Positions 1-64,000 of a DNA stretch of 64,000 nucleotides are shown one piece after another. The notes under the pieces are model-generated. The model made no database searches and was not told the origin of the DNA. It saw nothing but the letters and a program-made list of their open reading frames with translations. Every line of letters starts with the position of its first letter. Position 1 is the stretch's first letter. This stretch comes from Candidatus Saccharibacteria bacterium 49-20 (GTDB taxonomy: Bacteria > Patescibacteriota > Saccharimonadia > Saccharimonadales > Saccharimonadaceae): NCBI GenBank assembly GCA_001897295.1, contig MKSN01000001.1:392011-456010 (forward strand), written 5' to 3'. The translations under genes and the position numbers were made by a program.

Positions 1-306
1 TCGACCTGGCAGGTCATCGAGGACACGGAGCACATCACGACCACAGTCGAGACGCGCACCCGTGCCCTCACGGAGGAGGAGATCGAGAGCTGCGAGGTCC
101 CACCGACCACGCCGCCGACGACTCCGCCCACTACCCAGGTGCCGCCGGCCGGTGGCAAGACACCGCCGCCCGCCGGACACACCGGTGACCTGCTCTCGAG
201 CTCGTCGCCGTTCGGTCCCTGGGTGCTCGGATTCGGCATCATGAGCCTGCTCGCCGTCACGGGAGTCGTGGTTGGTCGCCGTACGGTCGCCAAGGCCAAG
301 CAGTAG
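1..306 (+). CDS. C-terminal end of a cell-surface membrane-anchored protein (partial)
   Basis: The open frame enters from the left edge and ends with TAG at 304-306, leaving 101 residues. The visible part has an acidic, Thr/Glu-rich segment, a Pro/Thr-rich linker (VPPTTPPTTPPTTQVPP), a Ser run and one hydrophobic helix (FGPWVLGFGIMSLLAVTGVV) followed by a short basic tail (GRRTVAKAKQ). That order (spacer, helix, positive tail) is typical of wall-spanning proteins held by a C-terminal anchor. No LPXTG-like sortase motif is visible before the helix. Codons end almost always in G or C, unlike the genes from 447 on, so this is the first of the GC-rich units. Its function cannot be told from the fragment. 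Confidence 0.75.
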   Translation, partial: STWQVIEDTEHITTTVETRTRALTEEEIESCEVPPTTPPTTPPTTQVPPAGGKTPPPAGHTGDLLSSSSPFGPWVLGFGIMSLLAVTGVVVGRRTVAKAKQ

Positions 307-369
307 GCCATTCACTCGCTTCATGCGAGACAAGGTGCTTCGCCGCATATAGTGGCGGTAGAGCATAAC

Positions 370-415
370 GGGCGCCCTCGATCACAGTTTCATCTGTGGT
401 TGAGGGCGCCCTCTT
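370..415 (+). terminator. Rho-independent terminator of the GC-rich surface protein gene
   Basis: An 18-base arm at 370-387 pairs with 394-411 around the loop tttcat with few mismatches, followed by tcttcaattt. It closes the GC-rich unit just before the -10 of the next gene. Confidence 0.8.
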
Positions 416-446
416 CAATTTCTATGCAATAATATATTTAGTAATT

Positions 447-1181
447 ATGAAACGCCGCGCCGACTATTCGCAAAACTTTCTTCGCTCACCAAAATTGGTC
501 GAGTCACTTATTGCTCGCAGCAACCTAAAAGAAGATGATACCGTCTATGACCTAGGGGCGGGGAGTGGGGTGATTTCATCGGCACTCGCAAAAAAAGTGA
601 AGAAGGTCGTAGCGGTCGAGTACGAACCTGGAGCTGCCAAAATTCTTATTCATAATATGAAAGAATACCCGAACGTCTCGGTAAAAATTGGCGACGTCAT
701 GAAACTTAATCTGCCAACAAGTCCTTATAAGATATTCGCGAACATTCCGTTTCACCTTAGCTCACCAATCATTCAACGGTTTATTAACTCTCCCATGTCA
801 CCCGAGGCAGCCTACTTAATTGTCCAAAAGCAGTTCGGCCGCAAGCTTATCGCAACCGACACGACGCACTTTACTGGCCAACTTGGCATGCTGCTTGGAG
901 CGGAATATAAAGTAAAGATTATCAAAAGCCTTCGCAAGACCGATTTCTGGCCATACCCGGCAGTCGATACTGTATTTGTAGAAATGGTAAAACGACCTAC
1001 GCCACTTGTGCCGCAGAACCGCCTCAGTGCCTATAGCCAATTCACCATCCAATGTTTCTCTGATCCTAAGAAGCTTGCGAAAATGCCTCTCCAGGTCATC
1101 GGGCAAGCACCAGGCGCATCACCTTCGAGGCTTTCGCTTGACCAATGGGTTATTTTATTCAATAGTCAGAAAATCTACTAG
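447..1181 (+). CDS. KsgA/Erm-family rRNA adenine N6-methyltransferase
   Basis: The 244-residue product methylates adenines of rRNA using S-adenosylmethionine. It starts with the family signature YSQNFL, has the SAM-binding motif DLGAGSGVIS at about residues 34-43, the acidic VEYEP motif, and the catalytic motif NIPFHLSSPI. The NIPF form and the later DFWPYPAVDTV are closer to Erm 23S methyltransferases than to KsgA (NLPY), so whether it targets 16S A1518/A1519 or 23S A2058 is open. An in-frame ATG exists at 396, but it lies inside the preceding terminator. A TATATT-like -10 sits just before the ATG at 447, which supports that leaderless start. Confidence 0.8.
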   Translation: MKRRADYSQNFLRSPKLVESLIARSNLKEDDTVYDLGAGSGVISSALAKKVKKVVAVEYEPGAAKILIHNMKEYPNVSVKIGDVMKLNLPTSPYKIFANIPFHLSSPIIQRFINSPMSPEAAYLIVQKQFGRKLIATDTTHFTGQLGMLLGAEYKVKIIKSLRKTDFWPYPAVDTVFVEMVKRPTPLVPQNRLSAYSQFTIQCFSDPKKLAKMPLQVIGQAPGASPSRLSLDQWVILFNSQKIY

Positions 1182-1197
1182 GTGATACACTTTTCAT

Positions 1198-2658
1198 ATG
1201 ACTGAAGTTGAGACCAGCAACCTAATCGCCGCGGCCATTGTACTTCTTATATTCTTGACTGACCTTGTAATCCGAATTTGGCTTCTTATTTATATTCCCA
1301 AGAATCGCAAACCCACCGCAGCCATGGCATGGCTTCTTCTTATTTATATTCTGCCGTTTTTAGGCACGATAGTCTTCTTTATCCTTGGGAGTACAAAGTT
1401 GTCACGAAAGCGTCGCCACAACCAGCAGCAAATTTCGGCTATGTTCAAGCGCTACACCGCCAATCTTCACAAAGCTAACCTGATTGCACGAATCAAAGAG
1501 CCATACAACTATAAGGCAAAGCTTGTCGAATCACTCACTGGTATGGCGCCTACTATTGGAAACACCGTCAAAATCCATAGCGGCTACGACAATATCATTC
1601 AAGAAATGACCCACACAATTTCGCGCGCCAAAGAGTATGTCTACGTGGAGTTTTTTGCTATCGCCCTCGATAACACAACAAAACCATTCTTCGACGCCCT
1701 AGAATCAGCTGTTAACAGGGGTGTGAAAGTATATGTGCTCTTCGACTATCTTGGCACTCGCAAATATCCGCGCTTCGGTGAGATGAAAAAACACCTCACC
1801 AAAATCGGGGTAAAGTGGCACAATATGTTGCCACTTACCGTTAAGTTTTCCGAGTATAATCGCCCCGACCTACGCAATCACCGAAAGATCGTGGTGATCG
1901 ATAACACCGACGCCTACATCGGCTCGCTTAATTTGATTGATAAGACCTACCACCGCAAAGACGACATCAGCTACATCGAGCTTGTTGCCCACTTCCAGGG
2001 CCCAACCGTCAACGAAGCGGCTGCGGTATTCGCCAGCGACTGGTACTGCGAATCAGGTGAGATTTTAAAAGACTTTATGACGAACTCAATCCCATCCGCA
2101 AAGGGTGCGCAGATTGCACAAATCATCCCAAGTGGCCCGGGCTACCCATACGAAAACAATCTAAAGTTTTTCGTGTCACTCATTCAAAGTGCCGAAAAGT
2201 CAGTCACCATTACAAACCCGTACCTCGTCCCCGATGAGTCGCTTCTAAATGCACTGCTTTCGGCATCACTTCGTGGCGTAAAAATATCAATTCTTAACTC
2301 CGAGGCAATGGATCAATGGATGGTCGGTCACGCGCAGCGCTCATACTATGAAGAGCTCATTCGTGCCGGCGTAATGATCTCACTTTACAAAAAACCGCAG
2401 CTTGTCCATGAAAAGTTCATCGCTGTCGACGATGAAGTTGCCATTATTGGTTCAAGTAACCTTGATATTCGTTCGTTTGAGTTAAACCATGAGTGTACTA
2501 TTGCAGTCTATGACCCCGCGGCAGCCAAGGCGCTCGTCAAGCATCACGAAGAGCTCAAGTTGCACAGCAAGCAAATCCACCTAGAGGCATGGCTAAAGCG
2601 TAAGGGCTGGGCTTCATTCCTTGATAGCATCGCACGCCTCACATCGGCGCTGCAGTAG
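1198..2658 (+). CDS. cls: Cardiolipin synthase-like phospholipase D family protein
   Basis: The protein has 486 residues. Two hydrophobic N-terminal segments (about residues 7-30 and 40-65) anchor it in the membrane, and two phospholipase D domains follow. The catalytic HKD motifs are visible as NHRKIVVID around residue 227 and HEKFIAVDD around residue 403, the second followed by GSSNLDIRSFELNHE, which is characteristic of bacterial cardiolipin synthases. The family joins phosphatidyl groups to make cardiolipin at the inner face of the membrane. Length and architecture match ClsA. It lies 16 bases behind the methyltransferase gene and probably shares its transcript, although a GATACA-like -10 also lies just before the ATG. 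Confidence 0.88.
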   Translation: MTEVETSNLIAAAIVLLIFLTDLVIRIWLLIYIPKNRKPTAAMAWLLLIYILPFLGTIVFFILGSTKLSRKRRHNQQQISAMFKRYTANLHKANLIARIKEPYNYKAKLVESLTGMAPTIGNTVKIHSGYDNIIQEMTHTISRAKEYVYVEFFAIALDNTTKPFFDALESAVNRGVKVYVLFDYLGTRKYPRFGEMKKHLTKIGVKWHNMLPLTVKFSEYNRPDLRNHRKIVVIDNTDAYIGSLNLIDKTYHRKDDISYIELVAHFQGPTVNEAAAVFASDWYCESGEILKDFMTNSIPSAKGAQIAQIIPSGPGYPYENNLKFFVSLIQSAEKSVTITNPYLVPDESLLNALLSASLRGVKISILNSEAMDQWMVGHAQRSYYEELIRAGVMISLYKKPQLVHEKFIAVDDEVAIIGSSNLDIRSFELNHECTIAVYDPAAAKALVKHHEELKLHSKQIHLEAWLKRKGWASFLDSIARLTSALQ

Positions 2659-2662
2659 CAAC

Positions 2663-3076
2663 CTACCGCCAGACGGTGAGAATGAGCGTATTAAGCACCA
2701 TCACGACAAGGAAGAAACTGGCATTGAGCCACCAAAACTTCCAACTGCGACGCTGATACAGCGTGACGCCAATTGTCGTAATTGCGGTAAATCCAAACCA
2801 GACAAAGAGCGCAGTAAGAATCGCTGGGATAATTTCGATAACCTGAAGCGAGTTTAAAAGCACCGCGAGCGCAATAACCTGAAATAAACTGCTAATCGCA
2901 ACGGAAATAATTGCCGAATTTGCTTCGTTCGCGGGAAGTTTCATAATGTCGACACCACTGAGTTTCGACCAAAGCTTCCCAAAACCAGCAGGTGAATACC
3001 AGTACGCGCCAATCACTACCGTTACCACCCATGTGACAAGTACCGCCCAATAATTCAAGCCCTCAAACTCTAACAT
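2663..3076 (-). CDS. DUF1761-like small membrane protein
   Basis: This 137-residue protein has four predicted membrane helices, with the pattern NYWAVLVTWVVTVVIGAYWYSP near the N terminus that recalls DUF1761 proteins of unknown function. I place the start at the ATG at 3076 because aaggggg lies a few bases upstream; an alternative ATG at 3100 would precede this site. A TATAAT box lies further upstream on the same strand. The gene converges with cls, leaving only four bases between their stop codons. Function unknown. Confidence 0.65.
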   Translation of the reverse strand: MLEFEGLNYWAVLVTWVVTVVIGAYWYSPAGFGKLWSKLSGVDIMKLPANEANSAIISVAISSLFQVIALAVLLNSLQVIEIIPAILTALFVWFGFTAITTIGVTLYQRRSWKFWWLNASFFLVVMVLNTLILTVWR

Positions 3077-3150
3077 AGACCCCCTTGTTAATGACTTCAT
3101 TATATACCCGTCGCTAGGAATCTCATCTAAATCACGCTATGCTAGAGAGC

Positions 3151-3900
3151 GTGAATCTTTTAACTTACATTATCGTCTTTAGTCTTATTGGTGGCCTTGT
3201 GTCACTGAGCCTTGCGGCCGCACTGCTCATTAATAAAAAGGTTGCGAAGAAGTTTGCCAGCCTTGGCATGCCGTTTGCGGCAGGCGCACTGCTTGCAGCA
3301 GTCTTTCTTGATCTTCTTCCAGAAGGAGCGGAGCTTGGTAATTCTGAAACACTATTTGTCTCAGCTCTTGCTGGAATCTTGCTCTTTTTCTTTGCCGAGC
3401 GGTTCATCCGTTGGTTTCATCACCACCATCAACACGAGGGCAAAGACCCCGCGGTTCCGCTCCTCATTATTGGCGACACGATTCATAACACGCTCGACGG
3501 GGTTGCAATCGCCGCGGCTTTCCTAATCAGCATTCCGACCGGAATCGTCACTACACTCGCTGTTGCCGCTCATGAAATCCCTCAAGAAGTAGGGGAGTTT
3601 GGCGCACTACTTGGCAAAGGCATGAGTCGACGCAAGGTATTGCTTGCAAATATCTTGAGCTCACTTGCGGCAACCGCAGCAGCCATCGCCACATACTTCC
3701 TGGGGCAAAATACCGAGCTGCCACTTGGGGTCATTTTCGGGCTGAGCGCCGGCTTCCTTCTGTACGTTGCACTGAGCGATATTATTCCTACGCTTCATGA
3801 AAACCACAACAAAAAGAAGCTTTTCGACTGGCAGCCGCTCCTTCTTTTGGCCGGCGTCGCAACCGTGGCGATTGCCTCGTATCTTACTCACGGAATCTAA
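3151..3900 (+). CDS. ZIP-family divalent metal transporter
   Basis: The 249-residue integral membrane protein has about eight helices. A His-rich loop (HHHHQHEG) follows helix 3, and the metal-binding motifs HNTLDG (around residue 112) and HEIPQE (around residue 140) lie in helices 4 and 5. These are the ZIP signatures for import of zinc or related divalent metals. The start is taken as GTG 3151 because a TATGCT -10 ends seven bases before it, giving a leaderless mRNA; the upstream in-frame ATG at 3139 falls inside that -10 box. The closest functional comparison is ZupT, but metal specificity cannot be read from the sequence. Confidence 0.85.
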   Translation: MNLLTYIIVFSLIGGLVSLSLAAALLINKKVAKKFASLGMPFAAGALLAAVFLDLLPEGAELGNSETLFVSALAGILLFFFAERFIRWFHHHHQHEGKDPAVPLLIIGDTIHNTLDGVAIAAAFLISIPTGIVTTLAVAAHEIPQEVGEFGALLGKGMSRRKVLLANILSSLAATAAAIATYFLGQNTELPLGVIFGLSAGFLLYVALSDIIPTLHENHNKKKLFDWQPLLLLAGVATVAIASYLTHGI

Positions 3901-3920
3901 AACTAGTCTATACTAGACGC

Positions 3921-5084
3921 ATGAAGCCAATGCGTCGCTCAAGACTCAAAGTTGTGCTTATCTCCGCCCTTGTAGTAGGGCTTGTTGCCACCGGAACCGT
4001 CGTGGCGCTGCGATTTATCAAGCCCCACGACACACCCGCGTCAAACCAATCCTCACAAAACCCGGCGCCAACCGTCAACCAAACCGCACTCTTATGTACC
4101 GAGAAGTTATCAGACGACGTACTGCTTGGGCAAAAACTTATGATTGCCGTGTATAGCGCGCAGCTAAACAACGAGCAGCCCCTTATTGCGCAGTACCAAC
4201 TGGGTGGCGTGATCCTTATGGATGAAACCGACGAGTCGGCAATTGCGAGCCTTTCTGCTGGAATGGCCATCAAACCTACCATCGCCACCGATCAAGAAGG
4301 CGGCACAGTCCAGCGCTTCACCTCCGAGGGAAGGCTGCCCGGCGCACAGGACGTCGCTTCATCAATGACCGCCTCTCAAGCGTACTCGTTATATCTTACC
4401 GATTCAAAATACCTCCGAGACCTTGGCCTGACAACCAACTTCGCACCCGTGGTCGACGTCATCAGCCGCACCCCGCAGGCACTTCCTGGACGTATGTATT
4501 CAGCTTCGCCAAATTCAGTCTCGAGTTATGCGGGTCAATACATCCTGGCGCAAAAAGATGCCGGACTACACCCAGTGATTAAACATTTCCCAGGACTTGG
4601 CAGTGCCACGGGCAATACCGACGATGGTCCGGCGACAACCGATCCGTTGTCAGCATTAAAAACTCGTGACCTACTGCCATACCAGGCGCTCTCCTCGCTG
4701 GATCCTGATGTCATGATAAGTAACGCGATCGTCCCAGAGCTCACCGATGGCCAGCCTGCCGTCTGGTCACCCGACGCGGTCAAGCTTCTTCGTAGCTATG
4801 GGTACGAAAACGCCGTCGTCTACAGTGATTCACTGACTGCAAAAGCAATTCCAGGCACACTTCAAGATGCCGCCCTTAAAGCGTGGCAAGCGGGCGTCGA
4901 CGTGGCGATGATTGTACAGACGAAAGACCAAACCCCTGAGGTCGCTAGTTATGTAAGCCAGATCATTACCCAAGCAAAAACCGCTCTCGAGAACAATACT
5001 CTTGAGCGGTCTTCGGTGGTTGAATCGGTTGCACGCATCTTAGCGCGAAAAGCTATCGATCCGTGTACTATCGGCGATCGATAA
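3921..5084 (+). CDS. Glycoside hydrolase family 3 protein, beta-N-acetylhexosaminidase-like
   Basis: The protein has 387 residues: an N-terminal membrane anchor (about residues 10-32), a low-complexity linker and one GH3 TIM-barrel domain. Family motifs include ATDQEGGTVQRF, NFAPVVDV, KHFPGLG (around residue 219) and SDSLTA (around residue 300, carrying the expected nucleophilic Asp of NagZ-type enzymes). The general-acid His of the NagZ loop is not obvious, since GSATGNTDDGPA replaces the usual GHG...DSH pattern, so activity may differ. Likely role: trimming peptidoglycan or host-wall amino sugars outside the membrane. A TATACT -10 ends six bases before the ATG, so it should be leaderless. 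It overlaps the convergent helicase gene by 17 bases. Confidence 0.82.
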   Translation: MKPMRRSRLKVVLISALVVGLVATGTVVALRFIKPHDTPASNQSSQNPAPTVNQTALLCTEKLSDDVLLGQKLMIAVYSAQLNNEQPLIAQYQLGGVILMDETDESAIASLSAGMAIKPTIATDQEGGTVQRFTSEGRLPGAQDVASSMTASQAYSLYLTDSKYLRDLGLTTNFAPVVDVISRTPQALPGRMYSASPNSVSSYAGQYILAQKDAGLHPVIKHFPGLGSATGNTDDGPATTDPLSALKTRDLLPYQALSSLDPDVMISNAIVPELTDGQPAVWSPDAVKLLRSYGYENAVVYSDSLTAKAIPGTLQDAALKAWQAGVDVAMIVQTKDQTPEVASYVSQIITQAKTALENNTLERSSVVESVARILARKAIDPCTIGDR

Positions 5085-6309
5085 AGGTAAGTGCCTTACC
5101 AGTTGCGCCACCACGGCCGGTACGACCAATACGGTGGACGTAGTCTTCGTAGGTTTGTGGTTGGTCGAAGTTAATCACGTGGCTCACGTTTGGAATGTCG
5201 AGTCCACGGGCTGCAACGTCGGTTGCAACCATCACACGTACCTTGTTGTCCTTAAAGGCTTTAAGAGCACGTTGGCGCTGTGATTGTGACTTGTTTCCGT
5301 GGATTGCAGTTGAAGGCACGCCACTCTTTTCGAGGTGGTCTGAAAGGCGCTGCACGCCGAACTTGGTTTCACCAAATACGAGTACCTTTTCGAACTCTTC
5401 TTGGCTCAAAAGGTTAAGGAGTGTTTCGAGCTTTTCTTCCTTGTCGCCAGCTTCAACAACATCTTGGTCGACGCTTTCGCTGGTGTCAGCAGTACGCACC
5501 GAAACAGTCTTAGGGTCGCACAGGAACCCTTGCACGAGCTTTTCAATCTCAGGAGTGATCGTTGCGCTAAAGAAGAGAGTTTGGCGATCGGCTGGAGTTT
5601 CTTCAACAATTGCTTTGATGTCGTTAATGAATCCCATATCGAGCATGCGGTCCGCTTCGTCGAGGACGAGCGTACGGATGTGATCGAGCTTAAGGACGTT
5701 ACGCTTCATAAGGTCACGAAGGCGACCAGGCGTACCAATGATGACATGCGGGCCACGACGGAGTTGCTGAATTTGGCGGTCGATGTTTGTACCACCTACC
5801 ACAAGTGTCGAGTAAAGCTTCATGCCGTATGAAAAGGCACGGAACTGTTCGTCGATTTGCTGTGCAAGCTCACGAGTTGGCGCAACGATAAGCACAGAGT
5901 TAAGCTCTGGCTTTGCCGCGAGGCGTTCGATAATAGGGAGCGCGAAGGCTGCCGTCTTACCAGTACCAGTATTTGCAAGGCCGATGACGTCGCTACCCGC
6001 AAGGACGTGTGGAATAGACTGGTCTTGAATCGCGCTTGGCGCAGTATAGCCCTTATAGTCGATGTTTGACTGAAGCTTGGCGTTAAAGTTGAAGTCGGTA
6101 AAGAGGTGAGTGGGCTCGTAAGGCGCTTCCTCGGTTTGTGGCTTGGCACGGTTAATGAACTTGCTTGGGTGAATGTATGCACCGGTACGCTTTTTGCCGC
6201 CACTACGGTTACCGCCCTTACCAGGACGGAAAGAGCGTACGCCTGGACGATTGCCGCTTGGGCGTGCAGAACGATTACGATTTGCAGATGTTGTGTTTCG
6301 GTAGGCCAT
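5068..6309 (-). CDS. DEAD-box RNA helicase, RhlE-like
   Basis: This 413-residue ATP-dependent RNA helicase has a basic Arg/Gly/Asn-rich N terminus (residues 1-50) followed by two RecA-like domains. Motifs in order: Q motif (SAIQDQSIP), I (ANTGTGKTAAF), Ia (PTRELAQQ), GTPGRL, II (VLDEADRML), III (SAT), then ATDVAARGLDI and HRIGRTGRGG. Members unwind short RNA duplexes in ribosome assembly and mRNA turnover. Unlike most genes here it has a leader of about 120 bases with a hairpin right at the presumed transcript start and an AAGGGG stretch upstream of the ATG. That layout suits cold-responsive or self-regulated helicase mRNAs, which is an inference. Confidence 0.92.
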   Translation of the reverse strand: MAYRNTTSANRNRSARPSGNRPGVRSFRPGKGGNRSGGKKRTGAYIHPSKFINRAKPQTEEAPYEPTHLFTDFNFNAKLQSNIDYKGYTAPSAIQDQSIPHVLAGSDVIGLANTGTGKTAAFALPIIERLAAKPELNSVLIVAPTRELAQQIDEQFRAFSYGMKLYSTLVVGGTNIDRQIQQLRRGPHVIIGTPGRLRDLMKRNVLKLDHIRTLVLDEADRMLDMGFINDIKAIVEETPADRQTLFFSATITPEIEKLVQGFLCDPKTVSVRTADTSESVDQDVVEAGDKEEKLETLLNLLSQEEFEKVLVFGETKFGVQRLSDHLEKSGVPSTAIHGNKSQSQRQRALKAFKDNKVRVMVATDVAARGLDIPNVSHVINFDQPQTYEDYVHRIGRTGRGGATGKALTFIDRR

Positions 6310-6403
6310 AAAGGCTAATGCCCCTTTCTGGGGTTAGATGTAGATATGTTGTCGCTGCAGACGAACAGCGAGAACCTTTTCTAAGCTACAGTTCAGCGAC
6401 CAT

Positions 6404-6439
6404 AGAGGTATCCATTCGGATGCAATTACCTCTATTATA
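6404..6439 (-). promoter_or_regulatory. -10 box and 5' leader hairpin of the DEAD-box helicase gene
   Basis: On the minus strand TATAAT at 6439-6434 is followed directly by the hairpin AGAGGTA/TACCTCT (6433-6427 with 6410-6404) with an inner ATCC/GGAT. The hairpin would form the very 5' end of the transcript, so it may stabilise the mRNA or regulate translation. Confidence 0.55.
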
Positions 6440-6495
6440 GCACAAGCTCCTTTGAATGTCCAGTGCCGAGGCATTCTTCACCCCTGTAAATATTA

Positions 6496-6524
6496 TTGTC
6501 ATCTTGCAAAAAACATGCTATAAC
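6496..6524 (+). promoter_or_regulatory. Sigma70-type promoter of GC-rich unit 6558-7079
   Basis: TTGTCA at 6496-6501, a 17-base spacer and TATAAC at 6519-6524. It lies inside the AT-rich flank; the GC-rich composition begins right after it. Confidence 0.65.
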
Positions 6525-6557
6525 TACGTTATCCCTGACCGAACGAAAGGACCCGGA

Positions 6558-7079
6558 TTGCTCCAGGCATTGCATCGCAAGCTGTTCAAACCCCGCACCC
6601 ACAAGAAGCACCAGGAACGCACCCACTACGACAGAACCAAGCGCGGCATCGTGATGATCGTGCACACCCACGCATTCGCATGGTGGACGATCGACAAGAT
6701 TCGCGACCGACTGCACCAGACGATCGAACCGATCGCCGCCAAGCACGGTGTCGCAATCGCGGCCGAAGCAGATCGAGCGCTCGAGTACTGCTTGCACGAT
6801 CACAACCTCGTGCTCGTGACGTACGAGCTCGTCGACAACGACGCCGAGGTCGGTCCGATGCTGAAGGAGCTGAACGCCGCCCTCTACGAAATCCTGAGAA
6901 AGCCCGGCAAGGGCCTCGAAGGTTTCGAGGGGCACCCCAAGCTGCTCAACGTCGAAGCCATCCTCGACGAGCCGCCGAACATGGGCTTCGACCCCGTACG
7001 AATCATCGGCGTCGGTCTCATGATGGTCGCGCGCGACAACGCCGAGCGTCAGCACAATGAGCGCGCCGTCCAGTCGTAG
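6558..7079 (+). CDS. GC-rich orphan protein of unknown function, 173 residues
   Basis: I do not recognise a family. I chose TTG at 6558 as start because AAAGGA lies about seven bases upstream, downstream of the promoter at 6496-6524; an in-frame ATG at 6456 lies before that promoter and cannot be used from it. The N terminus is very basic and His-rich (RKLFKPRTHKKHQERTHYD). A mixed alpha/beta part without membrane helices follows (GIVMIVHTHAFAWW, LVLVTYELVDND, VRIIGVGLMMVAR). Codons strongly prefer GAC, GTC, CTC, ATC and GAG, unlike both neighbours. The gene stands alone with its own promoter and terminator-like hairpin. Confidence 0.6.
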   Translation: MLQALHRKLFKPRTHKKHQERTHYDRTKRGIVMIVHTHAFAWWTIDKIRDRLHQTIEPIAAKHGVAIAAEADRALEYCLHDHNLVLVTYELVDNDAEVGPMLKELNAALYEILRKPGKGLEGFEGHPKLLNVEAILDEPPNMGFDPVRIIGVGLMMVARDNAERQHNERAVQS

Positions 7080-7085
7080 GACACC

Positions 7086-7167
7086 CTGTGGTCAGGCGAG
7101 TCCGACCCACAGCGAGAGAGCCCGGCCCCAGCCGACGAGCACCTCGCAGTGGTGTCGGACTCTTTTC
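7086..7167 (+). terminator. Terminator-like structure after the GC-rich orphan gene
   Basis: GAGTCCGAC at 7098-7106 pairs with GTCGGACTC at 7154-7162, followed by TTTTCG. A second possible pairing, CTGTGG (7086-7091) with CCACAG (7107-7112), brackets the 5' arm and could compete with the main stem. The loop is long (about 47 bases) and GC-rich. Confidence 0.5.
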
Positions 7168-7245
7168 GTTTCGTCGTAATATTTACAAGACGTGTCTTTC
7201 CTCGTATCATACAAGTATATTTCTAAACATAAACAGGATACTCAT

Positions 7246-8427
7246 ATGCATATTACCGTAGTAGGTGGGGGCTTCGGAGGAGTAAAGACCGCACTAGAAC
7301 TCGCTAAGAACAAGAAGGTAAAAATTACCCTCATTAGCGACCGTCCGGACTTCCAGTATTATCCTGCACTTTACAGCACTGCAACTGGCGGAAGCCATCT
7401 TCAATCATGGGTGCCACTTGGTGAAATTTTTGACGTCTACGATAACGTGACGATTATTATCGACACCGTGACGAAACTTGATAAAACCAAGAAGATTATT
7501 CAGACTGCTGCTGGCAAAAAACTAAACTACGATACGCTCGTGCTCGCACTTGGCTCGGTCACGACATACTTTGGTATCCCTGGCCTCGACCACTATGCCT
7601 ACGGTATTAAGTCAAAAGACGAAATCACTCGCCTTAAACAACACCTCCTCAACGACTTTTCGAAGCCGAACGGTGCGGACTCTCACTTCCTTATCGTAGG
7701 CGCAGGTCCAACGGGTGTTGAACTCGCCTCATCAATGGGCGACTACATTAAGCACCTTAAGAAGAAGTTTGGCACCAAGCAATCGCCAATCAAAATTAGC
7801 ATTATTGAAGCCGCGCCTCGCGTCTTACCTCGTATGTCAGAACAGGCGAGTGCACTCGTATTAAGGCGCCTCAAGAAGCTCGGTATTCACGTCGAACTTA
7901 ATAAAAAGGTTGAGGAAGAAACCGCCGACGCGCTCATTGTCAGTGGCAAGCCAATCAAAAGTCATACGGTCATTTGGACGTCAGGTGTTGCGAATGCGCC
8001 ATTCTTCAAGGCAAACGACAGCCAATTCAACCTTGCACCAAACGGCCGCGTCATCGTTGACAAATACCTTCGCGCCGACAAGCACGTCTATGTCATTGGT
8101 GATAACGCCGCAAACCCGTTCGGTGGCCTTGCGCAGGTTGCCATTAAGGACGGTCACTTCGTCGCCAAGCACATCCTGAAAAAGTCACACGAAAAGTACA
8201 CTTCAGGGCCACTTCCTGTCGTCGTACCGGTAGGATCACACTGGGCAATCTTTGAATACAAGAAGCTTCACTTCGGAGGAATCGCTGGCGCAGCGATCCG
8301 CCAAGCAGCCGACTTTATTGGCTACAAAGACGTGCTTTCATTCAAGCGAGCCTTCCGTGCCTGGACAGCTCAGGAAGAGCGTGAGGATGATGCGATCATC
8401 GCTGGATTCTCGGTAGAAAAGAACTAG
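7246..8427 (+). CDS. ndh: Type II NADH:quinone dehydrogenase (NDH-2), FAD-dependent
   Basis: The 393-residue protein starts with the FAD-binding Rossmann motif GGGFGG at residues 6-11, has a second nucleotide-binding motif VGAGPTGVELAS around residues 150-160, and the C-terminal FAD contact VYVIGDNAANP typical of NDH-2. Such enzymes pass electrons from NADH to quinone without pumping protons. ATG 7246 is preferred over upstream in-frame codons because AGGA precedes it and the Rossmann fold begins at once. Together with the quinol oxidase downstream it gives a two-enzyme respiratory chain. The substrate (NADH rather than NADPH or sulfide) is inferred from context. Confidence 0.83.
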   Translation: MHITVVGGGFGGVKTALELAKNKKVKITLISDRPDFQYYPALYSTATGGSHLQSWVPLGEIFDVYDNVTIIIDTVTKLDKTKKIIQTAAGKKLNYDTLVLALGSVTTYFGIPGLDHYAYGIKSKDEITRLKQHLLNDFSKPNGADSHFLIVGAGPTGVELASSMGDYIKHLKKKFGTKQSPIKISIIEAAPRVLPRMSEQASALVLRRLKKLGIHVELNKKVEEETADALIVSGKPIKSHTVIWTSGVANAPFFKANDSQFNLAPNGRVIVDKYLRADKHVYVIGDNAANPFGGLAQVAIKDGHFVAKHILKKSHEKYTSGPLPVVVPVGSHWAIFEYKKLHFGGIAGAAIRQAADFIGYKDVLSFKRAFRAWTAQEEREDDAIIAGFSVEKN

Positions 8428-8433
8428 TTCACA

Positions 8434-8466
8434 AAAAACACCTTCGCAAGAGGGTGTTTTTATTTT
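8434..8466 (+). terminator. Terminator of ndh
   Basis: AAACACC (8436-8442) pairs with GGTGTTT (8453-8459) and runs into a T-rich tail. Confidence 0.85.
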
Positions 8467-8489
8467 GGATGCACCGCCAGGGGTGAATA

Positions 8490-8518
8490 TTGACTTTTAA
8501 TACAAAATGAGTTATAAT
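8490..8518 (+). promoter_or_regulatory. Sigma70-type promoter of GC-rich unit 8598-9029
   Basis: TTGACT at 8490-8495, a 17-base spacer starting with ttt, and TATAAT at 8513-8518. The same spacer length and TTGACTTTT start recur at 14190 and 32950. Confidence 0.75.
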
Positions 8519-8597
8519 ATTACTACCAATCCGGTCGAGAGTTCTCTCCGGGAGGGAGTTCATTTCGGCTGGAAACTCACACAGAAAGCATCATCCC

Positions 8598-9029
8598 ATG
8601 CGCACACGTCACATCACCGTCTATACCGCCGGTGTCGTTCGCCCCACCACGGTGGCTGAGCGGGTTCTCGAGATCGTCTCGTGGATCTGGATCCTCTCAT
8701 GGGTCCTCGCCAGCTTCATCGCACCGTTCTTCTCCGCGGGATACGTCATCTCGGAGGACGCAGGTGTGAAGGGGCTTATCGGCGCCGCCATCATGATCGG
8801 TGGCTTCATCGTGATCTTGGTGGCACAGGTCTTCGTACGAGCACGCAACGACGACGCCTTCCTGCAGTCCATCAACGACGACCCCAAGGCCGTCGAGACC
8901 TACAAGACGGCAGTCAACGTCGGTCTCCAGGTCACCAGTCGCGTCGTCCGTACGAGCGTCTTCCTGCACAAGTCGCGCCTACTGCCGGACGAGAAGATCG
9001 ATGCACCCGAAGAAGTTCCCGCCGACTGA
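8598..9029 (+). CDS. GC-rich small membrane protein of unknown function
   Basis: The 143-residue product has two hydrophobic segments (about residues 27-52, IVSWIWILSWVLASFIAPFF; and 60-80, LIGAAIMIGGFIVILVAQVF), then an acidic, soluble C-terminal half of about 60 residues. No family recognised. A GC-rich leader of about 75 bases separates the -10 box from the ATG. The Shine-Dalgarno site is weak (agaaag). Codon use is that of the other GC-rich units. It sits alone between ndh and the cyo operon on opposite strands, so a respiratory role would be guesswork. Confidence 0.6.
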   Translation: MRTRHITVYTAGVVRPTTVAERVLEIVSWIWILSWVLASFIAPFFSAGYVISEDAGVKGLIGAAIMIGGFIVILVAQVFVRARNDDAFLQSINDDPKAVETYKTAVNVGLQVTSRVVRTSVFLHKSRLLPDEKIDAPEEVPAD

Positions 9030-9037
9030 CCCACCAT

Positions 9038-9083
9038 CTGTGGGCGAAGCGTTCCGGCCTCCGCCGTGAGCCTTCGCCCACAG
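9038..9083 (+). terminator. GC-rich hairpin after the small membrane protein gene
   Basis: CTGTGGGCGAA (9038-9048) pairs perfectly with TTCGCCCACAG (9073-9083). It has no T-run, so it may protect the 3' end while the next hairpin terminates. Confidence 0.6.
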
Positions 9084-9109
9084 GGTGAAACATAGTTGCT
9101 ATTTAAAAA

Positions 9110-9131
9110 CCTCCGAGTCGGAGGCTTTTTT
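9110..9131. terminator. Bidirectional terminator
   Basis: CCTCC(GAGTC)GGAGG followed by a T-run on the plus strand and preceded by an A-run. It can serve both the GC-rich plus-strand unit and the minus-strand membrane protein gene that ends at 9133. Confidence 0.75.
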
Positions 9132-9132
9132 G

Positions 9133-9408
9133 TTATTCGTCGCGCGCTACGGGAAGTGTACCCATGCGTCGAGCCCGAACATGCGTTGCAATCGTCACGA
9201 TAGATACGACCGTCACATAGAAGAGACCCGAAAGACAGGTGTGCACAATATTACTTGGATTCATGATAAGTAATGCGGTGCCACTGGCAACAGTTGCCAC
9301 AATAAACCCGTAGCTCACCCCGAGGCGCTTAATGGTTGGCCTAAAGTAAGTAACGGTTGCGATACCGATGCTCGAAATAGCAATCATAATGTGAAGTAAT
9401 AAAACCAT
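9133..9408 (-). CDS. Small membrane protein downstream of the cyo operon
   Basis: The 91-residue protein has three predicted helices (VLLLHIMIAISSIGIATVTY, YGFIVATVASGTALLIM, SGLFYVTVVSIVTIA). I place the start at ATG 9408: on the minus strand a TATAAT box ends six bases before it, so the gene has its own leaderless promoter inside the end of cyoE. An in-frame ATG at 9432 lies upstream of that box. Its position behind the oxidase genes suggests a link to respiration, but no family is recognised. Confidence 0.55.
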   Translation of the reverse strand: MVLLLHIMIAISSIGIATVTYFRPTIKRLGVSYGFIVATVASGTALLIMNPSNIVHTCLSGLFYVTVVSIVTIATHVRARRMGTLPVARDE

Positions 9409-9415
9409 AACTAGA

Positions 9416-10282
9416 TTATACCAGATACCCACCTACAGAAATAACGACAAACATTGAGGTCAGCACCAAAAGCGAGACACCAAACATGCTTCGAGCCCAC
9501 TTCACGTCATCGACCTTCTTGTACAGCGAGATGCCCTTGTAAATCCAATACAGCGAAAGTATCGACGAGAGCACAAGGTAGACGATACCCGTGTAGCCCA
9601 AGAAGAATAACAGGCTGGCGACAACCGCGTACAGCACCACCGATACAAATATCTGCACCTTGGCACTTTTCACACCATAGCGAACTGCCCAGACAGGAAG
9701 GCCCGCATTGGCGTAATCATCTTTTCTAAAAATTGAGATTGCGTAGAAGTGGGGGAGCTGCCAAAAGAACAGAATCAAGAAGAGTAATATCGCCGCCATA
9801 TCAAGCGAGCCGGTCAGCGCAGTGTAGCCCGCAACGGGCGGCAACGCACCCGGAACCCCACCAATAATCGTACTAAAGGCCGTCGTGCGCTTTGCGATGC
9901 CATAAATAACCACATACCAAACGAATGCCAATACACCCAGCAAGAACGTCAGTATGTTAGTAAGCGCGAGGAGTAGCGTAAACCCGCCAAGTCCCAATAC
10001 GATGCAGTAGGTGAGTGCGATTGGAATCTTAATATTGCCGCTCACGACCTCGCGCTTCTTGGTGCGCTTCATTTTCTTATCGATATCACGGTCGATAATA
10101 TTATTCGCCACGCAGGCAGAGGCAATTACCAGCGCGATACCGCCAATTGCACCTATGAATGCGGGGAATTGAAACCCAACTAAGCTTGCGGCTAAAAAGA
10201 ATCCCGCAATGCCACTTAGGGTGTTGCTGAGTGTAATGCCAGGTTTAATAAGCTGAAGATACGAACGCGTGTGACGCTCCAT
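9416..10282 (-). CDS. cyoE: Protoheme IX farnesyltransferase (heme O synthase)
   Basis: The 288-residue UbiA-family membrane enzyme with about nine helices attaches a farnesyl group to heme b, making heme O for the bo-type oxidase. The first Asp-rich prenyl diphosphate motif is visible as NNIIDRDIDKKMKRT followed by KKREV, and the second loop has RKDDYANAGLPVWAVRYG. It is the last gene of cyoABCDE and its start overlaps the cyoD stop by one base, implying translational coupling. Confidence 0.92.
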   Translation of the reverse strand: MERHTRSYLQLIKPGITLSNTLSGIAGFFLAASLVGFQFPAFIGAIGGIALVIASACVANNIIDRDIDKKMKRTKKREVVSGNIKIPIALTYCIVLGLGGFTLLLALTNILTFLLGVLAFVWYVVIYGIAKRTTAFSTIIGGVPGALPPVAGYTALTGSLDMAAILLFLILFFWQLPHFYAISIFRKDDYANAGLPVWAVRYGVKSAKVQIFVSVVLYAVVASLLFFLGYTGIVYLVLSSILSLYWIYKGISLYKKVDDVKWARSMFGVSLLVLTSMFVVISVGGYLV

Positions 10283-10650
10283 TAAATTCCCTCGTGCTCG
10301 CTCATGTACTGTTGCTGCTCTTGTGGGGTCATGTCCATCATATTGTAGTTGAGGTTATCCATAATCCAGATAGAGCCTACGACAACAATCGCGACAATAA
10401 GAATCGTAAAGATAAAGGTCATCAACTTCCAGCGACTTCCGCGCCCAATGTGCAGGAAGAACACGACCTGTACGATAAGTTGCACGACCGCGATCGCCAT
10501 CACGATGTAGACGAGCGTCTCTTTTGGCCATAGGTCATTTACTACGAAGAAGTACGCCAGAAGGGTCGTTAATACCGAAAGGATAAACCCTACAACATAC
10601 GACTTATACGGAACTGCAGAATCTCGGGTGTGTAGTTCAGGTTTTCTCAT
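10282..10650 (-). CDS. cyoD: Cytochrome o ubiquinol oxidase subunit IV
   Basis: The 122-residue protein has three helices and the typical subunit IV segment VVQLIVQVVFFLHIGRGSRWK. It helps assemble subunit I of the quinol oxidase. It overlaps cyoC by four bases (ATGA) and cyoE by one. Confidence 0.87.
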   Translation of the reverse strand: MRKPELHTRDSAVPYKSYVVGFILSVLTTLLAYFFVVNDLWPKETLVYIVMAIAVVQLIVQVVFFLHIGRGSRWKLMTFIFTILIVAIVVVGSIWIMDNLNYNMMDMTPQEQQQYMSEHEGI

Positions 10651-11231
10651 GCCATACCTCCAATCAAGTAGACGAAGCTGAAGATAAAGATCCAGATGAT
10701 ATCAAGGAAGTGCCAGAATAGGCTCAAGAGTGACAAGCGGCGGACATCGGTTTCTTTAAAGTTACGTTGAATAAGTCGGAAGATGACCACGGCCATCCAA
10801 ATCAGTCCGACTGCAATGTGCAACCCGTGCGTACCGACGAGGACGAAGTACGAAGACAGGAAGGCGCTTTGTTGCCAGCCATGACCCTCGCCGATAAGGT
10901 GGTTAAATTCCCATAGCTCCATACCGAGGAACGTTGCACCGAGTGCAAACGTAATTACCAGCCAAGTAAGCGATTGGTAGCGAAGGCCACGCTCGGCCGC
11001 CAAAAGCGCAAGTCCTACTGTAAAGCTGCTTGTGAGAAGAATCATCGTCTCGATCAAAACGAAGTTCAGGTCAAAGATATCTGAACCCGCCGGGCCGCCC
11101 GCAGTCGCCGTGCGAAGTACCGCGAAAGTCGCAAACAACGTCGCAAACAGCACACAGTCGGTCATCAGATACACCCAGAAGCCAAGGGTCTTTCGACTAA
11201 ACACCGCTAGCTCTTCTTTTTCGCGGTTCAT
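10647..11231 (-). CDS. cyoC: Cytochrome o ubiquinol oxidase subunit III
   Basis: The 194-residue protein has five helices, with features of heme-copper oxidase subunit III such as [27 protein letters not shown] and the C-terminal [13 protein letters not shown]-type segment (here [19 protein letters not shown]). It stabilises the catalytic subunit. Length matches the CyoC family. It overlaps both neighbours by ATGA. Confidence 0.9.
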
Positions 11232-13234
11232 GCTACTTGCTCCTTTAGTTCTTTAGCGATTAGTTTCTTCTCTTCCTCTTCGATTTCTTCTGCGGAAAGC
11301 TTACGTTCGACGTCATCGTCGGTAAGCTTCACAATCACAAGGACAATCACTGCAACAAGGCTTAACACCAGCAGCCACCAAATGTGCCAGACCGCGGCGA
11401 CGCCGAAGCCAAGGGCGAAGAGTCCGATAATCGCACCCACGCCTGAGCTTTTTGGCACCCAGATATCTTCATACGCTGGCTTCTTTTTGCTTGGGTTCTT
11501 TTTCATTTCCCAGAATGCATCACGCTCAGTCACTTTAGGAATCACTGCAAAATTATATTCAGGCGTAGGGGTGTGCGTCGCCCATTCAAGCGTACGTGCG
11601 TTCCAAGGGTCTGGTCCGACACGGTTTTTCTTGCGCTGAATAATACTGACGACAATTTGCAGCACCTGGAAGAATACACCAAGTGCAATCACCGCCACAC
11701 CGACACCAGCCACAATAAAGAGCCCTTGCCAGCCAAGTGACGGGTCGTAGTGGTCGAGCCGACGAACCGCGCCCATAAACCCAAGAATATAGAGCGGACC
11801 AAAAGCAAGGATGAATCCAACAAGCCATGACCAAAACGCCCACTTACCAATACGCTCGTTGAGCACAAATCCCGTGAACTTCGGGAACCAATACGCAAAA
11901 CCTGCGAAGGCACCAAACAGCACGCCGCCGATGATCATGTTGTGGAAGTGCGCCACCAGGAACAAGCTGTTATGAAACTGGAAGTCAGCCGCAGGCACCG
12001 ACATCATCACACCGGTAAGTCCACCGATTGTAAAGGTGACAATGAAACCAATAAACCAAAGCATCGGCGTCGTGAAGCGCACTCGGCCACGGTACATTGT
12101 AAATATCCAGTTAAAGACCTTCACACCTGTTGGGATGGCGATAATCATCGTCATGATGCCAAAGAATGTATTGACGTCGGCGCCCGCACCCATCGTAAAG
12201 AAGTGGTGCAGCCATACAGTAAATGAGAGGACGGTAATTGCCATAATTGCGTACACCATCGACTTATAGCCAAACAATCGCTTACCCGAGAACGTCGCCA
12301 CAACTTCAGAGAAAATACCGAATGCAGGCAGCACAAGAATGTAGACCTCCGGGTGTCCCCACGCCCAAATCAGGTTAATATAGAGCATCGGGTTTCCACC
12401 AAGGGTACTCGTAAAGAAGTTCGTATCAATCATGCGGTCGAGCGAGAGCAACCCAAGTGTGACCGTCAGGATAGGGAAGGCGGCCATAATCAGCATCGTG
12501 CTTCCAAGGGCGCTCCATGTGAAGATAGGCATCTTCATAAGGGTCATGCCCGGTGCACGCATCTTAAGAATCGTCACGAAAAAGTTTATTCCCGACAGCA
12601 AGCTACCAATACCGGCTATCTGCAAACTCCATATCCAATAGTCGACTCCCGTGCCTGGATTAAACTCGAGCCCCGAGAGTGGCGGGTAGGCAAGCCAGCC
12701 GGCATTCGAGAATTCGCCCACAACCAGTGGCGCGTTAATAAGAATCATTCCAGCTACAAACAGCCAGAAACTAACCGAGTTAAGGAACGGGAAGGCGACA
12801 TCGCGAGAACCAATTTGCTGTGGAATCAGCAAGTTGAACATGGCCGCAATCAGACCCATGGCTACGAAGAAAATCATAATCGAACCGTGCGCCGAGAAGA
12901 TCTGCTGGAAGTGATCGGCATTCAAAAGCTCAACCGGCAGATTGTTATTGGTTGCTTGCTGTGCACGAAGCAACAGTGCATCCGCAAACCCGCGAAGTAG
13001 CATAATTGCCGATACCACCACGTACATAATACCGATCTTCTTAGGGTCAAGCGCGGTAATCCAGTTGGTCCAGAGCCATTTCCACTTCTTAAATACAGTA
13101 AGCCCAATCAGTACCGCAACAAGGCCAAGCACCATTCCGATACCCGCGCCTGCCATAATTGGCTCATGCACAAAGTCTTGGAGCGTCAGGCGACCAAACA
13201 GAAAAGTAATCCATTCTTGTGGAATTTGTGGCAT
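11228..13234 (-). CDS. cyoB: Cytochrome o ubiquinol oxidase subunit I
   Basis: The 668-residue catalytic subunit of a heme-copper oxidase reduces O2 to water and pumps protons. Visible ligand motifs: [10 protein letters not shown] (low-spin heme His), [16 protein letters not shown] (CuB His with the cross-linked Tyr), [10 protein letters not shown] (CuB histidines) and HFHNMIIGG (heme histidines). HPEVY marks the A family. About 15 helices and the long C terminus match CyoB. It begins one base into the cyoA stop and ends overlapping cyoC. Confidence 0.95.
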
Positions 13235-14130
13235 TAGTGACTCGTCCCTCCGCTGTGCATGTACTTCATTATAACGTCATTAAATAGGTCTTCGGTCTTA
13301 AGTGCGTAGGTGGTTTCAGGTTGTCGCTCAGAAAGTGCGCTTAGTTCGGCGTACGTCTCGTCGTTAAGCACGTTAGTCGAACTTTTTGCTTTTTCAGCCC
13401 ATGCGTAGAAGTCGGTGTCCGACATAGCGTTCACCTTAAAGCGAAGATCTGCGTAGGCCTCACCACTAATATTGGCCGTTGAACCGTTGTACGAACCGAC
13501 CTTATCAGCCATGAAGTGAAGCTTCGTCGCCATGCCGTTCATCGTGTAGACTTGTCCTGCGAGCGCCGGTACCCAGAATGAGTTCATTGGTGCGTCCGAC
13601 GTAAGTTCTAGGTTAATCGGCGTGTTATCTGGAATATTCATGTAGTTAACTGTTGCGGTATTGAAGTCAGGATATACAAACACCCAGTTCCATTTTGTCG
13701 AGATAACCTGCACCTTGATTGGCGTCTTATCAGATTCGAGCGCCTTGTAGGGGTCGAGCGCATGGGTCGAGATGTACGTGATGACAGCCAACGCAAGAAT
13801 AATCAAGCAGGGGATACCCCACCAAAGCACCTCAAGTCCCTTATTACCTTCAAGCTCTGGTTCGTATTTCGCCTTTGTGTTGCTGGCGCGGTATTTCCAT
13901 AGAATCGCAAAAAGTAGTACGAATACCGGAATGACCACAAATACCCCTAGGGCGACCGTGATAAGAATCAGGGTCTTCTGCTGGTCGGCAATCGTGCCAT
14001 GCGGGTCCAGTACGGGTATGTCTCGGCCTTGCGTCACAAACACAAACGCAGCAATAATAGCGAGCGCGACACCACAAGAAACGATAATTTGGAGCCCCCG
14101 CTTCAGCAATCGTTTTTTATCATCACGCAT
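13234..14130 (-). CDS. cyoA: Cytochrome o ubiquinol oxidase subunit II
   Basis: The 298-residue protein has an N-terminal hydrophobic segment, two further helices and a cupredoxin domain outside the membrane ([37 protein letters not shown]). The CuA Cys-x3-Cys motif is missing: the region reads [13 protein letters not shown]. This is the hallmark of quinol rather than cytochrome c oxidases. It is the first gene of cyoABCDE; a TATTAT box lies nine bases before the ATG on the minus strand. Confidence 0.92.
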
Positions 14131-14189
14131 ATGCTTCCCATAATAGCGCCTAACTTCGGTTTTACCAAGCGATTTACAGTAGGGTAGGA

Positions 14190-14218
14190 TTGACTTTTCA
14201 TTCCGTTAATGCTATAAT
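14190..14218 (+). promoter_or_regulatory. Sigma70-type promoter of GC-rich unit 14263-14688
   Basis: TTGACT at 14190-14195, a 17-base spacer and TATAAT at 14213-14218, then a GC-rich leader of about 40 bases. Confidence 0.8.
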
Positions 14219-14262
14219 GTGCGAGTCCGATTGCAAGAAGATTCGACCAAGAAAGGACCCCA

Positions 14263-14688
14263 ATGGTCCCTGCCGCAACCCTGTTCTCCGAGCAGGTCAC
14301 GCACCGTCCTCAGCCTCGCTACGGCGAGCTGGCACCGATGCGTGCGTACATGCACCTGAAGATCACGTTCGACTCGCGCGACAAGCTCGTCCAGGACTCG
14401 TTCCGCGACGGCTTCACCGAGTTCATGAACCGCTACATCGAGGACCACGACCTACCGCTCATGCCGCAGGAAGCGCAGCTGCGCGAAGCCTCGTCTGGCC
14501 TCTCGCGCAGGCGAGTCGCCGTCAAGACGGAGCTCCTGTTCAGCGCCCACCTCGATGACCAGCAGTTCAGGGACTTCGTCCTCGCGGCGCAAGAACTCCT
14601 TCAGAGCATGCCTCACGTCGTCGGCATCCGCTGCGACGAGTACCACCATCATGTCGTCATCACTGCAACCGGCATCGAGGCTAAGTAA
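14263..14688 (+). CDS. GC-rich orphan protein of unknown function, 141 residues
   Basis: No family recognised. The start ATG follows a clear AAAGGA six bases upstream. The protein is soluble and reads as alternating strands and helices: AYMHLKITFDSRDKLVQDSF, then a central Arg-rich stretch (SGLSRRRVAVKTELLFSAHL), then HVVGIRCDEYHHHVVITATG. The two strand-like His-containing segments and the duplicated pattern suggest a small alpha/beta (ferredoxin-like) fold, which is speculation. Codon use is G/C-ending throughout. It has a private promoter and terminator. Confidence 0.62.
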   Translation: MVPAATLFSEQVTHRPQPRYGELAPMRAYMHLKITFDSRDKLVQDSFRDGFTEFMNRYIEDHDLPLMPQEAQLREASSGLSRRRVAVKTELLFSAHLDDQQFRDFVLAAQELLQSMPHVVGIRCDEYHHHVVITATGIEAK

Positions 14689-14695
14689 GCCTCGA

Positions 14696-14766
14696 AGCCC
14701 GGCCTTGCCGAAAAGAACCCCCGACGCCTGTCGCTGAGTCTTTCGGCGACAGGCCGGGCTCTTTTC
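14696..14766 (+). terminator. Two-level GC-rich terminator
   Basis: An outer stem AGCCCGGCC (14696-14704) with GGCCGGGCT (14752-14760) encloses an inner stem CCTGTCGC (14727-14734) with GCGACAGG (14746-14753); the two compete for shared bases. TTTTCG follows. Confidence 0.7.
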
Positions 14767-14775
14767 GTATTTATT

Positions 14776-14849
14776 ACTTCCCTAGGCGCTTAATGTGTTA
14801 AGCCACTAGGGAAGTTCGGCGTTTCGTAGCCGAACCTGGGTCTCCCAGG
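14776..14849. other. Three consecutive hairpins between two convergent GC-rich units
   Basis: ACTTCCCTAG (14776-14785) pairs with CTAGGGAAGT (14806-14815), with an inner GCTTAA/TTAAGC. Directly after it come TTCGGC/GCCGAA (14815-14834) and CCTGGG/CCCAGG (14835-14849). No gene is visible here. They could be extra terminators or a small structured RNA; the strand is not decided. Confidence 0.45.
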
Positions 14850-14868
14850 ACGTGTCTTACAAAAGGGG

Positions 14869-14903
14869 CGGTGGGCCCGATGCATACGACGCACCGGGCC
14901 CAC
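14869..14903 (-). terminator. Terminator of the TPM-domain protein gene
   Basis: GTGGGCCCG and CGGGCCCAC form a perfect nine-base stem; on the minus strand it runs into CCGCCCCTTTTG. Confidence 0.7.
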
Positions 14904-14910
14904 CTGGATG

Positions 14911-16713
14911 TCACCAGCTACCGCTGGAGCCCCCACCAGAGTCGCCTCCGCCACCCCAGCCTCCGCTCGAGCCACCACCGAAATCGAACGATGACGAACT
15001 CGATGAAGAGGACGAGGAGTGGCTCGAGCCGAGCGAGGCGCCGATGTAGCCGCCTGCCATGCCTCCGAAGAAGCCGTCGGACGAGCTGCTGCTTGAGTAC
15101 GAACTCCGGCGCTGCTCTTCGCGGCGCTGACGTTCGCGCTCCTTGCGGCGCTTCTTCTCCTGTTCGGCGCGGTAGGCGTCATCCCGAGCTTGCGCCTGGG
15201 CGACGACCGTACTGACACGACGTTCGAAGGCGTCGAAGACGCTCATCTGACGCTCGTAGGAGTTGGACGCGTTGAGCTTGCGCAGCACACCGTCGAGTGC
15301 ACCGCCATCGAAAGTATCGAGCTTCCGCTCTTCCTTCTCGGTGTCGATGTCGAGCCCTTGCAGACGTCCACGACCTCGCTTCAGGATCTCCTGAAGAGTC
15401 CCGCGGGGGTCCGTCAGACTCGATGCGGCAGCGTCCATCTTACCGAACTCGCTTCCGAGCTCGGAGACCTCGCCGTCGAGCTTCTCGAGGCGCTCATAGG
15501 TGTCGAGTTGGCCCGCCTTAGCGCGGAGGGCTTCGTCAATGCTCATGAGCTCGCTACTGAGGCGCTGGTGCTTGCGGCTCACGATGGTCGTGGCGAACAT
15601 CTGACCGTAGTCGCTGAGCTTTCCGGCCATAGCACTGAGGGTCTTGCGGATCGCGCTCGCGCGAGCCGCCTGGCCTTCGAATGAATACCGGCGCACGTCC
15701 TCGGCAGCCTTCGCCTTGAGGGAGGCGAGTGCAGTGTGGGCGGCGTCGTATGCCCCCGCGATTGCCGTGTAGTCCTTGTGCGCCTGCTTGAGCTCCTTCT
15801 CGTCAAGCCGCTTGTTCTGCGGGTCGTGAGACTTGCTGGAGCCGTAGTTGCGGTTGAGCACGGCAGCGCTTCCTGCGCGACGGTCAATCTCCATGAGTTC
15901 GACCGTGTAGTCGACGGACTGCACCTCCTTCGGAAGCTGCTCGCCTCCAGTAAGGAACGTGACGTCGAGGAACTCGCCCGGGTCATCCCAGGCGACCACC
16001 TTCTCGCCAGCCTTGCGTTTCGCCTCGGCAAGCCGAGCACGTCCCGCAACCCGGCGCAGTCGCGATTGGTTCAGGAAGAAGACCCAGATCAGAAGGCCGA
16101 CACACGCCAGTCCAACCACCACCCAGAGGGTGATGGTCCAGAATCCGGCCCAGTCAACCTTGAACTCGGGCGCAGCGGGCGCTGCCTCCGGCTCTTCGAT
16201 CGGCCGATTCGGGTCTGCCAACACTGCCAGCTCGTCGACTGCCGTCACGACACCGTCCGTGAAGTTGCCCGCACGGAACTGCTCGTTCATGTCCGCGCGA
16301 AGATCATTCGCACGATTCACGCCGATGGTCTCGTTGAAGCCCGATCCGTAGAAGATCGCGCTCTGACGGTCCATGCCGAACGCCACCATGATGATGTTGC
16401 CCTTCGGAACGCCGTTCTCGGCGCTACCACTCCGCCAGTTGGCGCAGTCCTTGATGGACTCCTGCCAGTAGGCATCGAGGCTTCCGCCAGGCGTCGACTC
16501 GAAAGCGCGGACGTAGAAATCCGCGCCGGTTGCATTGGCCTGTTCGACCGCCGCTTCGACGGTCGCCGTGTCCAGCATGTGATCAGACGTCAGGTCCACT
16601 ACAGGTGTAGTGCACATGTCGACGTCTTCGGCCTGGGCTGACGAAGCCCCGGCAAACAACAGCCCCATCGAGAGGCTGACGACCAGGGCGGCCGCAATCC
16701 TTGTACGAGCCAC
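14911..16713 (-). CDS. Secreted/membrane TPM-domain protein with Gly-Ser-rich tail
   Basis: This 600-residue protein starts at GTG 16713 after gaaggGAG. Residues 1-28 form a signal peptide. A TPM domain (PF04536-like) spans about residues 35-170, with GNIIMVAFGMDRQSAIFYGSGF. One helix follows (about 195-217, WTITLWVVVGLACVGLLIWVFF), then a long charged, probably coiled-coil region to about 545. It ends in a Ser run and a Gly-Ser tail (GGWGGGGDSGGGSSGSW). TPM proteins occur with phosphatase or membrane-protein quality-control roles; none can be assigned here. It is the longest of the GC-rich units and the only one with a known domain. Confidence 0.75.
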   Translation of the reverse strand: MARTRIAAALVVSLSMGLLFAGASSAQAEDVDMCTTPVVDLTSDHMLDTATVEAAVEQANATGADFYVRAFESTPGGSLDAYWQESIKDCANWRSGSAENGVPKGNIIMVAFGMDRQSAIFYGSGFNETIGVNRANDLRADMNEQFRAGNFTDGVVTAVDELAVLADPNRPIEEPEAAPAAPEFKVDWAGFWTITLWVVVGLACVGLLIWVFFLNQSRLRRVAGRARLAEAKRKAGEKVVAWDDPGEFLDVTFLTGGEQLPKEVQSVDYTVELMEIDRRAGSAAVLNRNYGSSKSHDPQNKRLDEKELKQAHKDYTAIAGAYDAAHTALASLKAKAAEDVRRYSFEGQAARASAIRKTLSAMAGKLSDYGQMFATTIVSRKHQRLSSELMSIDEALRAKAGQLDTYERLEKLDGEVSELGSEFGKMDAAASSLTDPRGTLQEILKRGRGRLQGLDIDTEKEERKLDTFDGGALDGVLRKLNASNSYERQMSVFDAFERRVSTVVAQAQARDDAYRAEQEKKRRKERERQRREEQRRSSYSSSSSSDGFFGGMAGGYIGASLGSSHSSSSSSSSSSFDFGGGSSGGWGGGGDSGGGSSGSW

Positions 16714-16763
16714 GCTCGCTCCCTTCAGATGTCAAACAACGGGACAGAATTGTCCCTATGTCT

Positions 16764-16792
16764 ATAACACCATTTTTGCATTGAAATGTCAA
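16764..16792 (-). promoter_or_regulatory. Promoter of the TPM-domain protein gene
   Basis: On the minus strand TTGACA at 16792-16787, a 17-base spacer and TGTTAT at 16769-16764. The leader then carries the small hairpin GGGACA(attc)TGTCCC. Confidence 0.6.
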
Positions 16793-16878
16793 TTATTTAC
16801 CCCTGTGAGCGAACGATGTATTGTAGATATATTCATTCGCATGTATACTATATAAAGTATAGTAAATAGGAGATTCCC

Positions 16879-17943
16879 ATGAGCACATCAAAAAGTATCA
16901 AAAAAACTACCGACCTACGTTTTGGTATCGATACTTTTGGGGATCTTCCGACGTCTGACGACGGGAAACTTTTTAGCCATGCGGCCGCAATTCGCCAAGT
17001 AGTCGAAGAGGCGATTCTGGCCGATACGCTCGGTATCGACATTATTGGAGTTGGCGAGCACCACCGTTCAGATTTCTCAATTTCGAGCCCCGAAACGGTA
17101 CTCGCGGGCATTGCTACCCGCACCAAAAATATCAAATTAGCTTCCGCCGTAACCGTACTCAGCTCCGACGATCCGGTACGCGTCTTTGAGCGTTTCGCAA
17201 CCGTCGACGCACTCTCAAACGGCCGTGCACAAGTAATCCTTGGTCGCGGTTCATTCACTGAGTCATTTCCTCTATTTGGCTACGACCTACGCGACTACGA
17301 AGTGCTTTTTGAAGAAAAAGTTGGCTTGTTTGCAAAACTACTCGACGAAAAGCCAGTCAATTGGAAGGGTACCACGCGTGCTGAATTAAAGGACGCTGAT
17401 GTCTTCCCTAAAACCGACTCAGGGCGACTCGATGTTGCAGTGGGCGTGGGCGGTTCGCCAGAATCTGTCATTCGCGCGGCGCGTTATGGCTTTCCATTAG
17501 TGCTCGCAATTATTGGTGGCGCGCCCGATCGCTTTGCGCCATACGTTGAACTGTACCGCCAAGCAGCTGAGGACCTTGGCACCGAAGCGCATCCCGTTGG
17601 TATGCACTCGCCAGGTCTCGTTGCCGAGACCGATGAAGAAGCCAAGCGCCTTGCGTGGCCTGCATTTAAAACCAGTTGGGATCGTATTGGACGCACCCGT
17701 GGATGGCCACCTTACACAAAAGAACAATTTGACTATGAAATTGAAAATGGATCACTCTATATTGGCTCGCCTGAAACCGTTGCAAAGAAAATCGCACGAG
17801 CAATGAAGGTACTCGACGTGACACGCTTTGATATGGTATACGGTCAAGGGCCTCAAAAGGCCAGCGTGCGCTTGAAATCAATTGAGCTTTATGGAAAAGA
17901 AGTCATTCCACGCGTCAAAGAATTACTCGCAAAAAGTAAATAA
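16879..17943 (+). CDS. LLM-class flavin-dependent oxidoreductase (luciferase-like)
   Basis: The 354-residue protein has the bacterial luciferase-like TIM-barrel fold. Family features include GVGEHHRSDFSISSPETVLA near residue 55, ASAVTVLSSDDPVRVFERFATVD, GRAQVILGRGSF and the C-terminal GSPETVAKKI. These enzymes use FMN or F420 to oxidise diverse organic substrates; the substrate is unknown. The start is supported by AGGAGA eight bases upstream. The next gene begins 14 bases downstream and encodes an NAD(P)/F420-type oxidoreductase, suggesting the pair works together. Confidence 0.85.
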   Translation: MSTSKSIKKTTDLRFGIDTFGDLPTSDDGKLFSHAAAIRQVVEEAILADTLGIDIIGVGEHHRSDFSISSPETVLAGIATRTKNIKLASAVTVLSSDDPVRVFERFATVDALSNGRAQVILGRGSFTESFPLFGYDLRDYEVLFEEKVGLFAKLLDEKPVNWKGTTRAELKDADVFPKTDSGRLDVAVGVGGSPESVIRAARYGFPLVLAIIGGAPDRFAPYVELYRQAAEDLGTEAHPVGMHSPGLVAETDEEAKRLAWPAFKTSWDRIGRTRGWPPYTKEQFDYEIENGSLYIGSPETVAKKIARAMKVLDVTRFDMVYGQGPQKASVRLKSIELYGKEVIPRVKELLAKSK

Positions 17944-17957
17944 GGTACTATAACACT

Positions 17958-18590
17958 ATGAATATTCATTCGATAGGCATCTTAGGTGCCGGTAAAGTTG
18001 GTATCGTCCTGGCGCAGCTGGCGCGACATGCGGGCTACGAAGTGTATATCGCGGGCTCAACTGATCCGAAAAAAATCGCACTCACCACGAAAATTCTCGC
18101 ACCAGGTGCGCACGCCGTCTCGAAAGAAGAGGCCGCACTAAAAAGCGATATCGTCATTCTTGCGATTCCACTCAGTAAGTACGCCTCGCTCCCAAAAGCC
18201 GAGCTCGCAGGAAAGCTTGTAATTGACGCCATGAACTATTGGGATGAAATCGACGGACCACGAAGCGATACCGTGCCCGAGCTGGAATCGTCGAGTGAAT
18301 TTATCCAAGCATTTCTCGATCAGTCGCGCGTCGTAAAAGCGCTCAGCCACATGGGGTATCACGAGCTGCATGATATGGCACGCCCAGCAGGGGATGCGGC
18401 GAGAAAGGCAATTGCAATTGCGGGAAACAACCCTCAAGATGTTGCACTGGTAGAAAGACTTGTAAATTCTATCGGTTTTAATACGGTGATTCTAGGCGAC
18501 CTCGCAAAGGGCCGAGTCCTCGAGCCGGGTCATTCTGGATTCGGGGCAAGTCTTAGTGCCGACCAACTGCGAAGTTATCTCACACACTAG
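17958..18590 (+). CDS. NADP oxidoreductase, coenzyme F420-dependent type
   Basis: The 210-residue protein begins with the Rossmann motif SIGILGAGKVGIVLA, then YEVYIAGS, SDIVILAIPLSKY and KLVIDAMNYWDEIDGP, the pattern of the F420-dependent NADP reductase / NADP-binding protein family. It may recycle the cofactor of the luciferase-like enzyme encoded just upstream, but the family also contains F420-independent dehydrogenases. TACTAT ends six bases before the ATG, so the gene may have its own leaderless promoter. Its end overlaps the convergent gene at 18587. Confidence 0.75.
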   Translation: MNIHSIGILGAGKVGIVLAQLARHAGYEVYIAGSTDPKKIALTTKILAPGAHAVSKEEAALKSDIVILAIPLSKYASLPKAELAGKLVIDAMNYWDEIDGPRSDTVPELESSSEFIQAFLDQSRVVKALSHMGYHELHDMARPAGDAARKAIAIAGNNPQDVALVERLVNSIGFNTVILGDLAKGRVLEPGHSGFGASLSADQLRSYLTH

Positions 18591-19558
18591 TTGTATGTAG
18601 CGCTAAGTTGGATGCCAGCAACCGCAGCTGTTGCGTCATTCGCTGCGGCCGCACCTGTGACAGAGACCGCAAAGCCAGTTGTGAAACGCTTACCGACAGG
18701 CCCAAACTCATACACCACAGTGGTGTTAGCGGGAATCGGGAAAGTCGCCATTGGCACGTCCGTTCCTACTGTCGGAGCGCTTGATTTGTTATACACCTTG
18801 AAAAATGCTGGAGTGGCAGTGACGTTCGAGAGCGTCAATTCATACAGCGCAGTCGATCCGGTCTTTACAAGAATCGCGTTTGTTGTTGCAGCCGTCACGA
18901 CACCCGCAAGGTTCGTATTGATGCCAACAACAGGCGTGTTATTGACTGCATTAGAAGATCCGGAAAGGGTAACAGCGTGGCTTTGCGCTGCCGGAATTGG
19001 CTCCGTTGCATACGAACCGCGCTGTGCAATCCAGGTCGCTACCGCATTTGTCGTCACGGCAGTTGTACAACGTACACGCGCAAACTGATATGCATTCACC
19101 GAGGCTTCCCATGAGTAAACAAGTCCAGCCCCGATTGCAATAGCGAGCGTTCCTGTTCCGGTTTCGATAGTATTCGCATTCGATCGAATAGCTTGCATAC
19201 TAAACCAGGTCCCGTTTGTTCCATCGGTCGAATCGAGTGATGCCTCAAATGAGAACTGGCCAGCCGCCATAGCTGCGGTCCCCGTGTTCTTTACGTGAAA
19301 TACCACATTTGATGCACGTCTTACATCGACAGTAAGTGTCGCGCCTACCGTATTCACAGCTCCAGCTGTAACCGGAAAGCTGGCTGTTTTGTTTGAAGTT
19401 TTTAGACGACCCTCATCATCCATCACAAGACCCATGAATTTACCGTCGGCAACCGGAGCCGTATCTGCGTCCCGACGAACCGCAAGCGAATAAATACCTT
19501 TTTGACCCGCTGCAAATGTCGAATCTTCTGAGTTTACTGGCATTGGTTGATACGTCAT
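18587..19558 (-). CDS. Phage-tail-like or surface beta-rich protein, unknown function
   Basis: The 323-residue protein is rich in Ala, Thr, Val and Asn, with no signal peptide, helix or Cys cluster. The N terminus (DSTFAAGQKGIYSLAVRRD, then GKFMGLVMDDEGRLKTS) and the repeated beta-strand-like segments resemble structural proteins near phage tail fibres. It is encoded 30 bases downstream of the tail-fibre-like gene on the same strand, presumably in the same transcript. No other phage genes are nearby. Alternative: a secreted or displayed adhesin. Confidence 0.55.
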   Translation of the reverse strand: MTYQPMPVNSEDSTFAAGQKGIYSLAVRRDADTAPVADGKFMGLVMDDEGRLKTSNKTASFPVTAGAVNTVGATLTVDVRRASNVVFHVKNTGTAAMAAGQFSFEASLDSTDGTNGTWFSMQAIRSNANTIETGTGTLAIAIGAGLVYSWEASVNAYQFARVRCTTAVTTNAVATWIAQRGSYATEPIPAAQSHAVTLSGSSNAVNNTPVVGINTNLAGVVTAATTNAILVKTGSTALYELTLSNVTATPAFFKVYNKSSAPTVGTDVPMATFPIPANTTVVYEFGPVGKRFTTGFAVSVTGAAAANDATAAVAGIQLSATYN

Positions 19559-19588
19559 ATTATTCTCGCTATTCCTTTTTTAACACAC

Positions 19589-21094
19589 TTAAATAATTAC
19601 CCACGCTTCAGCGCCATCTACCTGCAAATTACCAATGAAGGTAATCGACTCGTTAGGTTGCAAAGTAAATGAGGTGAGGCCGTCTGCTGCTTGTCCATTC
19701 GTAAAGTTCACTATCACATTTGCACTAGAGCTGACGCTCTTAACGACATACTGATTGTGATTAAACATAACGTCAGGTAAGGTTATGGTCGCCGCGCTCT
19801 GAACAATATATACATAGTCAGTATTAGCGGCGCTGCCTGCAGTAGTGTTGCTTGTAACCGCTCCGTAAACCTGGCGTACGATGCCACTACCGCTTGCGAC
19901 CGTCGCCCACTTTACACCGGCAGCTTCAGAAGAGTCGGCGGTGAGTACCTGGCCGTTCGTTCCAACTGACACACGGTTAAGAGACGAGGCGCCAGTTGCT
20001 GCGAGCAAATCACCCTTGGTAGTGACTACACTCGACTGAAGTGCACCTGTAATGCGTGCATCATTTCCTGCGGCGTAGTTTCCCGCACCCGTACCCGCGG
20101 TCGGAAGTGTAGGACGATTCGAGAGGTCAGCGTAACTCCCAGAAGTAGCAACCGCCGAAAGGCTTGCCGTATTCGCCTTTAAATCTAGCGCTGTTTGCGT
20201 TGCCGTGGAAACAGGTTTGCTTGCGTCGCTCGTGTTGTCCGCGTTTCCAAGCCCAACGTCACCCTTCGTCACAACTACGGCACCCGTGTGACCGTTCACA
20301 CTTTGGACGGGACTTGAAGTTTGCGCGGTCCATGTGAGCGCAGAACCGTTCCACGCAATAAAATCGCCATTATTCGGATTGTTTGAAATTGCTAACTTAG
20401 GTTCGGTGACACTTCCATCGGTTGGAGTACGGCTATTCGTAAGGCGAATGTCGTCGCTAAGTACTACATCGGGCGTATTACTAAGATCGGCGTAGGATCC
20501 CGTTGTTGCAACAGTAGCCAAATCTGCTTCATTTGCCTTAAGGTTCAGCGCAGTTTGTGTCGCAGATGAAACCGGTTTATTTGCGTCGCTCGTGTTATTA
20601 ATATTTTCGATACCTAGATCGGCCTTCGAAACCACAACCGCGCCAGTGCGGCCATTCACACTCTGTACAGGAGCGCTCGCCGGTACTTGCCAGTTCAATG
20701 CGCCGCCGCTCCAGGTGAGTACGTCGCCGCTACTCGGCTCGTTACTTGCAGCGAGCTTAGGCTCAGTTACGCTTCCGTCCGTCAACTTATTTGTCGAGAC
20801 GGTATTGTCTGTAGGGACGCGCGTATTTGTTAGGCGAGCGTCGTTATTTAGTACAAGGTCTGGCTTGTTAAGAAGATCACCATAAGAACCAGTTGTCGCA
20901 ACCGCCGAAAGTTCCGAACGGTTCACCTTACCTTGAATGGCATTCGTGACATATACTTCATCAACAACACCTGAAGTGGGTGCATTCGACCGTAGAGATC
21001 CGTCTTCTGTGTGGGACACCAAAAGATACTCGTTGAGGATATCTCCCCAGCGACCATCATCTTTCCCCGGAATTGGTAAGCGCGCGTTTCCCAC
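19589..21094 (-). CDS. Tail-fibre-like repeat protein
   Basis: The 501-residue product starts at GTG 21094 with GKDDGRWGDILNEYLLVSH, an N-terminal motif seen in phage-fibre-like proteins. Two long repeats follow (about residues 65-185 and 190-300) with the blocks TGSYADLSNTPDVVL, RLTNSRTPTD, GSVTEPKLA, PVQSVNGHTGAVVV and NTSDASKPVSTATQTAL, plus a partial third. The C-terminal part is a different beta-rich domain. PVQSVNGxTGAVV repeats are classic in long tail fibres that bind cell surfaces. With no prophage around, the protein may be a host-recognition adhesin; this is inference. Confidence 0.68.
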   Translation of the reverse strand: MGNARLPIPGKDDGRWGDILNEYLLVSHTEDGSLRSNAPTSGVVDEVYVTNAIQGKVNRSELSAVATTGSYGDLLNKPDLVLNNDARLTNTRVPTDNTVSTNKLTDGSVTEPKLAASNEPSSGDVLTWSGGALNWQVPASAPVQSVNGRTGAVVVSKADLGIENINNTSDANKPVSSATQTALNLKANEADLATVATTGSYADLSNTPDVVLSDDIRLTNSRTPTDGSVTEPKLAISNNPNNGDFIAWNGSALTWTAQTSSPVQSVNGHTGAVVVTKGDVGLGNADNTSDASKPVSTATQTALDLKANTASLSAVATSGSYADLSNRPTLPTAGTGAGNYAAGNDARITGALQSSVVTTKGDLLAATGASSLNRVSVGTNGQVLTADSSEAAGVKWATVASGSGIVRQVYGAVTSNTTAGSAANTDYVYIVQSAATITLPDVMFNHNQYVVKSVSSSANVIVNFTNGQAADGLTSFTLQPNESITFIGNLQVDGAEAWVII

Positions 21095-21190
21095 TATGGG
21101 CTGTCTCTTTTTGGTTAATTTACTTTTTATAGTAGAGCATAAGCGTCAATGACGCAATATAGACAACACCTCATAATTGTTTACTGAATG

Positions 21191-21784
21191 CTACTCAATA
21201 ACCTTGGCTTTACGTCCGCGCAACTGAAATACAAGCCCGACCGCCGTCAGCACAACCCAGCCCACAATCCAAAGCCATTCGTAACTATCGACTCGTACAC
21301 TTTCGTACCCCTGAAGGAATCCGACCTGAGCCGAGAACACTAGACTATAAAGCACCATCAACAAAAGACTTGCGCCCTGCGCGGAAGTAGTGAGCGCGAA
21401 GAACGCATCAACCAATCGCAGGCCTGCAACCACAAGGAAGATAACGACACCGACAATAATCGCAATAATCCAAGATTCGGTCGCACCTTGACCAAACGAT
21501 GACGCAACCCCATACGCGAGGTTTACAAAGAAGAGTGAAATACTTAAAGTAACGGCAAATTTATAAAACGCAAAGGCCACCGCCGCAAGCGCAATACCTG
21601 CCGCGAGAGGGATTGCAATCGTGACCCATTCTGGCCAAGAGGTAGTTACCAGCAGCGCCGACACAAGTGAATACCCCAGTACAAACCCCATAAGGGCGAC
21701 GGCGAATTTCATAAGCTTTAGGCCAAAAAGAAGTAGGAGCACGCCGATGATGCTATTTACGATAAGGTAAAATGCTCCGTCCAT
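21191..21784 (-). CDS. Polytopic membrane protein, DUF4203/TMEM198-like
   Basis: The 197-residue protein consists almost entirely of about seven hydrophobic helices, with GVLLLLFGLKLMKFAVALMG near the start, which resembles DUF4203 (TM7S3/TMEM198) proteins. Function unknown. On the minus strand TACACT ends six bases before the ATG, consistent with a leaderless mRNA. It ends with a basic tail (RGRKAKVIE) likely in the cytoplasm. Confidence 0.6.
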   Translation of the reverse strand: MDGAFYLIVNSIIGVLLLLFGLKLMKFAVALMGFVLGYSLVSALLVTTSWPEWVTIAIPLAAGIALAAVAFAFYKFAVTLSISLFFVNLAYGVASSFGQGATESWIIAIIVGVVIFLVVAGLRLVDAFFALTTSAQGASLLLMVLYSLVFSAQVGFLQGYESVRVDSYEWLWIVGWVVLTAVGLVFQLRGRKAKVIE

Positions 21785-21820
21785 ACTTTTAGTGTAGTCC
21801 TGCGCAGGGCGCAGTGCAAG

Positions 21821-22168
21821 CTAGCTCATTTTGATAAGTATTTCGTCGGTCGGCTTATGGAGCGTCACGAGCTTGTAATCGTCAGGGTCTTGATAGCCCA
21901 TGACGTTTGTGCGAATCACAATCACCCGAGTTGGGTTTGCCTCTTTAATAATGCAGGTATGCCAGTCGCGGTCGTCCTTATCGAGATATTGCCACACACC
22001 CATTAAGAAGCTCAGGCCCCTTTCACGCACGGCAACCTCGGCATCATGTTCAGTTTCGGTGCGAGTAATGGTATAGCCAAAAAGAGTCTGGGCTTGCCAG
22101 CCCACATCGTCACGCACCACATAGCCTAGGTGCTCGTCGTCATCTTCGCGGTAAATGGGTCGTCTCAT
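21821..22168 (-). CDS. Small acidic protein of unknown function
   Basis: The 115-residue soluble protein is rich in Asp and Tyr (YREDDDEHLGYVVRDDVGWQAQ, then GVWQYLDKDDRDWHTCIIKE). No family recognised. TATAGT ends seven bases before the ATG on the minus strand, so it has its own leaderless promoter, and its stop lies 36 bases upstream of the next minus-strand start at 21784. Confidence 0.6.
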   Translation of the reverse strand: MRRPIYREDDDEHLGYVVRDDVGWQAQTLFGYTITRTETEHDAEVAVRERGLSFLMGVWQYLDKDDRDWHTCIIKEANPTRVIVIRTNVMGYQDPDDYKLVTLHKPTDEILIKMS

Positions 22169-22204
22169 TACACTTACTATAGCGTGTTGTCCAGAAAAGC
22201 AGAA

Positions 22205-22243
22205 TGGCCTCCCCGGGAAAATCCCGAAGAGGCCAAACCACCC
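22205..22243 (-). terminator. Terminator of GC-rich unit 22258-22683
   Basis: TGGCCTC (22205-22211) pairs with GAGGCCA (22229-22235), with an inner CGGG/CCCG. The minus strand continues into a T-rich stretch. Confidence 0.7.
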
Positions 22244-22257
22244 GTTCCGACGTGACG

Positions 22258-22683
22258 TCAGACCAGTCCGGAGAAGTGGAGCGCGTGGAGCGACTCCGAC
22301 ACCGTGCCGTCGATGTAGACGTAGATGACGACCTCGTCACGCGAGAACCGGAAGTCCTCAGCGAGACCGTCGAGCAGGAGCAGGTCCATCTCGTCGTAGA
22401 TCTTGCCGTCGTTGTGGGCGAGGATGATGTAGCGGTCACCCTTACCGCAGCGGGCGAGGACCTGCGACATCAGCTCGTCGTTGATCTCGGTGTAGGAGGG
22501 CTTGGCGTCCGACTCGGTGGTCTGACGCTCGGGCCGCTTCAGGTAGAGATCGAGGCTGGCGATGATGATCTTGCGGAACTCGTAGGCTCCCGCATCGTCG
22601 ATGATGTCGCCCACGAGAGCGAAGTGCTTGTGAGCAGGGATGTCCGAGCGCTTGTGCACGAACACGGGAACCACGTTGGTCAT
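22258..22683 (-). CDS. GC-rich orphan protein of unknown function, 141 residues
   Basis: No family recognised. The start has GGAG about eight bases upstream on the minus strand. The soluble protein alternates predicted strands and helices (VVPVFVHKRSDIPAHKHFAL, RKIIIASLDLYLKRPE, DRYIILAHNDGKIYDEMDLL, EVVIYVYIDGTV), suggesting an alpha/beta fold. Codon use is almost purely G/C-ending, in contrast with the AT-richer genes on both sides. It has a private promoter and terminator. Confidence 0.62.
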   Translation of the reverse strand: MTNVVPVFVHKRSDIPAHKHFALVGDIIDDAGAYEFRKIIIASLDLYLKRPERQTTESDAKPSYTEINDELMSQVLARCGKGDRYIILAHNDGKIYDEMDLLLLDGLAEDFRFSRDEVVIYVYIDGTVSESLHALHFSGLV

Positions 22684-22737
22684 GTTTTCTTCTCCGAAGA
22701 GTTAAGGAGCGGATGGTGTGTCGATTTGACGATATAT

Positions 22738-22766
22738 ATTATAGCATAAATATTATAAAAAAGCAA
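22738..22766 (-). promoter_or_regulatory. Sigma70-type promoter of GC-rich unit 22258-22683
   Basis: On the minus strand TTGCTT at 22766-22761, a 17-base spacer and TATAAT at 22743-22738, followed by a leader of about 50 bases. Confidence 0.7.
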
Positions 22767-22851
22767 TATCTCCTGACGCGCGTCGCCGTATATACGATTG
22801 CCTTAACAGTAGTTTTCGCGTATAATAGGGAAAGTTAAAAAAGGAATACTG

Positions 22852-22944
22852 ATGGCTAAACACCGAAACTGGCACGGCGCTGATATCAAGCGTGCACGCA
22901 AGAAGAAGCTCAAGGCTGCAAAGCGTAAGGCTCAAAAGATCTAA
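22852..22944 (+). CDS. Very basic 30-residue protein
   Basis: A short gene with all expected signals: TTGCCT, 17 bases, TATAAT near 22821, AAGGA about six bases before the ATG, and a hairpin terminator right after the stop. The product begins MAKHRNWHGADIKRARKKK and continues with Lys/Ala-rich sequence to QKI; more than half of its residues are basic. Size and charge recall small ribosomal or nucleic-acid-binding proteins (bTHX or L36-like peptides), but the sequence matches none I know. It could be a lineage-specific ribosomal or DNA/RNA-binding protein. Confidence 0.7.
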   Translation: MAKHRNWHGADIKRARKKKLKAAKRKAQKI

Positions 22945-22949
22945 TAATT

Positions 22950-22975
22950 CACCCACTCGATGTGGGTGTTTTATA
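22950..22975 (+). terminator. Terminator of the 30-residue basic protein gene
   Basis: CACCCAC (22950-22956) pairs with GTGGGTG (22962-22968), followed by tttta. Confidence 0.85.
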
Positions 22976-23041
22976 TTTAAGTCCACTCTCAGATTCTGGT
23001 TTTACAGTAAGAGTTGTAAATGTAAGGGAAGAGGAGGCTAT

Positions 23042-23407
23042 ATGAAATATCGTGATTTAATCAAGACTGTTCAAGACTACTCAGGGTTCTCGGACAGCGA
23101 ATCAAAGGACGCGCTTGATAGCACCGTTATCGCGCTCGCGGTTCATCTTACGGAAGGGGAGCGGCAAAACTTTGCAGACCAGCTTCCCGAAGAACTTCAG
23201 GACATGGCGCTCGCCGTGTACGCAACAGAGCAAAACAGTACACAGGATCTCTTCGAGCAATTCGTTGAGATGCAAGAGGTCGACGCACCTCGCGCGAAAC
23301 AACAACTCCTTTCAGCCTGGGAAGCTCTAAAGGACATTCTTAGCTCGCGCCTTATTGATCATATTCGCGCACAACTTCCGAAGCGCACGGTCATGCTTCT
23401 TAGTTAG
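23042..23407 (+). CDS. DUF2267-like protein
   Basis: The 121-residue protein is all-alpha and acidic, with MKYRDLIKTVQDYSGFSD, ALDSTVIALAVHLTEGERQN and FADQLPEELQDMALAVY, the pattern of DUF2267 proteins (duplicated helical, often stress-linked, function unknown). The ATG at 23042 follows the strong Shine-Dalgarno site GAGGAGG; a longer in-frame extension to 22892 would read through the previous terminator. Its last bases overlap the convergent gene by four. Confidence 0.72.
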   Translation: MKYRDLIKTVQDYSGFSDSESKDALDSTVIALAVHLTEGERQNFADQLPEELQDMALAVYATEQNSTQDLFEQFVEMQEVDAPRAKQQLLSAWEALKDILSSRLIDHIRAQLPKRTVMLLS

Positions 23408-23856
23408 CGGTCGTCGAACGACGCCACAATTTCCTGAAAGTCGGGCTTAAGTGTGGCGGCATGCGACGCCATAGTACCGATAAAACTCTCACCGCTTGGA
23501 AAGAGGGTGTCTTTAGCAAGGCGCAATAAAATGAGCACTTTTGGCATTTGGAGTGCATCAGAAACTTCTTGCAGTTTATCAACAAGCGCGCCGACGGCGA
23601 TTTTTTGGTCGGACGACTGGTAGGGTCGAAGTACTTGAATCGCCACGCCCACGAACGCCGAAATAATAATAAAGAGAATCGTCACCACAATCATCGGCAC
23701 GAGCAAGAAGAGCCACCATGTAGATAAGGAAGTCAGCCAGCCAGCGACGAACAAAAGCACGACGACCACGGATCCGCCAATCCACACAACGGGCAAGTAT
23801 ATTCTCAGAGCGAACTCGGAGCTGATGGCACGGACCGCAAGAAAGAGTGGGGACAT
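23404..23856 (-). CDS. Small membrane protein with cytoplasmic C-terminal domain
   Basis: The 150-residue protein has two helices (YLPVVWIGGSVVVVLLFVAG and WWLFLLVPMIVVTILFIIIS), then a soluble helical part of about 75 residues. No family recognised. I choose ATG 23856, one base after the stop of the small upstream frame (TAATATG), which suggests translation coupled to that frame; TTG 23868 is an in-frame alternative. Confidence 0.55.
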   Translation of the reverse strand: MSPLFLAVRAISSEFALRIYLPVVWIGGSVVVVLLFVAGWLTSLSTWWLFLLVPMIVVTILFIIISAFVGVAIQVLRPYQSSDQKIAVGALVDKLQEVSDALQMPKVLILLRLAKDTLFPSGESFIGTMASHAATLKPDFQEIVASFDDR

Positions 23857-23857
23857 A

Positions 23858-23956
23858 TTAAGACTCAACTAACGCGAGGATATTCCCCGCGGGATTTTTA
23901 AACCATGCAATATCGTTCACCGAGAAGCCGCTAAATGAACTAAGAAATGTATCCAT
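23858..23956 (-). CDS. 32-residue frame resembling the C terminus of a VOC/glyoxalase protein
   Basis: The frame has a very strong ribosome binding site (AGGAGGAGGTG) and a TATACT box upstream on the minus strand. Its product begins MDTFLSSFSGFSVNDIAWFK and ends with NPAGNILALVES. The pattern IAWFKNPAGNILAL is the last strand and metal-ligand region of vicinal-oxygen-chelate proteins. Either it is a degraded remnant, a real peptide, or a leader that drives translation of the membrane protein starting one base later. Confidence 0.5.
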   Translation of the reverse strand: MDTFLSSFSGFSVNDIAWFKNPAGNILALVES

Positions 23957-23996
23957 ACACCTCCTCCTGTTTATATACCTAGTATACGCCGGCGAC

Positions 23997-24548
23997 TTAC
24001 TTCTGCGCGAGCCACTTCGCAAATTCGTACCACACAAAATCCTTAGGATTATGGCTTGTTTGGTCAGCATCTTGACCTTCAGCGAAGGTTCGTCCGTTAA
24101 ATTCGGCGACTCGATCGAATGAATTGCCGCTGCGACCACGCGGCTCTTTTGCAATGACGCCCGAGTACTCTTTCGAGAATATCTTCACTTCCTCGGCATC
24201 TTTATAGGCAATAGTTTCACTGAAAATAATCGTCCTGTCCTCTTTATCGGCAACAAGGTTAATAAAGTCCTGCGGAGTAAACCATTCAGCGACGTCTTTC
24301 ATGTAGCCACCAGGGAATCCATTCAAAGAGGGGATAGACCAAGATGTGTCAGCGACAACAATTGCCGCTTCACCTGCAAGCGCATACGCATCTTCAACTT
24401 TTTGCTTTGTAATATTGATTGGATCATGCGATTGAATTTCGTTAAATTCAAGTTTTATAGGTATCACTTCGATACCAAGTAAGTCACACGCAGCGCGCGC
24501 TTCTTTGATTTTTCGCTCGTTGCCAGTTGAGAAAACGAATTTGTTCAT
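23997..24548 (-). CDS. Non-canonical purine NTP pyrophosphatase (RdgB/HAM1 family)
   Basis: The 183-residue enzyme hydrolyses dITP, XTP and similar damaged nucleotides to monophosphates, keeping them out of DNA and RNA. The start FVFSTGNERKIKEA is the substrate-binding motif; VVADTSWSIPSLNGFPGGYMK corresponds to the family D(T/S)...FPG region; GNSFDRVAEFNGRTFAE matches the C-terminal part. Length agrees with the family. The usual SGL after the Asp is SWS here, a divergent feature. TAAAGT ends six bases before the ATG, consistent with a leaderless start. Confidence 0.78.
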   Translation of the reverse strand: MNKFVFSTGNERKIKEARAACDLLGIEVIPIKLEFNEIQSHDPINITKQKVEDAYALAGEAAIVVADTSWSIPSLNGFPGGYMKDVAEWFTPQDFINLVADKEDRTIIFSETIAYKDAEEVKIFSKEYSGVIAKEPRGRSGNSFDRVAEFNGRTFAEGQDADQTSHNPKDFVWYEFAKWLAQK

Positions 24549-24569
24549 GAAGTTACTTTATCAGATAAA

Positions 24570-25379
24570 CTAGGCCAGCTTAATATCCGCCGCATCAAAC
24601 GCACCCAAAAGTCGCTTGCGCATCTCAGCGGTGACCGCCCATTGATCAGAAGGCTGCGTTTTACCAGTAATCGTTACTTCAACGGAGCTGCCGCTCATCG
24701 TACCGATATCTTGAAATTGGGGTGCGCTGAGTACTTTATCTCTCCAGGCTTCATCAGCTGCGAGCTCATCACCAACTTGATTAATCACACTAATTGCCGC
24801 ATCAAGATCGACGCTCGCATTAAGTGCAATTTTAAAATACACCTTGCTGTAGCCCATGGTCTTGTTCACGACATGCACAATAGAGCCATTTGGGATATAG
24901 TGAACGTTCCCGTTTTCGTCACGAATCACGGTCGAGCGCATACCCACTTGTTCAACGCGGCCATTGGCATCGTTAATATCAACATAATCACCAAGTCGAT
25001 ACTGATTTTCAGAAATAATAAAGATACCCGTAATAAAGTCTTTTACGAGCGACTGCGAGCCAAAGGCAATCGCCACACCAATGATTCCCGCACTTGCAAA
25101 CAGGGGAGTCAGGTCAACCTGCGGAAAGAAAACCTTCAGAAGCGAGACGATTGCAATTGCAATGATCAGCACACGCCAGATATTAAGCACTAGGCTAGTC
25201 AGCGTTTTACGGCGCTTCTCCATATCCATCTTGCTTGCTTTACGAAGACGATTTTTTACCGCCTGGCGAATAAGCGACTTAATGAGTTTTGCGCCAAGAT
25301 AATAAATAACCAGGCTGACGCCAATAACAATGAGGACGGCGAGGCCTTTTTCGCCCAGCCAAGTTGCGATTTGTTCCAT
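24570..25379 (-). CDS. Small-conductance mechanosensitive channel (MscS family)
   Basis: The 269-residue protein has three N-terminal helices, the third being the pore helix with the Gly/Ala pattern TPLFASAGIIGVAIAFGSQSL, followed by the beta domain (YRLGDYVDI, VRDENGNVHYIPNG-like segment) and a C-terminal alpha/beta domain. It opens under membrane tension to release solutes on osmotic downshock. The start at 25379 is set by TATACT ending six bases upstream on the minus strand; in-frame extension to 25505 lacks a site. Confidence 0.87.
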   Translation of the reverse strand: MEQIATWLGEKGLAVLIVIGVSLVIYYLGAKLIKSLIRQAVKNRLRKASKMDMEKRRKTLTSLVLNIWRVLIIAIAIVSLLKVFFPQVDLTPLFASAGIIGVAIAFGSQSLVKDFITGIFIISENQYRLGDYVDINDANGRVEQVGMRSTVIRDENGNVHYIPNGSIVHVVNKTMGYSKVYFKIALNASVDLDAAISVINQVGDELAADEAWRDKVLSAPQFQDIGTMSGSSVEVTITGKTQPSDQWAVTAEMRKRLLGAFDAADIKLA

Positions 25380-25457
25380 AGAGGTAGTATAGCAAAATTT
25401 GTGCACGACACCCACCTTCAGCAAAGCCTCAGCCGATTTTATTATTCTAAAGTTATT

Positions 25458-25733
25458 ATGAATTGCCCAGTAGATAACACACCCCTCACCATGAGCGAAC
25501 GCCAAGGAATTGAAATTGATTATTGTCCGACCTGTCGAGGGGTCTGGCTTGATAGGGGAGAGCTCGATAAAATCATCGAACGATCAACTGCCGCACACCA
25601 ACCACGCCTCGCGAGCCATGAACAGCAGGCCCCAGTTTCACATCACCAAGCACCAAGTGACACTGCATCTAATCCGCACTATTATAAAAAGAAGAAACGC
25701 GAGTCGTTTCTTGGTGACCTTTTCGACTTTTAG
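25458..25733 (+). CDS. TFIIB-type zinc-finger protein
   Basis: The 91-residue protein has MNCPVDNTPL and YCPTCRGVWLDRGELDKII at its N terminus, the two-knuckle zf-TFIIB motif (PF13453) in which Cys residues bind zinc; the exact ligands are Cys3 and the CPTC pair plus one more. The rest is His/Gln-rich and ends in a basic segment (YKKKKRESFLGDLFDF). The family is widespread and of unknown function. A TATTCT box lies just upstream. An in-frame upstream ATG at 25371 overlaps the divergent mscS start. Confidence 0.75.
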   Translation: MNCPVDNTPLTMSERQGIEIDYCPTCRGVWLDRGELDKIIERSTAAHQPRLASHEQQAPVSHHQAPSDTASNPHYYKKKKRESFLGDLFDF

Positions 25734-25840
25734 ATAGTACCCTCACGCCCCTAAAGGAGAACGCGCACCTTTACCAAGTGGCTTTATTCCAGCAGAAAGA
25801 GTAGAGAGTCAAACAAGGCAAGTACTGTATACTTAAATCC

Positions 25841-26296
25841 ATGAAAATTACACCAAACGCATTCATGGGCTACTCCGCGCTTCCTTTTATTATCACTCTC
25901 ATCATACTCATTATTGGCGAGGTTGCATTAACGATACTATTCTTCGACCTTTTTAGTTTTTATTTGCTTATTGCAGGAGCGATGAGTCTCCTTGTCGGTG
26001 CGGGCTTTATCTACCGCGCACGCACGAGCTCATTTACACTCACCGAGACGGGCATTGAAGAGGTGAATTTTGGCAAGTCTTCACACATGAGTTTTGGCGA
26101 AATGAGCGGAGTCGTATACACCGAAAACGCATACGTCGGTAATACGCGCAAGCCCTGCCTGTATTTTCTGGATGCAAGCGGCAAGGTGCAGCATTCACTG
26201 TGTGGAATCTCGTGGAATATGAAAGACATTAAGGCGGTGTATGATGCAATTCCGGAGTCAAGTGTGGAGAAATCTGTTGCTGAGCGTGGGTATTAA
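25841..26296 (+). CDS. Small membrane protein with PH-like domain
   Basis: The 151-residue protein has two helices in the first 60 residues (LPFIITLIILIIGEVALTILFF and FYLLIAGAMSLLVGAGFIY), then a beta-rich domain (TSSFTLTETGIEEVNFGKSS, then EMSGVVYTENAYVGN) reminiscent of bacterial PH-like membrane proteins. Function unknown. TATACT ends seven bases before the ATG, so a leaderless mRNA is likely. Confidence 0.6.
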   Translation: MKITPNAFMGYSALPFIITLIILIIGEVALTILFFDLFSFYLLIAGAMSLLVGAGFIYRARTSSFTLTETGIEEVNFGKSSHMSFGEMSGVVYTENAYVGNTRKPCLYFLDASGKVQHSLCGISWNMKDIKAVYDAIPESSVEKSVAERGY

Positions 26297-26325
26297 AAAG
26301 ATTTGGCTACATATATAAAAAAAGA

Positions 26326-26355
26326 AAAAGTAGCCGCTTCGGCTGCTTTTTCTTT
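26326..26355 (+). terminator. Terminator after 25841-26296
   Basis: AAAAG-t-AGCCG (26326-26336) pairs with CGGCT-g-CTTTT (26340-26350), followed by TCTTT. Confidence 0.85.
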
Positions 26356-26375
26356 GGCTTAGGATAGTGAAGATG
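26353..26375 (+). repeat. tRNA-Gln-end-like repeat, copy 1 (degenerate)
   Basis: TTTGGCTTAGGATAGTGAAG: a diverged copy of the repeat seen at 26758, 27038 and 27492. It lies just before the stop of the minus-strand gene at 26392. Confidence 0.5.
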
Positions 26376-26391
26376 CTCCTGGAGAGAAATA

Positions 26392-26703
26392 CTACCATGG
26401 AGCCTTATGATATCCTTGAGCCGACGCCTCCTCAACCGTACATACATAATTATTTATCGAACTAAGAAACGTTGGACCATAATAGCTAGTCATGCCAGGT
26501 ACGCTGTATGACCATGCTGCGGCAAATTTGTTAGTAATGACTGGCAACCCTCCGCACTTAGCGATAACATAGGGCCATGAAGTATATCCTCCTATGAAAG
26601 GCAGGAACATTGATACCACATAAACAACTAAAAATAAAAATATGCCAATAGTAACTTTCAAAGGTTTTGATAGTTTTACTTTTTTCTGTTTTTCTTTAAC
26701 CAT
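26392..26703 (-). CDS. Small single-pass membrane protein, unknown
   Basis: The 103-residue protein has a Lys-rich N terminus (VKEKQKKVKLSKPLKV), one strong helix (TIGIFLFLVVYVVSMFLPFI) and an outside domain with two Cys residues (AKCGG, NNYVCTVEE) that could form a disulfide. No family recognised. TAATAT ends six bases before the ATG on the minus strand. Base composition is visibly AT-richer than the surrounding core genes, fitting an acquired cassette. Confidence 0.55.
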   Translation of the reverse strand: MVKEKQKKVKLSKPLKVTIGIFLFLVVYVVSMFLPFIGGYTSWPYVIAKCGGLPVITNKFAAAWSYSVPGMTSYYGPTFLSSINNYVCTVEEASAQGYHKAPW

Positions 26704-26757
26704 AAATGTATATTATCAAAAAAACGAGCCATTAAGACTCGTTTTAACATAAACGTG

Positions 26758-26786
26758 TTGGCTTGGGATAGCGGATGTGTTTTAGG
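26758..26786 (+). repeat. tRNA-Gln-end-like repeat, copy 2
   Basis: TTGGCTTGGGATAGCGGATG followed by tgttttagg. It aligns over its length with copies 3 and 4. Confidence 0.7.
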
Positions 26787-26809
26787 GTTTGAAATATGTA
26801 GAGTTATTA

Positions 26810-26983
26810 TCAAAACAGTACACCTAAAGCATGCACCGCAAGCCAAGCAATTCCTAAAAGAGCAAAAATAATCAAAACAAACCCAATTTTTTCACCACCC
26901 TTAATCTCTAGCCGACGCATTACTGATGGCAACCTTATAGCAATTAAAATAACAGCCATAAGAAGAATAAAAGTTTGAGTCAT
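26810..26983 (-). CDS. 57-residue membrane protein, unknown
   Basis: The short frame encodes MTQTFILLMAVILIAIRLP, a basic turn (VMRRLEIKGGEK) and a second hydrophobic stretch (IGFVLIIFALLGIAWLAVHA), so it should form a two-helix hairpin in the membrane. TATCAT ends six bases before the ATG on the minus strand, the same leaderless promoter spacing as in the surrounding genes, which is the main evidence that the frame is real. It lies between repeat copies 2 and 3. No function can be proposed. Confidence 0.55.
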   Translation of the reverse strand: MTQTFILLMAVILIAIRLPSVMRRLEIKGGEKIGFVLIIFALLGIAWLAVHALGVLF

Positions 26984-27037
26984 AAGCTTATGATAGCAAA
27001 CAAAAGAACTTCTAAAGAAGTTCTAAAGTGATTCAAT

Positions 27038-27066
27038 TTGGCTGGGGATAGTGGATGTGTTTCGGG
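27038..27066 (+). repeat. tRNA-Gln-end-like repeat, copy 3
   Basis: TTGGCTGGGGATAGTGGATG followed by tgtttcggg. Its first 12 bases equal the plus-strand sequence at the 3' end of the tRNA-Gln gene (28104-28115). Confidence 0.75.
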
Positions 27067-27070
27067 AAAA

Positions 27071-27424
27071 CTACGCAGACTTCACTATCGGAAATTTACC
27101 ATCCGACATCGGCCTATAAGGCCTAATGTCGATGACCGCATCAACACTTAAGGGTCCGTACAAATGAGGGAAATACTCCTCGGGAAAATCAGCCTTTTCA
27201 TCTACAACCTTTGCCGTTAATTTCGTTGGGTCAATAGTAAGCAGGACTAAGTCGAGTGTGTCGTGGTAAATTAAATCAGCCACAACGTTTACTTGTCGAG
27301 CATAGGATAAATGAATAAATCCATCTTCAAAAAAATCACGATGCAAAGAGCCTACTGTATATTCACCGGTTTTCTGTGCCGCAGTCCAATCTGTTCTTTT
27401 GGCAATATGATAAAGATGCTTCAT
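27071..27424 (-). CDS. DUF952 family protein
   Basis: The 117-residue protein has KHLYHIAKRTDWTAAQKTGE, DGFIHLSYARQVNVVAD and PHLYGPLSVDAVIDI, which match DUF952. DUF952 proteins resemble ADP-ribosyltransferase-type folds and have no established role. TATACT ends six bases before the ATG on the minus strand. The stop codon lies five bases from repeat copy 3. Confidence 0.8.
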   Translation of the reverse strand: MKHLYHIAKRTDWTAAQKTGEYTVGSLHRDFFEDGFIHLSYARQVNVVADLIYHDTLDLVLLTIDPTKLTAKVVDEKADFPEEYFPHLYGPLSVDAVIDIRPYRPMSDGKFPIVKSA

Positions 27425-27491
27425 GCAAATAGTATAGCAAAATATGCATTCTGTAATTAGAATGTATATTTGACTTTTGTTCGAATCTATC

Positions 27492-27520
27492 GTGGCTGGG
27501 GATAGTGGATATGTTTTAGG
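27492..27520 (+). repeat. tRNA-Gln-end-like repeat, copy 4
   Basis: GTGGCTGGGGATAGTGGATA followed by tgttttagg. It lies just upstream of the CIRCE element of hsp20. Confidence 0.7.
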
Positions 27521-27532
27521 ATGATATTAAAA

Positions 27533-27559
27533 TTAGCACTCTTGACTTTAGAGTGCTAA
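27533..27559 (+). promoter_or_regulatory. CIRCE operator (HrcA binding site) of hsp20
   Basis: A perfect inverted repeat TTAGCACTC - 9 bases - GAGTGCTAA, identical to the CIRCE consensus. The 9-base loop carries the -35 hexamer TTGACT (27542-27547). Confidence 0.95.
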
Positions 27560-27571
27560 CTTCAATATAAT
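27542..27571 (+). promoter_or_regulatory. hsp20 promoter
   Basis: TTGACT at 27542-27547, an 18-base spacer and TATAAT at 27566-27571. Because the -35 is inside CIRCE, HrcA binding should block RNA polymerase directly. Confidence 0.85.
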
Positions 27572-27626
27572 AAATTGTATGAAAGGTTTAACCTTTCGTT
27601 AACAAGTCAAATACAAGGAGGTTATT

Positions 27627-28049
27627 ATGAGTAACTTAATCAAATTTGATCCGTTTGCGGAAATCCAAGCCTTACAGAAGCAATTCTTCTCAGACGATTG
27701 GTTTTCGCCGATCAAAACAATGCAAATGCCAACAACGGACGTCTATACGTCGAAGGACGATAAGGAACTTCACGTAGAAGCTCATCTACCTAACTTCGAC
27801 CAGAAGGACATCAATATCAATGTTGATAAAGGCAACCTAATTATTCGCGCTGAGCGCCACGAGCAAGAAAAAGATAAGGATAAAAAATACATTGTGCGCG
27901 AAAGCTCTTCCAGCTTCTATCGAAGCATCCGCTTGCCAGAAGCCGCAGATGAGGACTCCATCAAGGCTAAGATGAAGGATGGTATTTTGAAAGTAACGGT
28001 TCAATTCAAAGAACTGCCAAAGCCAAAACAAATTGCGATTGAGGCTTAA
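27627..28049 (+). CDS. Hsp20 small heat-shock chaperone
   Basis: The 140-residue protein holds unfolding proteins in a refoldable state as an oligomer. The alpha-crystallin domain runs from about residue 35 to 128 (TDVYTSKDDKELHVEAHLP, then ADEDSIKAKMKDGILKVTV, the family signature), and the C-terminal IAI acts as the IxI oligomer contact. The start follows AAGGAGG seven bases upstream, a perfect Shine-Dalgarno site. CIRCE control predicts HrcA-mediated heat induction; hrcA itself is not in this window. Confidence 0.92.
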   Translation: MSNLIKFDPFAEIQALQKQFFSDDWFSPIKTMQMPTTDVYTSKDDKELHVEAHLPNFDQKDININVDKGNLIIRAERHEQEKDKDKKYIVRESSSSFYRSIRLPEAADEDSIKAKMKDGILKVTVQFKELPKPKQIAIEA

Positions 28050-28057
28050 ACTTACAA

Positions 28058-28092
28058 AAATAAGTGTCGGAGAAATCCGGCACTTATTCTAT
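28058..28092. terminator. Bidirectional terminator between hsp20 and tRNA-Gln
   Basis: AATAAGTGtCGGA and TCCGgCACTTATT form a long hairpin around gaaa, with an A-run before and a T-rich stretch after, so it can end transcripts from both sides. Confidence 0.8.
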
Positions 28093-28104
28093 TGCGCTTA
28101 TGCT

Positions 28105-28178
28105 TGGCTGGGGATGAGGGATTCGAACCCCCGATCACGGGACCAGAACCCGTTGCCTTACCGCTTGGCCAATCCCCA
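28105..28178 (-). tRNA. tRNA-Gln (anticodon CUG)
   Basis: The minus strand folds into a cloverleaf: acceptor TGGGGAT/ATCCCCA, anticodon loop TTCTGGT (CTG at positions 34-36), T arm GGGGGTTCGAATCCCTC-like, discriminator G. The 3' CCA is encoded (28107-28105). Confidence 0.92.
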
Positions 28179-28242
28179 GTACTGGTTGCACAGAGTAGAA
28201 TTATACTCGAGAACACCCAAAACCTCAAGCAGGGCCTACCAC

Positions 28243-29106
28243 TTACAGTACGCAGCGCAGGCTACGTCGATCAGATTCAACCACCAGCGTTGAATCTGCA
28301 TCAAGTGTGTACACTTCGCCGTCGAGCTGAATGGCAAGTGGCTTCGTAGTCCGACATTTGTAACGTGACTGGCTTGCGTCGTGGTGCAGACCTATAAGCG
28401 CGGCCGTCATTAAGTAGCCGATAAGACGTAGCTTCGAACCAAAGTGAATTGCATTTACTTCGAACTTTCCATCATACACAGAGGACTGCTGAGAAAGCTT
28501 AATTACTTTCGACATCGTCGGGATGTTGCTCAAGATTAAGCTGCTATACCTGCGAGTATCACCATCCTCGATGACTTTTGCGTAACGAAACGACAGCAAC
28601 GAGTGAAGTACTGTCCATTTCTCGCTCCATGCATTAGGACGGTCTTCGATGAGCTTTTTCGCCGCCACAGCGGTCACACCAATACCGGCGTAGGAGTGCG
28701 CGTACCTTAGCCACTCGGCGCCTTTTATCGTTCCAGATACTTTAAGCGTATCGATAGTGCGAAACTTTCTACTAATAATTGCATGCGCCATATCACCACT
28801 ATTAAGGCTTGAGTAGTGGTCATTCGCATTTCCCGATGGCAGTAACCCTACAACAAGTTTTGTATTTTTATGGCATAAAACTCCATTAATTAGCTCGTGA
28901 TACCCGCCATCACCACTTGATGAAATAAGGACCATTTCATCACCACGCCGCGCGTATGAGTCGGCAATCTCTGTTGCATGGCCAGGGTGAGTAGTTTGTC
29001 TCAAGCGAACCTCGATAGATTCATCCCGAAGTGCATTCGCAAGTCGCTCGGCATTGGCCTTTCCGTTGCCAGTGCTGTTTGGATTGTAAATAATGACTAC
29101 CCTCAT
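28243..29106 (-). CDS. Diacylglycerol kinase-like lipid kinase (YegS/DagK family)
   Basis: The 287-residue protein begins RVVIIYNPNSTGNGKANAE, the nucleotide-binding start of the family, and has SSSGDGGYHELINGVL where the family has GGDGTLNEV; the change of the second Gly/Asp region is mild. VGLLPSGNANDHYSSL matches the GTGND motif only in part. Members phosphorylate diacylglycerol or other lipids at the membrane. The gene overlaps the upstream PAP2 phosphatase gene by four bases, pairing a lipid kinase with a lipid phosphatase. Confidence 0.8.
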   Translation of the reverse strand: MRVVIIYNPNSTGNGKANAERLANALRDESIEVRLRQTTHPGHATEIADSYARRGDEMVLISSSGDGGYHELINGVLCHKNTKLVVGLLPSGNANDHYSSLNSGDMAHAIISRKFRTIDTLKVSGTIKGAEWLRYAHSYAGIGVTAVAAKKLIEDRPNAWSEKWTVLHSLLSFRYAKVIEDGDTRRYSSLILSNIPTMSKVIKLSQQSSVYDGKFEVNAIHFGSKLRLIGYLMTAALIGLHHDASQSRYKCRTTKPLAIQLDGEVYTLDADSTLVVESDRRSLRCVL

Positions 29107-29735
29107 GAAACGCTCCTTCTACGACGAGTCTGCGTAACGCGAGTAATACCAACTGCGGTGAAACTTGCAATCGAAAGTGAAAGCAGCCATCCGCCCATAA
29201 CGTCACTTGGATAATGCACCCCCAAGTATAGGCGAGAAAAGCTTACGGTAAGTACATATAACGAGACCACTGCAAACACAAATATTCTCCACTTTGTATG
29301 CCAGAAGTACGCCAGTAACACGATACCCAGCGCCATACTTGCGGTGGCGTGGCCGCTAGGGAAAGAGTAGCTTGTTTCTTGGATGAGCCATTCCCATAAG
29401 TCTGGCCTCGGTCGTTCAAATAGTGCTTTAAGGAGTAGGTTACAAATAATCATGCCGCCCATCACAATTATGATGAATGTCACAAGTTTATAGCGTTTTT
29501 TTACAAGTGAACTCGCTAGCAATAACAGAGTTACTATCGTCACGAAAATTGCACTGCCCAAATTTGTCACCGTAAGAAACAGGCTATCGAGATGGTGTGT
29601 TGCGTGGCTATTAATTGCCCTAAGTACCGCCTGATCAGCAGGCAAAAGCCAGCCCATAGAGACAAGTGTCGCGACGCACACAAAAAGGACGGAAGAAAAA
29701 ATACCGATACCAAGAAAAAGTTTACGTCGATGCAT
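29103..29735 (-). CDS. PAP2-family membrane phosphatase
   Basis: The 210-residue protein has five or six helices. The three phosphatase motifs are present: KALFERPRP (KX6RP), YSFPSGHATAS (PSGH) and RLYLGVHYPSDVMGG (SRX5HX3D-like). It probably dephosphorylates undecaprenyl pyrophosphate or phosphatidic acid outside the membrane. TATAGT lies nine bases before the ATG on the minus strand. It is the first gene of a two-gene operon with the lipid kinase. Confidence 0.88.
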   Translation of the reverse strand: MHRRKLFLGIGIFSSVLFVCVATLVSMGWLLPADQAVLRAINSHATHHLDSLFLTVTNLGSAIFVTIVTLLLLASSLVKKRYKLVTFIIIVMGGMIICNLLLKALFERPRPDLWEWLIQETSYSFPSGHATASMALGIVLLAYFWHTKWRIFVFAVVSLYVLTVSFSRLYLGVHYPSDVMGGWLLSLSIASFTAVGITRVTQTRRRRSVS

Positions 29736-29822
29736 CTACTATTTACTATACCCGATGAGGTGAGGCTGAAATTGAATAAAATCTCAATATAAAATGCGAA
29801 GCGCTTATGGTACAATTACTTC

Positions 29823-31694
29823 ATGATAAATCGGAGGGGATTTACACTTGTCGAGCTGATCGTCGTCATTGTGGTGATTGCGATTCTGGCGACATTAGCC
29901 ACACTCGGGTTCAACCGATATCTTGAAGACGGCCGCGATAACCGCCGCACCGCCAACGCAACCACCATTGCCGAAGCGCTCGAAAAATACTATGACAAAA
30001 ACGGCGAATACCCAAGCTGTGCAGCCATTACCGCCGCGGGCTCAATCGTCACGTCATCAACTCTAAAGGGTGTCGACCAGTCTGCGTTGCTCGTACCAGA
30101 CGCTGATTCAAGCGTCACAAACTCGATTAAGTGTGGAACAAACCTCACTCCAGGTGGCACGACAAATGACTTTATTCAATATGTAGGGGATGGCAGTGCA
30201 GATTGTAACGGATCAGGGTCATGTCTTTCGTACACACTTCGTTTCCGCAGCGAAGGTGATAGCAGCGTGTCTGAAATCACAAGTCGTCGCACCGCAAACA
30301 TCGCAACCTCGGGTGCAATTAAAAACCTCGCCGCAACACCAGTCTGTTTCACGGGCATTAACCTCACATGGTCATCAATCGCTAACACCACCAGCTACAC
30401 ATTACAGCGCGCAACCGACGAAAACTTCACCGCCAACCTCTCATCAAGCAGTCCAACCACTAATAGCAGTTCCGTTACCGGCCTTACGCCAGGAACCGAT
30501 TACTACTTCCGCGTAAAGCCAGAAGGAAACGGACAATCTGGTGTGTGGTCAAACGTTGCAACAACTTCACCACTCGAACTTGGTGCGCCAACTATCAGTG
30601 CGACCGTTAACTCGACTTCGCAAATTACGACCAACTGGACAACGTCAGCCAACGCAGGATGCGGCGGCTCAAGCACTACCTACACGGTACAGCGCGCAAC
30701 AAACAGTGCCTTTAGCGCAGGGCTCGCAAGCTTTGCTGGTCAAACGGGAACGAGCTATGTCCACACCGGCCTTACCGTGGGACAAACCTACTACTTCCGC
30801 GTCCAAGGCGTCACTACTGGCGACACAAGCAACTGGTCAAACACCGCCGCAACCTCTACCGTACCGAACGCACCGACTGGGCTAAGCGCCAGTGCGGCAT
30901 CATCAACGCAGTTCAATCTGTCATGGAACGCCTCAGCCGGTGCGACAAGCTATGTAATACGCTACGGCCAGAACTCGAATGCTAATAGCTGGAGTACGAC
31001 CTCAACCGGAACGAGCCTCTCGTTTGGTGGACACGCACAGGGTACCCAGTACTGGTTCCAAGTATTTGCCGTATCTGGCGGGGTTGAAAGCTCAGGTTCT
31101 AACATTGCGAGTGCAACCACCCCAATCGATGCACCGGGTGCCTACAACATGGGCGGCTCAACCGACGGTACATGGGTCAACGGATCGTCTCCTGTAAGCT
31201 GTCCGAGCGGTACGACTGCTGAGTTCTACTGGAATGCAAATGGCGGCTTCTGGGTACAGGGTACGCAGCACCGAAACGTTGGCTATTACCTCAACCCAGG
31301 TCAAGGCGTGACAATTCAGGTTGCAACGCGCTGCTACAAGGGAAGTGTCTATAGTGGCTGGACCTGGTCTAGCAACGCCTACGGCTACACACGTCCTGGC
31401 ATGAACCTTTGGATGTCACTTGGGGCCGACGGCTGTTCAGGTGGATTCTGTGGTCGCGTCGTGAACTCGGGCTGGAACAACATGTGTGGTACTGGTTCAC
31501 CGACTATTTACGCCCACCAGTACTCGGCCTACACAAGCTGGGTGGCCGACTCATCAACAGGCGACTCGATCCGCTGGAAGGGTGCTTCGGGTGCAGGCGT
31601 CTGGGTATATTACGACAATATTAATATTGGATGTACGTCATCATCGGGTGCCATCCAAGTACCAAGCGCATATAAATGTACGGGGTGTAGTTAG
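29823..31694 (+). CDS. Type IV pilin-like protein with fibronectin type III domains
   Basis: The 623-residue protein starts with a textbook prepilin segment, RRGFTLVELIVVIVVIAILA, with cleavage before Phe and Glu5 retained, then a pseudopilin helix and TIAEALEKYYDKNGEYPSC. About three fibronectin-III repeats follow (roughly residues 165-250, 255-340 and 345-430; e.g. NLTWSSIANTTSYTLQRA, APTGLSASAASSTQFNLSW). A C-terminal, aromatic and Cys-rich beta domain ends in YKCTGCS. The layout suggests a pilus-tip or surface adhesin assembled by type IV pilus machinery. TACAAT ends six bases before the ATG. Confidence 0.85.
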   Translation: MINRRGFTLVELIVVIVVIAILATLATLGFNRYLEDGRDNRRTANATTIAEALEKYYDKNGEYPSCAAITAAGSIVTSSTLKGVDQSALLVPDADSSVTNSIKCGTNLTPGGTTNDFIQYVGDGSADCNGSGSCLSYTLRFRSEGDSSVSEITSRRTANIATSGAIKNLAATPVCFTGINLTWSSIANTTSYTLQRATDENFTANLSSSSPTTNSSSVTGLTPGTDYYFRVKPEGNGQSGVWSNVATTSPLELGAPTISATVNSTSQITTNWTTSANAGCGGSSTTYTVQRATNSAFSAGLASFAGQTGTSYVHTGLTVGQTYYFRVQGVTTGDTSNWSNTAATSTVPNAPTGLSASAASSTQFNLSWNASAGATSYVIRYGQNSNANSWSTTSTGTSLSFGGHAQGTQYWFQVFAVSGGVESSGSNIASATTPIDAPGAYNMGGSTDGTWVNGSSPVSCPSGTTAEFYWNANGGFWVQGTQHRNVGYYLNPGQGVTIQVATRCYKGSVYSGWTWSSNAYGYTRPGMNLWMSLGADGCSGGFCGRVVNSGWNNMCGTGSPTIYAHQYSAYTSWVADSSTGDSIRWKGASGAGVWVYYDNINIGCTSSSGAIQVPSAYKCTGCS

Positions 31695-31696
31695 AT

Positions 31697-32407
31697 ATGA
31701 AGAAACTCAACAAGAAAACCAAGCTGAGAATTGGCATCATTAGCGCGACTGTACTCATCGTGGTCGCAGGAGTCATCGCATACTTCTTACTTGCACCGAA
31801 AGAAGATACTTCATCAAATGGTGCTAGCGAAGTACCGCTCTCCGAAACACCAAACCTTGGCGCATGTTCGCTCACTACGCCAGAAAAACTCAAGAACTCT
31901 GAGCTTGCAGGTGGCAATATTATTTCCGTTAGCGAAGGGACTCGCGTGGGCATTAAAAGCCCAGATGGATCAACTGCTGATGCCTGCCGCTATAGCTTTA
32001 CTACAAAAGCTTCAGAAGATAACACTATTACTATTGCAGCCTACGCAGCAGTCGTAAGGACTGATACAAATCCAACCAACTCTGCAGACTATAGTTGGTC
32101 GCAGGCTGCAGGTACTTCACCGCAAATGTACTTCGCTGAAAAGAAAAACGATGATGAGAAGCGCGTCATCGACATCGTCCAACAACCACTTGGTGGAACT
32201 GTCCTGCTGCTTACTATCGATCAGCCGACGGATGCACTGACATTCCCTAAGGGTGCCGCGCAGTGGTATCTTGCCGACATCGCAAAAAGCGCCGATATTG
32301 AAGCCCTCGAGAAAGCAGCAAATAAGTCAGCCGGTACCGATACTTCAGATGGCCCAGGTACGCCACCAAGCTCTACAAAAGTCGAGACGCTAAAGCCAGA
32401 AAACTAG
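31697..32407 (+). CDS. Membrane-anchored extracytoplasmic protein, unknown
   Basis: The 236-residue protein has a basic N terminus, one signal anchor (about residues 12-35, IGIISATVLIVVAGVIAYFL) and an outside domain with two Cys residues (GACSLTT, DACRYSF). A disordered, Thr/Pro/Ser-rich tail follows. It starts two bases after the stop of the pilin-like gene, so the two are co-transcribed and may work together at the surface. No family recognised. Confidence 0.65.
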   Translation: MKKLNKKTKLRIGIISATVLIVVAGVIAYFLLAPKEDTSSNGASEVPLSETPNLGACSLTTPEKLKNSELAGGNIISVSEGTRVGIKSPDGSTADACRYSFTTKASEDNTITIAAYAAVVRTDTNPTNSADYSWSQAAGTSPQMYFAEKKNDDEKRVIDIVQQPLGGTVLLLTIDQPTDALTFPKGAAQWYLADIAKSADIEALEKAANKSAGTDTSDGPGTPPSSTKVETLKPEN

Positions 32408-32892
32408 CTCGTCATAATACGACGATAGCTAAACTTCGCATGAGGGCGCCACCCACCGGTGGCGTCGCTGTCATATTGATAGATAATGCCATTTTTGACT
32501 TCACGAATCAAAATAAGCGCAGGGCTGTACGGGGCAAGTGTTTTATAGAACGCAATATCCTGATCGTTGACAACCTTGCGGCCAGGAAAGATTTCCTGAA
32601 ACTTTGCCGTTCCAACTTCATCAAAGTAATGCACTTGGCCTTTAGGCGGCATATACATTTCAGGTTGCAAACCAACCCGAGATACGATTTTTTGAATGTC
32701 TGAAAGGTAAAGGCGCGCCTCACCATCAACATAAAGATAGAGCTGCTTTTTGCCAGTCAAAAACAAGGTCGCCTCGACGCTCCGCCCCACAGGGAAGTGA
32801 CGCGCAATCACTGAATCAATTTCGGCCGTAACACCAAATTTCTCTTTAATCTGACGCTCTAGGGCAACATCGTCGTACAGCTGGTCGTTCAT
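32404..32892 (-). CDS. Conserved-looking soluble protein, unknown
   Basis: The 162-residue protein reads as an alpha/beta domain (VEATLFLTGKKQLYLYVDG, then ARLYLSDIQKIVSRVG) followed by GGWRPHAKFSYRRIMTS. No family recognised. TACAAT ends seven bases before the ATG on the minus strand. Its stop overlaps the convergent gene by four bases. Confidence 0.6.
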   Translation of the reverse strand: MNDQLYDDVALERQIKEKFGVTAEIDSVIARHFPVGRSVEATLFLTGKKQLYLYVDGEARLYLSDIQKIVSRVGLQPEMYMPPKGQVHYFDEVGTAKFQEIFPGRKVVNDQDIAFYKTLAPYSPALILIREVKNGIIYQYDSDATGGWRPHAKFSYRRIMTS

Positions 32893-32949
32893 AGGCTATA
32901 TTGTACCACCGAATGGCCGAAATACAACTCGCCACCCCTGTAAAACATA

Positions 32950-32978
32950 TTGACTTTTTTATGCATAAGTGGTATAAT
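32950..32978 (+). promoter_or_regulatory. Sigma70-type promoter of GC-rich operon 33018-33665
   Basis: TTGACT at 32950-32955, a 17-base spacer starting with ttt, and TATAAT at 32973-32978, followed by a 34-base leader. Confidence 0.8.
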
Positions 32979-33017
32979 GCATGAATGCAGCACCGTGCTG
33001 CAACGAGAGGAAGTGTC

Positions 33018-33326
33018 ATGACAGGCAAGACGCTGGATCTGGTTCGGATCCGTCCGAACGAGGCCTACCTGATCACCACCGAGCAGGGAACCGTCTACTA
33101 CGTGCGACTCGATACGGTCGCAGAGCGCAGCAAGACGCGCATGGAGAAGGTGCACGTGCTGATCGCCACGATGGGCCGAGAGCCCTTCATCGAAACACCT
33201 CACGAGGTGCAGCGAACCGTGACGGTCGGCGAGCCCTGGCGACAGGACCCGTACGACCCGCCCAACCCGGGACGCGCCACCAGCGCAATCCGCTCGATCG
33301 AGCGCACCGCGATGCTGGCGGCCTGA
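33018..33326 (+). CDS. GC-rich orphan protein, 102 residues (first gene of pair)
   Basis: The ATG at 33018 follows AGAGGAAG with good spacing; an upstream in-frame ATG at 32985 lies too close to the transcript start. The protein is small, Arg-rich and probably beta-rich (LVRIRPNEAYLITTEQGTVY, then HVLIATMGREPFIETPHEV). No family recognised. It forms a two-gene operon with 33327-33665, whose ATG follows its TGA directly. The two proteins share short themes (KTLDLVRIRPNEAYLI against ETFDLMNLEPGQVVVI), so they may be distant duplicates or form one complex. Confidence 0.6.
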   Translation: MTGKTLDLVRIRPNEAYLITTEQGTVYYVRLDTVAERSKTRMEKVHVLIATMGREPFIETPHEVQRTVTVGEPWRQDPYDPPNPGRATSAIRSIERTAMLAA

Positions 33327-33665
33327 ATGGCGAACGAATTCGCAACCGTTCGAGAAGCCCTCGAGGCCCGCGTGGTCACCGAGACATTCGACCTGATGAA
33401 TCTCGAGCCTGGACAGGTGGTCGTCATTCGGACGCCCGCTTCGCACTGGTGGATTCGGCCCGCTGGAGACCGTTTCGTCATCGACGAGAAGGACTCGACC
33501 AGGGTTCGCGGACTGTGGGTCATGACCGACTCGCAGCGTGCCCATGCGCCCAACATCAATCCGCACACACTGCTCGCCAAGCGAGTCATCGTACGCGGTG
33601 AGAGCTGGGGTGTCGGAGGCCGCGCCACCGATCGAGTCATTTCGATCAAGGTGGAAAGCCCGTAG
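33327..33665 (+). CDS. GC-rich orphan protein, 112 residues (second gene of pair)
   Basis: The ATG follows the TGA of the first gene without a gap, so translation is probably coupled. The protein has a predicted helix then strands (VREALEARVVTETFDLMNLE, PGQVVVIRTPASHWWIRP) and ends in RVISIKVESP. No family recognised. Possible kinship with the product of the first gene is weak and seen only in the segment ETFDLMNLEPGQVVVIRTP. Codon use is G/C-ending as in the other GC-rich units. Confidence 0.6.
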   Translation: MANEFATVREALEARVVTETFDLMNLEPGQVVVIRTPASHWWIRPAGDRFVIDEKDSTRVRGLWVMTDSQRAHAPNINPHTLLAKRVIVRGESWGVGGRATDRVISIKVESP

Positions 33666-33672
33666 TGCGCCT

Positions 33673-33719
33673 CGCGGGCCTCGTCACGTGCCTGATAGCA
33701 CGCTATGGCGAGGCCCGCG
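33673..33719 (+). terminator. Terminator-like hairpin of the GC-rich operon
   Basis: CGCGGGCCTCG (33673-33683) pairs perfectly with CGAGGCCCGCG (33709-33719); an inner CGTGC/GCACG (33687-33702) extends it. There is no clear T-run. Confidence 0.65.
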
Positions 33720-33812
33720 GCCTGCACTTCCTTTCACATTCGTTCCATAAGTGTATATCTTATGCTGATGAGCTGAACACAGCGAAAACGAATGGGGTAT
33801 ACTAGATAAGTA

Positions 33813-36800
33813 ATGAGTTTTTCCGATCGCTATCACTCGCTCAATAGTGCCCAAAAACAAGCCGTCGATACCATCGAAGGTCCTGTCATGGTCGTGGCGG
33901 GGCCGGGAACAGGAAAAACCGAGTTGCTTAGTGTGCGCGTGGCGAACATCCTCTCAAAGACCGACACGCTGCCAGAAAACATCCTTTGTCTAACATTTAC
34001 CGAAAGTGGTCAGGCTGCGATGCGCGAGCGCCTCGTGGGTATTATTGGTAAAGACGCCTACAAAGTAGCGATCCACACCTTCCACAGCTTCGGCAGTGAA
34101 GTCATGAGCCATAACCGTGAATACTTTTACCGTAATGCACTTTTTGAACCAGCCGACGACATCAAGCAATACGAAATTCTTCGCGGCATTTTTGAAGAAC
34201 TTGAATTCTCGAACCCACTTTCGAGCATGATGAATGGCGAATACACGCACCTGTCTGATGCGAAGCGTGTCATTTCGGAGCTCAAACGTAGTAGCGCCCT
34301 CACAAGCGACGAATTACTCGCAGTCATTCAGCAAAGTGAAGCTTCGCTTGATGCTATCGAGCGTATTCTTATGCCAATTTTAAGCGAACGCGTAGGAAAG
34401 TCGACAGGTGCGGCCCTTCACGACGCCCTTGATGAAATCCGAGACCATGCACTAACTACCGAATCGCTTTACCAAGTTCGCCCGCTAGCGCATGTCATTA
34501 CCGACTCGCTTGAAGCAATGCTCGAAGAAACGGAAACCATCCACCCGACCAAGCCGATTTCAGCTTGGAAATCGAGCTGGTTAGAACGCAGTGATCAAAA
34601 AACACTCGTCTTCAAAGATCGCAAACGCCTCACAAAGCTCAAGGCACTGTCATTTATTTACTACGAGTACCTCAGCCGCATGGAAAAGGCGAGCCTGTTT
34701 GACTATGACGATATGATTATGCAGGTGGTGCACGCAGTAGAAGTACACGACGACCTTAAGTTTAATCTTCAAGAAAAATATCTTTATATTATGGTCGACG
34801 AATTCCAGGACACCAACCTGGCGCAGCTTCGCATCCTTCACAACCTCACCGATAACCCGGTGAATGAAGGTAACCCAAATATTTTGGTCGTGGGCGACGA
34901 CGACCAGGCCGTGTACGGATTCCAGGGTGCCGATATCAGTAATATTCTTAACTTCTCGGAAAGCTACCCGGCGCGAAAGCTGATCGTGCTGACCGATAAT
35001 TACCGTTCGGGCGCAAGTATCCTTGAAGCATCACGAGCGGTCATTACCCAAGGGACCGACCGTCTCGAAGAACGCATCCCCGAGCTTGATAAAAAGCTTG
35101 CCGCAAAAAAGCCCGAAGCGGGTAGCGTCGCCGTATGGGAAACACCTTCGATTGATGGTGAGCGGTTCGAGATTGTGCGTCGCATTAACGAAAAAATTCA
35201 AAAGGGTGCCGACCCATCTTCAATTGCCGTCCTTGCCAGGCGTCACGCCGACATTCAATCGCTTCTACCATTCTTTAACCATGCGGGTATCGCAGTCCGC
35301 TACGAACGCGAGGAAAGCGTGCTCGATACCGCGCCAATTCGAGCCCTCGAGCAAGTTGCACGCGTCGTACTCGCACTTGAAGAAGGTAACCATGCGCTCG
35401 TCAATATACTGCTACCCGAACTCCTTACGCACCCTGCCTGGAAACTTAAAGCAAAAGACATCTGGCGCCTGAGCCTTGACGCCTACACCAATCGACAACA
35501 GTGGATGGAAGTCATGGCGACCACACCGCAGTTTGCGCCCATTCTTGAATGGCTCGTAACACGCGCAAAAGACGCAGCGGTACTTAACCTCGAGCCAATG
35601 ATCGATTCGCTTATCGGCAAGTCGGCGGACGAAAAAAGCGAAAGCCCATTATTTAGTTACTTCTTCTCGCCCGACGCACTTGAAGCTGACCCAGCGCGCT
35701 ACATCGAATACCTTGGAGCACTCCGTGCCATTCGCGCCAAGCTTCGCGAGTATAAACCAGGTGAAACGCTTAATCTACGTGCCTTCGTTGAGTTTATCGA
35801 GCTCCACCGACGCCTCGAAATCGGCATCTCGCTCAATCGCTACTCACTCGCGAGTGACGTACCAGCCGTCCAGCTATTAACCGCCCACAAATCAAAGGGC
35901 CTCGAGTTTGATACCGTATTTGTATTCAACTCGGTCGACTCAGTGTGGGGGCAGAGCGCGCGCAGCATGAGCCGCTCAATTAGCTACCCAGAAAACCTTC
36001 CTCTCGCACCAACCGGCAACACCGCCGACGAACGCTTGCGCCTTTTTTACGTGGCGATGACACGTGCAAAAAATGAACTCATCATTACCCACGCAGGGGC
36101 AAACGATACCGACAAGCAAACACTCCCTGCCGATTTCTTGCTAAACGTTGAGGCGCCAAGGCTTGAGACTACCGAGCAATCGCGCCAAGAAACGCTCGAG
36201 ACTGCTGAGCTTGCGTGGTACGAACCACTAGTAGAAACAACCCCTGAATTAAAGCAGCTTTTAGCGCCGCAAATTGAAAAGTTCAAACTCAGCGCCACAT
36301 CGCTTAACAGTTTTCTTGACGTAAGTCGCGGGGGACCACAGCATTTCCTACTTAACAATTTGCTGCACTTCCCGCAAACAAAACCTGCACCGGCGTCATA
36401 CGGTACCGCCGTGCACTGGACCTTACAGCAAGCACATACGCATGTGGCGGCAACCAAGACGCCGAAGCCACTTGAAGATTCACTGCACGATTTTGAAACA
36501 GCACTTGCCAAAGAGCGGCTCAGTGAAAGTGACTTCCAACATTACCTGCTACAAGGTAGCCAGCATATTCCGCAATTCTTTGAATCAAGCGTACTGCCGA
36601 TGAGCGTCACCCAAAAGGCCGAAGTGACCTTTAGTCATCAAGATGTACGCGTAGGCGATGCACGCATCACAGGGTCACTCGACATGATTGATGTTGATAA
36701 AGAGGATAAAACACTCGTCGTCACCGATTACAAAACAGGCCACCCTTCGCTTGCATGGGACAAGGGTGATGACGGCACAAAACTGAAGCTCCATAAGTAC

Positions 36801-37085
36801 AAGCAACAGCTCGTGTTCTATAAGATTTTGGCCGAAAGCTCAGCTGAATACGGTAACTATACCGTCACTCGTGGCCAACTTGCGTTCATCGAACCAACCA
36901 AGGGAGGGGAGAGTATCGTGCTGTCTCTCGACCTAAGCGCCGAAGACGTCGAGCGCACCAAGCGCCTTATTGAAGCAGTCTGGAAACGCATCGCAACACT
37001 TTCGCTACCTGACACTTCAGGCTATTCACCAGACTACAAGGGCGTACTCGCATTTGAGCAAGACCTCATTGACGATTTAGCATAA
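33813..37085 (+). CDS. UvrD/Rep-type helicase with C-terminal RecB-like nuclease domain
   Basis: This 1090-residue protein is a superfamily 1 DNA helicase: GPGTGKTELL (Walker A, about residue 30), motif II DEFQDTN (about 329), GDDDQAVYGFQGAD, LTDNYRSG, LLTAHKSKGLEFDTVFV and RLFYVAMTRAKNEL. The last ~200 residues form a PD-(D/E)XK nuclease with GSLDMIDVDKEDKTLVVTDYKTG. The arrangement is that of AddA/RecB-like or Saccharibacteria-type UvrD-nuclease fusions that process double-strand breaks or foreign DNA. No AddB/RecC partner lies next to it. TATACT lies nine bases before the ATG. Confidence 0.88.
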   Translation: MSFSDRYHSLNSAQKQAVDTIEGPVMVVAGPGTGKTELLSVRVANILSKTDTLPENILCLTFTESGQAAMRERLVGIIGKDAYKVAIHTFHSFGSEVMSHNREYFYRNALFEPADDIKQYEILRGIFEELEFSNPLSSMMNGEYTHLSDAKRVISELKRSSALTSDELLAVIQQSEASLDAIERILMPILSERVGKSTGAALHDALDEIRDHALTTESLYQVRPLAHVITDSLEAMLEETETIHPTKPISAWKSSWLERSDQKTLVFKDRKRLTKLKALSFIYYEYLSRMEKASLFDYDDMIMQVVHAVEVHDDLKFNLQEKYLYIMVDEFQDTNLAQLRILHNLTDNPVNEGNPNILVVGDDDQAVYGFQGADISNILNFSESYPARKLIVLTDNYRSGASILEASRAVITQGTDRLEERIPELDKKLAAKKPEAGSVAVWETPSIDGERFEIVRRINEKIQKGADPSSIAVLARRHADIQSLLPFFNHAGIAVRYEREESVLDTAPIRALEQVARVVLALEEGNHALVNILLPELLTHPAWKLKAKDIWRLSLDAYTNRQQWMEVMATTPQFAPILEWLVTRAKDAAVLNLEPMIDSLIGKSADEKSESPLFSYFFSPDALEADPARYIEYLGALRAIRAKLREYKPGETLNLRAFVEFIELHRRLEIGISLNRYSLASDVPAVQLLTAHKSKGLEFDTVFVFNSVDSVWGQSARSMSRSISYPENLPLAPTGNTADERLRLFYVAMTRAKNELIITHAGANDTDKQTLPADFLLNVEAPRLETTEQSRQETLETAELAWYEPLVETTPELKQLLAPQIEKFKLSATSLNSFLDVSRGGPQHFLLNNLLHFPQTKPAPASYGTAVHWTLQQAHTHVAATKTPKPLEDSLHDFETALAKERLSESDFQHYLLQGSQHIPQFFESSVLPMSVTQKAEVTFSHQDVRVGDARITGSLDMIDVDKEDKTLVVTDYKTGHPSLAWDKGDDGTKLKLHKYKQQLVFYKILAESSAEYGNYTVTRGQLAFIEPTKGGESIVLSLDLSAEDVERTKRLIEAVWKRIATLSLPDTSGYSPDYKGVLAFEQDLIDDLA

Positions 37086-37098
37086 ATCATGCTATAAT
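37069..37098 (+). promoter_or_regulatory. Promoter of the structured region and GC-rich unit H
   Basis: TTGACG at 37069-37074 (inside the last codons of the helicase gene), an 18-base spacer and TATAAT at 37093-37098. Confidence 0.65.
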
Positions 37099-37104
37099 AA
37101 TAGT

Positions 37105-37560
37105 AATAGACACGATTGAGCTGCGGCATGCCGACAGCTTTTCTTACGAGAAGAGACGTTCGCATGCCCTAGCTCTCGATGTCTATGCAATTTGACAGAC
37201 AGAGATTTAGTGCAAAAAAGGTACGTGAGAGCCTGCCCAGGGCGAGGTTGCGAAAACCCCTCCCCCAGAGAAGCAACCCTCACGGCTCGGTCACCCCCAT
37301 GGTGATCGAGGCCACTGATAAAACGGTTTCCGAGCGAATGTAACGTTCGCTTGATGTCCGGCCAGATTCCACCTGGCTCAGTGGCACTATTCTTTCAATG
37401 AGTTCCGGGTCCCTCGAGGGGATGCTTAAGGGCTCCGGAATACGAGTGGTTCGGCCACTCATCTGGAGCCCGCCATGCTCCAGAAAACAGGGGTGGCCCC
37501 GCTCGGGTGCCTTGGAACACCACGCGAACAGAGTCGTTCGACCGAGTGGGGCCACCTCGC
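37105..37560 (+). ncRNA. Long structured non-coding RNA candidate
   Basis: This stretch of over 500 bases before the next start codon holds no convincing gene but many nested stems. (1) A rod of about 79 bases at 37107-37185: TAGACA...TGTCTA closing, inner GGCATGC/GCATGCC. (2) GTGAG (37225-37229)/CTCAC (37279-37283) with GGTTGC (37246-37251)/GCAACC (37273-37278). (3) A multi-loop closed by GCCACTGA (37311-37318)/TCAGTGGC (37378-37385) holding two hairpins. (4) GGCTCC/GGAGCC (37431-37470) with inner GAGTGG/CCACTC. (5) A 15-pair stem 37492-37506/37542-37556. I do not see RNase P (GAGGAAAGTCC) or tmRNA signatures. Whether it is a free RNA or the leader of the 52-residue gene is unknown. Confidence 0.6.
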
Positions 37561-37619
37561 CCAAACCATTGCAAGACGTTCCACCCATCCACCGATCCAC
37601 GACAGGAAGAGAGATCACG

Positions 37620-37778
37620 ATGGCAACCGACGCCGACTACATGCGAGCAGCCGAGACGCCGCCGAAGGACCGCTCGGATGAGCAGAAGCGGCTCGTCAAC
37701 GACGCGCACGCCAACGGCATGACCACGGTCAAGAACGCCGACCATGAGGCGCGTCGCAAGGCCCAGTACGGCGGCTAG
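37620..37778 (+). CDS. GC-rich 52-residue hydrophilic protein
   Basis: The ATG at 37620 follows AGGAAGAG. The product begins [20 protein letters not shown] and continues as one charged helix ending [11 protein letters not shown]. It is highly hydrophilic and probably unfolded or a single helix. An in-frame upstream ATG at 37398 would run through the structured region and is unlikely. No family recognised; the real purpose of the unit may be the upstream RNA. Confidence 0.5.
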
Positions 37779-37917
37779 GCATCATGCCTGCCAAGAGTGG
37801 ACGCCCTCATTACGGCGCAAAACCAGACTACGCACTATCTCTGTCTGTCCATTCACTTTTCACCACAACACTCCCATCAATTCGGTGGGCAACCACCACC
37901 GTTGTGATAAAGAGCGA

Positions 37918-38886
37918 ATGGGTACTTTCTGGAATAATCTACCAAAACCTTTCTTCATCCTCGCTCCTATGGAAGCGGTGACGGATGTCGTGTTTCGTCA
38001 TGTCGTCTTGAAAGCCGGTCGTCCTGACATTTTCTTTACCGAATTCGTCAGCACTGATGGCTACTGTAGCCCGAAGGGTCGACACAGTACTGCGAGTCGC
38101 TTAGCGTTTGCTGATGACGAGCACCCAATGGTCGTACAAATCTGGGGCGACAAGCCTGAGCACTTCCGCGAAATGGCACTTGGCATGAAAGAGCTCGGTT
38201 TTAAGGGCATTGATATTAACATGGGCTGTCCCGCAAAGGATGTCGTAAAGAAAGGGGCGGGGAGTGGCCTTATTCGGACCCCCGAGCTTGCTGCTGAAAT
38301 TATTGCCGCCGCAAAAGAAGCCGGCTTGCCAGTCAGCGTCAAAACTCGTCTTGGCGATGTACGCATTGACGAATGGCGCGAATGGTTGACCCACATTTTA
38401 AAGCAAGATATTCCAAACCTTACCATTCACCTTCGTACGCGCAAGGAAATGAGTAAGGTCGACGCACACTATGAGCTTATTCCCGAAATCAAAGCACTTC
38501 GCGATGAAATCGCCCCACATACACTCCTTACCATTAATGGTGATATCCGCGACCGCGCACACGGCATGGAGCTTGTTGAAAAGTACGGAGTCGATGGCGT
38601 AATGATTGGCCGTGGTATTTTTTCTAACCCGTACGCGTTCACTGAAAGCTACCAACCAAGCCGCGAAGAAATGCTCGACCTTCTTCATTACCACCTCGAC
38701 CTATACGATAAGTTCTCAGCTACTCTTGAGCACGCGCCGTTTGACCCACTGAAGCGATTCTTTAAGATTTATGTGCGCGACATGCCCGGCGCCGCTGAAC
38801 TTCGCGATAAGCTCATGCACACCAAGACAACTGCGGAAGTGCGCGAAATTCTCGCGACTATTCCTCAAGATCACGATGCTTCTTAA
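37918..38886 (+). CDS. dus: tRNA-dihydrouridine synthase
   Basis: The 322-residue FMN enzyme reduces uridines in tRNA D-loops. Motifs: [15 protein letters not shown] (FMN-binding start), [18 protein letters not shown] (with the catalytic Cys), [18 protein letters not shown] and INGDIRD...[10 protein letters not shown]. It is DusB-like in length. The ATG at 37918 is chosen because the barrel begins at once; the region before it (37779-37917) holds a hairpin CACAAC (37864-37869)/GTTGTG (37901-37906) with an inner CCCA/TGGG, just upstream of a weak site AAAGAG. The end overlaps the convergent acyltransferase gene by 29 bases. Confidence 0.87.
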
Positions 38887-39688
38887 GCACCGCCTTTTTA
38901 CCAGTTCGACTAATATTTAATAATCCAGCGACGCGTGCCTCTGCGGTACTCGTGATTCGTCGCACACGCTCTTTGCTCGTAATGCGCTCTTGCTCGCGTG
39001 CTTCAGCAGCCTCGGATGACAACACAACGTCAGGATCGGGAAGGCTCGAGAAGTCAACCGGCATGACCGGCTCGCCATATTTAATAACAACTGGAGTCTT
39101 CTTGAAGCGACCTTCAGATTCTCCATATTGAAGTGATACTGGCACAAGTGGCTTACGACTCGTGAGTGCAATCAAACCTACGCCGTCGTTAAAGCGAGGC
39201 AGACCCTCCGATTCATCGATACGCGTACCACCCGGGTGAATACCGACTGATTCACCGCGCTGCAGTGCAGCTTGGGCAAGACGGACCATGCGCATTGCCG
39301 AGGCGCCGCCATCCTTCGCCTCGCGGTCAACAGGAATCTGCCATGTGTGCTGCATGAACCACTTTGTTGAACGACCAAGTTTGCCTTTATTATCTAAACC
39401 GCCACCTTCGATGTATTCCTGCTTAATGACAAATCGCATCGGTGCACCCGTATGCTCGGTGTGAATCGCCGACATTAAAAGCGAGTCGGCAAATTGCACA
39501 TGATTTGCCGCGTAAATCGCCGGCTCATCAAGGATATTTTCTTCACCCTCGATCTGTACATCAAATGTGCGATTTAAGACAAAACGCGAAAGGACGTACA
39601 GCTGCCGATAATAATCAGCAGGGGGGTCGTCCTTTTCAGGTGCCTTTGCGACAGTTCGCTCAGTTGGGGTAGGCTCAAATTCACTCAT
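38858..39688 (-). CDS. plsC: 1-acyl-glycerol-3-phosphate acyltransferase-like protein
   Basis: The 276-residue protein has the PlsC acyltransferase motifs NHVQFAD (HX4D, catalytic), IHPGGTRID (replacing the usual FPEGTR) and LVPVSLQYG. It transfers fatty acyl chains to lysophosphatidic acid or related lipids at the membrane. ATG 39688 lies four bases after the atpC stop on the minus strand, so it is the last gene of the ATP synthase transcript. The first 35 residues are charged and probably flexible. Confidence 0.8.
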
Positions 39689-39692
39689 AGGT

Positions 39693-40118
39693 TTAGTGGT
39701 GACGGCGACGGTGGTGCAATTCGGCCACGCGGAGGCGTACCTGCGCACGGTCAATCAACTGTGTCGCTTTCTCAATCTCCACCTGGTTCTTAGCTTCACC
39801 CTTCATCTTCTGGGCACGGTCAAGTGCGGCCTTGACTTCAGCTTCAGTGATTTCATCGCCACGGTCAGCTTCGTCCACAAGTACTCGTACGGCAGTAGGG
39901 GCGATCTCAATCACGCCACCACTGACGGCAAAGTATTCAAGCTCGTCGTCTTTGTCACCCTTTTCGTAGCGTACCGCGAGTGCACCAGGAGCGGCCAACG
40001 TCACGAGCGGTTCGTGACCAGGGAACACCGCAATATCACCCGCAGCCGTCGGGGCCATAAGCTCGTAAATGTCAGTGTCGACACTTACTCCTTGAAGGGT
40101 GATAAGTTGCAAGTGCAT
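39693..40118 (-). CDS. atpC: ATP synthase epsilon subunit
   Basis: The 141-residue central-stalk subunit of F1 couples rotation to catalysis and can inhibit hydrolysis. The N-terminal beta domain is visible (LQLITLQGVSVDTDIYELMAP, FPGHEPLVTLAAPGAL, VSGGVIEIAPTAVRVLVDEA) followed by two helices. Last subunit gene of the operon, three bases after atpD. The C terminus ends in a run of His and Arg (ELHHRRRHH), which is unusual. Confidence 0.88.
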   Translation of the reverse strand: MHLQLITLQGVSVDTDIYELMAPTAAGDIAVFPGHEPLVTLAAPGALAVRYEKGDKDDELEYFAVSGGVIEIAPTAVRVLVDEADRGDEITEAEVKAALDRAQKMKGEAKNQVEIEKATQLIDRAQVRLRVAELHHRRRHH

Positions 40119-40121
40119 AAA

Positions 40122-41528
<1,407 letters not shown>

Positions 41529-41585
41529 TTATTCTCCTGTAGTTGCTGTGTTGTTCGTGTAGTAAGTTCGGTTCGTTTCAGTCTA

Positions 41586-42452
41586 TTAGTCATTCAACGC
41601 CTCCACACCGCCACTAATCTCGGCGATTTCCTGGGTAATCGCACTCTGGCGTACCTTGTTCATCTCGAGCGTCAAATCATCAATCAGGTCGGTTGCATTG
41701 TCGGTTGCGTTCTTCATTGCCATCATGCGCATACTGTATTCACTGGCGCGAGAGTCGAGCAGTGCTTGAAAAATCTGAGCTTCGACCAGGCGGTAAGCGA
41801 CACCGTCAAGTACCTCTTCGGCACTTGGCTCATAGGCGACGTCTTGGTGTGAAATGTCAGGCTCGATATCTTGGCCCGCTGGCAGTACGCGCTTGACAGT
41901 AGCTCGCTGGACGACGCTATTCACATATTCTGTATAGACAAGGTCTACTGCATCGACAGTGCCGCTTTCGAATTTCTGCCGAACAGTATCAAGTATGGCG
42001 TGAAGTTCGTGACCATCGGGTCGGTCTGGCAGGTCTTGGTACGACCCCAGTACTTCCGTATCTTTTAGGCGCGCCACAAACTGTGCCGCTTTTCGCCCAA
42101 TCGTGACTGTCGCGTTACCCACTCCAGACCTATCATCACTGATGAGTTCCTGTGCGTACAGGCGAGTAAGGTTGCTATTAAACGCCCCGGCAAGTCCACG
42201 ATCTGACGCAATAACCACAAGGAGGCGGGTTTTTACTGGGCGCGTCGTAAAAAGCGCATGGCCCTTCACTGAGGTATGCCCAGCAAGGTTTGCAAGCAAT
42301 TGCCGCGCAGCGTCGGTGTACGGCGCAGAAGCTTTCGTCGCTTCCTGCGCACGGCGCATCTTGCTCGCAGCTACGAGTTGCATCGCCTTCGTAATCTGCT
42401 TGGTACTTTTTACCGAGCGGATTCGCGATTTAAGTGCTTGCGTATTTGGCAT
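41586..42452 (-). CDS. atpG: ATP synthase gamma subunit
   Basis: The 288-residue rotor shaft begins with RIRSVKSTKQITKAMQLVAASKM and ends with MNKVRQSAITQEIAEISGGVEAL, the two conserved coiled-coil halves. ASDRGLAGAFNSNL lies in the central domain. Length is normal. Confidence 0.95.
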   Translation of the reverse strand: MPNTQALKSRIRSVKSTKQITKAMQLVAASKMRRAQEATKASAPYTDAARQLLANLAGHTSVKGHALFTTRPVKTRLLVVIASDRGLAGAFNSNLTRLYAQELISDDRSGVGNATVTIGRKAAQFVARLKDTEVLGSYQDLPDRPDGHELHAILDTVRQKFESGTVDAVDLVYTEYVNSVVQRATVKRVLPAGQDIEPDISHQDVAYEPSAEEVLDGVAYRLVEAQIFQALLDSRASEYSMRMMAMKNATDNATDLIDDLTLEMNKVRQSAITQEIAEISGGVEALND

Positions 42453-42457
42453 GGGGT

Positions 42458-43984
42458 TTAAGCCTCAAATCCCTTTGCAGCCGCTTTAGCAACAGTTTCA
42501 ATTGTCTTGAGGATCTCTTCAGTTGGCTTCGCACCAGTTTCAAGCGTTTCCATGTCTTTCTTGTGATCTTTCCAAATCTTAGAAAGGGTTGCGCTTTGTG
42601 CATCTTTAATCTTTGCAACCGCAACACCATCAAAGTAGCCATTAGTCACCGAAGCGATACTGACCACCTGCTGCCAAATCGCCATTGGTTGATACTGGTG
42701 CTGCTTCAAAAGTTCAGTAAGGCGTTGACCGCGTTCAATTTGCTTCTTGGTTGCGTCGTCGAGGTCGCTACCGAATTGGGTAAAGCTTGCGAGTTCGCGG
42801 AACTGCGAAAGACCGAGCTTCAAGTGGCTTGAAACGCTCTTGACGGCACCAGTTTGCGCCGCACCACCCACACGTGAGACAGAAAGTCCGGCAGAAATCG
42901 CTGGGCGAATACCTTGGTAGAAGAGGTCAGTTTCAAGGAAGATTTGACCATCGGTAATTGAAATCACATTAGTTGGAATGTAGGCAGAAATGTCACCAGC
43001 TTGAGTTTCAATAATTGGAAGTGCAGTAAGTGAGCCGGCACCAAGTGCGTCAGAAAGCTTCGCTGAACGCTCGAGGAGGCGAGAGTGGAGATAGAAGACG
43101 TCACCTGGGTAGGCTTCACGTCCTGGTGGGCGGCGAAGGAGAAGTGACATCTGACGGTAGGCAACGGCGTGCTTTGTAAGGTCGTCGTAAATCATCAACG
43201 CGTGCTTCGAGTTATCGCGGAAGTATTCACCCATCGCAGTCGCAGCATATGGCGCAAGGTAGAGGAGTGACGCCGGGTCAGAAGGGCTGGTCGCAACAAT
43301 AATTGTTTGCTCCATCACGCCTTCTTGCTTCAAACGCTCCACGAGACGTGCAACCTTTGAGCTCTTTTGTCCAATGGCTACATACACGTTAATCACGCCA
43401 GTGTCTTGCTTCGCTTGGTTAATCATCGTGTCGATTGCAATTGCGGTCTTACCAGTTTGGCGGTCACCAATAATAAGTTCACGCTGGCCGCGACCAATAG
43501 GGAACATTGCATCGATTGCAACGATACCCGTCATGAGCGGTTCGTGGACAGACTTACGATCCATTACACCAGGGGCGTTACGTTCAACCAAACCTTGTTG
43601 CTTAGTTTTAATTGCAGGGCCGCCATCAAGCGGTTGACCAAGAGGGTTCACCACACGACCAAGAAGCTCAGGACCAACAGGGACAGAAAGCACACTACCC
43701 TTAAGACGAACGGTCTGACCAGCCTTCACCGTTGAGTCTTCACCAAGGAGAACGGCGCCGATTTCATCTTCGAGAAGGTTGAGCGCGAACGCTTCGGTAA
43801 TACCGTCTTCGGTTTCAATTTCAATCACTTCACTATAGCCGGCGCTGCGGAGGCCATGAATCCAGGCGACACCGTCACCCACACGAAGAACGATGCCGAC
43901 TTCGTCGAGGTTTCCCTTAGTTTCGAGGCTTTCAATTGCACCTCGCAGTTCTTTTGATAGTTCACTGATAGATAGTTCGCTCAT
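42458..43984 (-). CDS. atpA: ATP synthase alpha subunit
   Basis: The 508-residue non-catalytic nucleotide-binding F1 subunit has [14 protein letters not shown] (Walker A), [39 protein letters not shown] and the signature [17 protein letters not shown]. Its stop lies five bases before the atpG start. Confidence 0.96.
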
Positions 43985-44010
43985 AATTATTATTCCTATA
44001 GTCCTCTTGG

Positions 44011-44412
44011 TTAGGCTTTCTTGTACCTGGTCTTAAGTGTCGTCAGTTGTCGGGCGATGGTGGAATCGAGTTCATACCCAGGAACTTCGAGTTTGATACC
44101 GCCGATTAATGATTCATCAATGGCCGTATCGAGGGAAACGTACTTTGCGCCTGTTTTTGCTTTTGCGAAGGCCGCGATCTCCTTGAGTGTTGCGGCACTC
44201 AGTTCGTGCGCAGAACTGACTGTTCCGGCAATATGTCCATGCTCGGCAAGATAAAACTGAATATCTCGCACAATCAGGCTCAGCTCTTTCGTGCGACGCG
44301 TCCAAATAAGATACGCGGCGAGCTGCTGCGCAATCTTCTTTTGTGGCTTACCGTCTACAAGGTGAGTTGCGACGTGAAGCGCCAATGCGCGTCGAGAGAG
44401 CTTACGAGCCAT
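44011..44412 (-). CDS. atpH: ATP synthase delta subunit
   Basis: The 133-residue subunit links the peripheral stalk to the alpha subunits. It is short for the family (usually about 175 residues), with the C-terminal signature region [20 protein letters not shown] matching the conserved GG(h)xxxxGxxxxD(x)S pattern. The N-terminal helical domain is reduced. Confidence 0.85.
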
Positions 44413-44415
44413 AGA

Positions 44416-44967
44416 CTACTTCGCCTCCTTGAGTGCTTCAACAATAAGGGCTTCGTCAGCCTTTTTGTCGAGCTTCTTGCGGACAATCTTTTCAGTTGCA
44501 AGAGCAATTAACTCGAGTGTTTCGTCGTGGAGTTCGCGACGAGCCTTTTCGATATCTTTCGCGACCTGTGCATGTGCGTCGGCAACAATCTTTTCTGCAG
44601 ACGTACGAGCTTTTTCTTCGCTCGCGCTTGCAATGTCAGCGGCTTCGGTCTTTGCAGTGGCGACGATTTCGGCAGCTTCCTTGCGTGCAGTAGCCAAAAG
44701 CTCTGCGGTTTCCGCTTCGCTTTCAGCAGCAGATTCTTGCGCTTGCTTCGCAGCCTTGGCCGCTTCTTCAATATTCTTCTGACGCTCGTCAACCGACTTC
44801 ATAAGAAGCGGGTATACAAACTTCCCAAGAAGCCACACCAAAATCAAGAAGGCAACAATCTGAACAATCAGAAGCTGCAAATCTATCCCAAGTGCAGAAA
44901 AGATACCCTCCTGAGCTGGCTCAGCAGTCGCTTCTCCTGCGTTGGCTAATGTTGTGAGGAAGTTCAC
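44416..44967 (-). CDS. atpF: ATP synthase b subunit
   Basis: The 183-residue peripheral stalk subunit has one N-terminal helix (LLIVQIVAFLILVWLLGKFVYP) and a long Ala/Glu/Lys-rich coiled coil. About 25 extra residues, including a small Ala/Glu segment, precede the membrane helix. It lies three bases before atpH. Confidence 0.9.
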   Translation of the reverse strand: MNFLTTLANAGEATAEPAQEGIFSALGIDLQLLIVQIVAFLILVWLLGKFVYPLLMKSVDERQKNIEEAAKAAKQAQESAAESEAETAELLATARKEAAEIVATAKTEAADIASASEEKARTSAEKIVADAHAQVAKDIEKARRELHDETLELIALATEKIVRKKLDKKADEALIVEALKEAK

Positions 44968-44979
44968 TGAGAATTACTC

Positions 44980-45192
44980 CTACAAGAACTTCGCGATAAT
45001 AGCCACGATGATACCGATGATCGCGAGCGAGTCGGCGAACACAATTGCGGTAATCATGAGGGTACGAATGTCGCTAAGCTTTTCTGGGTTACGGCCAAGT
45101 GCGTTAAGCGCAGCTGCTCCAATAAATCCAACACCGAATGCTGCACCAAGTGCAGGTAGTCCGTAGGTCAGTCCAAATGCTAATGCATCCAT
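44980..45192 (-). CDS. atpE: ATP synthase c subunit
   Basis: The 70-residue helical hairpin forms the proton-driven ring. Helix 1 is Gly/Ala-rich (LPALGAAFGVGFIGAAALNALG), the polar loop reads RNPEK, and helix 2 carries the carboxylate as IVFADSLAIIG. Asp rather than Glu, without the Gln/Glu-Ser-Thr sodium pattern, suggests proton coupling. Confidence 0.95.
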   Translation of the reverse strand: MDALAFGLTYGLPALGAAFGVGFIGAAALNALGRNPEKLSDIRTLMITAIVFADSLAIIGIIVAIIAKFL

Positions 45193-45234
45193 TTGTTAAT
45201 TCTCCTTATTTATTACTTATCATTATAAACTATT

Positions 45235-46062
45235 TCACCCCTTAACAGCGGCTTTCTTACGGGAAGAAACAGCAGGGGAGTGATCGGAATGGTCGGGGCC
45301 GTGATGCGACACGGCGAGGGATGTGAAAATAAGCGTCAGAATGAAGAATACGTATGCCTGGATGAACCCAATGAAGAGCTCGAACACCATAAAGAACGGC
45401 AGCACTACAGTGGCAAAGTAGCTCGTAAGCACGGCAATGATAATAAGAAGTACCTCACCCGCGAAAGCATTACCGAACAAACGGAGCGCAAGCGCCGTAC
45501 CGCGTGAAAATTCACCGATAAGTTCAAGAAATCCTTCGAAAGCGCCGATAGGGTCCTTGAATGGATTTTTTAAATAACGCTTGGCGTTACCCATTGAGCC
45601 AAGATATTTCACTGCATATATTTGTACTGTCACGATGGTAATAACAGCAAGGCCCAAAGTAAAGTTCAGGTCCGCGGTTACACTACGAATAAGTGGTACA
45701 TCATTCCACTTAATACTGTCGAGCCCAGGTAAGACACTGAGCCAGTAATTAATGAGGACTACAAAAAAGATCGTTACCGCAAGCGGAGTAATCTTTCGCG
45801 CAAGCTTCTTGTCGGGGATTACATCATCAATTTGCTTTAAAAGGCCCTCGAAGACCCACTGAACAAGTCCTACAAAGCGATTGTATTTGCCACGTTTTAC
45901 ACGGTTTGCGACAAACCAAAGAATCAGTACCGCCAAAAACGAACCGGCAATTCCCGTAAGCAACCCATTTGTGATGGGGAAGCCGCCTATATAAAATACC
46001 GGCTCGGCTGCAATCGAGATGTGAATGTCATTAGTTGATGCGGCAAATAGTCCAAAGTTCAT
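45235..46062 (-). CDS. atpB: ATP synthase a subunit
   Basis: The 275-residue membrane stator carries the essential Arg in LALRLFGNAFAGEVLL and the C-terminal helix FIGFIQAYVFFILTLIFTSLAV. It has an added His/Asp/Ser-rich tail and basic end (SSRKKAAVKG). Start overlaps the atpI-like stop by one base. Confidence 0.95.
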   Translation of the reverse strand: MNFGLFAASTNDIHISIAAEPVFYIGGFPITNGLLTGIAGSFLAVLILWFVANRVKRGKYNRFVGLVQWVFEGLLKQIDDVIPDKKLARKITPLAVTIFFVVLINYWLSVLPGLDSIKWNDVPLIRSVTADLNFTLGLAVITIVTVQIYAVKYLGSMGNAKRYLKNPFKDPIGAFEGFLELIGEFSRGTALALRLFGNAFAGEVLLIIIAVLTSYFATVVLPFFMVFELFIGFIQAYVFFILTLIFTSLAVSHHGPDHSDHSPAVSSRKKAAVKG

Positions 46063-46334
46063 TATTTCAACGGTTTCCTTACGTCACGTAGTTGCACCGC
46101 AATAAGCAGAGCACTCGCGACAACTCCAAGAACAAGACACACAATGGTAGCGATTGGTGCGATATTGAGCCAGTGGTCAATACCTATACCAAGGAATACC
46201 CCTCCAAGTGTTGGAAGAAACGCCCTCCAGGTAGTGTCAAGTGCAGTGATGAAAATCAACATTGGTGCTGAAATTCCCGACTGCGGCTTGGTCGTCCGGC
46301 CTGGTTTCGGTTGCGGTCGAGGCGACTCGGTCAT
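46062..46334 (-). CDS. AtpI/AtpZ-like membrane protein
   Basis: The 90-residue protein has a Pro/Arg/Lys-rich N terminus and two helices (TWRAFLPTLGGVFLGIGIDHWL and TIVCLVLGVVASALLIAVQL). Position at the head of the ATP synthase operon and the two-helix layout match AtpI/AtpZ, which aid c-ring assembly. TATGAT lies eight bases before the ATG, so this is where the atp operon mRNA should start. Confidence 0.75.
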   Translation of the reverse strand: MTESPRPQPKPGRTTKPQSGISAPMLIFITALDTTWRAFLPTLGGVFLGIGIDHWLNIAPIATIVCLVLGVVASALLIAVQLRDVRKPLK

Positions 46335-46394
46335 ACTCAGGTATCATACCAGATTTCTTTAGGCATGGGTAGTGCCATCTTCTACTACTATGCG

Positions 46395-49300
46395 CTAATT
46401 AATCGAGCTAATCGTAAAAGAGCCACTAGCATTAAATCTATAGATTGTATAAGCGGTTGAATCAACTGTCACGTTTGTAATAGTAGGAGAGCCGGTAGTT
46501 GTGATGGTCATCGAGCCAGTTTTCACTCGAACAATTACGACACCTGAACCCCCAGAACCTGCAGAACCGCCGCCGCCTCCACCTGTATTTGCGCCTGCAT
46601 TAGTGCTAGCACCACCAGAGACACCCCCATCAGTTGCAGCTCCAAGATATCCATTTCCTGCAGTATTACTACCGCCGCCTCCACCCGCAAAGGAGAGTCG
46701 ACTGCCTGTTATATATGTAATGAATCCGGCACCACCATTTCCTGCAACGGTCGTGTTGGCGTTCACTCCTGAACCTCCGGCACCACCACCACCGCCACCT
46801 TTGGCCGCGCCTCCTTGATCGGCGGCAGTTCCTGCTCCACCAGCATAACCTTGGCCGGATACGCCCGACCCACCAGGCTCACGGCCAGCAGAACTTGGAC
46901 CAGCACCACCACCACCGGAACCACCACTGCTTGCAACGGGTCCATTGTCTCGAGAAGCACCACCACCTCCACCCGTCGCGGAGTACGACCCAAATGAACT
47001 ATTTCCACCATTTTGGCCGCGTGCCGCTGTAGTAGTGCCTGTATTAGTTCCGATTACACCGCCCGCGCCAATAGTCACCGTGTAAGTTCCTGTTCCAAGT
47101 TGTAACTCAGGAAGATATCGCACGCCGCCACCGCCGCCGCCTCCAGCCGCATTTGATCCGCCGCCACCACCGCCGCCTACTACAAGTAGGTCAAGGGTTG
47201 TAGGGCGGGGAATCTCATCAGGGCTGGGCCTAAACGATTCCTCGTACGCACGAATGTCTTCAGTTGTAGCGTTCGTTCCATAGGTTGAGATTGTTGTACC
47301 AACCCATGAACGGTCGGTGCGCGTAAGTACCTGACCTGTGTCTTTTACCACTACCGAAACAGCTGCACCAGAAGGGTTAGGTGTTGCCGCCGCGTTAAAT
47401 GTGCGGACCGCAATATGGTGTCGACCCGGAGTAATGGTCATTGTCTGCTGGTTAATAGCCGACCACGGTGAGTTCTGAATCACCATTTCGCCGTCCATAA
47501 AGACGCTACAGTCGTCGTCACAGAGTGTAGAGACCTGGACCTCGGTCGGTGTTGATACATAAAAGTCTTTACTGTCACGCATGTAGAAAGAGGCTGGGGC
47601 AGGGCAGGCCGCCGCACATCCACTCACTGTCGGGCTAATCATACCCGTAAACAGGTCACCCTGTGTCGTTTGCCACGCCGAGCTCGCTTGCTGGGCGGTT
47701 GGATTTTGATAGTCGGTTACTGGCACCCAGAAGGCCGGGTCGGCATCGAAATCGGGCTGAGAAAAGTGGACACTACTACCCGAACTCACGCGCCAGCTTG
47801 AATCGGTCGCAAGAATCGGCGCCGCACCACTTCGCTGTAACGCTGCGGTAAACCGTGCCGCCCTTGGTTGCAAAGTGAGGTTGGTCATCTGAACCGTTGC
47901 CGTGTGACAGCCTACAGCAAGGTTTACAGCATTGGTCGCCGATGGACCCTTTGCGGTAGTAATAAGCGCGCCGTCAATGTACATCGCGACCACGGTACTC
48001 GGAGAATCCGTAATAGCGGAGAAATTATAGCTTCCAGATTCCTGTACAGTGAAGTCTTTCCTAAAATACATCTTTCCAGCGGCTAGGTTAGTATCAAGCA
48101 TCGTAATTGTTTGAGCGCTCGATGCATTCGCAAGTGTTTGTTGCGTCGAGCTTACAATCGCATTTTGCCAGCCGAGTGAGCTTGCCGCTGCACCGGAACA
48201 TAGGTCGGGAACAACCGCTGACTGCACTGCAGGTTGGCGATACGTACGCCAAACTTCTCCCGTAGAGCTACGGAGTAACTCTACGTAGCCACTGTTTGGA
48301 ATTGTCATTGCACGTCCATTCGAATCAACACTAGGTTTCGTCACTCTAAATGAACTTCGAAGATTATCGTCAACAGTAACTGAACAGCGTGGGTCGGTTG
48401 GACAACTCGAGTTTGTAACTGAAAGGACGTTAAAAGTTCCGCCGCTATTAAAGACATGCACCCTATAGCCATTTGAGTTGTACACCTGACTACCTCCCGT
48501 AGCAGTGACTGATCCGTTATAAGGGTAGGCGATAATCACGACACCAGAGCCTCCTGCACCACCATTGCCACTTGCATAGCACCAGCCGCCGCCGCCACCG
48601 CCACCGCTATTGGCGAGGCCAGCAAGCCCTACATCGCTACCGCGACCACCACCACCTAAGCCTCCCTTGGTGAAAGTTGCGCCACAAGACCCCACCGACG
48701 TGCCACCACCGCCACCACCGCCATAATAGACAGCAGCACCTGTAATTGTACTAAGAAGGCCAGGACCGCCGTCACCCCCAGTAGGGCTTCCAGTTGTATT
48801 GGTATTCATACCAGGTCCACCCGCGCCACCGCCGCCAGTTGCCGTTTGGGCGACCGCACCAGAAAGAGAACCCCCAGCATATCCTTGTCCAAGCGTAGGT
48901 GATCCGGGGCCATATGTGCCGTAATAATTCTGGCCGCCGCCGCCCGAACCACCAGAGAGACCAGCAGCTCCCGAATTACCTCCGGCGGAGTATCCACCAC
49001 CACCACCACCGATTGCAACCCAGCCATTAAAGCTTGAGTTTGCACCGTTTCGTCCAATAGCCTGATTACCCGGTGCAGCGCCACCGGCGCCCACGACAAC
49101 CGAATACGAGCCCGTTGAAAGGGAGAAGTCATCCTGTGTGATGACACCACCACCACCACCGCCGCCACCCGTTGATCCACCACCAGATCCACCACCAGCA
49201 ACGACGAGTGCCCTGAAAGGACTATCTCCGAGGGAGTTATTGCCAGCACAGTCACTACTTGGTGTGAGTGGCTTATTATCAGTCCAAAGTGGCACATTAC

Positions 49301-49505
49301 CGTTTTGTGCAAGACACGCTTTTGCATACGCAACACCAGCTTCGCCAGCGGCCTTTGCAAGCTGCTCATAATACTGCGTTTTAAGCGTAGTGCGTACCGC
49401 AGTCACCGAAGAAACAGACACAGCTAAAATAGTCAGCATTACAACCGACGCTATCAGCACCGTTGGAAGCGCAAACCCACCTCTGTGATTAAGTCTTTTT
49501 TGCAT
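46395..49505 (-). CDS. Giant glycine-rich pilin-like surface protein
   Basis: The 1036-residue protein starts with a prepilin-like segment (RGGFALPTVLIASVVMLTIL), lacking Glu5 of major pilins as in PilX/GspK-type minor pilins. Two long glycine-rich domains follow (about residues 100-345 and 770-975; blocks such as AGGGGGGGSNAAGGGG and GNGGAGGSGVVIIAYPY), which alternate Gly runs with short beta strands as in ALK-type Gly-rich domains. Between them lie beta domains with Cys pairs (CSGAAAS, STLCDDDCS). It is probably a pilus-tip adhesin. A TACAAT box lies about 35 bases before the ATG. Confidence 0.78.
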   Translation of the reverse strand: MQKRLNHRGGFALPTVLIASVVMLTILAVSVSSVTAVRTTLKTQYYEQLAKAAGEAGVAYAKACLAQNGNVPLWTDNKPLTPSSDCAGNNSLGDSPFRALVVAGGGSGGGSTGGGGGGGGVITQDDFSLSTGSYSVVVGAGGAAPGNQAIGRNGANSSFNGWVAIGGGGGGYSAGGNSGAAGLSGGSGGGGQNYYGTYGPGSPTLGQGYAGGSLSGAVAQTATGGGGAGGPGMNTNTTGSPTGGDGGPGLLSTITGAAVYYGGGGGGGTSVGSCGATFTKGGLGGGGRGSDVGLAGLANSGGGGGGGWCYASGNGGAGGSGVVIIAYPYNGSVTATGGSQVYNSNGYRVHVFNSGGTFNVLSVTNSSCPTDPRCSVTVDDNLRSSFRVTKPSVDSNGRAMTIPNSGYVELLRSSTGEVWRTYRQPAVQSAVVPDLCSGAAASSLGWQNAIVSSTQQTLANASSAQTITMLDTNLAAGKMYFRKDFTVQESGSYNFSAITDSPSTVVAMYIDGALITTAKGPSATNAVNLAVGCHTATVQMTNLTLQPRAARFTAALQRSGAAPILATDSSWRVSSGSSVHFSQPDFDADPAFWVPVTDYQNPTAQQASSAWQTTQGDLFTGMISPTVSGCAAACPAPASFYMRDSKDFYVSTPTEVQVSTLCDDDCSVFMDGEMVIQNSPWSAINQQTMTITPGRHHIAVRTFNAAATPNPSGAAVSVVVKDTGQVLTRTDRSWVGTTISTYGTNATTEDIRAYEESFRPSPDEIPRPTTLDLLVVGGGGGGGSNAAGGGGGGGVRYLPELQLGTGTYTVTIGAGGVIGTNTGTTTAARGQNGGNSSFGSYSATGGGGGASRDNGPVASSGGSGGGGAGPSSAGREPGGSGVSGQGYAGGAGTAADQGGAAKGGGGGGAGGSGVNANTTVAGNGGAGFITYITGSRLSFAGGGGGSNTAGNGYLGAATDGGVSGGASTNAGANTGGGGGGSAGSGGSGVVIVRVKTGSMTITTTGSPTITNVTVDSTAYTIYRFNASGSFTISSIN

Positions 49506-49630
49506 TGTTCACTTCAATCAATATTCTGGCATTTATTGTAGCACAAGCAGTATAATTATTGGCAGAGAATTACGTTTACTGTATAATGTATAGTGAAATA
49601 AGGTTTAGGGGAAACAAAGAAGGATAAAGT

Positions 49631-49924
49631 ATGAGCACCGATGCAGACACAAGCAGCACCACACCACAAGTAACTATCTACCGCACTAGCTGGTGCGCCT
49701 TTTGCCACACCGAAATGCAGTGGCTCGACCGCCTTGGCGTGCCGTATATAGCAAAAGATATCGAAGCCGACCAAGCCGCTCACGATGAGCTCATGGAAAA
49801 GATTAACGGAGACTTCCGTGGCGTCCCTGTCACCGATGTTGCCGGCGATATCATCCTTGGCTTCGACCGACCAAAACTCCAAGATGCCATTAAAACCCAT
49901 GGCCTTCAACCAGCTGACGCGTAG
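49631..49924 (+). CDS. Glutaredoxin/mycoredoxin-like thiol reductase
   Basis: The 97-residue protein has a thioredoxin fold with the active site WCAFC (Cys22-Cys25), then GVPYIAKDIEAD, RGVPVTDV (cis-Pro loop) and a C-terminal helix. Such enzymes reduce mixed disulfides; with W before the first Cys it resembles actinobacterial mycoredoxins. AAGGATAAAGT precedes the ATG. The frame continues without another stop after TAG 49922-49924 into the next gene. Confidence 0.82.
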   Translation: MSTDADTSSTTPQVTIYRTSWCAFCHTEMQWLDRLGVPYIAKDIEADQAAHDELMEKINGDFRGVPVTDVAGDIILGFDRPKLQDAIKTHGLQPADA

Positions 49925-49993
49925 TTCAAAGTAATCAAGAAAGGGGCCGTAGCAAACAACGTCATCCCATTTCCAACACCAGAACAGCCGCTC

Positions 49994-50026
49994 GACACTC
50001 CTGAGTCTACTCAGGAGTGTCTTTCG
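49994..50026 (+). terminator. Strong hairpin between glutaredoxin and the next gene
   Basis: ACACTCCTGAG (about 49995-50005) pairs perfectly with CTCAGGAGTGT (50010-50020) around TCTA, followed by CTTTCGTT. The 3' arm contains GGAG, the only Shine-Dalgarno-like site for TTG 50027. Confidence 0.6.
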
Positions 50027-50503
50027 TTGGCGAAGATGATCGACGAGCAAGTGGACCGATGGGGAGCCTATGCACGCCGAGCACACATGCCGATGGGGCG
50101 TCATGGATCTATCGCAAAGCAAATCCACGATGATAGCCAGCCCCTTGAACATGAACCAATTAATTATATGGAGCAGGCGGGATTTGGCGGCGACATGACG
50201 CGCGAAGAGGCGAAGCTACGCATGGCCTACGAAAGGCGGCGACAAGTCCTGTCAAAATGGGCACTTCTCGAAACCCTCGATGACCGCCGCGCGCAAAACG
50301 AAGGCTTAGTTGATTTTATGGATATAATCAAGAATTCTACGGAACACCCAGGCGTACCTGATGAATATCGTTTTGCAATCCGCGCGCTGCGTCGCCTCTA
50401 TATCGTGCGCGAGCAATTGGCCACCAAAATCGGCCGCGTCTCAACGCTTGATGTCTCGCCGTATGCCCAGATTACCGTCGCGATTGGCGAAGATGTATCC
50501 TAA
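50027..50503 (+). CDS. Soluble helical protein of unknown function
   Basis: The 158-residue protein is charged and mostly helical (MTREEAKLRMAYERRRQVLS, RRAQNEGLVDFMDIIKN, RFAIRALRRLYIVREQLATK). No family recognised. The start is uncertain: TTG 50027, with a site inside the hairpin, or ATG 50036. The in-frame sequence upstream (to the glutaredoxin stop) also looks coding (VANNVIPFPTPEQP) but has no usual start codon. Confidence 0.55.
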   Translation: MAKMIDEQVDRWGAYARRAHMPMGRHGSIAKQIHDDSQPLEHEPINYMEQAGFGGDMTREEAKLRMAYERRRQVLSKWALLETLDDRRAQNEGLVDFMDIIKNSTEHPGVPDEYRFAIRALRRLYIVREQLATKIGRVSTLDVSPYAQITVAIGEDVS

Positions 50504-50529
50504 TCGAAGAAGTAGCTTATAATAAAAGC

Positions 50530-51387
50530 GTGACCGTATCATCTACTCGACCCACCACGCGGCGTCCCGCAACCCGCTCCGCAGTAAAACCAGCCCAAAA
50601 GGTAGCGACAAAGCCCACTATCGTCATGATTCATGGCTTCCGTGGCACGCACCATGGGCTTCTTCTGATCGCAAAATATCTCAAGGGGAGTGCGAACATT
50701 ATCATTCCCGATTTACCCGGTTTTGGGAAAGGTGCACGCCTTGCTAAATATGACCTTGAAAGTTACGTCGAATGGCTCCATAAGTTCATGCAGAAACAAT
50801 CATTCAAAACACCACCCGTACTGATGGGCCACTCTTTTGGGAGCATCGTCAGCGCAGCGTACGCCGAGAAGTATCCAAAAGCTATCAAAAAACTTGTGCT
50901 TGTAAATCCCATCGGAGCGCCTGCGCTTGATGGACCAAATAAATTCATGACGAAGCTTGCCGTCGCGTATTACAAGATTGGCGCAAAGTTACCCGATAAA
51001 GTTGCCTACACGTGGCTGGCCGCAAAGCCAGTCGTACGCATTATGAGCGTCACGATGGCAAAAACCCACGACAAGGGCCTGCGTACCTATATTCACCACC
51101 AGCATGACCGTTACTTTAGTCGCTTCCATAGCGCACAGTCAGTGCTTGAAGGCTTTACCACCTCGATTAGTCACAATGTGGGCGACTTCGCAAAGAAAAT
51201 ACCCGTACCGACACTCCTGATTGCAGGCTCGCTTGATGACATCACGCCACTCAGCGACCAGTATGCATTGGTCAAAAAATTCCCAAAGGGACAGCTCAAG
51301 GTTATTAGTAATGTAGGGCACTTAACCCACTACGAAACACCCGAACTCGTCGCAAAGTTAATTCAGGCGTTTCTTAAGTCGGTATAA
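50530..51387 (+). CDS. Alpha/beta-hydrolase fold protein
   Basis: The 285-residue protein starts at GTG 50530: TATAAT ends exactly six bases before it, a clear leaderless start. After about 30 disordered residues the hydrolase core begins: IVMIHGFRGTHHG (oxyanion), LMGHSFGSIVSAAY (nucleophile Ser in GHSFG), IAGSLDDITPLS (acid Asp) and NVGHLTHYETP (catalytic His). Substrate unknown. Its end overlaps the convergent glycosyltransferase gene by 25 bases. Confidence 0.83.
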   Translation: MTVSSTRPTTRRPATRSAVKPAQKVATKPTIVMIHGFRGTHHGLLLIAKYLKGSANIIIPDLPGFGKGARLAKYDLESYVEWLHKFMQKQSFKTPPVLMGHSFGSIVSAAYAEKYPKAIKKLVLVNPIGAPALDGPNKFMTKLAVAYYKIGAKLPDKVAYTWLAAKPVVRIMSVTMAKTHDKGLRTYIHHQHDRYFSRFHSAQSVLEGFTTSISHNVGDFAKKIPVPTLLIAGSLDDITPLSDQYALVKKFPKGQLKVISNVGHLTHYETPELVAKLIQAFLKSV

Positions 51388-52529
51388 ATCGCTTCAAAGC
51401 GATTAAGTGTTGATTCGAGGTCGTGACCGCGTGCAATGGCAAGGCTTTCTTCTGACATCGCTTGACGGAGCGCATCGTTTTCAAGAATACGCTGAATACC
51501 ACGCGCAATTGCCTCGTCGTCGTCTTGTTCGGTAAGGTAGCCGTTACGCTCGTGTTGGCAGAGTTCGCGAAGCGCGCCCGCATCAACCGCAACAATTGGC
51601 TGGCCACTCGCCATCGCCTCGAGCGTTGCGATACTTTGAAGCTCAGCAGGGGATGGCATACAAAATACAGTCCCAATCTTGTGAAGCTCTACTAAGTCCT
51701 CGTCACTGACGCGGCCAGTAAGGGTCATCGAGCGTGAAATACCAAGTTCATGCGCCATTGACTGAAGCGTCGCACGCTCGGTTCCATCACCGACAATCAG
51801 TAGGTGAATGTTCGGCATCACTGATTGCACGCGAATAAATGCACGAAGAAGTACTGGAAGGTGCTTTTCGGCGTCGAGTCGACCTACATAGGCAACAATT
51901 GGCTGGTCTTTAGGGATATTAAACCGCTCGTAGACATCATCGGCGGCTTGACCGGGGGTGAATCGAGACAAGTCGATACCATTTGAAACCGCTTCCATCG
52001 GAGTAGTAATCTTGCCAACATCAAACATCTCAATCGCAGACTGTGTCGGCATTGTGATGTAGTCGGCCTTTGAGTGGAAGCGTGCACCATACGACTTCAG
52101 CATGTAGTTAATCGGGCGCGAAACCGGCGCCAAAAGGCGAAGGTTGTCCATAAGGTTTTCTGGCATTGCGTGGTTGGTACTGACAATTGGAATGCCATAC
52201 TTGTTGCCATATTTCATTGTTGCTTGGCCGATACCAAGAAGCATCTGAATATGGATTGCATCTGGGTCAAAGTCGTCAATAATCTTTTTCACCTCGCGTG
52301 ATGGATTCAACGAGATGCGGAAGTTCTGATAAAAAGGAAACGGTACCGAGACCGTTCGCGCAATCACATAATTGCCATCTACTTCTTTGTACCGTTTACC
52401 GGTTTGACTAGGGGCGATCACTAACACTTCGTGGCCATGCGCAGCCAGTCCTTGTGCAAGGTTTCGGCTAAAGGTGGCGACACCATTGATAGTCGGGTAG
52501 TGGAGGTCCGACGCGATTAATATCTTCAT
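51363..52529 (-). CDS. GT4-family glycosyltransferase
   Basis: The 388-residue GT-B enzyme begins KILIASDLHYPTINGVATFSRNLA and has VAYVGRLDAEKHLPVLLRAF, LTGRVSDEDLVELH and CMPSPAELQSIATLEAMASGQPIVAVDAGALRELC, the EX7E-type nucleotide-sugar site. It resembles mannosyltransferases acting on membrane lipids or diacylglycerol. On the minus strand TATAAT lies 10 bases before the ATG, at the edge of the hairpin element 52547-52693. Confidence 0.87.
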   Translation of the reverse strand: MKILIASDLHYPTINGVATFSRNLAQGLAAHGHEVLVIAPSQTGKRYKEVDGNYVIARTVSVPFPFYQNFRISLNPSREVKKIIDDFDPDAIHIQMLLGIGQATMKYGNKYGIPIVSTNHAMPENLMDNLRLLAPVSRPINYMLKSYGARFHSKADYITMPTQSAIEMFDVGKITTPMEAVSNGIDLSRFTPGQAADDVYERFNIPKDQPIVAYVGRLDAEKHLPVLLRAFIRVQSVMPNIHLLIVGDGTERATLQSMAHELGISRSMTLTGRVSDEDLVELHKIGTVFCMPSPAELQSIATLEAMASGQPIVAVDAGALRELCQHERNGYLTEQDDDEAIARGIQRILENDALRQAMSEESLAIARGHDLESTLNRFEAIYTDLRNA

Positions 52530-52546
52530 AATTTAGTTCATTATAG

Positions 52547-52693
52547 CATGGCTCGCGCAGGCCAGGTCTGGCTGCCTTTTCAAAGGACACTTTCGCGTAG
52601 CCCAAGGCTCTTAAGGCGTAGAGACCCTTAAGAGTCGTGGCGCGAAGCAAGTTCCGTGAAAACGGCAGTCAGACCTGGCCTGCGCGAGCCATG
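52547..52693. repeat. Large covarying hairpin element, copy 1
   Basis: The outer arms 52547-52570 and 52670-52693 are perfect complements over 24 bases and continue with a G-T pair and CTGCC/GGCAG. The inside goes on pairing, up to an apical stem CTTAAGG/CCTTAAG around a 9-base loop. On the minus strand the core aligns with 61113-61234: both share CCGTTTTCACG, CTTAAGGGTCTCTACG, CCTTAAG and CTTTGAAAAGG. Several positions differ in both partners of a pair. It fills the whole gap between the two divergent glycosyltransferase promoters. Confidence 0.8.
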
Positions 52694-52709
52694 ATAAAAT
52701 CAAACATAT

Positions 52710-53774
52710 ATGAAGCTATTTTTTGACGCTCGGTACACCCGAACCGACTACCATGATGGGATCAGCCGCTACTCAGCAGAGCTTGGCAATGCATTGGCAA
52801 AGCTAACGCCAGTAACTTTTTTGATTTCCGAAGATGGGCAGAAAAAATGGTTTCCTAGTGACGCAGAGTTTATAAAAATTCATGCGGGTACTTCCATCAA
52901 AGAACCGTGGACCGCGCGCATTCTTAATAAGTACAAACCAGACGTGGTGTATAGCCCAATGCAGACAATTGGCACCAAAGGACGCAAATACAAATCAGTA
53001 CTGACCCCGCAAGATATGATCTACTATCGCCACCCAAAAGCTCCTGGATTCCTGCCACTTCACGTGCGCATTGGTTGGTGGTTTTATCACCAAACCTACA
53101 TCCCGCAGCGCCTCATCCTTAAAGGTGGCGACTTGATCACAACGGTGAGTCACGCCTCAGCAAAAGACCTTAAGGACGCGGGCATGACGAAGCTTCCAAT
53201 TCATGTGGTTTACAACGCACCACAGCAATTTTCAAAGTTTCCGGTAACACACGAAAAAATCATAAAGAACATTGTCTTCATGGGCTCGTTTATGCCATAT
53301 AAAAACTCCGAAACCCTGATTAAAGGAATGGAGTGGCTTCCGGGACGCACACTCCACCTACTCAGTCGCATCGGCGCTAAACGCAAAGCCGAACTTGAAA
53401 AAATGATTCCAAAAGATGCGCAGGTGATATTTCATAATGGAGTCAGTGACGTTGAGTACGAAAAGCTCTTGGCAAGTAACGCGCTGCTTGCCACCGCGAG
53501 CCTCGACGAAGGCTTCGGCATTCCTGTCGCCGAAGCAATGGCGATGGGCGTCCCGGCGGTTATTAGCGACATTCCAGTCTTCCACGAGGTAGGAGCGGAC
53601 GGCGCACTCTATTTCAATCCACACGACCCTAAAGACTTCGCGAAGCAAGTACAAAAACTTGACGACATCGCTTTTCGCAAAGACCTTATTAAAAAAGGTC
53701 ACACCCAGGTCAATACGTTTAGTTGGGACGCCTCAGCAAAGGTCCTACTCGACGCCATCAAATCCGTGCTCTAA
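52710..53774 (+). CDS. GT4-family glycosyltransferase
   Basis: The 354-residue GT-B enzyme has DARYTRTDYHDGISRYSAEL at its N terminus, NIVFMGSFMPYKNSETLIKG and ATASLDEGFGIPVAEAMAMGVPAVISD, the second nucleotide-sugar motif. Likely substrate is a cell-envelope glycan or glycolipid. TAAAAT lies nine bases before the ATG. The gene is divergent from the other glycosyltransferase gene, separated only by the hairpin element and the two -10 boxes. Confidence 0.86.
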   Translation: MKLFFDARYTRTDYHDGISRYSAELGNALAKLTPVTFLISEDGQKKWFPSDAEFIKIHAGTSIKEPWTARILNKYKPDVVYSPMQTIGTKGRKYKSVLTPQDMIYYRHPKAPGFLPLHVRIGWWFYHQTYIPQRLILKGGDLITTVSHASAKDLKDAGMTKLPIHVVYNAPQQFSKFPVTHEKIIKNIVFMGSFMPYKNSETLIKGMEWLPGRTLHLLSRIGAKRKAELEKMIPKDAQVIFHNGVSDVEYEKLLASNALLATASLDEGFGIPVAEAMAMGVPAVISDIPVFHEVGADGALYFNPHDPKDFAKQVQKLDDIAFRKDLIKKGHTQVNTFSWDASAKVLLDAIKSVL

Positions 53775-53793
53775 TCTGTTACAATAGACCATT

Positions 53794-54258
53794 ATGGCCA
53801 CCAAGAAAAAGAAGCAATCAAAGCCACAGGCAATCGTCAATCGACGAGCTTCCTTTGATTACTCACTTGGCGATGACCTTACTGCGGGAATGGTGCTCAC
53901 AGGCCGCGAAGCTCGTGCGGCGCGTGATGGTCGCGTCCAACTAAAGGGATCTTTCGTCACGATTCGAAATGGTGAACTTTGGCTTAATAACGCTAGTTTC
54001 TCTCTTCTGCTCAACACAAAGGGCGCACACGAGACTTCTGTTGATACCTCACCGCGCAAACTCCTTGCAAGCCGCAAACAAATTAACGAACTCTACGAAC
54101 GAAAGCAAACCGGCATGTCCATCGTGCCACTTCGACTCCTGACACAAGGCCGTCACATCAAACTCGTCATCGCCCTCGGTAAGGGGAAAAAGAATTACGA
54201 CAAGCGCCAGGCCATCAAAAAGCGCGACCAAGAACGCGATGCGCGCGTCAAACTTTAA
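53794..54258 (+). CDS. smpB: SsrA-binding protein
   Basis: The 154-residue protein binds tmRNA for rescue of stalled ribosomes. Family segments: NRRASFDYSLGDDLTAGMVLTGREARAARDGRVQLKGSF and the basic C-terminal tail KGKKNYDKRQAIKKRDQERD. TACAAT ends eight bases before the ATG. Confidence 0.94.
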   Translation: MATKKKKQSKPQAIVNRRASFDYSLGDDLTAGMVLTGREARAARDGRVQLKGSFVTIRNGELWLNNASFSLLLNTKGAHETSVDTSPRKLLASRKQINELYERKQTGMSIVPLRLLTQGRHIKLVIALGKGKKNYDKRQAIKKRDQERDARVKL

Positions 54259-54275
54259 AGTGTTATCATAGATAT

Positions 54276-55079
54276 ATGAAACTTTACTCGTGGAACGTCA
54301 ATGGGATTCGTGCCGTACTCACAAAAGGCACTTTTCAAACTTTTATCGCCGAGCATCAGCCGGATGTACTGTGTCTTCAGGAGACAAAAGCCAAAGAAGG
54401 CCAGGCCGAAGTTAACCTGCCTGACTATCACGAATATTGGAATAGTGCCGACAAAGCTGGCTATAGTGGCACTGCAATTTTCAGCAAAGAAAAACCTCTT
54501 CAAGTTATCAAGGGCTTTACCGACGAACTGGCCGAAAAATACGGCCTTGCAGGAGATAGCTACGGCGATCCGGCAAAAGAGGGTCGCGTCATCTCTGCTG
54601 AATTTGAAGATTTTTGGGTTGTGACCGTCTATACACCAAACTCAAAAAATGACCTCAGCCGTCTCGAACTGCGCCACAAGCAGTGGGATCCTGCGTTCCT
54701 CGAGCACGTGCAAGAACTTGAAAAAACCAAGCCCGTTGTATTTAGCGGCGACCTTAACGTCGCGCATAACGAAATCGATCTCGCCAATCCCAAGCCAAAC
54801 GTTGGCAAGCATGGCTTCACCAATGAAGAGCGCGAGGGATTTGATGCCTTTGAAGCTGCGGGCTACGTCGACACATTCCGCAGTGCATTCCCAGAAAAAG
54901 CCGACGCGTACACTTGGTGGACCCACTGGGCGAACGCGCGCGCACGTAACGTCGGATGGCGTATTGATTATTGGCTCGCAAGCAAGGGTATTGCCGATAA
55001 AGTTGTCGCTGCTGCAATTCACCCCGATGTCATGGGCTCAGACCACTGCCCAGTGAGCATTGAACTCGACCTAAAGTAG
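54276..55079 (+). CDS. xth: Exodeoxyribonuclease III (AP endonuclease)
   Basis: The 267-residue endonuclease/exonuclease/phosphatase-fold enzyme cuts DNA at abasic sites. Motifs: SWNVNGIRA, LCLQETKAKEGQ (metal Glu), GDLNVAHNEIDL, WRIDYWLAS and GSDHCPVSIEL (catalytic Asp-His). TATCAT ends six bases before the ATG. Part of a same-strand group with smpB and the next gene. Confidence 0.94.
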   Translation: MKLYSWNVNGIRAVLTKGTFQTFIAEHQPDVLCLQETKAKEGQAEVNLPDYHEYWNSADKAGYSGTAIFSKEKPLQVIKGFTDELAEKYGLAGDSYGDPAKEGRVISAEFEDFWVVTVYTPNSKNDLSRLELRHKQWDPAFLEHVQELEKTKPVVFSGDLNVAHNEIDLANPKPNVGKHGFTNEEREGFDAFEAAGYVDTFRSAFPEKADAYTWWTHWANARARNVGWRIDYWLASKGIADKVVAAAIHPDVMGSDHCPVSIELDLK

Positions 55080-55086
55080 GAAAAAT

Positions 55087-55878
55087 ATGGATTTTAGCTA
55101 CTGGAAAAAACAATCGCCCGACACTCCGCTTTTTCCCGATATCGAATGGAGCAAGCCCGAAAACCGCATCCAAGCCGGAAAGCTTGGCATCGTCGGCGGC
55201 AATAAGCTTGGCTTCGCGGGCGTCGCTGAAGCATATTCAGTAGCGTCCTCAAGCGGGGTAGGGCAGATACGCGTACTTCTTCCTGATGTACTGAAAAAAA
55301 CAATCCCGGCCGCCATTACCGATACTGTCTTTGGTCCGACCAATCCCTCGGGAAGCCTGACAAAAGACGCCGCAGCCGACCTGGCCATGCTTGGCGGCTG
55401 GGCTGATGGCATCTTGATGATTGGTGATGCGGGGCGTAGTAGTGAGACGGCAATTTTATATGAGCAATTTCTTCACGACTACGCAGGCAAGCTCATTATT
55501 ACGCGCGATGCAATTGACCTTGTCAAAAACAGTTCACAGGCACTCGTCGATCGCCCTCACACACTTCTTATTGCATCATTCGCGCAGCTTCAAAAACTAT
55601 TTCAGTCTGTCTATTACCCAAAGGTGCTCACGTTTAGTATGCAGCTGACAAACCTCGTTGAAGCACTGCATAAATTCACCATTACATACCCCGTAAGTAT
55701 CGCAGTACTGCATCGCGATACCTTTATTGTTGCGTCTGGTGGAAATGTGGTCACGACCCCCTGGGATAACCCAATGATGATTTGGCGCGGAAATATTGCC
55801 GCAAAGGCGGCAGCGTACTGGCTTTGGAGTCCGGCAAAACCACTCGAAGCCACTTCTACTGCAATAATTGCGAAGTAG
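55087..55878 (+). CDS. NAD(P)HX dehydratase-like (ribokinase-fold) protein
   Basis: The 263-residue protein resembles the YjeF C-terminal kinase-like domain: RIQAGKLGIVGGNKLGFAGV, then EAYSVASSSGVGQIRVLLPD. The family repairs hydrated NAD(P)H. However, the C-terminal phosphate-binding GxGD motif is not visible: the region reads VVTTPWDNPMMIWRGNIAAK. So it may be divergent or have changed function. It lies seven bases behind xth in the same direction. Confidence 0.6.
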   Translation: MDFSYWKKQSPDTPLFPDIEWSKPENRIQAGKLGIVGGNKLGFAGVAEAYSVASSSGVGQIRVLLPDVLKKTIPAAITDTVFGPTNPSGSLTKDAAADLAMLGGWADGILMIGDAGRSSETAILYEQFLHDYAGKLIITRDAIDLVKNSSQALVDRPHTLLIASFAQLQKLFQSVYYPKVLTFSMQLTNLVEALHKFTITYPVSIAVLHRDTFIVASGGNVVTTPWDNPMMIWRGNIAAKAAAYWLWSPAKPLEATSTAIIAK

Positions 55879-55904
55879 TCAACTCAATGCTATAACTATA
55901 GTTA

Positions 55905-57005
55905 ATGAACATGCGGAGTTTTGCCGAAGGGTTCGATAAAGATCCTATAGATTACGGGTCTCTTTCGCGTCGCGAATGGCAGGGTGCCACCAGGTCGCTC
56001 ATGGAACCCGCACAGCGTTGGTCAAACTACTTCTCACACCTTCTCAACGCCTACTTCATGAGCGAGCCGCTTGAAGGTGAAGAGGTTTCGCGCAGCCTTC
56101 AGGCCTATACAAGTGACTCGAACCAGCAGCTCACGCACAACGTGGTGCGCAACATCGAAAGAATCGCCTTTCACCACCTCTCAATCGTGTCGTACACCAA
56201 TAAACTCAACTTCCACACTATCAACCAAGAGATGATTCCGTACTGGAAACACCTCATGGAGCCCGAGGTGCACGCCGCGCCAGACTATATCGACATCTCT
56301 GTCATGCAGGCACGCTTAGGTGTGCGCGCGCTCCAGCTTACCCGAACGCGCCAGATATTCTACGAGCAAACACTGCTTGTAGCTCCAGAGCCGACCGACG
56401 AAGAACTGCAGCTTGACCAGGCATTCGCGGGTCGTATCACCGAACTCGAGGCACCAATTGCGGCGCTAGAGGTCCTCAAGCAGCAAATGTCCGACACTCG
56501 AGAAAACCTCGTGCTCATCCCTGGCCCAAGTCGCTTCGAATCTGGTCGAGGTAAAGATAGCCGGGCATCCGACTTCCTGCTTCTTGATACGGAGGAGTCT
56601 CAGGTCGCTGGCATTCAGGTAAAAACAAACCTTCGTGGAAAAAGTAAATATGACCAGCGGTTCATTACTTTCATCGATGGGGTGAAGCACCTTGGCAATA
56701 CGGTTGAGGCGCATCGTACAGATGGAACTACCACCCGCAAGGCATACCCAGGGCTTTTAGCAGCCGACTTTATACTCAACGACGAAATGCTCCAAAGACA
56801 AAGTGCGTATTCACGTATTGAAGGATTGCAGGGGATGTTTGGGCATATCCTCGATGCCAAAAGCTTCGCGCGCACCCTACCCGAACCCGCAGACGGGCTC
56901 GACCAACGGACCACAAGAGCCGCAGAACGCCTGCGTGGGCGACTGTTTGCTGCGCTGTATAAAAACGACGCAGAGTCCGACGATGCGGACTCTGAAGAGG
57001 AATAA
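55905..57005 (+). CDS. Protein of unknown function, possibly PD-(D/E)XK-like
   Basis: The 366-residue soluble protein has a helical N-terminal half and a C-terminal half with ASDFLLLDTEESQVAGIQVKTN, which fits the D...xxK strand pattern of PD-(D/E)XK nuclease cores. The end is acidic (ESDDADSEEE). No family recognised with confidence. TATAAC lies eight bases before ATG 55905; a second ATG at 55911 is possible. It sits just before a tRNA-Leu gene on the other strand. Confidence 0.6.
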   Translation: MNMRSFAEGFDKDPIDYGSLSRREWQGATRSLMEPAQRWSNYFSHLLNAYFMSEPLEGEEVSRSLQAYTSDSNQQLTHNVVRNIERIAFHHLSIVSYTNKLNFHTINQEMIPYWKHLMEPEVHAAPDYIDISVMQARLGVRALQLTRTRQIFYEQTLLVAPEPTDEELQLDQAFAGRITELEAPIAALEVLKQQMSDTRENLVLIPGPSRFESGRGKDSRASDFLLLDTEESQVAGIQVKTNLRGKSKYDQRFITFIDGVKHLGNTVEAHRTDGTTTRKAYPGLLAADFILNDEMLQRQSAYSRIEGLQGMFGHILDAKSFARTLPEPADGLDQRTTRAAERLRGRLFAALYKNDAESDDADSEEE

Positions 57006-57013
57006 TTTCTTTT

Positions 57014-57100
57014 TGGTGGGCGAGGAGGGACTTGAACCCTCACTCCATTGCTGGAACCAGATTTTGAGTCTAGCGCGTCTACCGATTCCGCCACTCGCCC
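57014..57100 (-). tRNA. tRNA-Leu (anticodon CAA)
   Basis: The minus strand forms acceptor GGGCGAG/CTCGCCC, anticodon loop CTCAAAA (CAA at 34-36), a long variable arm, T arm GAGGGTTCAAGTCCCTC and discriminator A with encoded CCA. Confidence 0.93.
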
Positions 57101-57168
57101 ATAATGCACTCAGCTCTCGCTGAAATAACTTTAGTATTGTACAATAAAACACAGCAATATAACAGAGT

Positions 57169-58383
57169 ATGAATCCAAACAATGGTAGCCAGAGTGGGGG
57201 CGCGCCGAGTCCCTCTTCGCCACAAGATCACCAATCGGCTGCTGCAAACGTCCTACGTTCGCAGATTGATGCTCTATATGGTGACCGCCCGGTTGCCTCA
57301 CCAGCCCCACGCGACCACAACGCGGCGGCCACACCTCGCACTGATGCAAACCCTTACGAGCGCACCCACGAAGCACACCCTCAGCCTCAAGCAGAGCAGT
57401 GGAAGGCATATCACAGCGCATGGCAGAACTACTACCAGCAGTACTACGCAGCCTACTACGCACATCAACAATCACAGCAAAAGGCCCTCGAAGGTGCCGC
57501 AGAACCCGTCAAAGAAACACCAGCCGAAACAACACCCGCACAGAGCTATTTCTCTTCACACACCGACCTCGAAGAAACTGCCGAAGATTTATCAAAAGAC
57601 CAGGCATTGTTTGAGCTTCGCCAAAAACTCCTCGGCAAAGTTCGCCACCAAGCCAAGAAAATTCGTGGTAGCAAGCACTTTATGCCTATTGCTGCATCAT
57701 TAGTTGTCGTGTTGGTATTCCTTTTCCTTCAGTACAACCGCGTCCTCTTTGCGGCCGTGAACGCCTACGTCTCACCAGGCTCGATTGATCCGCAGAATAT
57801 CGTCATCGATCCAAGTGGGGGCACTTCAGTATCGCAGGACCCGCGCCTTGTTATTCCTAAAATTAACGTAGACGTTCCCGTACTCTATGATGTGGGCGCC
57901 GACTACGATTCACAAATGGAAGCAATGGCAAAGGGCGTCGCGCACTTCTCAATCCCAGGAGCCAACAGCCACCCAGGTGAAATTGGGAACACTGTCATTT
58001 CCGGCCACAGTAGCAACGACCTGTTTGATGGTGGTGAATACAAATTCATCTTCGCACAACTCGATAAGCTCAATACCGGTGACACCATCTACGCAAACTA
58101 CAAGGGTACGCGCTACACCTACGTCGTCACGAAGAAAGAAGTTGTCATGCCGACTGAAGTCAGTAAGCTCGTCTATACGACCAATAAGCCTGTTATGACC
58201 CTCATTACCTGTACGCCACTTGGCACCTCACAAAAGCGCCTCTTGGTCACCGCAGAACAAATCAGCCCAGACCCAGCCGCTGCAGCAGCTGCGCCGGCAG
58301 GAAGCGGCCAAGCGAGTGAGAGCACTTCGATTCCTGGCGGTAACTCACCAACGGTACTCGAACGCCTATTCGGCGCTCGCTAA
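57169..58383 (+). CDS. Sortase with long cytoplasmic N-terminal region
   Basis: The 404-residue protein starts with about 165 hydrophilic residues rich in Ala, Pro, Gln and Tyr (cytoplasmic, unusually long), then a membrane helix (about 167-188, FMPIAASLVVVLVFLFLQYNR) and a sortase domain. Catalytic residues: His in VISGHSSND (about 279), Cys in TLITCTPLG (about 347) and Arg in SQKRLLV. The motifs fit class D/E-like sortases that cleave LPXTG/LAXTG-type signals and attach proteins to the wall. TATAAC ends five bases before the ATG. Confidence 0.87.
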   Translation: MNPNNGSQSGGAPSPSSPQDHQSAAANVLRSQIDALYGDRPVASPAPRDHNAAATPRTDANPYERTHEAHPQPQAEQWKAYHSAWQNYYQQYYAAYYAHQQSQQKALEGAAEPVKETPAETTPAQSYFSSHTDLEETAEDLSKDQALFELRQKLLGKVRHQAKKIRGSKHFMPIAASLVVVLVFLFLQYNRVLFAAVNAYVSPGSIDPQNIVIDPSGGTSVSQDPRLVIPKINVDVPVLYDVGADYDSQMEAMAKGVAHFSIPGANSHPGEIGNTVISGHSSNDLFDGGEYKFIFAQLDKLNTGDTIYANYKGTRYTYVVTKKEVVMPTEVSKLVYTTNKPVMTLITCTPLGTSQKRLLVTAEQISPDPAAAAAAPAGSGQASESTSIPGGNSPTVLERLFGAR

Positions 58384-58395
58384 TAATCGAACTAT

Positions 58396-59868
58396 TTACT
58401 CAAGTATCATTTTGACGCGCTGGAGGTGATACCCCTTGTCGTCGTGTCCAATTGCGTAGAAGAAGCGGCCGTTCTGGCTAAGCCCCGCGTCATACCCAGT
58501 TGCAACCGTCATGATTGAAAAGACATTGCTGCCATCAAAGTCACGCATCGTCAATGTGCCCGCGTCATCATTCCAAAGGTGCGCCACATCGAGCCATTTC
58601 AAAGTTGAAGCCGGAGACCCCGCGGTAACCGCAATCATACCCGTTGCAGTGCGTTGGTGTTCGATTTCGTAACTCTTATAGCTTTCACCAGATTGCGCAA
58701 TCACGTAATCGCCCTTAGGACTAAATGAGAGTGCCGACACAGCGCCCGACAATTCAAAAGTCGTTAACGTTTTAAGACTGCTATTGTCTTGGCTGCTCGA
58801 AGAAGGGTAACTTCCCTTAAGCAGGGTTACAACATCACCTTCGGCAATTGCAACATAGTCATCGCTAAAGTAACGCCCGGTCGCAATCTTCAGTACTGTA
58901 TTTTCGTCAGATACTGAGCGCAGCACATGCGCCGACTCATCACCATCCCGATATACACCTGCCACACGCTTCGTAGCATCGCTTGAATCAAGTCCTACAT
59001 AACTAAGTACTGTGTTATCAAATACCGAAAAACTCTCAACGTGACTAATAAATGCACGCGATAGTGTAGCCGCCGCAAGGTCAATCTTGCGAATCGTGCC
59101 ATCGTTTGTCAGGCCATACAGCACCTTGCCGTTTGTACTCGCAAACTGCAGGTCTGCAAATCCGACACTTAATAGCTGTGTCGCGCTGATGGTTTGCGCA
59201 GGATTCTGCGTATCAACCACGAGCCACTCGGTTTGATCACGGTATAAGTGCTTTACGAGCGCGTAGCGGCTACCGCTATCCCAAGATGAAATACTGAATG
59301 AATGCGTCACGCCTTCGACGCCCGCGTCAGCGTAGGTTGCTGCCGGAAGTGTCAAAACGTTTGTCTTTACATCTTCAGATCGAAGGTCCGCGAGCTGGAA
59401 TTCAGGCTCACTCGAAATTGGCTGCAGCAATGCCCACTTACTGTCAGGCGAGATCTTCATGCCTGACAGTGTTTCGTGCGTCGTAATGGTTTGAACTGGG
59501 CGATTTTTAGGCACAAACCGTGTGTAATCAAGCCAGGTAAGTGTGCCGGCAGAAATCGTGAGGGTACGATTCCAATCTTGATAGCCGGACTTACTCATCT
59601 TAATGGTATGAGTGCCGGCGATGACCGTCTGCTTTGTCGCAGTGCGACTCCCAATATTCTTACCGTCTATATATACATCCGCGCCACTTGGGGCTGAGTC
59701 GAACTGAAGAAGGGCACCCTGCTCGAGACGGCCATTAAGCCCATCGAGGCGAAAGCCCAACATAAATAGAATCGCAGATGTCACAATGATAAGGACCGCG
59801 AAGGTTGCAACCGCAGAGAAAAAGATGCGGCGAATTAAAAACTGACGTTTCGTAGGTTTCTTAAACAT
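58396..59868 (-). CDS. PEGA-domain membrane protein with beta-propeller-like part
   Basis: The 490-residue protein has one N-terminal helix (FFSAVATFAVLIIVTSAILFML), then a PEGA domain (APSGADVYIDGKNIGSRTAT, HTIKMSKSGYQDW). A long beta-rich region follows with repeated 'LSFSPKGDYVIAQ'-type blades, suggesting a propeller facing outside. PEGA domains are typical of surface proteins. No enzyme motif seen. The gene lies 13 bases from the convergent sortase gene. Confidence 0.75.
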   Translation of the reverse strand: MFKKPTKRQFLIRRIFFSAVATFAVLIIVTSAILFMLGFRLDGLNGRLEQGALLQFDSAPSGADVYIDGKNIGSRTATKQTVIAGTHTIKMSKSGYQDWNRTLTISAGTLTWLDYTRFVPKNRPVQTITTHETLSGMKISPDSKWALLQPISSEPEFQLADLRSEDVKTNVLTLPAATYADAGVEGVTHSFSISSWDSGSRYALVKHLYRDQTEWLVVDTQNPAQTISATQLLSVGFADLQFASTNGKVLYGLTNDGTIRKIDLAAATLSRAFISHVESFSVFDNTVLSYVGLDSSDATKRVAGVYRDGDESAHVLRSVSDENTVLKIATGRYFSDDYVAIAEGDVVTLLKGSYPSSSSQDNSSLKTLTTFELSGAVSALSFSPKGDYVIAQSGESYKSYEIEHQRTATGMIAVTAGSPASTLKWLDVAHLWNDDAGTLTMRDFDGSNVFSIMTVATGYDAGLSQNGRFFYAIGHDDKGYHLQRVKMILE

Positions 59869-60031
59869 AATAGTAGCAAGTCAAATTATACCAAATTCTC
59901 ATGAAACTATGATGAAAAATGCACTTGCATAAGCATGATAATGGCACTAGTATAGAGAGTAACACTGCGTGGGCGAAAAGAACTTTCTTCCACCTGTATT
60001 AATGCGAGAACCTGCGAGGTAAATTAACTAC

Positions 60032-61093
60032 ATGGCACCACACAAAACTGTCACTATTAACGGTCGTCGTTACGATGCCGTGACTGGTCTTCCTATTGAA
60101 GAGGTTCAAGTTACCGCTCCTGATAAGACTCCTATTAAGAAGCCCAAGCCGGCACCGGCTCCTAAAAAAGCTCCTGCAACTGAACGTGGCACCACTAATG
60201 CGGCCGTCGCGCACGGCGCAACCGTACAGCGCTCTCAAACGCTCGCGCGACGTGCCACAAAGAAACCGGCTGCACCGCAAAAACCAGTGCTTAAGCGCAA
60301 CACACCAGGCCGCCATATGGACATCGCGCGCAGTGCAAGTGTGTCAAAGTTTGCAAGCCACCCCGACACAAAACCAGTCGCAGATCCAATCACAAAGGCA
60401 GTGACAGCTCCTGTTCCTAAGGCAATCTCGAAGCAAGCACCTAAGCCTGCCGCTAAGCCAGACAAACCGGCTCGCGTGCATCCAGTAGCGCAACGTGCAC
60501 TCGTGCGTGCCGAAACCAAGAAGGCAAGTACGCCTGCAAAGGCGGTGACCGCAAAAGAAGTAAAGGACGCTGAAATCGCCAAGGCGCTTGCTGCGCCAAA
60601 AGCACCAGCCCCTAAGCGTGAAAAGAAAGATCGAAAAACACTTCGTCGCGTGATTATTGTCGCTGCCGCCGCACTCGTGCTTGCGATTATCGCATTTGCC
60701 GCGTGGCGCCTGATTCCAAACATCTCGGTAAGCGTCGCTGCAGCACAGGCCGGCATTGAGGCAACGTATCCAGAATATACACCAGATGGCTACTCACTCA
60801 GCCAACCAGTCACTTTTGGCGACGGTGAAGTGAGTCTAAAGTTTACCTCTAATAGTAACGACAATTACTACACAATCGACCAAACTCGCAGCTCTTGGGA
60901 TTCATCAGCAGTCCTCGATAATGTCGTCACCCCGGCCGCTGGTGCTGACTACACAACCACCAAAGAGCGCGGTCTCACAATTTACACCTACGAATCATCG
61001 GCCGCTTGGGTCAACGGCGGCATCCTCTACGAGATCGATAGCAAGGCGCCGCTTTCGGGCGATCAGATTCGCAAGATTGCTACTAGTTTATAG
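60032..61093 (+). CDS. Membrane protein with Lys/Pro/Ala-rich cytoplasmic tail and DUF4367-like domain
   Basis: The 353-residue protein has about 205 low-complexity, strongly basic residues (repeats such as KPKPAPAPKKAPA and PKAISKQAPKPAAKPDKPA), then a helix (about 207-228, RVIIVAAAALVLAIIAFAAW) and an extracytoplasmic domain (EATYPEYTPDGYSLSQPVTF, GLTIYTYESSAAWVNGGILYEI) that fits DUF4367-type domains. The basic tail might bind nucleic acid or anionic lipid. Function unknown. Confidence 0.65.
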   Translation: MAPHKTVTINGRRYDAVTGLPIEEVQVTAPDKTPIKKPKPAPAPKKAPATERGTTNAAVAHGATVQRSQTLARRATKKPAAPQKPVLKRNTPGRHMDIARSASVSKFASHPDTKPVADPITKAVTAPVPKAISKQAPKPAAKPDKPARVHPVAQRALVRAETKKASTPAKAVTAKEVKDAEIAKALAAPKAPAPKREKKDRKTLRRVIIVAAAALVLAIIAFAAWRLIPNISVSVAAAQAGIEATYPEYTPDGYSLSQPVTFGDGEVSLKFTSNSNDNYYTIDQTRSSWDSSAVLDNVVTPAAGADYTTTKERGLTIYTYESSAAWVNGGILYEIDSKAPLSGDQIRKIATSL

Positions 61094-61112
61094 ATTTTTC
61101 GATACGCAGATA

Positions 61113-61234
61113 GCGAAACGGGTCCTACCGTTTTCACGAAACTTACTTCACGCAATAAACCTTAAGGGTCTCTACGCCTTAAGGTTTTTTGGCTACGTGA
61201 AAGTGTTCTTTGAAAAGGTAGGACCTGTTTCGCG
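61113..61234. repeat. Large covarying hairpin element, copy 2
   Basis: GCGAAACGGGTCCTACC (61113-61129) pairs with GGTAGGACCTGTTTCGC (61218-61234) with one G-T pair. Pairing continues inward, e.g. CTTCACG/CGTGAAAG, to the apical ACCTTAAGG/CCTTAAGGT stem and the same 9-base loop as copy 1. It fills the gap between the DUF4367-like gene and the -10 box of gltX (TATAAT 61255-61260). Confidence 0.8.
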
Positions 61235-61270
61235 CTCCACCTCAAGAAATATGCTATAATAAAAGCAATT

Positions 61271-62713
61271 ATGACATCTGTACGCACACGTTTCGCACCA
61301 AGTCCAACTGGGTTTATGCACGTCGGCGGTGTTCGCACCGCTTTGTTTGCGTGGCTTCTTGCCCAACAAGCCAAAGCAACAGGCGAGGGGACTTTTATCC
61401 TTCGCATTGAAGATACCGACAAGGTCCGCGAAGTTGCAGGGAGTATTGAGCAGATCGAAAACAGTCTTAAGTGGCTTGGTATTCGCTGGGACGAAGGTGT
61501 TGATCAAGGTGGCCCTGACGCACCCTACAAGCAATCTGAGCGTCTCGACATCTACAAAGAGTGGGCGCAAAAGCTCATCGACGCCGGCCGTGCGTACGCC
61601 GACCCGTATACACAAGAAGAGCTCGAAGCGTTCCGCGAACAAGCAAAAGCCGCAAAGCGACCATTCCTGTTCCGTGACCACCGCCCAGAAAACCCACCGG
61701 TATGGGACGGCTCTCAACCGCTCCGTTTTAAATCTGACCCTAAACCATACCAATGGACCGACGCAGTCATGGGCGAGCTGTCGACCGGCGAAGATGCAAT
61801 CGACGACTTCATCCTTATTAAGAGTGACGGCTATCCAACCTATAACTTCTGTCACATTGTCGACGATGCTATCATGGGCATTACTCACGTCCTTCGCAGC
61901 CAAGAGTTCATCAGTTCGACACCAAAGTTCCTCAACCTTTACGACGCACTCGAAGTAGACCGCCCAACGCTGGCGACACTCCCATTCGTCATGGCAATCG
62001 ACGGCAAGAAAAAGCTCGGTAAACGCGACGGAGCAAAAGACATCCTCGAATACGCCAAGGAAGGGTACCTTCCCGAAGCAATGGCAAACTTCCTCGCAAC
62101 ACTTGGTTGGAATGATGGCACCGAGCAAGAAGTATTTACCATGCAAGAACTCATTGAAAAGTTCTCACTTGACCGTGTGCAAAAGAGCCCGGCTCGCTTC
62201 GACGAACAGCGCCTACTATGGCTCAACGGCCAGCACATTCGTGCGCTGAGCCTCGATGACCTTTACACTCGCGTCACCGACTTTTGGCCAGCCTCAGCAG
62301 CGGGCGCAAGCGAAGAAAGCAAGAAGCAAGTCCTCGCGCTCGTCCAGGACCGCATGAAAACACTCGCGGATCTTTCAATTTTGACAAGCTACTTCTTTGA
62401 GGAACCGACCCCAAACTGGGAGATGGTCTCGAGCAACAAGCAGCTCGCCAAGCTCACCAACGATGAAGTTCACGCGCTCCTCGAGGAAGCGAAGAACTCA
62501 TTAAGCGCAAGTGACTTTACCGCCGAAGCAATCCAGGCAACGCTCAATAATCTTCTTGAAATCACAGGACAAAAACCTGGCATTCTATTCAGCCTGATTC
62601 GTCTTGCCGTGTCATGGGCACCGTTTAGTCCTGCACTGAACGACACGCTTGCAACTCTTGGTAAGGAAGTTACTCTACAACGCCTCCAGGTTAGTCTCGA
62701 TTCACTTAAGTAA
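61271..62713 (+). CDS. gltX: Glutamyl-tRNA synthetase
   Basis: The 480-residue class I synthetase charges tRNA-Glu. Motifs: RFAPSPTGFMHVGGVRTALF (HIGH region, residues 6-25), EDTDKVREV, and KKLGKRDGAKDI (KMSKS-equivalent, about 245). Length is normal for bacterial GluRS. TATAAT lies 10 bases before the ATG. It may also charge tRNA-Gln, as in bacteria lacking GlnRS; this window does not decide that. Confidence 0.95.
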   Translation: MTSVRTRFAPSPTGFMHVGGVRTALFAWLLAQQAKATGEGTFILRIEDTDKVREVAGSIEQIENSLKWLGIRWDEGVDQGGPDAPYKQSERLDIYKEWAQKLIDAGRAYADPYTQEELEAFREQAKAAKRPFLFRDHRPENPPVWDGSQPLRFKSDPKPYQWTDAVMGELSTGEDAIDDFILIKSDGYPTYNFCHIVDDAIMGITHVLRSQEFISSTPKFLNLYDALEVDRPTLATLPFVMAIDGKKKLGKRDGAKDILEYAKEGYLPEAMANFLATLGWNDGTEQEVFTMQELIEKFSLDRVQKSPARFDEQRLLWLNGQHIRALSLDDLYTRVTDFWPASAAGASEESKKQVLALVQDRMKTLADLSILTSYFFEEPTPNWEMVSSNKQLAKLTNDEVHALLEEAKNSLSASDFTAEAIQATLNNLLEITGQKPGILFSLIRLAVSWAPFSPALNDTLATLGKEVTLQRLQVSLDSLK

Positions 62714-62751
62714 CAGTTAGCGGCAGCACAAGATTCTGCTATACTATGCTT

Positions 62752-63873
62752 ATGTTTACACGCAAGCAACCGCGCGTCGTGTTAGACTCACCGGACACTA
62801 AAAAGACCAACAAATTTAAAGCATGGGTGAGCACACACAAAAAACTCGCTATTACCCTTGGGGTAGTGGGAGTGCTTCTTATTGGTGGCGCAGGTGTGGG
62901 CGCGTATTATTTCTTGAATCAAAAAGCTCCCGAGGAACCAAAGGTAGCCGTAAAGCCAAAGCCAGAACCGGCACCCGAGCCGGTGAAATACTATTCGCCG
63001 CTGACGGGTAGTGAAGTTGCTACTTCAGAAGCGACGCATCAAGCCGTGACGGGTATCATGATTGAGAATAGCCCTGATGCACGGCCACAGTCTGGCATCA
63101 AAGATAGTGGCGTGGTATTTGAGGCCATCGCTGAGGGTGGCATTACGCGCTTCCTCGTGCTCTATCAAGAGCAAAAACCGCAGCTCGTCGGGCCAGTGCG
63201 AAGTGTACGCGCCTACTACGTAGACTGGGTAGCAGCCTTCAACGCCAGCGTCGCACACGTAGGCGGAAGTGCCGCCGCCTTAGCTGAAGTTCGCAACGGC
63301 AATTACCGTGACATCGACCAGTTCTTTAACGCCAGTACCTACTGGCGCGCGACCGACCGCTACGCACCGCACAACGTCTATACAAGTTTCGAAAAGATTG
63401 ACGCACTCAATACAAAGAAGGGATACACCACCTCAGCCTTCACCGGCTTTACGCGAAAAGATAGCGCCGCAAGCGCAACTCCAAACGCAACTGGCATTAA
63501 TGTGACGATCAGTAGCGTCAACTACAATAGTAGCTATACCTATAATGCGACCACGAATACCTACGACCGATCAGTTGGCGGTAAGTCGCAGATGGACCGA
63601 GAAGCGGGGCAAGTGAGTCCTCGCGTGGTCATCGCAATGCGTGTCACCCAATCGACAGTTATGGAGGATGGTTACCGCGAAAGTATTAATGCGGTCGGCA
63701 CCGGTCAGGCATACATCTTCCAAGACGGCACCGTCCAAGAAGTCACTTGGCGAAAACCAAGCAAAACTGCGCAAATTAGCTTTAGTGACGCGGAAGGTAA
63801 AGACGTACCGCTCGCGCGCGGCCAAACCTGGATTACCGCAGTGCCGAACGGAAAGGCAATCACATGGCAGTAA
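62752..63873 (+). CDS. DUF3048 (YerB-like) membrane-anchored protein
   Basis: The 373-residue protein has a helix at about residues 28-50 (LGVVGVLLIGGAGVGAYYFL), a Pro/Lys/Glu linker and a DUF3048 domain (YYSPLTGSEVA, IMIENSPDARPQSGIKDSGVVFEAIAEGGITRFL, GPVRSVRAYYVDW). The start is ATG 62752 because TATACT ends six bases before it; the in-frame ATG at 62746 lies inside the spacing. Function of the family is unknown, probably at the cell surface. Confidence 0.85.
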   Translation: MFTRKQPRVVLDSPDTKKTNKFKAWVSTHKKLAITLGVVGVLLIGGAGVGAYYFLNQKAPEEPKVAVKPKPEPAPEPVKYYSPLTGSEVATSEATHQAVTGIMIENSPDARPQSGIKDSGVVFEAIAEGGITRFLVLYQEQKPQLVGPVRSVRAYYVDWVAAFNASVAHVGGSAAALAEVRNGNYRDIDQFFNASTYWRATDRYAPHNVYTSFEKIDALNTKKGYTTSAFTGFTRKDSAASATPNATGINVTISSVNYNSSYTYNATTNTYDRSVGGKSQMDREAGQVSPRVVIAMRVTQSTVMEDGYRESINAVGTGQAYIFQDGTVQEVTWRKPSKTAQISFSDAEGKDVPLARGQTWITAVPNGKAITWQ

Positions 63874-64000
63874 ACCCACTCAAGTCTAAACCGCAACTCG
63901 TGAAGGATTTCTGGCCCCGCTTTAAGCGCGGTGCGGTTGTGATTATTATTGTCCTACAACTCCTGATTCTGGTAGCGTTGGCTGCACTACTTACCACATC
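63864..64000 (+). CDS. N-terminal part of a membrane protein (partial)
   Basis: The frame opens with ATG 63864, overlapping the DUF3048 gene by 10 bases, and runs off the window. GGAAAGG lies about eight bases upstream. The product begins MAVNPLKSKPQLVKDFWPRF followed by a basic turn and a helix (VVIIIVLQLLILVALAALL). Likely co-translated with the upstream gene; function unknown. Confidence 0.65.
   Translation, partial: MAVNPLKSKPQLVKDFWPRFKRGAVVIIIVLQLLILVALAALLTT

Follow-up and report, generated by a model that had tools for sequence, protein, structure and literature searches.

A previously unlisted palindromic DNA element dispersed in one Saccharibacteria family, with arms that differ from copy to copy

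The hairpin locus and its second copy

The window, a stretch of 64,000 nucleotides from Candidatus Saccharibacteria bacterium 49-20 (genome G000), contains two related hairpins (Table 1). Copy 1 sits between two divergent genes, of 388 aa on the minus strand and 354 aa on the plus strand, and the orthologues of these genes in the sister species G013 are located at 341805-342971 (83% identical) and 340564-341628 (75% identical), respectively. Copy 2 lies upstream of a 480-aa gene, whose orthologue is found at G013:331057-332484.

The hairpin proposed by the initial annotation at 52547-52693 is real. Read in the sequence, its 147 bases form a near-perfect palindrome, and the fold energy was -108 kcal/mol compared with a mean of -50 for shuffled sequences (z -14.7), a value that none of 200 shuffles equalled. 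The genome-wide inverted-repeat scan placed this copy at G000:444550-444710, with arms of 41. We also found the second hairpin at 61113-61234 (fold z -8 against shuffles), which aligns with the minus strand of copy 1. The paired changes that had been named are present in both copies, and the differences include true two-sided changes. As for the reported similarity of about 120 bases, only a core of about 85 bases (52577-52663) is conserved; copy 1 has outer arms of about 30 bp, which have nothing in common with the arms of copy 2.

At both ends (52535-52552 and 52685-52706), copy 1 reaches extended -10 like boxes of the divergent genes, on the left that of the minus-strand gene and on the right that of the plus-strand gene, and these boxes are mirrored in G013 too; a promoter may have been copied across by the insert.

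Table 1. Features at the two hairpin loci, in window coordinates
Feature	Position	Strand	Evidence and remarks
388-aa gene left of copy 1	51363..52529	-	MKILIASDLHYPTINGVATFSRNLA; glycosyltransferase-like by eye; ORF list
Copy 1 left arm	52540..52576	.	Site-specific; sequence and genome-wide inverted-repeat scan
Copy 1 conserved core	52577..52663	-	Model R2 positions 1-86; ACGGAACTTGCTTCGCGCC ... AAGGGTCTCTACGCCTT ... GGGCTACGCGAAAGTGTCC; G000:444587-444673 (L071:4587-4673); cmsearch R2, 84.7 bits, E 1.9e-26
Copy 1 right arm	52664..52700	.	Inverted repeat of copy 1 left arm
354-aa gene right of copy 1	52710..53774	+	MKLFFDARYTRTDYHDGISRYSAEL; glycosyltransferase-like by eye; ORF list
Copy 2 left arm	61113..61129	.	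Unrelated to copy 1 arms
Copy 2 conserved core	61130..61216	+	G000:453140-453226; cmsearch R2, 73.5 bits, E 2.2e-22
Copy 2 right arm	61217..61234	.	Inverted repeat of copy 2 left arm
480-aa gene downstream of copy 2	61271..62713	+	Glutamyl-tRNA synthetase-like by eye; ORF list

The two hairpins belong to a repetitive family

A DNA-level search found three more places in the genome itself and, among 40 relatives, matches in two species of the genus. The first alignment comprised 13 copies and gave a consensus of 44 pairs, 34 of them with two-sided changes; its model recovered ten copies in G000 plus weaker relatives in other genomes. A second model (R2), restricted to the core and built on 30 diverse copies, found 12 copies in G000 and 18 in G013 when both whole genomes were searched, and all of these score far above the single chance-level match. 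Within the order, 393 genomes were searched with the same model and 46 gave hits; 42 of these belong to one family (f1). At a looser cut-off it matched 18 of 40 close relatives. A sample of 380 genomes from the phylum yielded 11 genomes with hits, ten of them in f1. Some genomes of the genus show no copies; many of the searched genomes are metagenome assemblies. The covariance search of Saccharibacteria genomes thus recovered a real family, and the two copies in the window are far from the only ones. The hairpin at 52547-52693 is a copy of a repetitive DNA element that had not been listed before and that belongs to a single family of Saccharibacteria.

The conserved part is a self-folding core of about 85 bp, and the hairpins overall measure about 110-160 bp. 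Three related short motifs, CTTCRCGC, CTCTRCGC and TGCAGA or a variant, are located at the internal loops and the apical loop. In the core signature, GCTTCRCGCC is followed by one half of a variable stem, GGGYCTCTRCGCC, the second half of that stem, and then GGGYTGCAGA or GGYTACGCGA.

That the element belongs to no named RNA family agrees with Rfam 15, which gave no credible match to it and reported tRNAs only in the window. At a relaxed threshold, eight loci yielded two matches far under the gathering score, one of which, to a miRNA precursor family, lay over an element. Exact core patterns were not found in viral contigs, and blastn against phages and plasmids found no element. We found no earlier description of palindromic repeats of Saccharibacteria or Patescibacteria in the literature, which is not proof of absence.

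Many copies lie in frame within conserved genes

The initial annotation had also noted a similar short peptide encoded by both copies. The peptide does not represent a gene at either of the two intergenic sites, but elsewhere the element does lie in frame inside genes, essential ones among them: 40 of the 127 copies with flanks are located in a long open frame. Profile searches identified the hosts as MnmA, topoisomerase I (TopA), CysRS, DnaX, RNase HII (at its junction or linker with YraN), a dihydrouridine synthase (Dus), TlyA and others. Several frames are used, and the core is sense in 17 coding copies and antisense in 23.

Among 16 genomes of the genus of G000, the LeuRS gene is filled in seven and empty in nine, all in frame. 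One of the seven (L256, leuS of G003) carries a shortened remnant, SENGAADVSS, apparently a stage of decay. For MnmA in a second genus (g52), we read 26 copies, of which about 12 are empty and six contain this element, while other insertions occur in more. The MnmA loop in g52 is an insertion hotspot. Other in-frame insertions at the same loop of mnmA were seen in L270, L273, L281, L282, L284, L288, L289, L292 and L293, and some of the other insertions in this loop are strong hairpins with a different centre.

Site occupancy and core orientation change between close species

We matched the gene neighbourhoods of G000 and G013, allowing for opposite genome directions, and found seven sites common to both. 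The core has the same orientation at two of them (G000:558621 and 656838) and is flipped at five (G000:444573, 453126, 520516, 562033 and 675194). Further flips were found in LeuRS of G007, where the core is reversed, and in MnmA of G431. A flipped core at a shared site need not mean inversion; the element could have inserted there independently, at a hotspot. Other sites are occupied in one of the two species only.

The gaps that bear the element are divergent, convergent and co-directional. An intrinsic terminator or promoter element was considered and rejected, since all gene arrangements occur and many copies lie inside genes. Clustering at the replication origin, with parAB among the copies, was rejected as well: dnaA and the GC-skew minimum of G000 are located at about 785-794 kb, and the copies lie at unremarkable distances from the minimum (p 0.23 and 0.59).

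All 12 copies of G000 and 17 of the 18 of G013 are on one replichore, from GC-skew minimum to maximum, and by synteny it is the same one. Oppositely oriented cores occur in pairs, separated by about 110-140 bp, at L039/L044, L111, L109, L227 and L031; at L111 both cores lie within one MnmA frame.

Paired changes in core and arms

In 30 distinct copies of the core, 175 cells were two-sided and only three one-sided, so that further copies do not differ without pair compensation. None of 500 shuffles reached the observed paired cells, two-sided cells or covariation score, for an alignment that was fitted to the structure and leans that way.

The arms differ from copy to copy, reach up to about 40 bp, and are often near-perfect inverted repeats. 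The longest inverted repeats (score >= 18, within 340 bp) are this element in 16 of 19 cases in G013 and four of six in G000. At an inherited intergenic site (G000:656838, G013:144991), the arms of the two species are clearly homologous and their changes are mirrored on both sides, for example GAGCAACT with AGTTGCTC in one and GAGTAACT with GTTACTC in the other.

A selected RNA fold should tolerate G.U, not A.C. In the arms beyond the model, we counted 1359 Watson-Crick pairs, 31 G.T and 30 A.C over 60 copies. This wobble count is of arms only; counts that took in the core edges showed an A.C excess, which is probably due to fixed core mismatches. On the mRNA strand of the coding copies there were 16 G.U against 26 A.C. 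Among the inner stem mismatches, G.T (70) did not exceed A.C (49) significantly (p 0.07). The equal numbers of G.T and A.C in the arms suggest DNA or plain mutation, not RNA pairing. The inner stem covaries too, so that selection on the fold is possible there, and selection acting on a DNA hairpin is conceivable for the core.

One arm of the LeuRS copies matches native sequence

In LeuRS, the left arm is native sequence, corresponding to the codons of GAEI, E/D/S and F. The right arm, as reverse complement, repeats the left arm species by species (ATTGAATTC, ATAGAATTC, ATTTCTTT and ATTGATTTC). For the eight LeuRS copies, the pairing of each left arm with its own right arm was the best of 40,320 permutations, and no comparable inverted repeat was found in the empty LeuRS genes. 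Because own arms match best and empty genes lack the repeat, the right side follows the left, and the paired changes in LeuRS result from copying of one flank onto the other. Similarly, at G013:286536 a native coding end, CACTTTGGC, is near-identical at the empty G000 site and has its inverted copy beyond the element. In MnmA, the arms have no counterpart in the empty gene and belong to the inserted DNA, not to native codons, which indicates that they arrived or grew with the insert. As read from the sequences, copying of an arm from the native flank is therefore clean only at LeuRS.

Alternative explanations

The initial annotation took the paired changes as the mark of selection on a folded form. 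This interpretation is not supported, given the near equality of G.T and A.C in the arms, the flips and the coding copies. Its RNA version, in which the core strand of a structured non-coding RNA or UTR element is transcribed and folded under RNA selection for compensatory changes, draws on the very strong covariation, the conserved internal and apical loops and the thermodynamic stability of the hairpins. We nevertheless consider it very unlikely, as G.U does not exceed A.C either in the arms or, for coding copies, on the mRNA strand, the genes on either side of copy 1 are divergent, the core orientation flips relative to the same genes, 40 copies occupy protein-coding frames in both orientations, and the element is absent from Rfam.

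Two DNA-level alternatives were weighed against the same observations. BIME/REP sequences are thought to bind gyrase or IHF, and direct selection on a DNA hairpin or cruciform that serves as the binding site of a chromosomal protein needing a palindrome would fit the symmetric constraint on both strands, the conserved unpaired motifs and the orientation independence. Such a site is unlikely here, however, because closely related species differ in which sites are occupied, copies are missing from some genomes of the genus, in-frame positions within LeuRS or MnmA make poor chromosomal sites, and the unique arms of 20-40 bp contribute nothing to binding. The usual MITE, moved by a transposase that recognizes conserved ends, is suggested by the size, the dispersal and the intergenic and in-frame sites, which resemble those of RPE and ERIC (PMC2229807, PMC10969869). 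This explanation is highly improbable, since the ends are not conserved from copy to copy and the RAYT-type Y1 transposase is absent from G000: PF01797 had no matches there, and eight of 14 controls were positive. Comparison of filled with empty LeuRS or MnmA sites showed no visible target-site duplication, for an element whose ends are not defined. The element could not be linked to any transposase or recombinase.

A probable selfish palindromic insert with arms rewritten from host flanks

The paired changes resemble the outcome of DNA being copied onto itself more than that of RNA conservation, and a DNA-level process explains them better. We therefore regard the element as probably a dispersed, non-autonomous, selfish palindromic DNA insert, in which DNA synthesis templated by the hairpin rewrites the arms from the flanks of the host. 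The dispersal, the site turnover, both orientations, the tolerance in frame, the mirrored arms and the source of one arm were observed in the genomes; the copying and core-flipping steps are what we infer from them. In this mechanism, a core exposed as single-stranded DNA in replication or repair would fold into a hairpin, and the nascent strand would switch template within the hairpin, so that one flank is copied inverted onto the other side. Such copying would both make the arms and keep them matched, as in quasi-palindrome correction, and the core would be flipped when the two inverted arms recombine with each other. An insert in a gene would survive where its open frame falls in a tolerant loop or domain linker.

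SbcCD cuts palindrome hairpins, and its absence from the genus would make palindromes tolerable. The proposed copying and flipping fit our finding that SbcD was not found in 16 of 17 genomes of the genus and was found in 13 of 14 controls. The SbcD-like match in the one remaining genome, G009 (locus L300), is weak.

A new mobile type, consisting of a self-folding core only and building arms out of host DNA wherever it lands, is a possible but doubtful extension. A 3' end primed on the hairpin core would be extended round the core and back along its own flank, each insertion would duplicate the target inverted, and repeated hairpin-templated correction would keep the match.

Comparison with known systems

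The nearest known system is that of the Rickettsia palindromic elements (RPE), reportedly worked on by Ogata, Claverie and colleagues; compared by description only, the present element appears to be of the same kind, and we do not file it as an RPE. RPE and their Wolbachia equivalents are palindromes of about 105-150 bp, found in intergenic regions and in frame in many unrelated conserved genes (PMC2229807, PMC10969869). The Saccharibacteria element is likewise a palindrome of about 100-150 bp in many copies (12 and 18 in the two genomes) and occurs in frame in unrelated conserved genes (MnmA, TopA, CysRS, DnaX and others). RPE have terminal inverted repeats of about 12 bp (PMC2229807), whereas here the ends are not conserved between copies and the arms are unique to each. 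According to PMC6649704, repeat identity in RPE is lost over time; the Saccharibacteria arms, in contrast, are site-specific yet remain matched, and they enclose a core found in either orientation.

The same source describes perfect inverted repeats in coding genes of nematomorph mitochondria, thought to be actively maintained, with template switching proposed (PMC6649704). The likeness lies in palindromes within coding genes and in concerted arms attributed to template switching; no shared core element appears to be described there, whereas the bacterial element has a conserved dispersed core between its arms. Quasi-palindrome template-switch correction (e.g. PMC7202029) would similarly remove the imperfections of an inverted repeat that encloses a loop, but it is a mutational process known from reporters, not a named family of elements. 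REP/BIME sequences with RAYT, tagged by GTAG or CGTC, are also dispersed extragenic palindromes; the difference is that the Y1_Tnp family is not in G000. REP/BIME measure 20-40 bp (PMC3733652).

Textbook compensatory changes can plausibly arise without RNA selection, through DNA copying within a palindrome, with LeuRS as a clear example, and such elements could mislead covariation-based RNA discovery. With this element, protein-coding palindromic inserts are known from another bacterial lineage, the second and unrelated to the first, here in epibionts with small genomes and in genes of translation and replication. The filled and empty sites of the element can be used for testing how such elements spread.

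A second hairpin family was seen at G000:590834-591017, G013:204520-204709 and G013:208186-208376, with perfect arms of 33-36 bp and a related centre of 118-119 bases. Its copy at G013:208186 occupies a site where G000 has the present element (588222).
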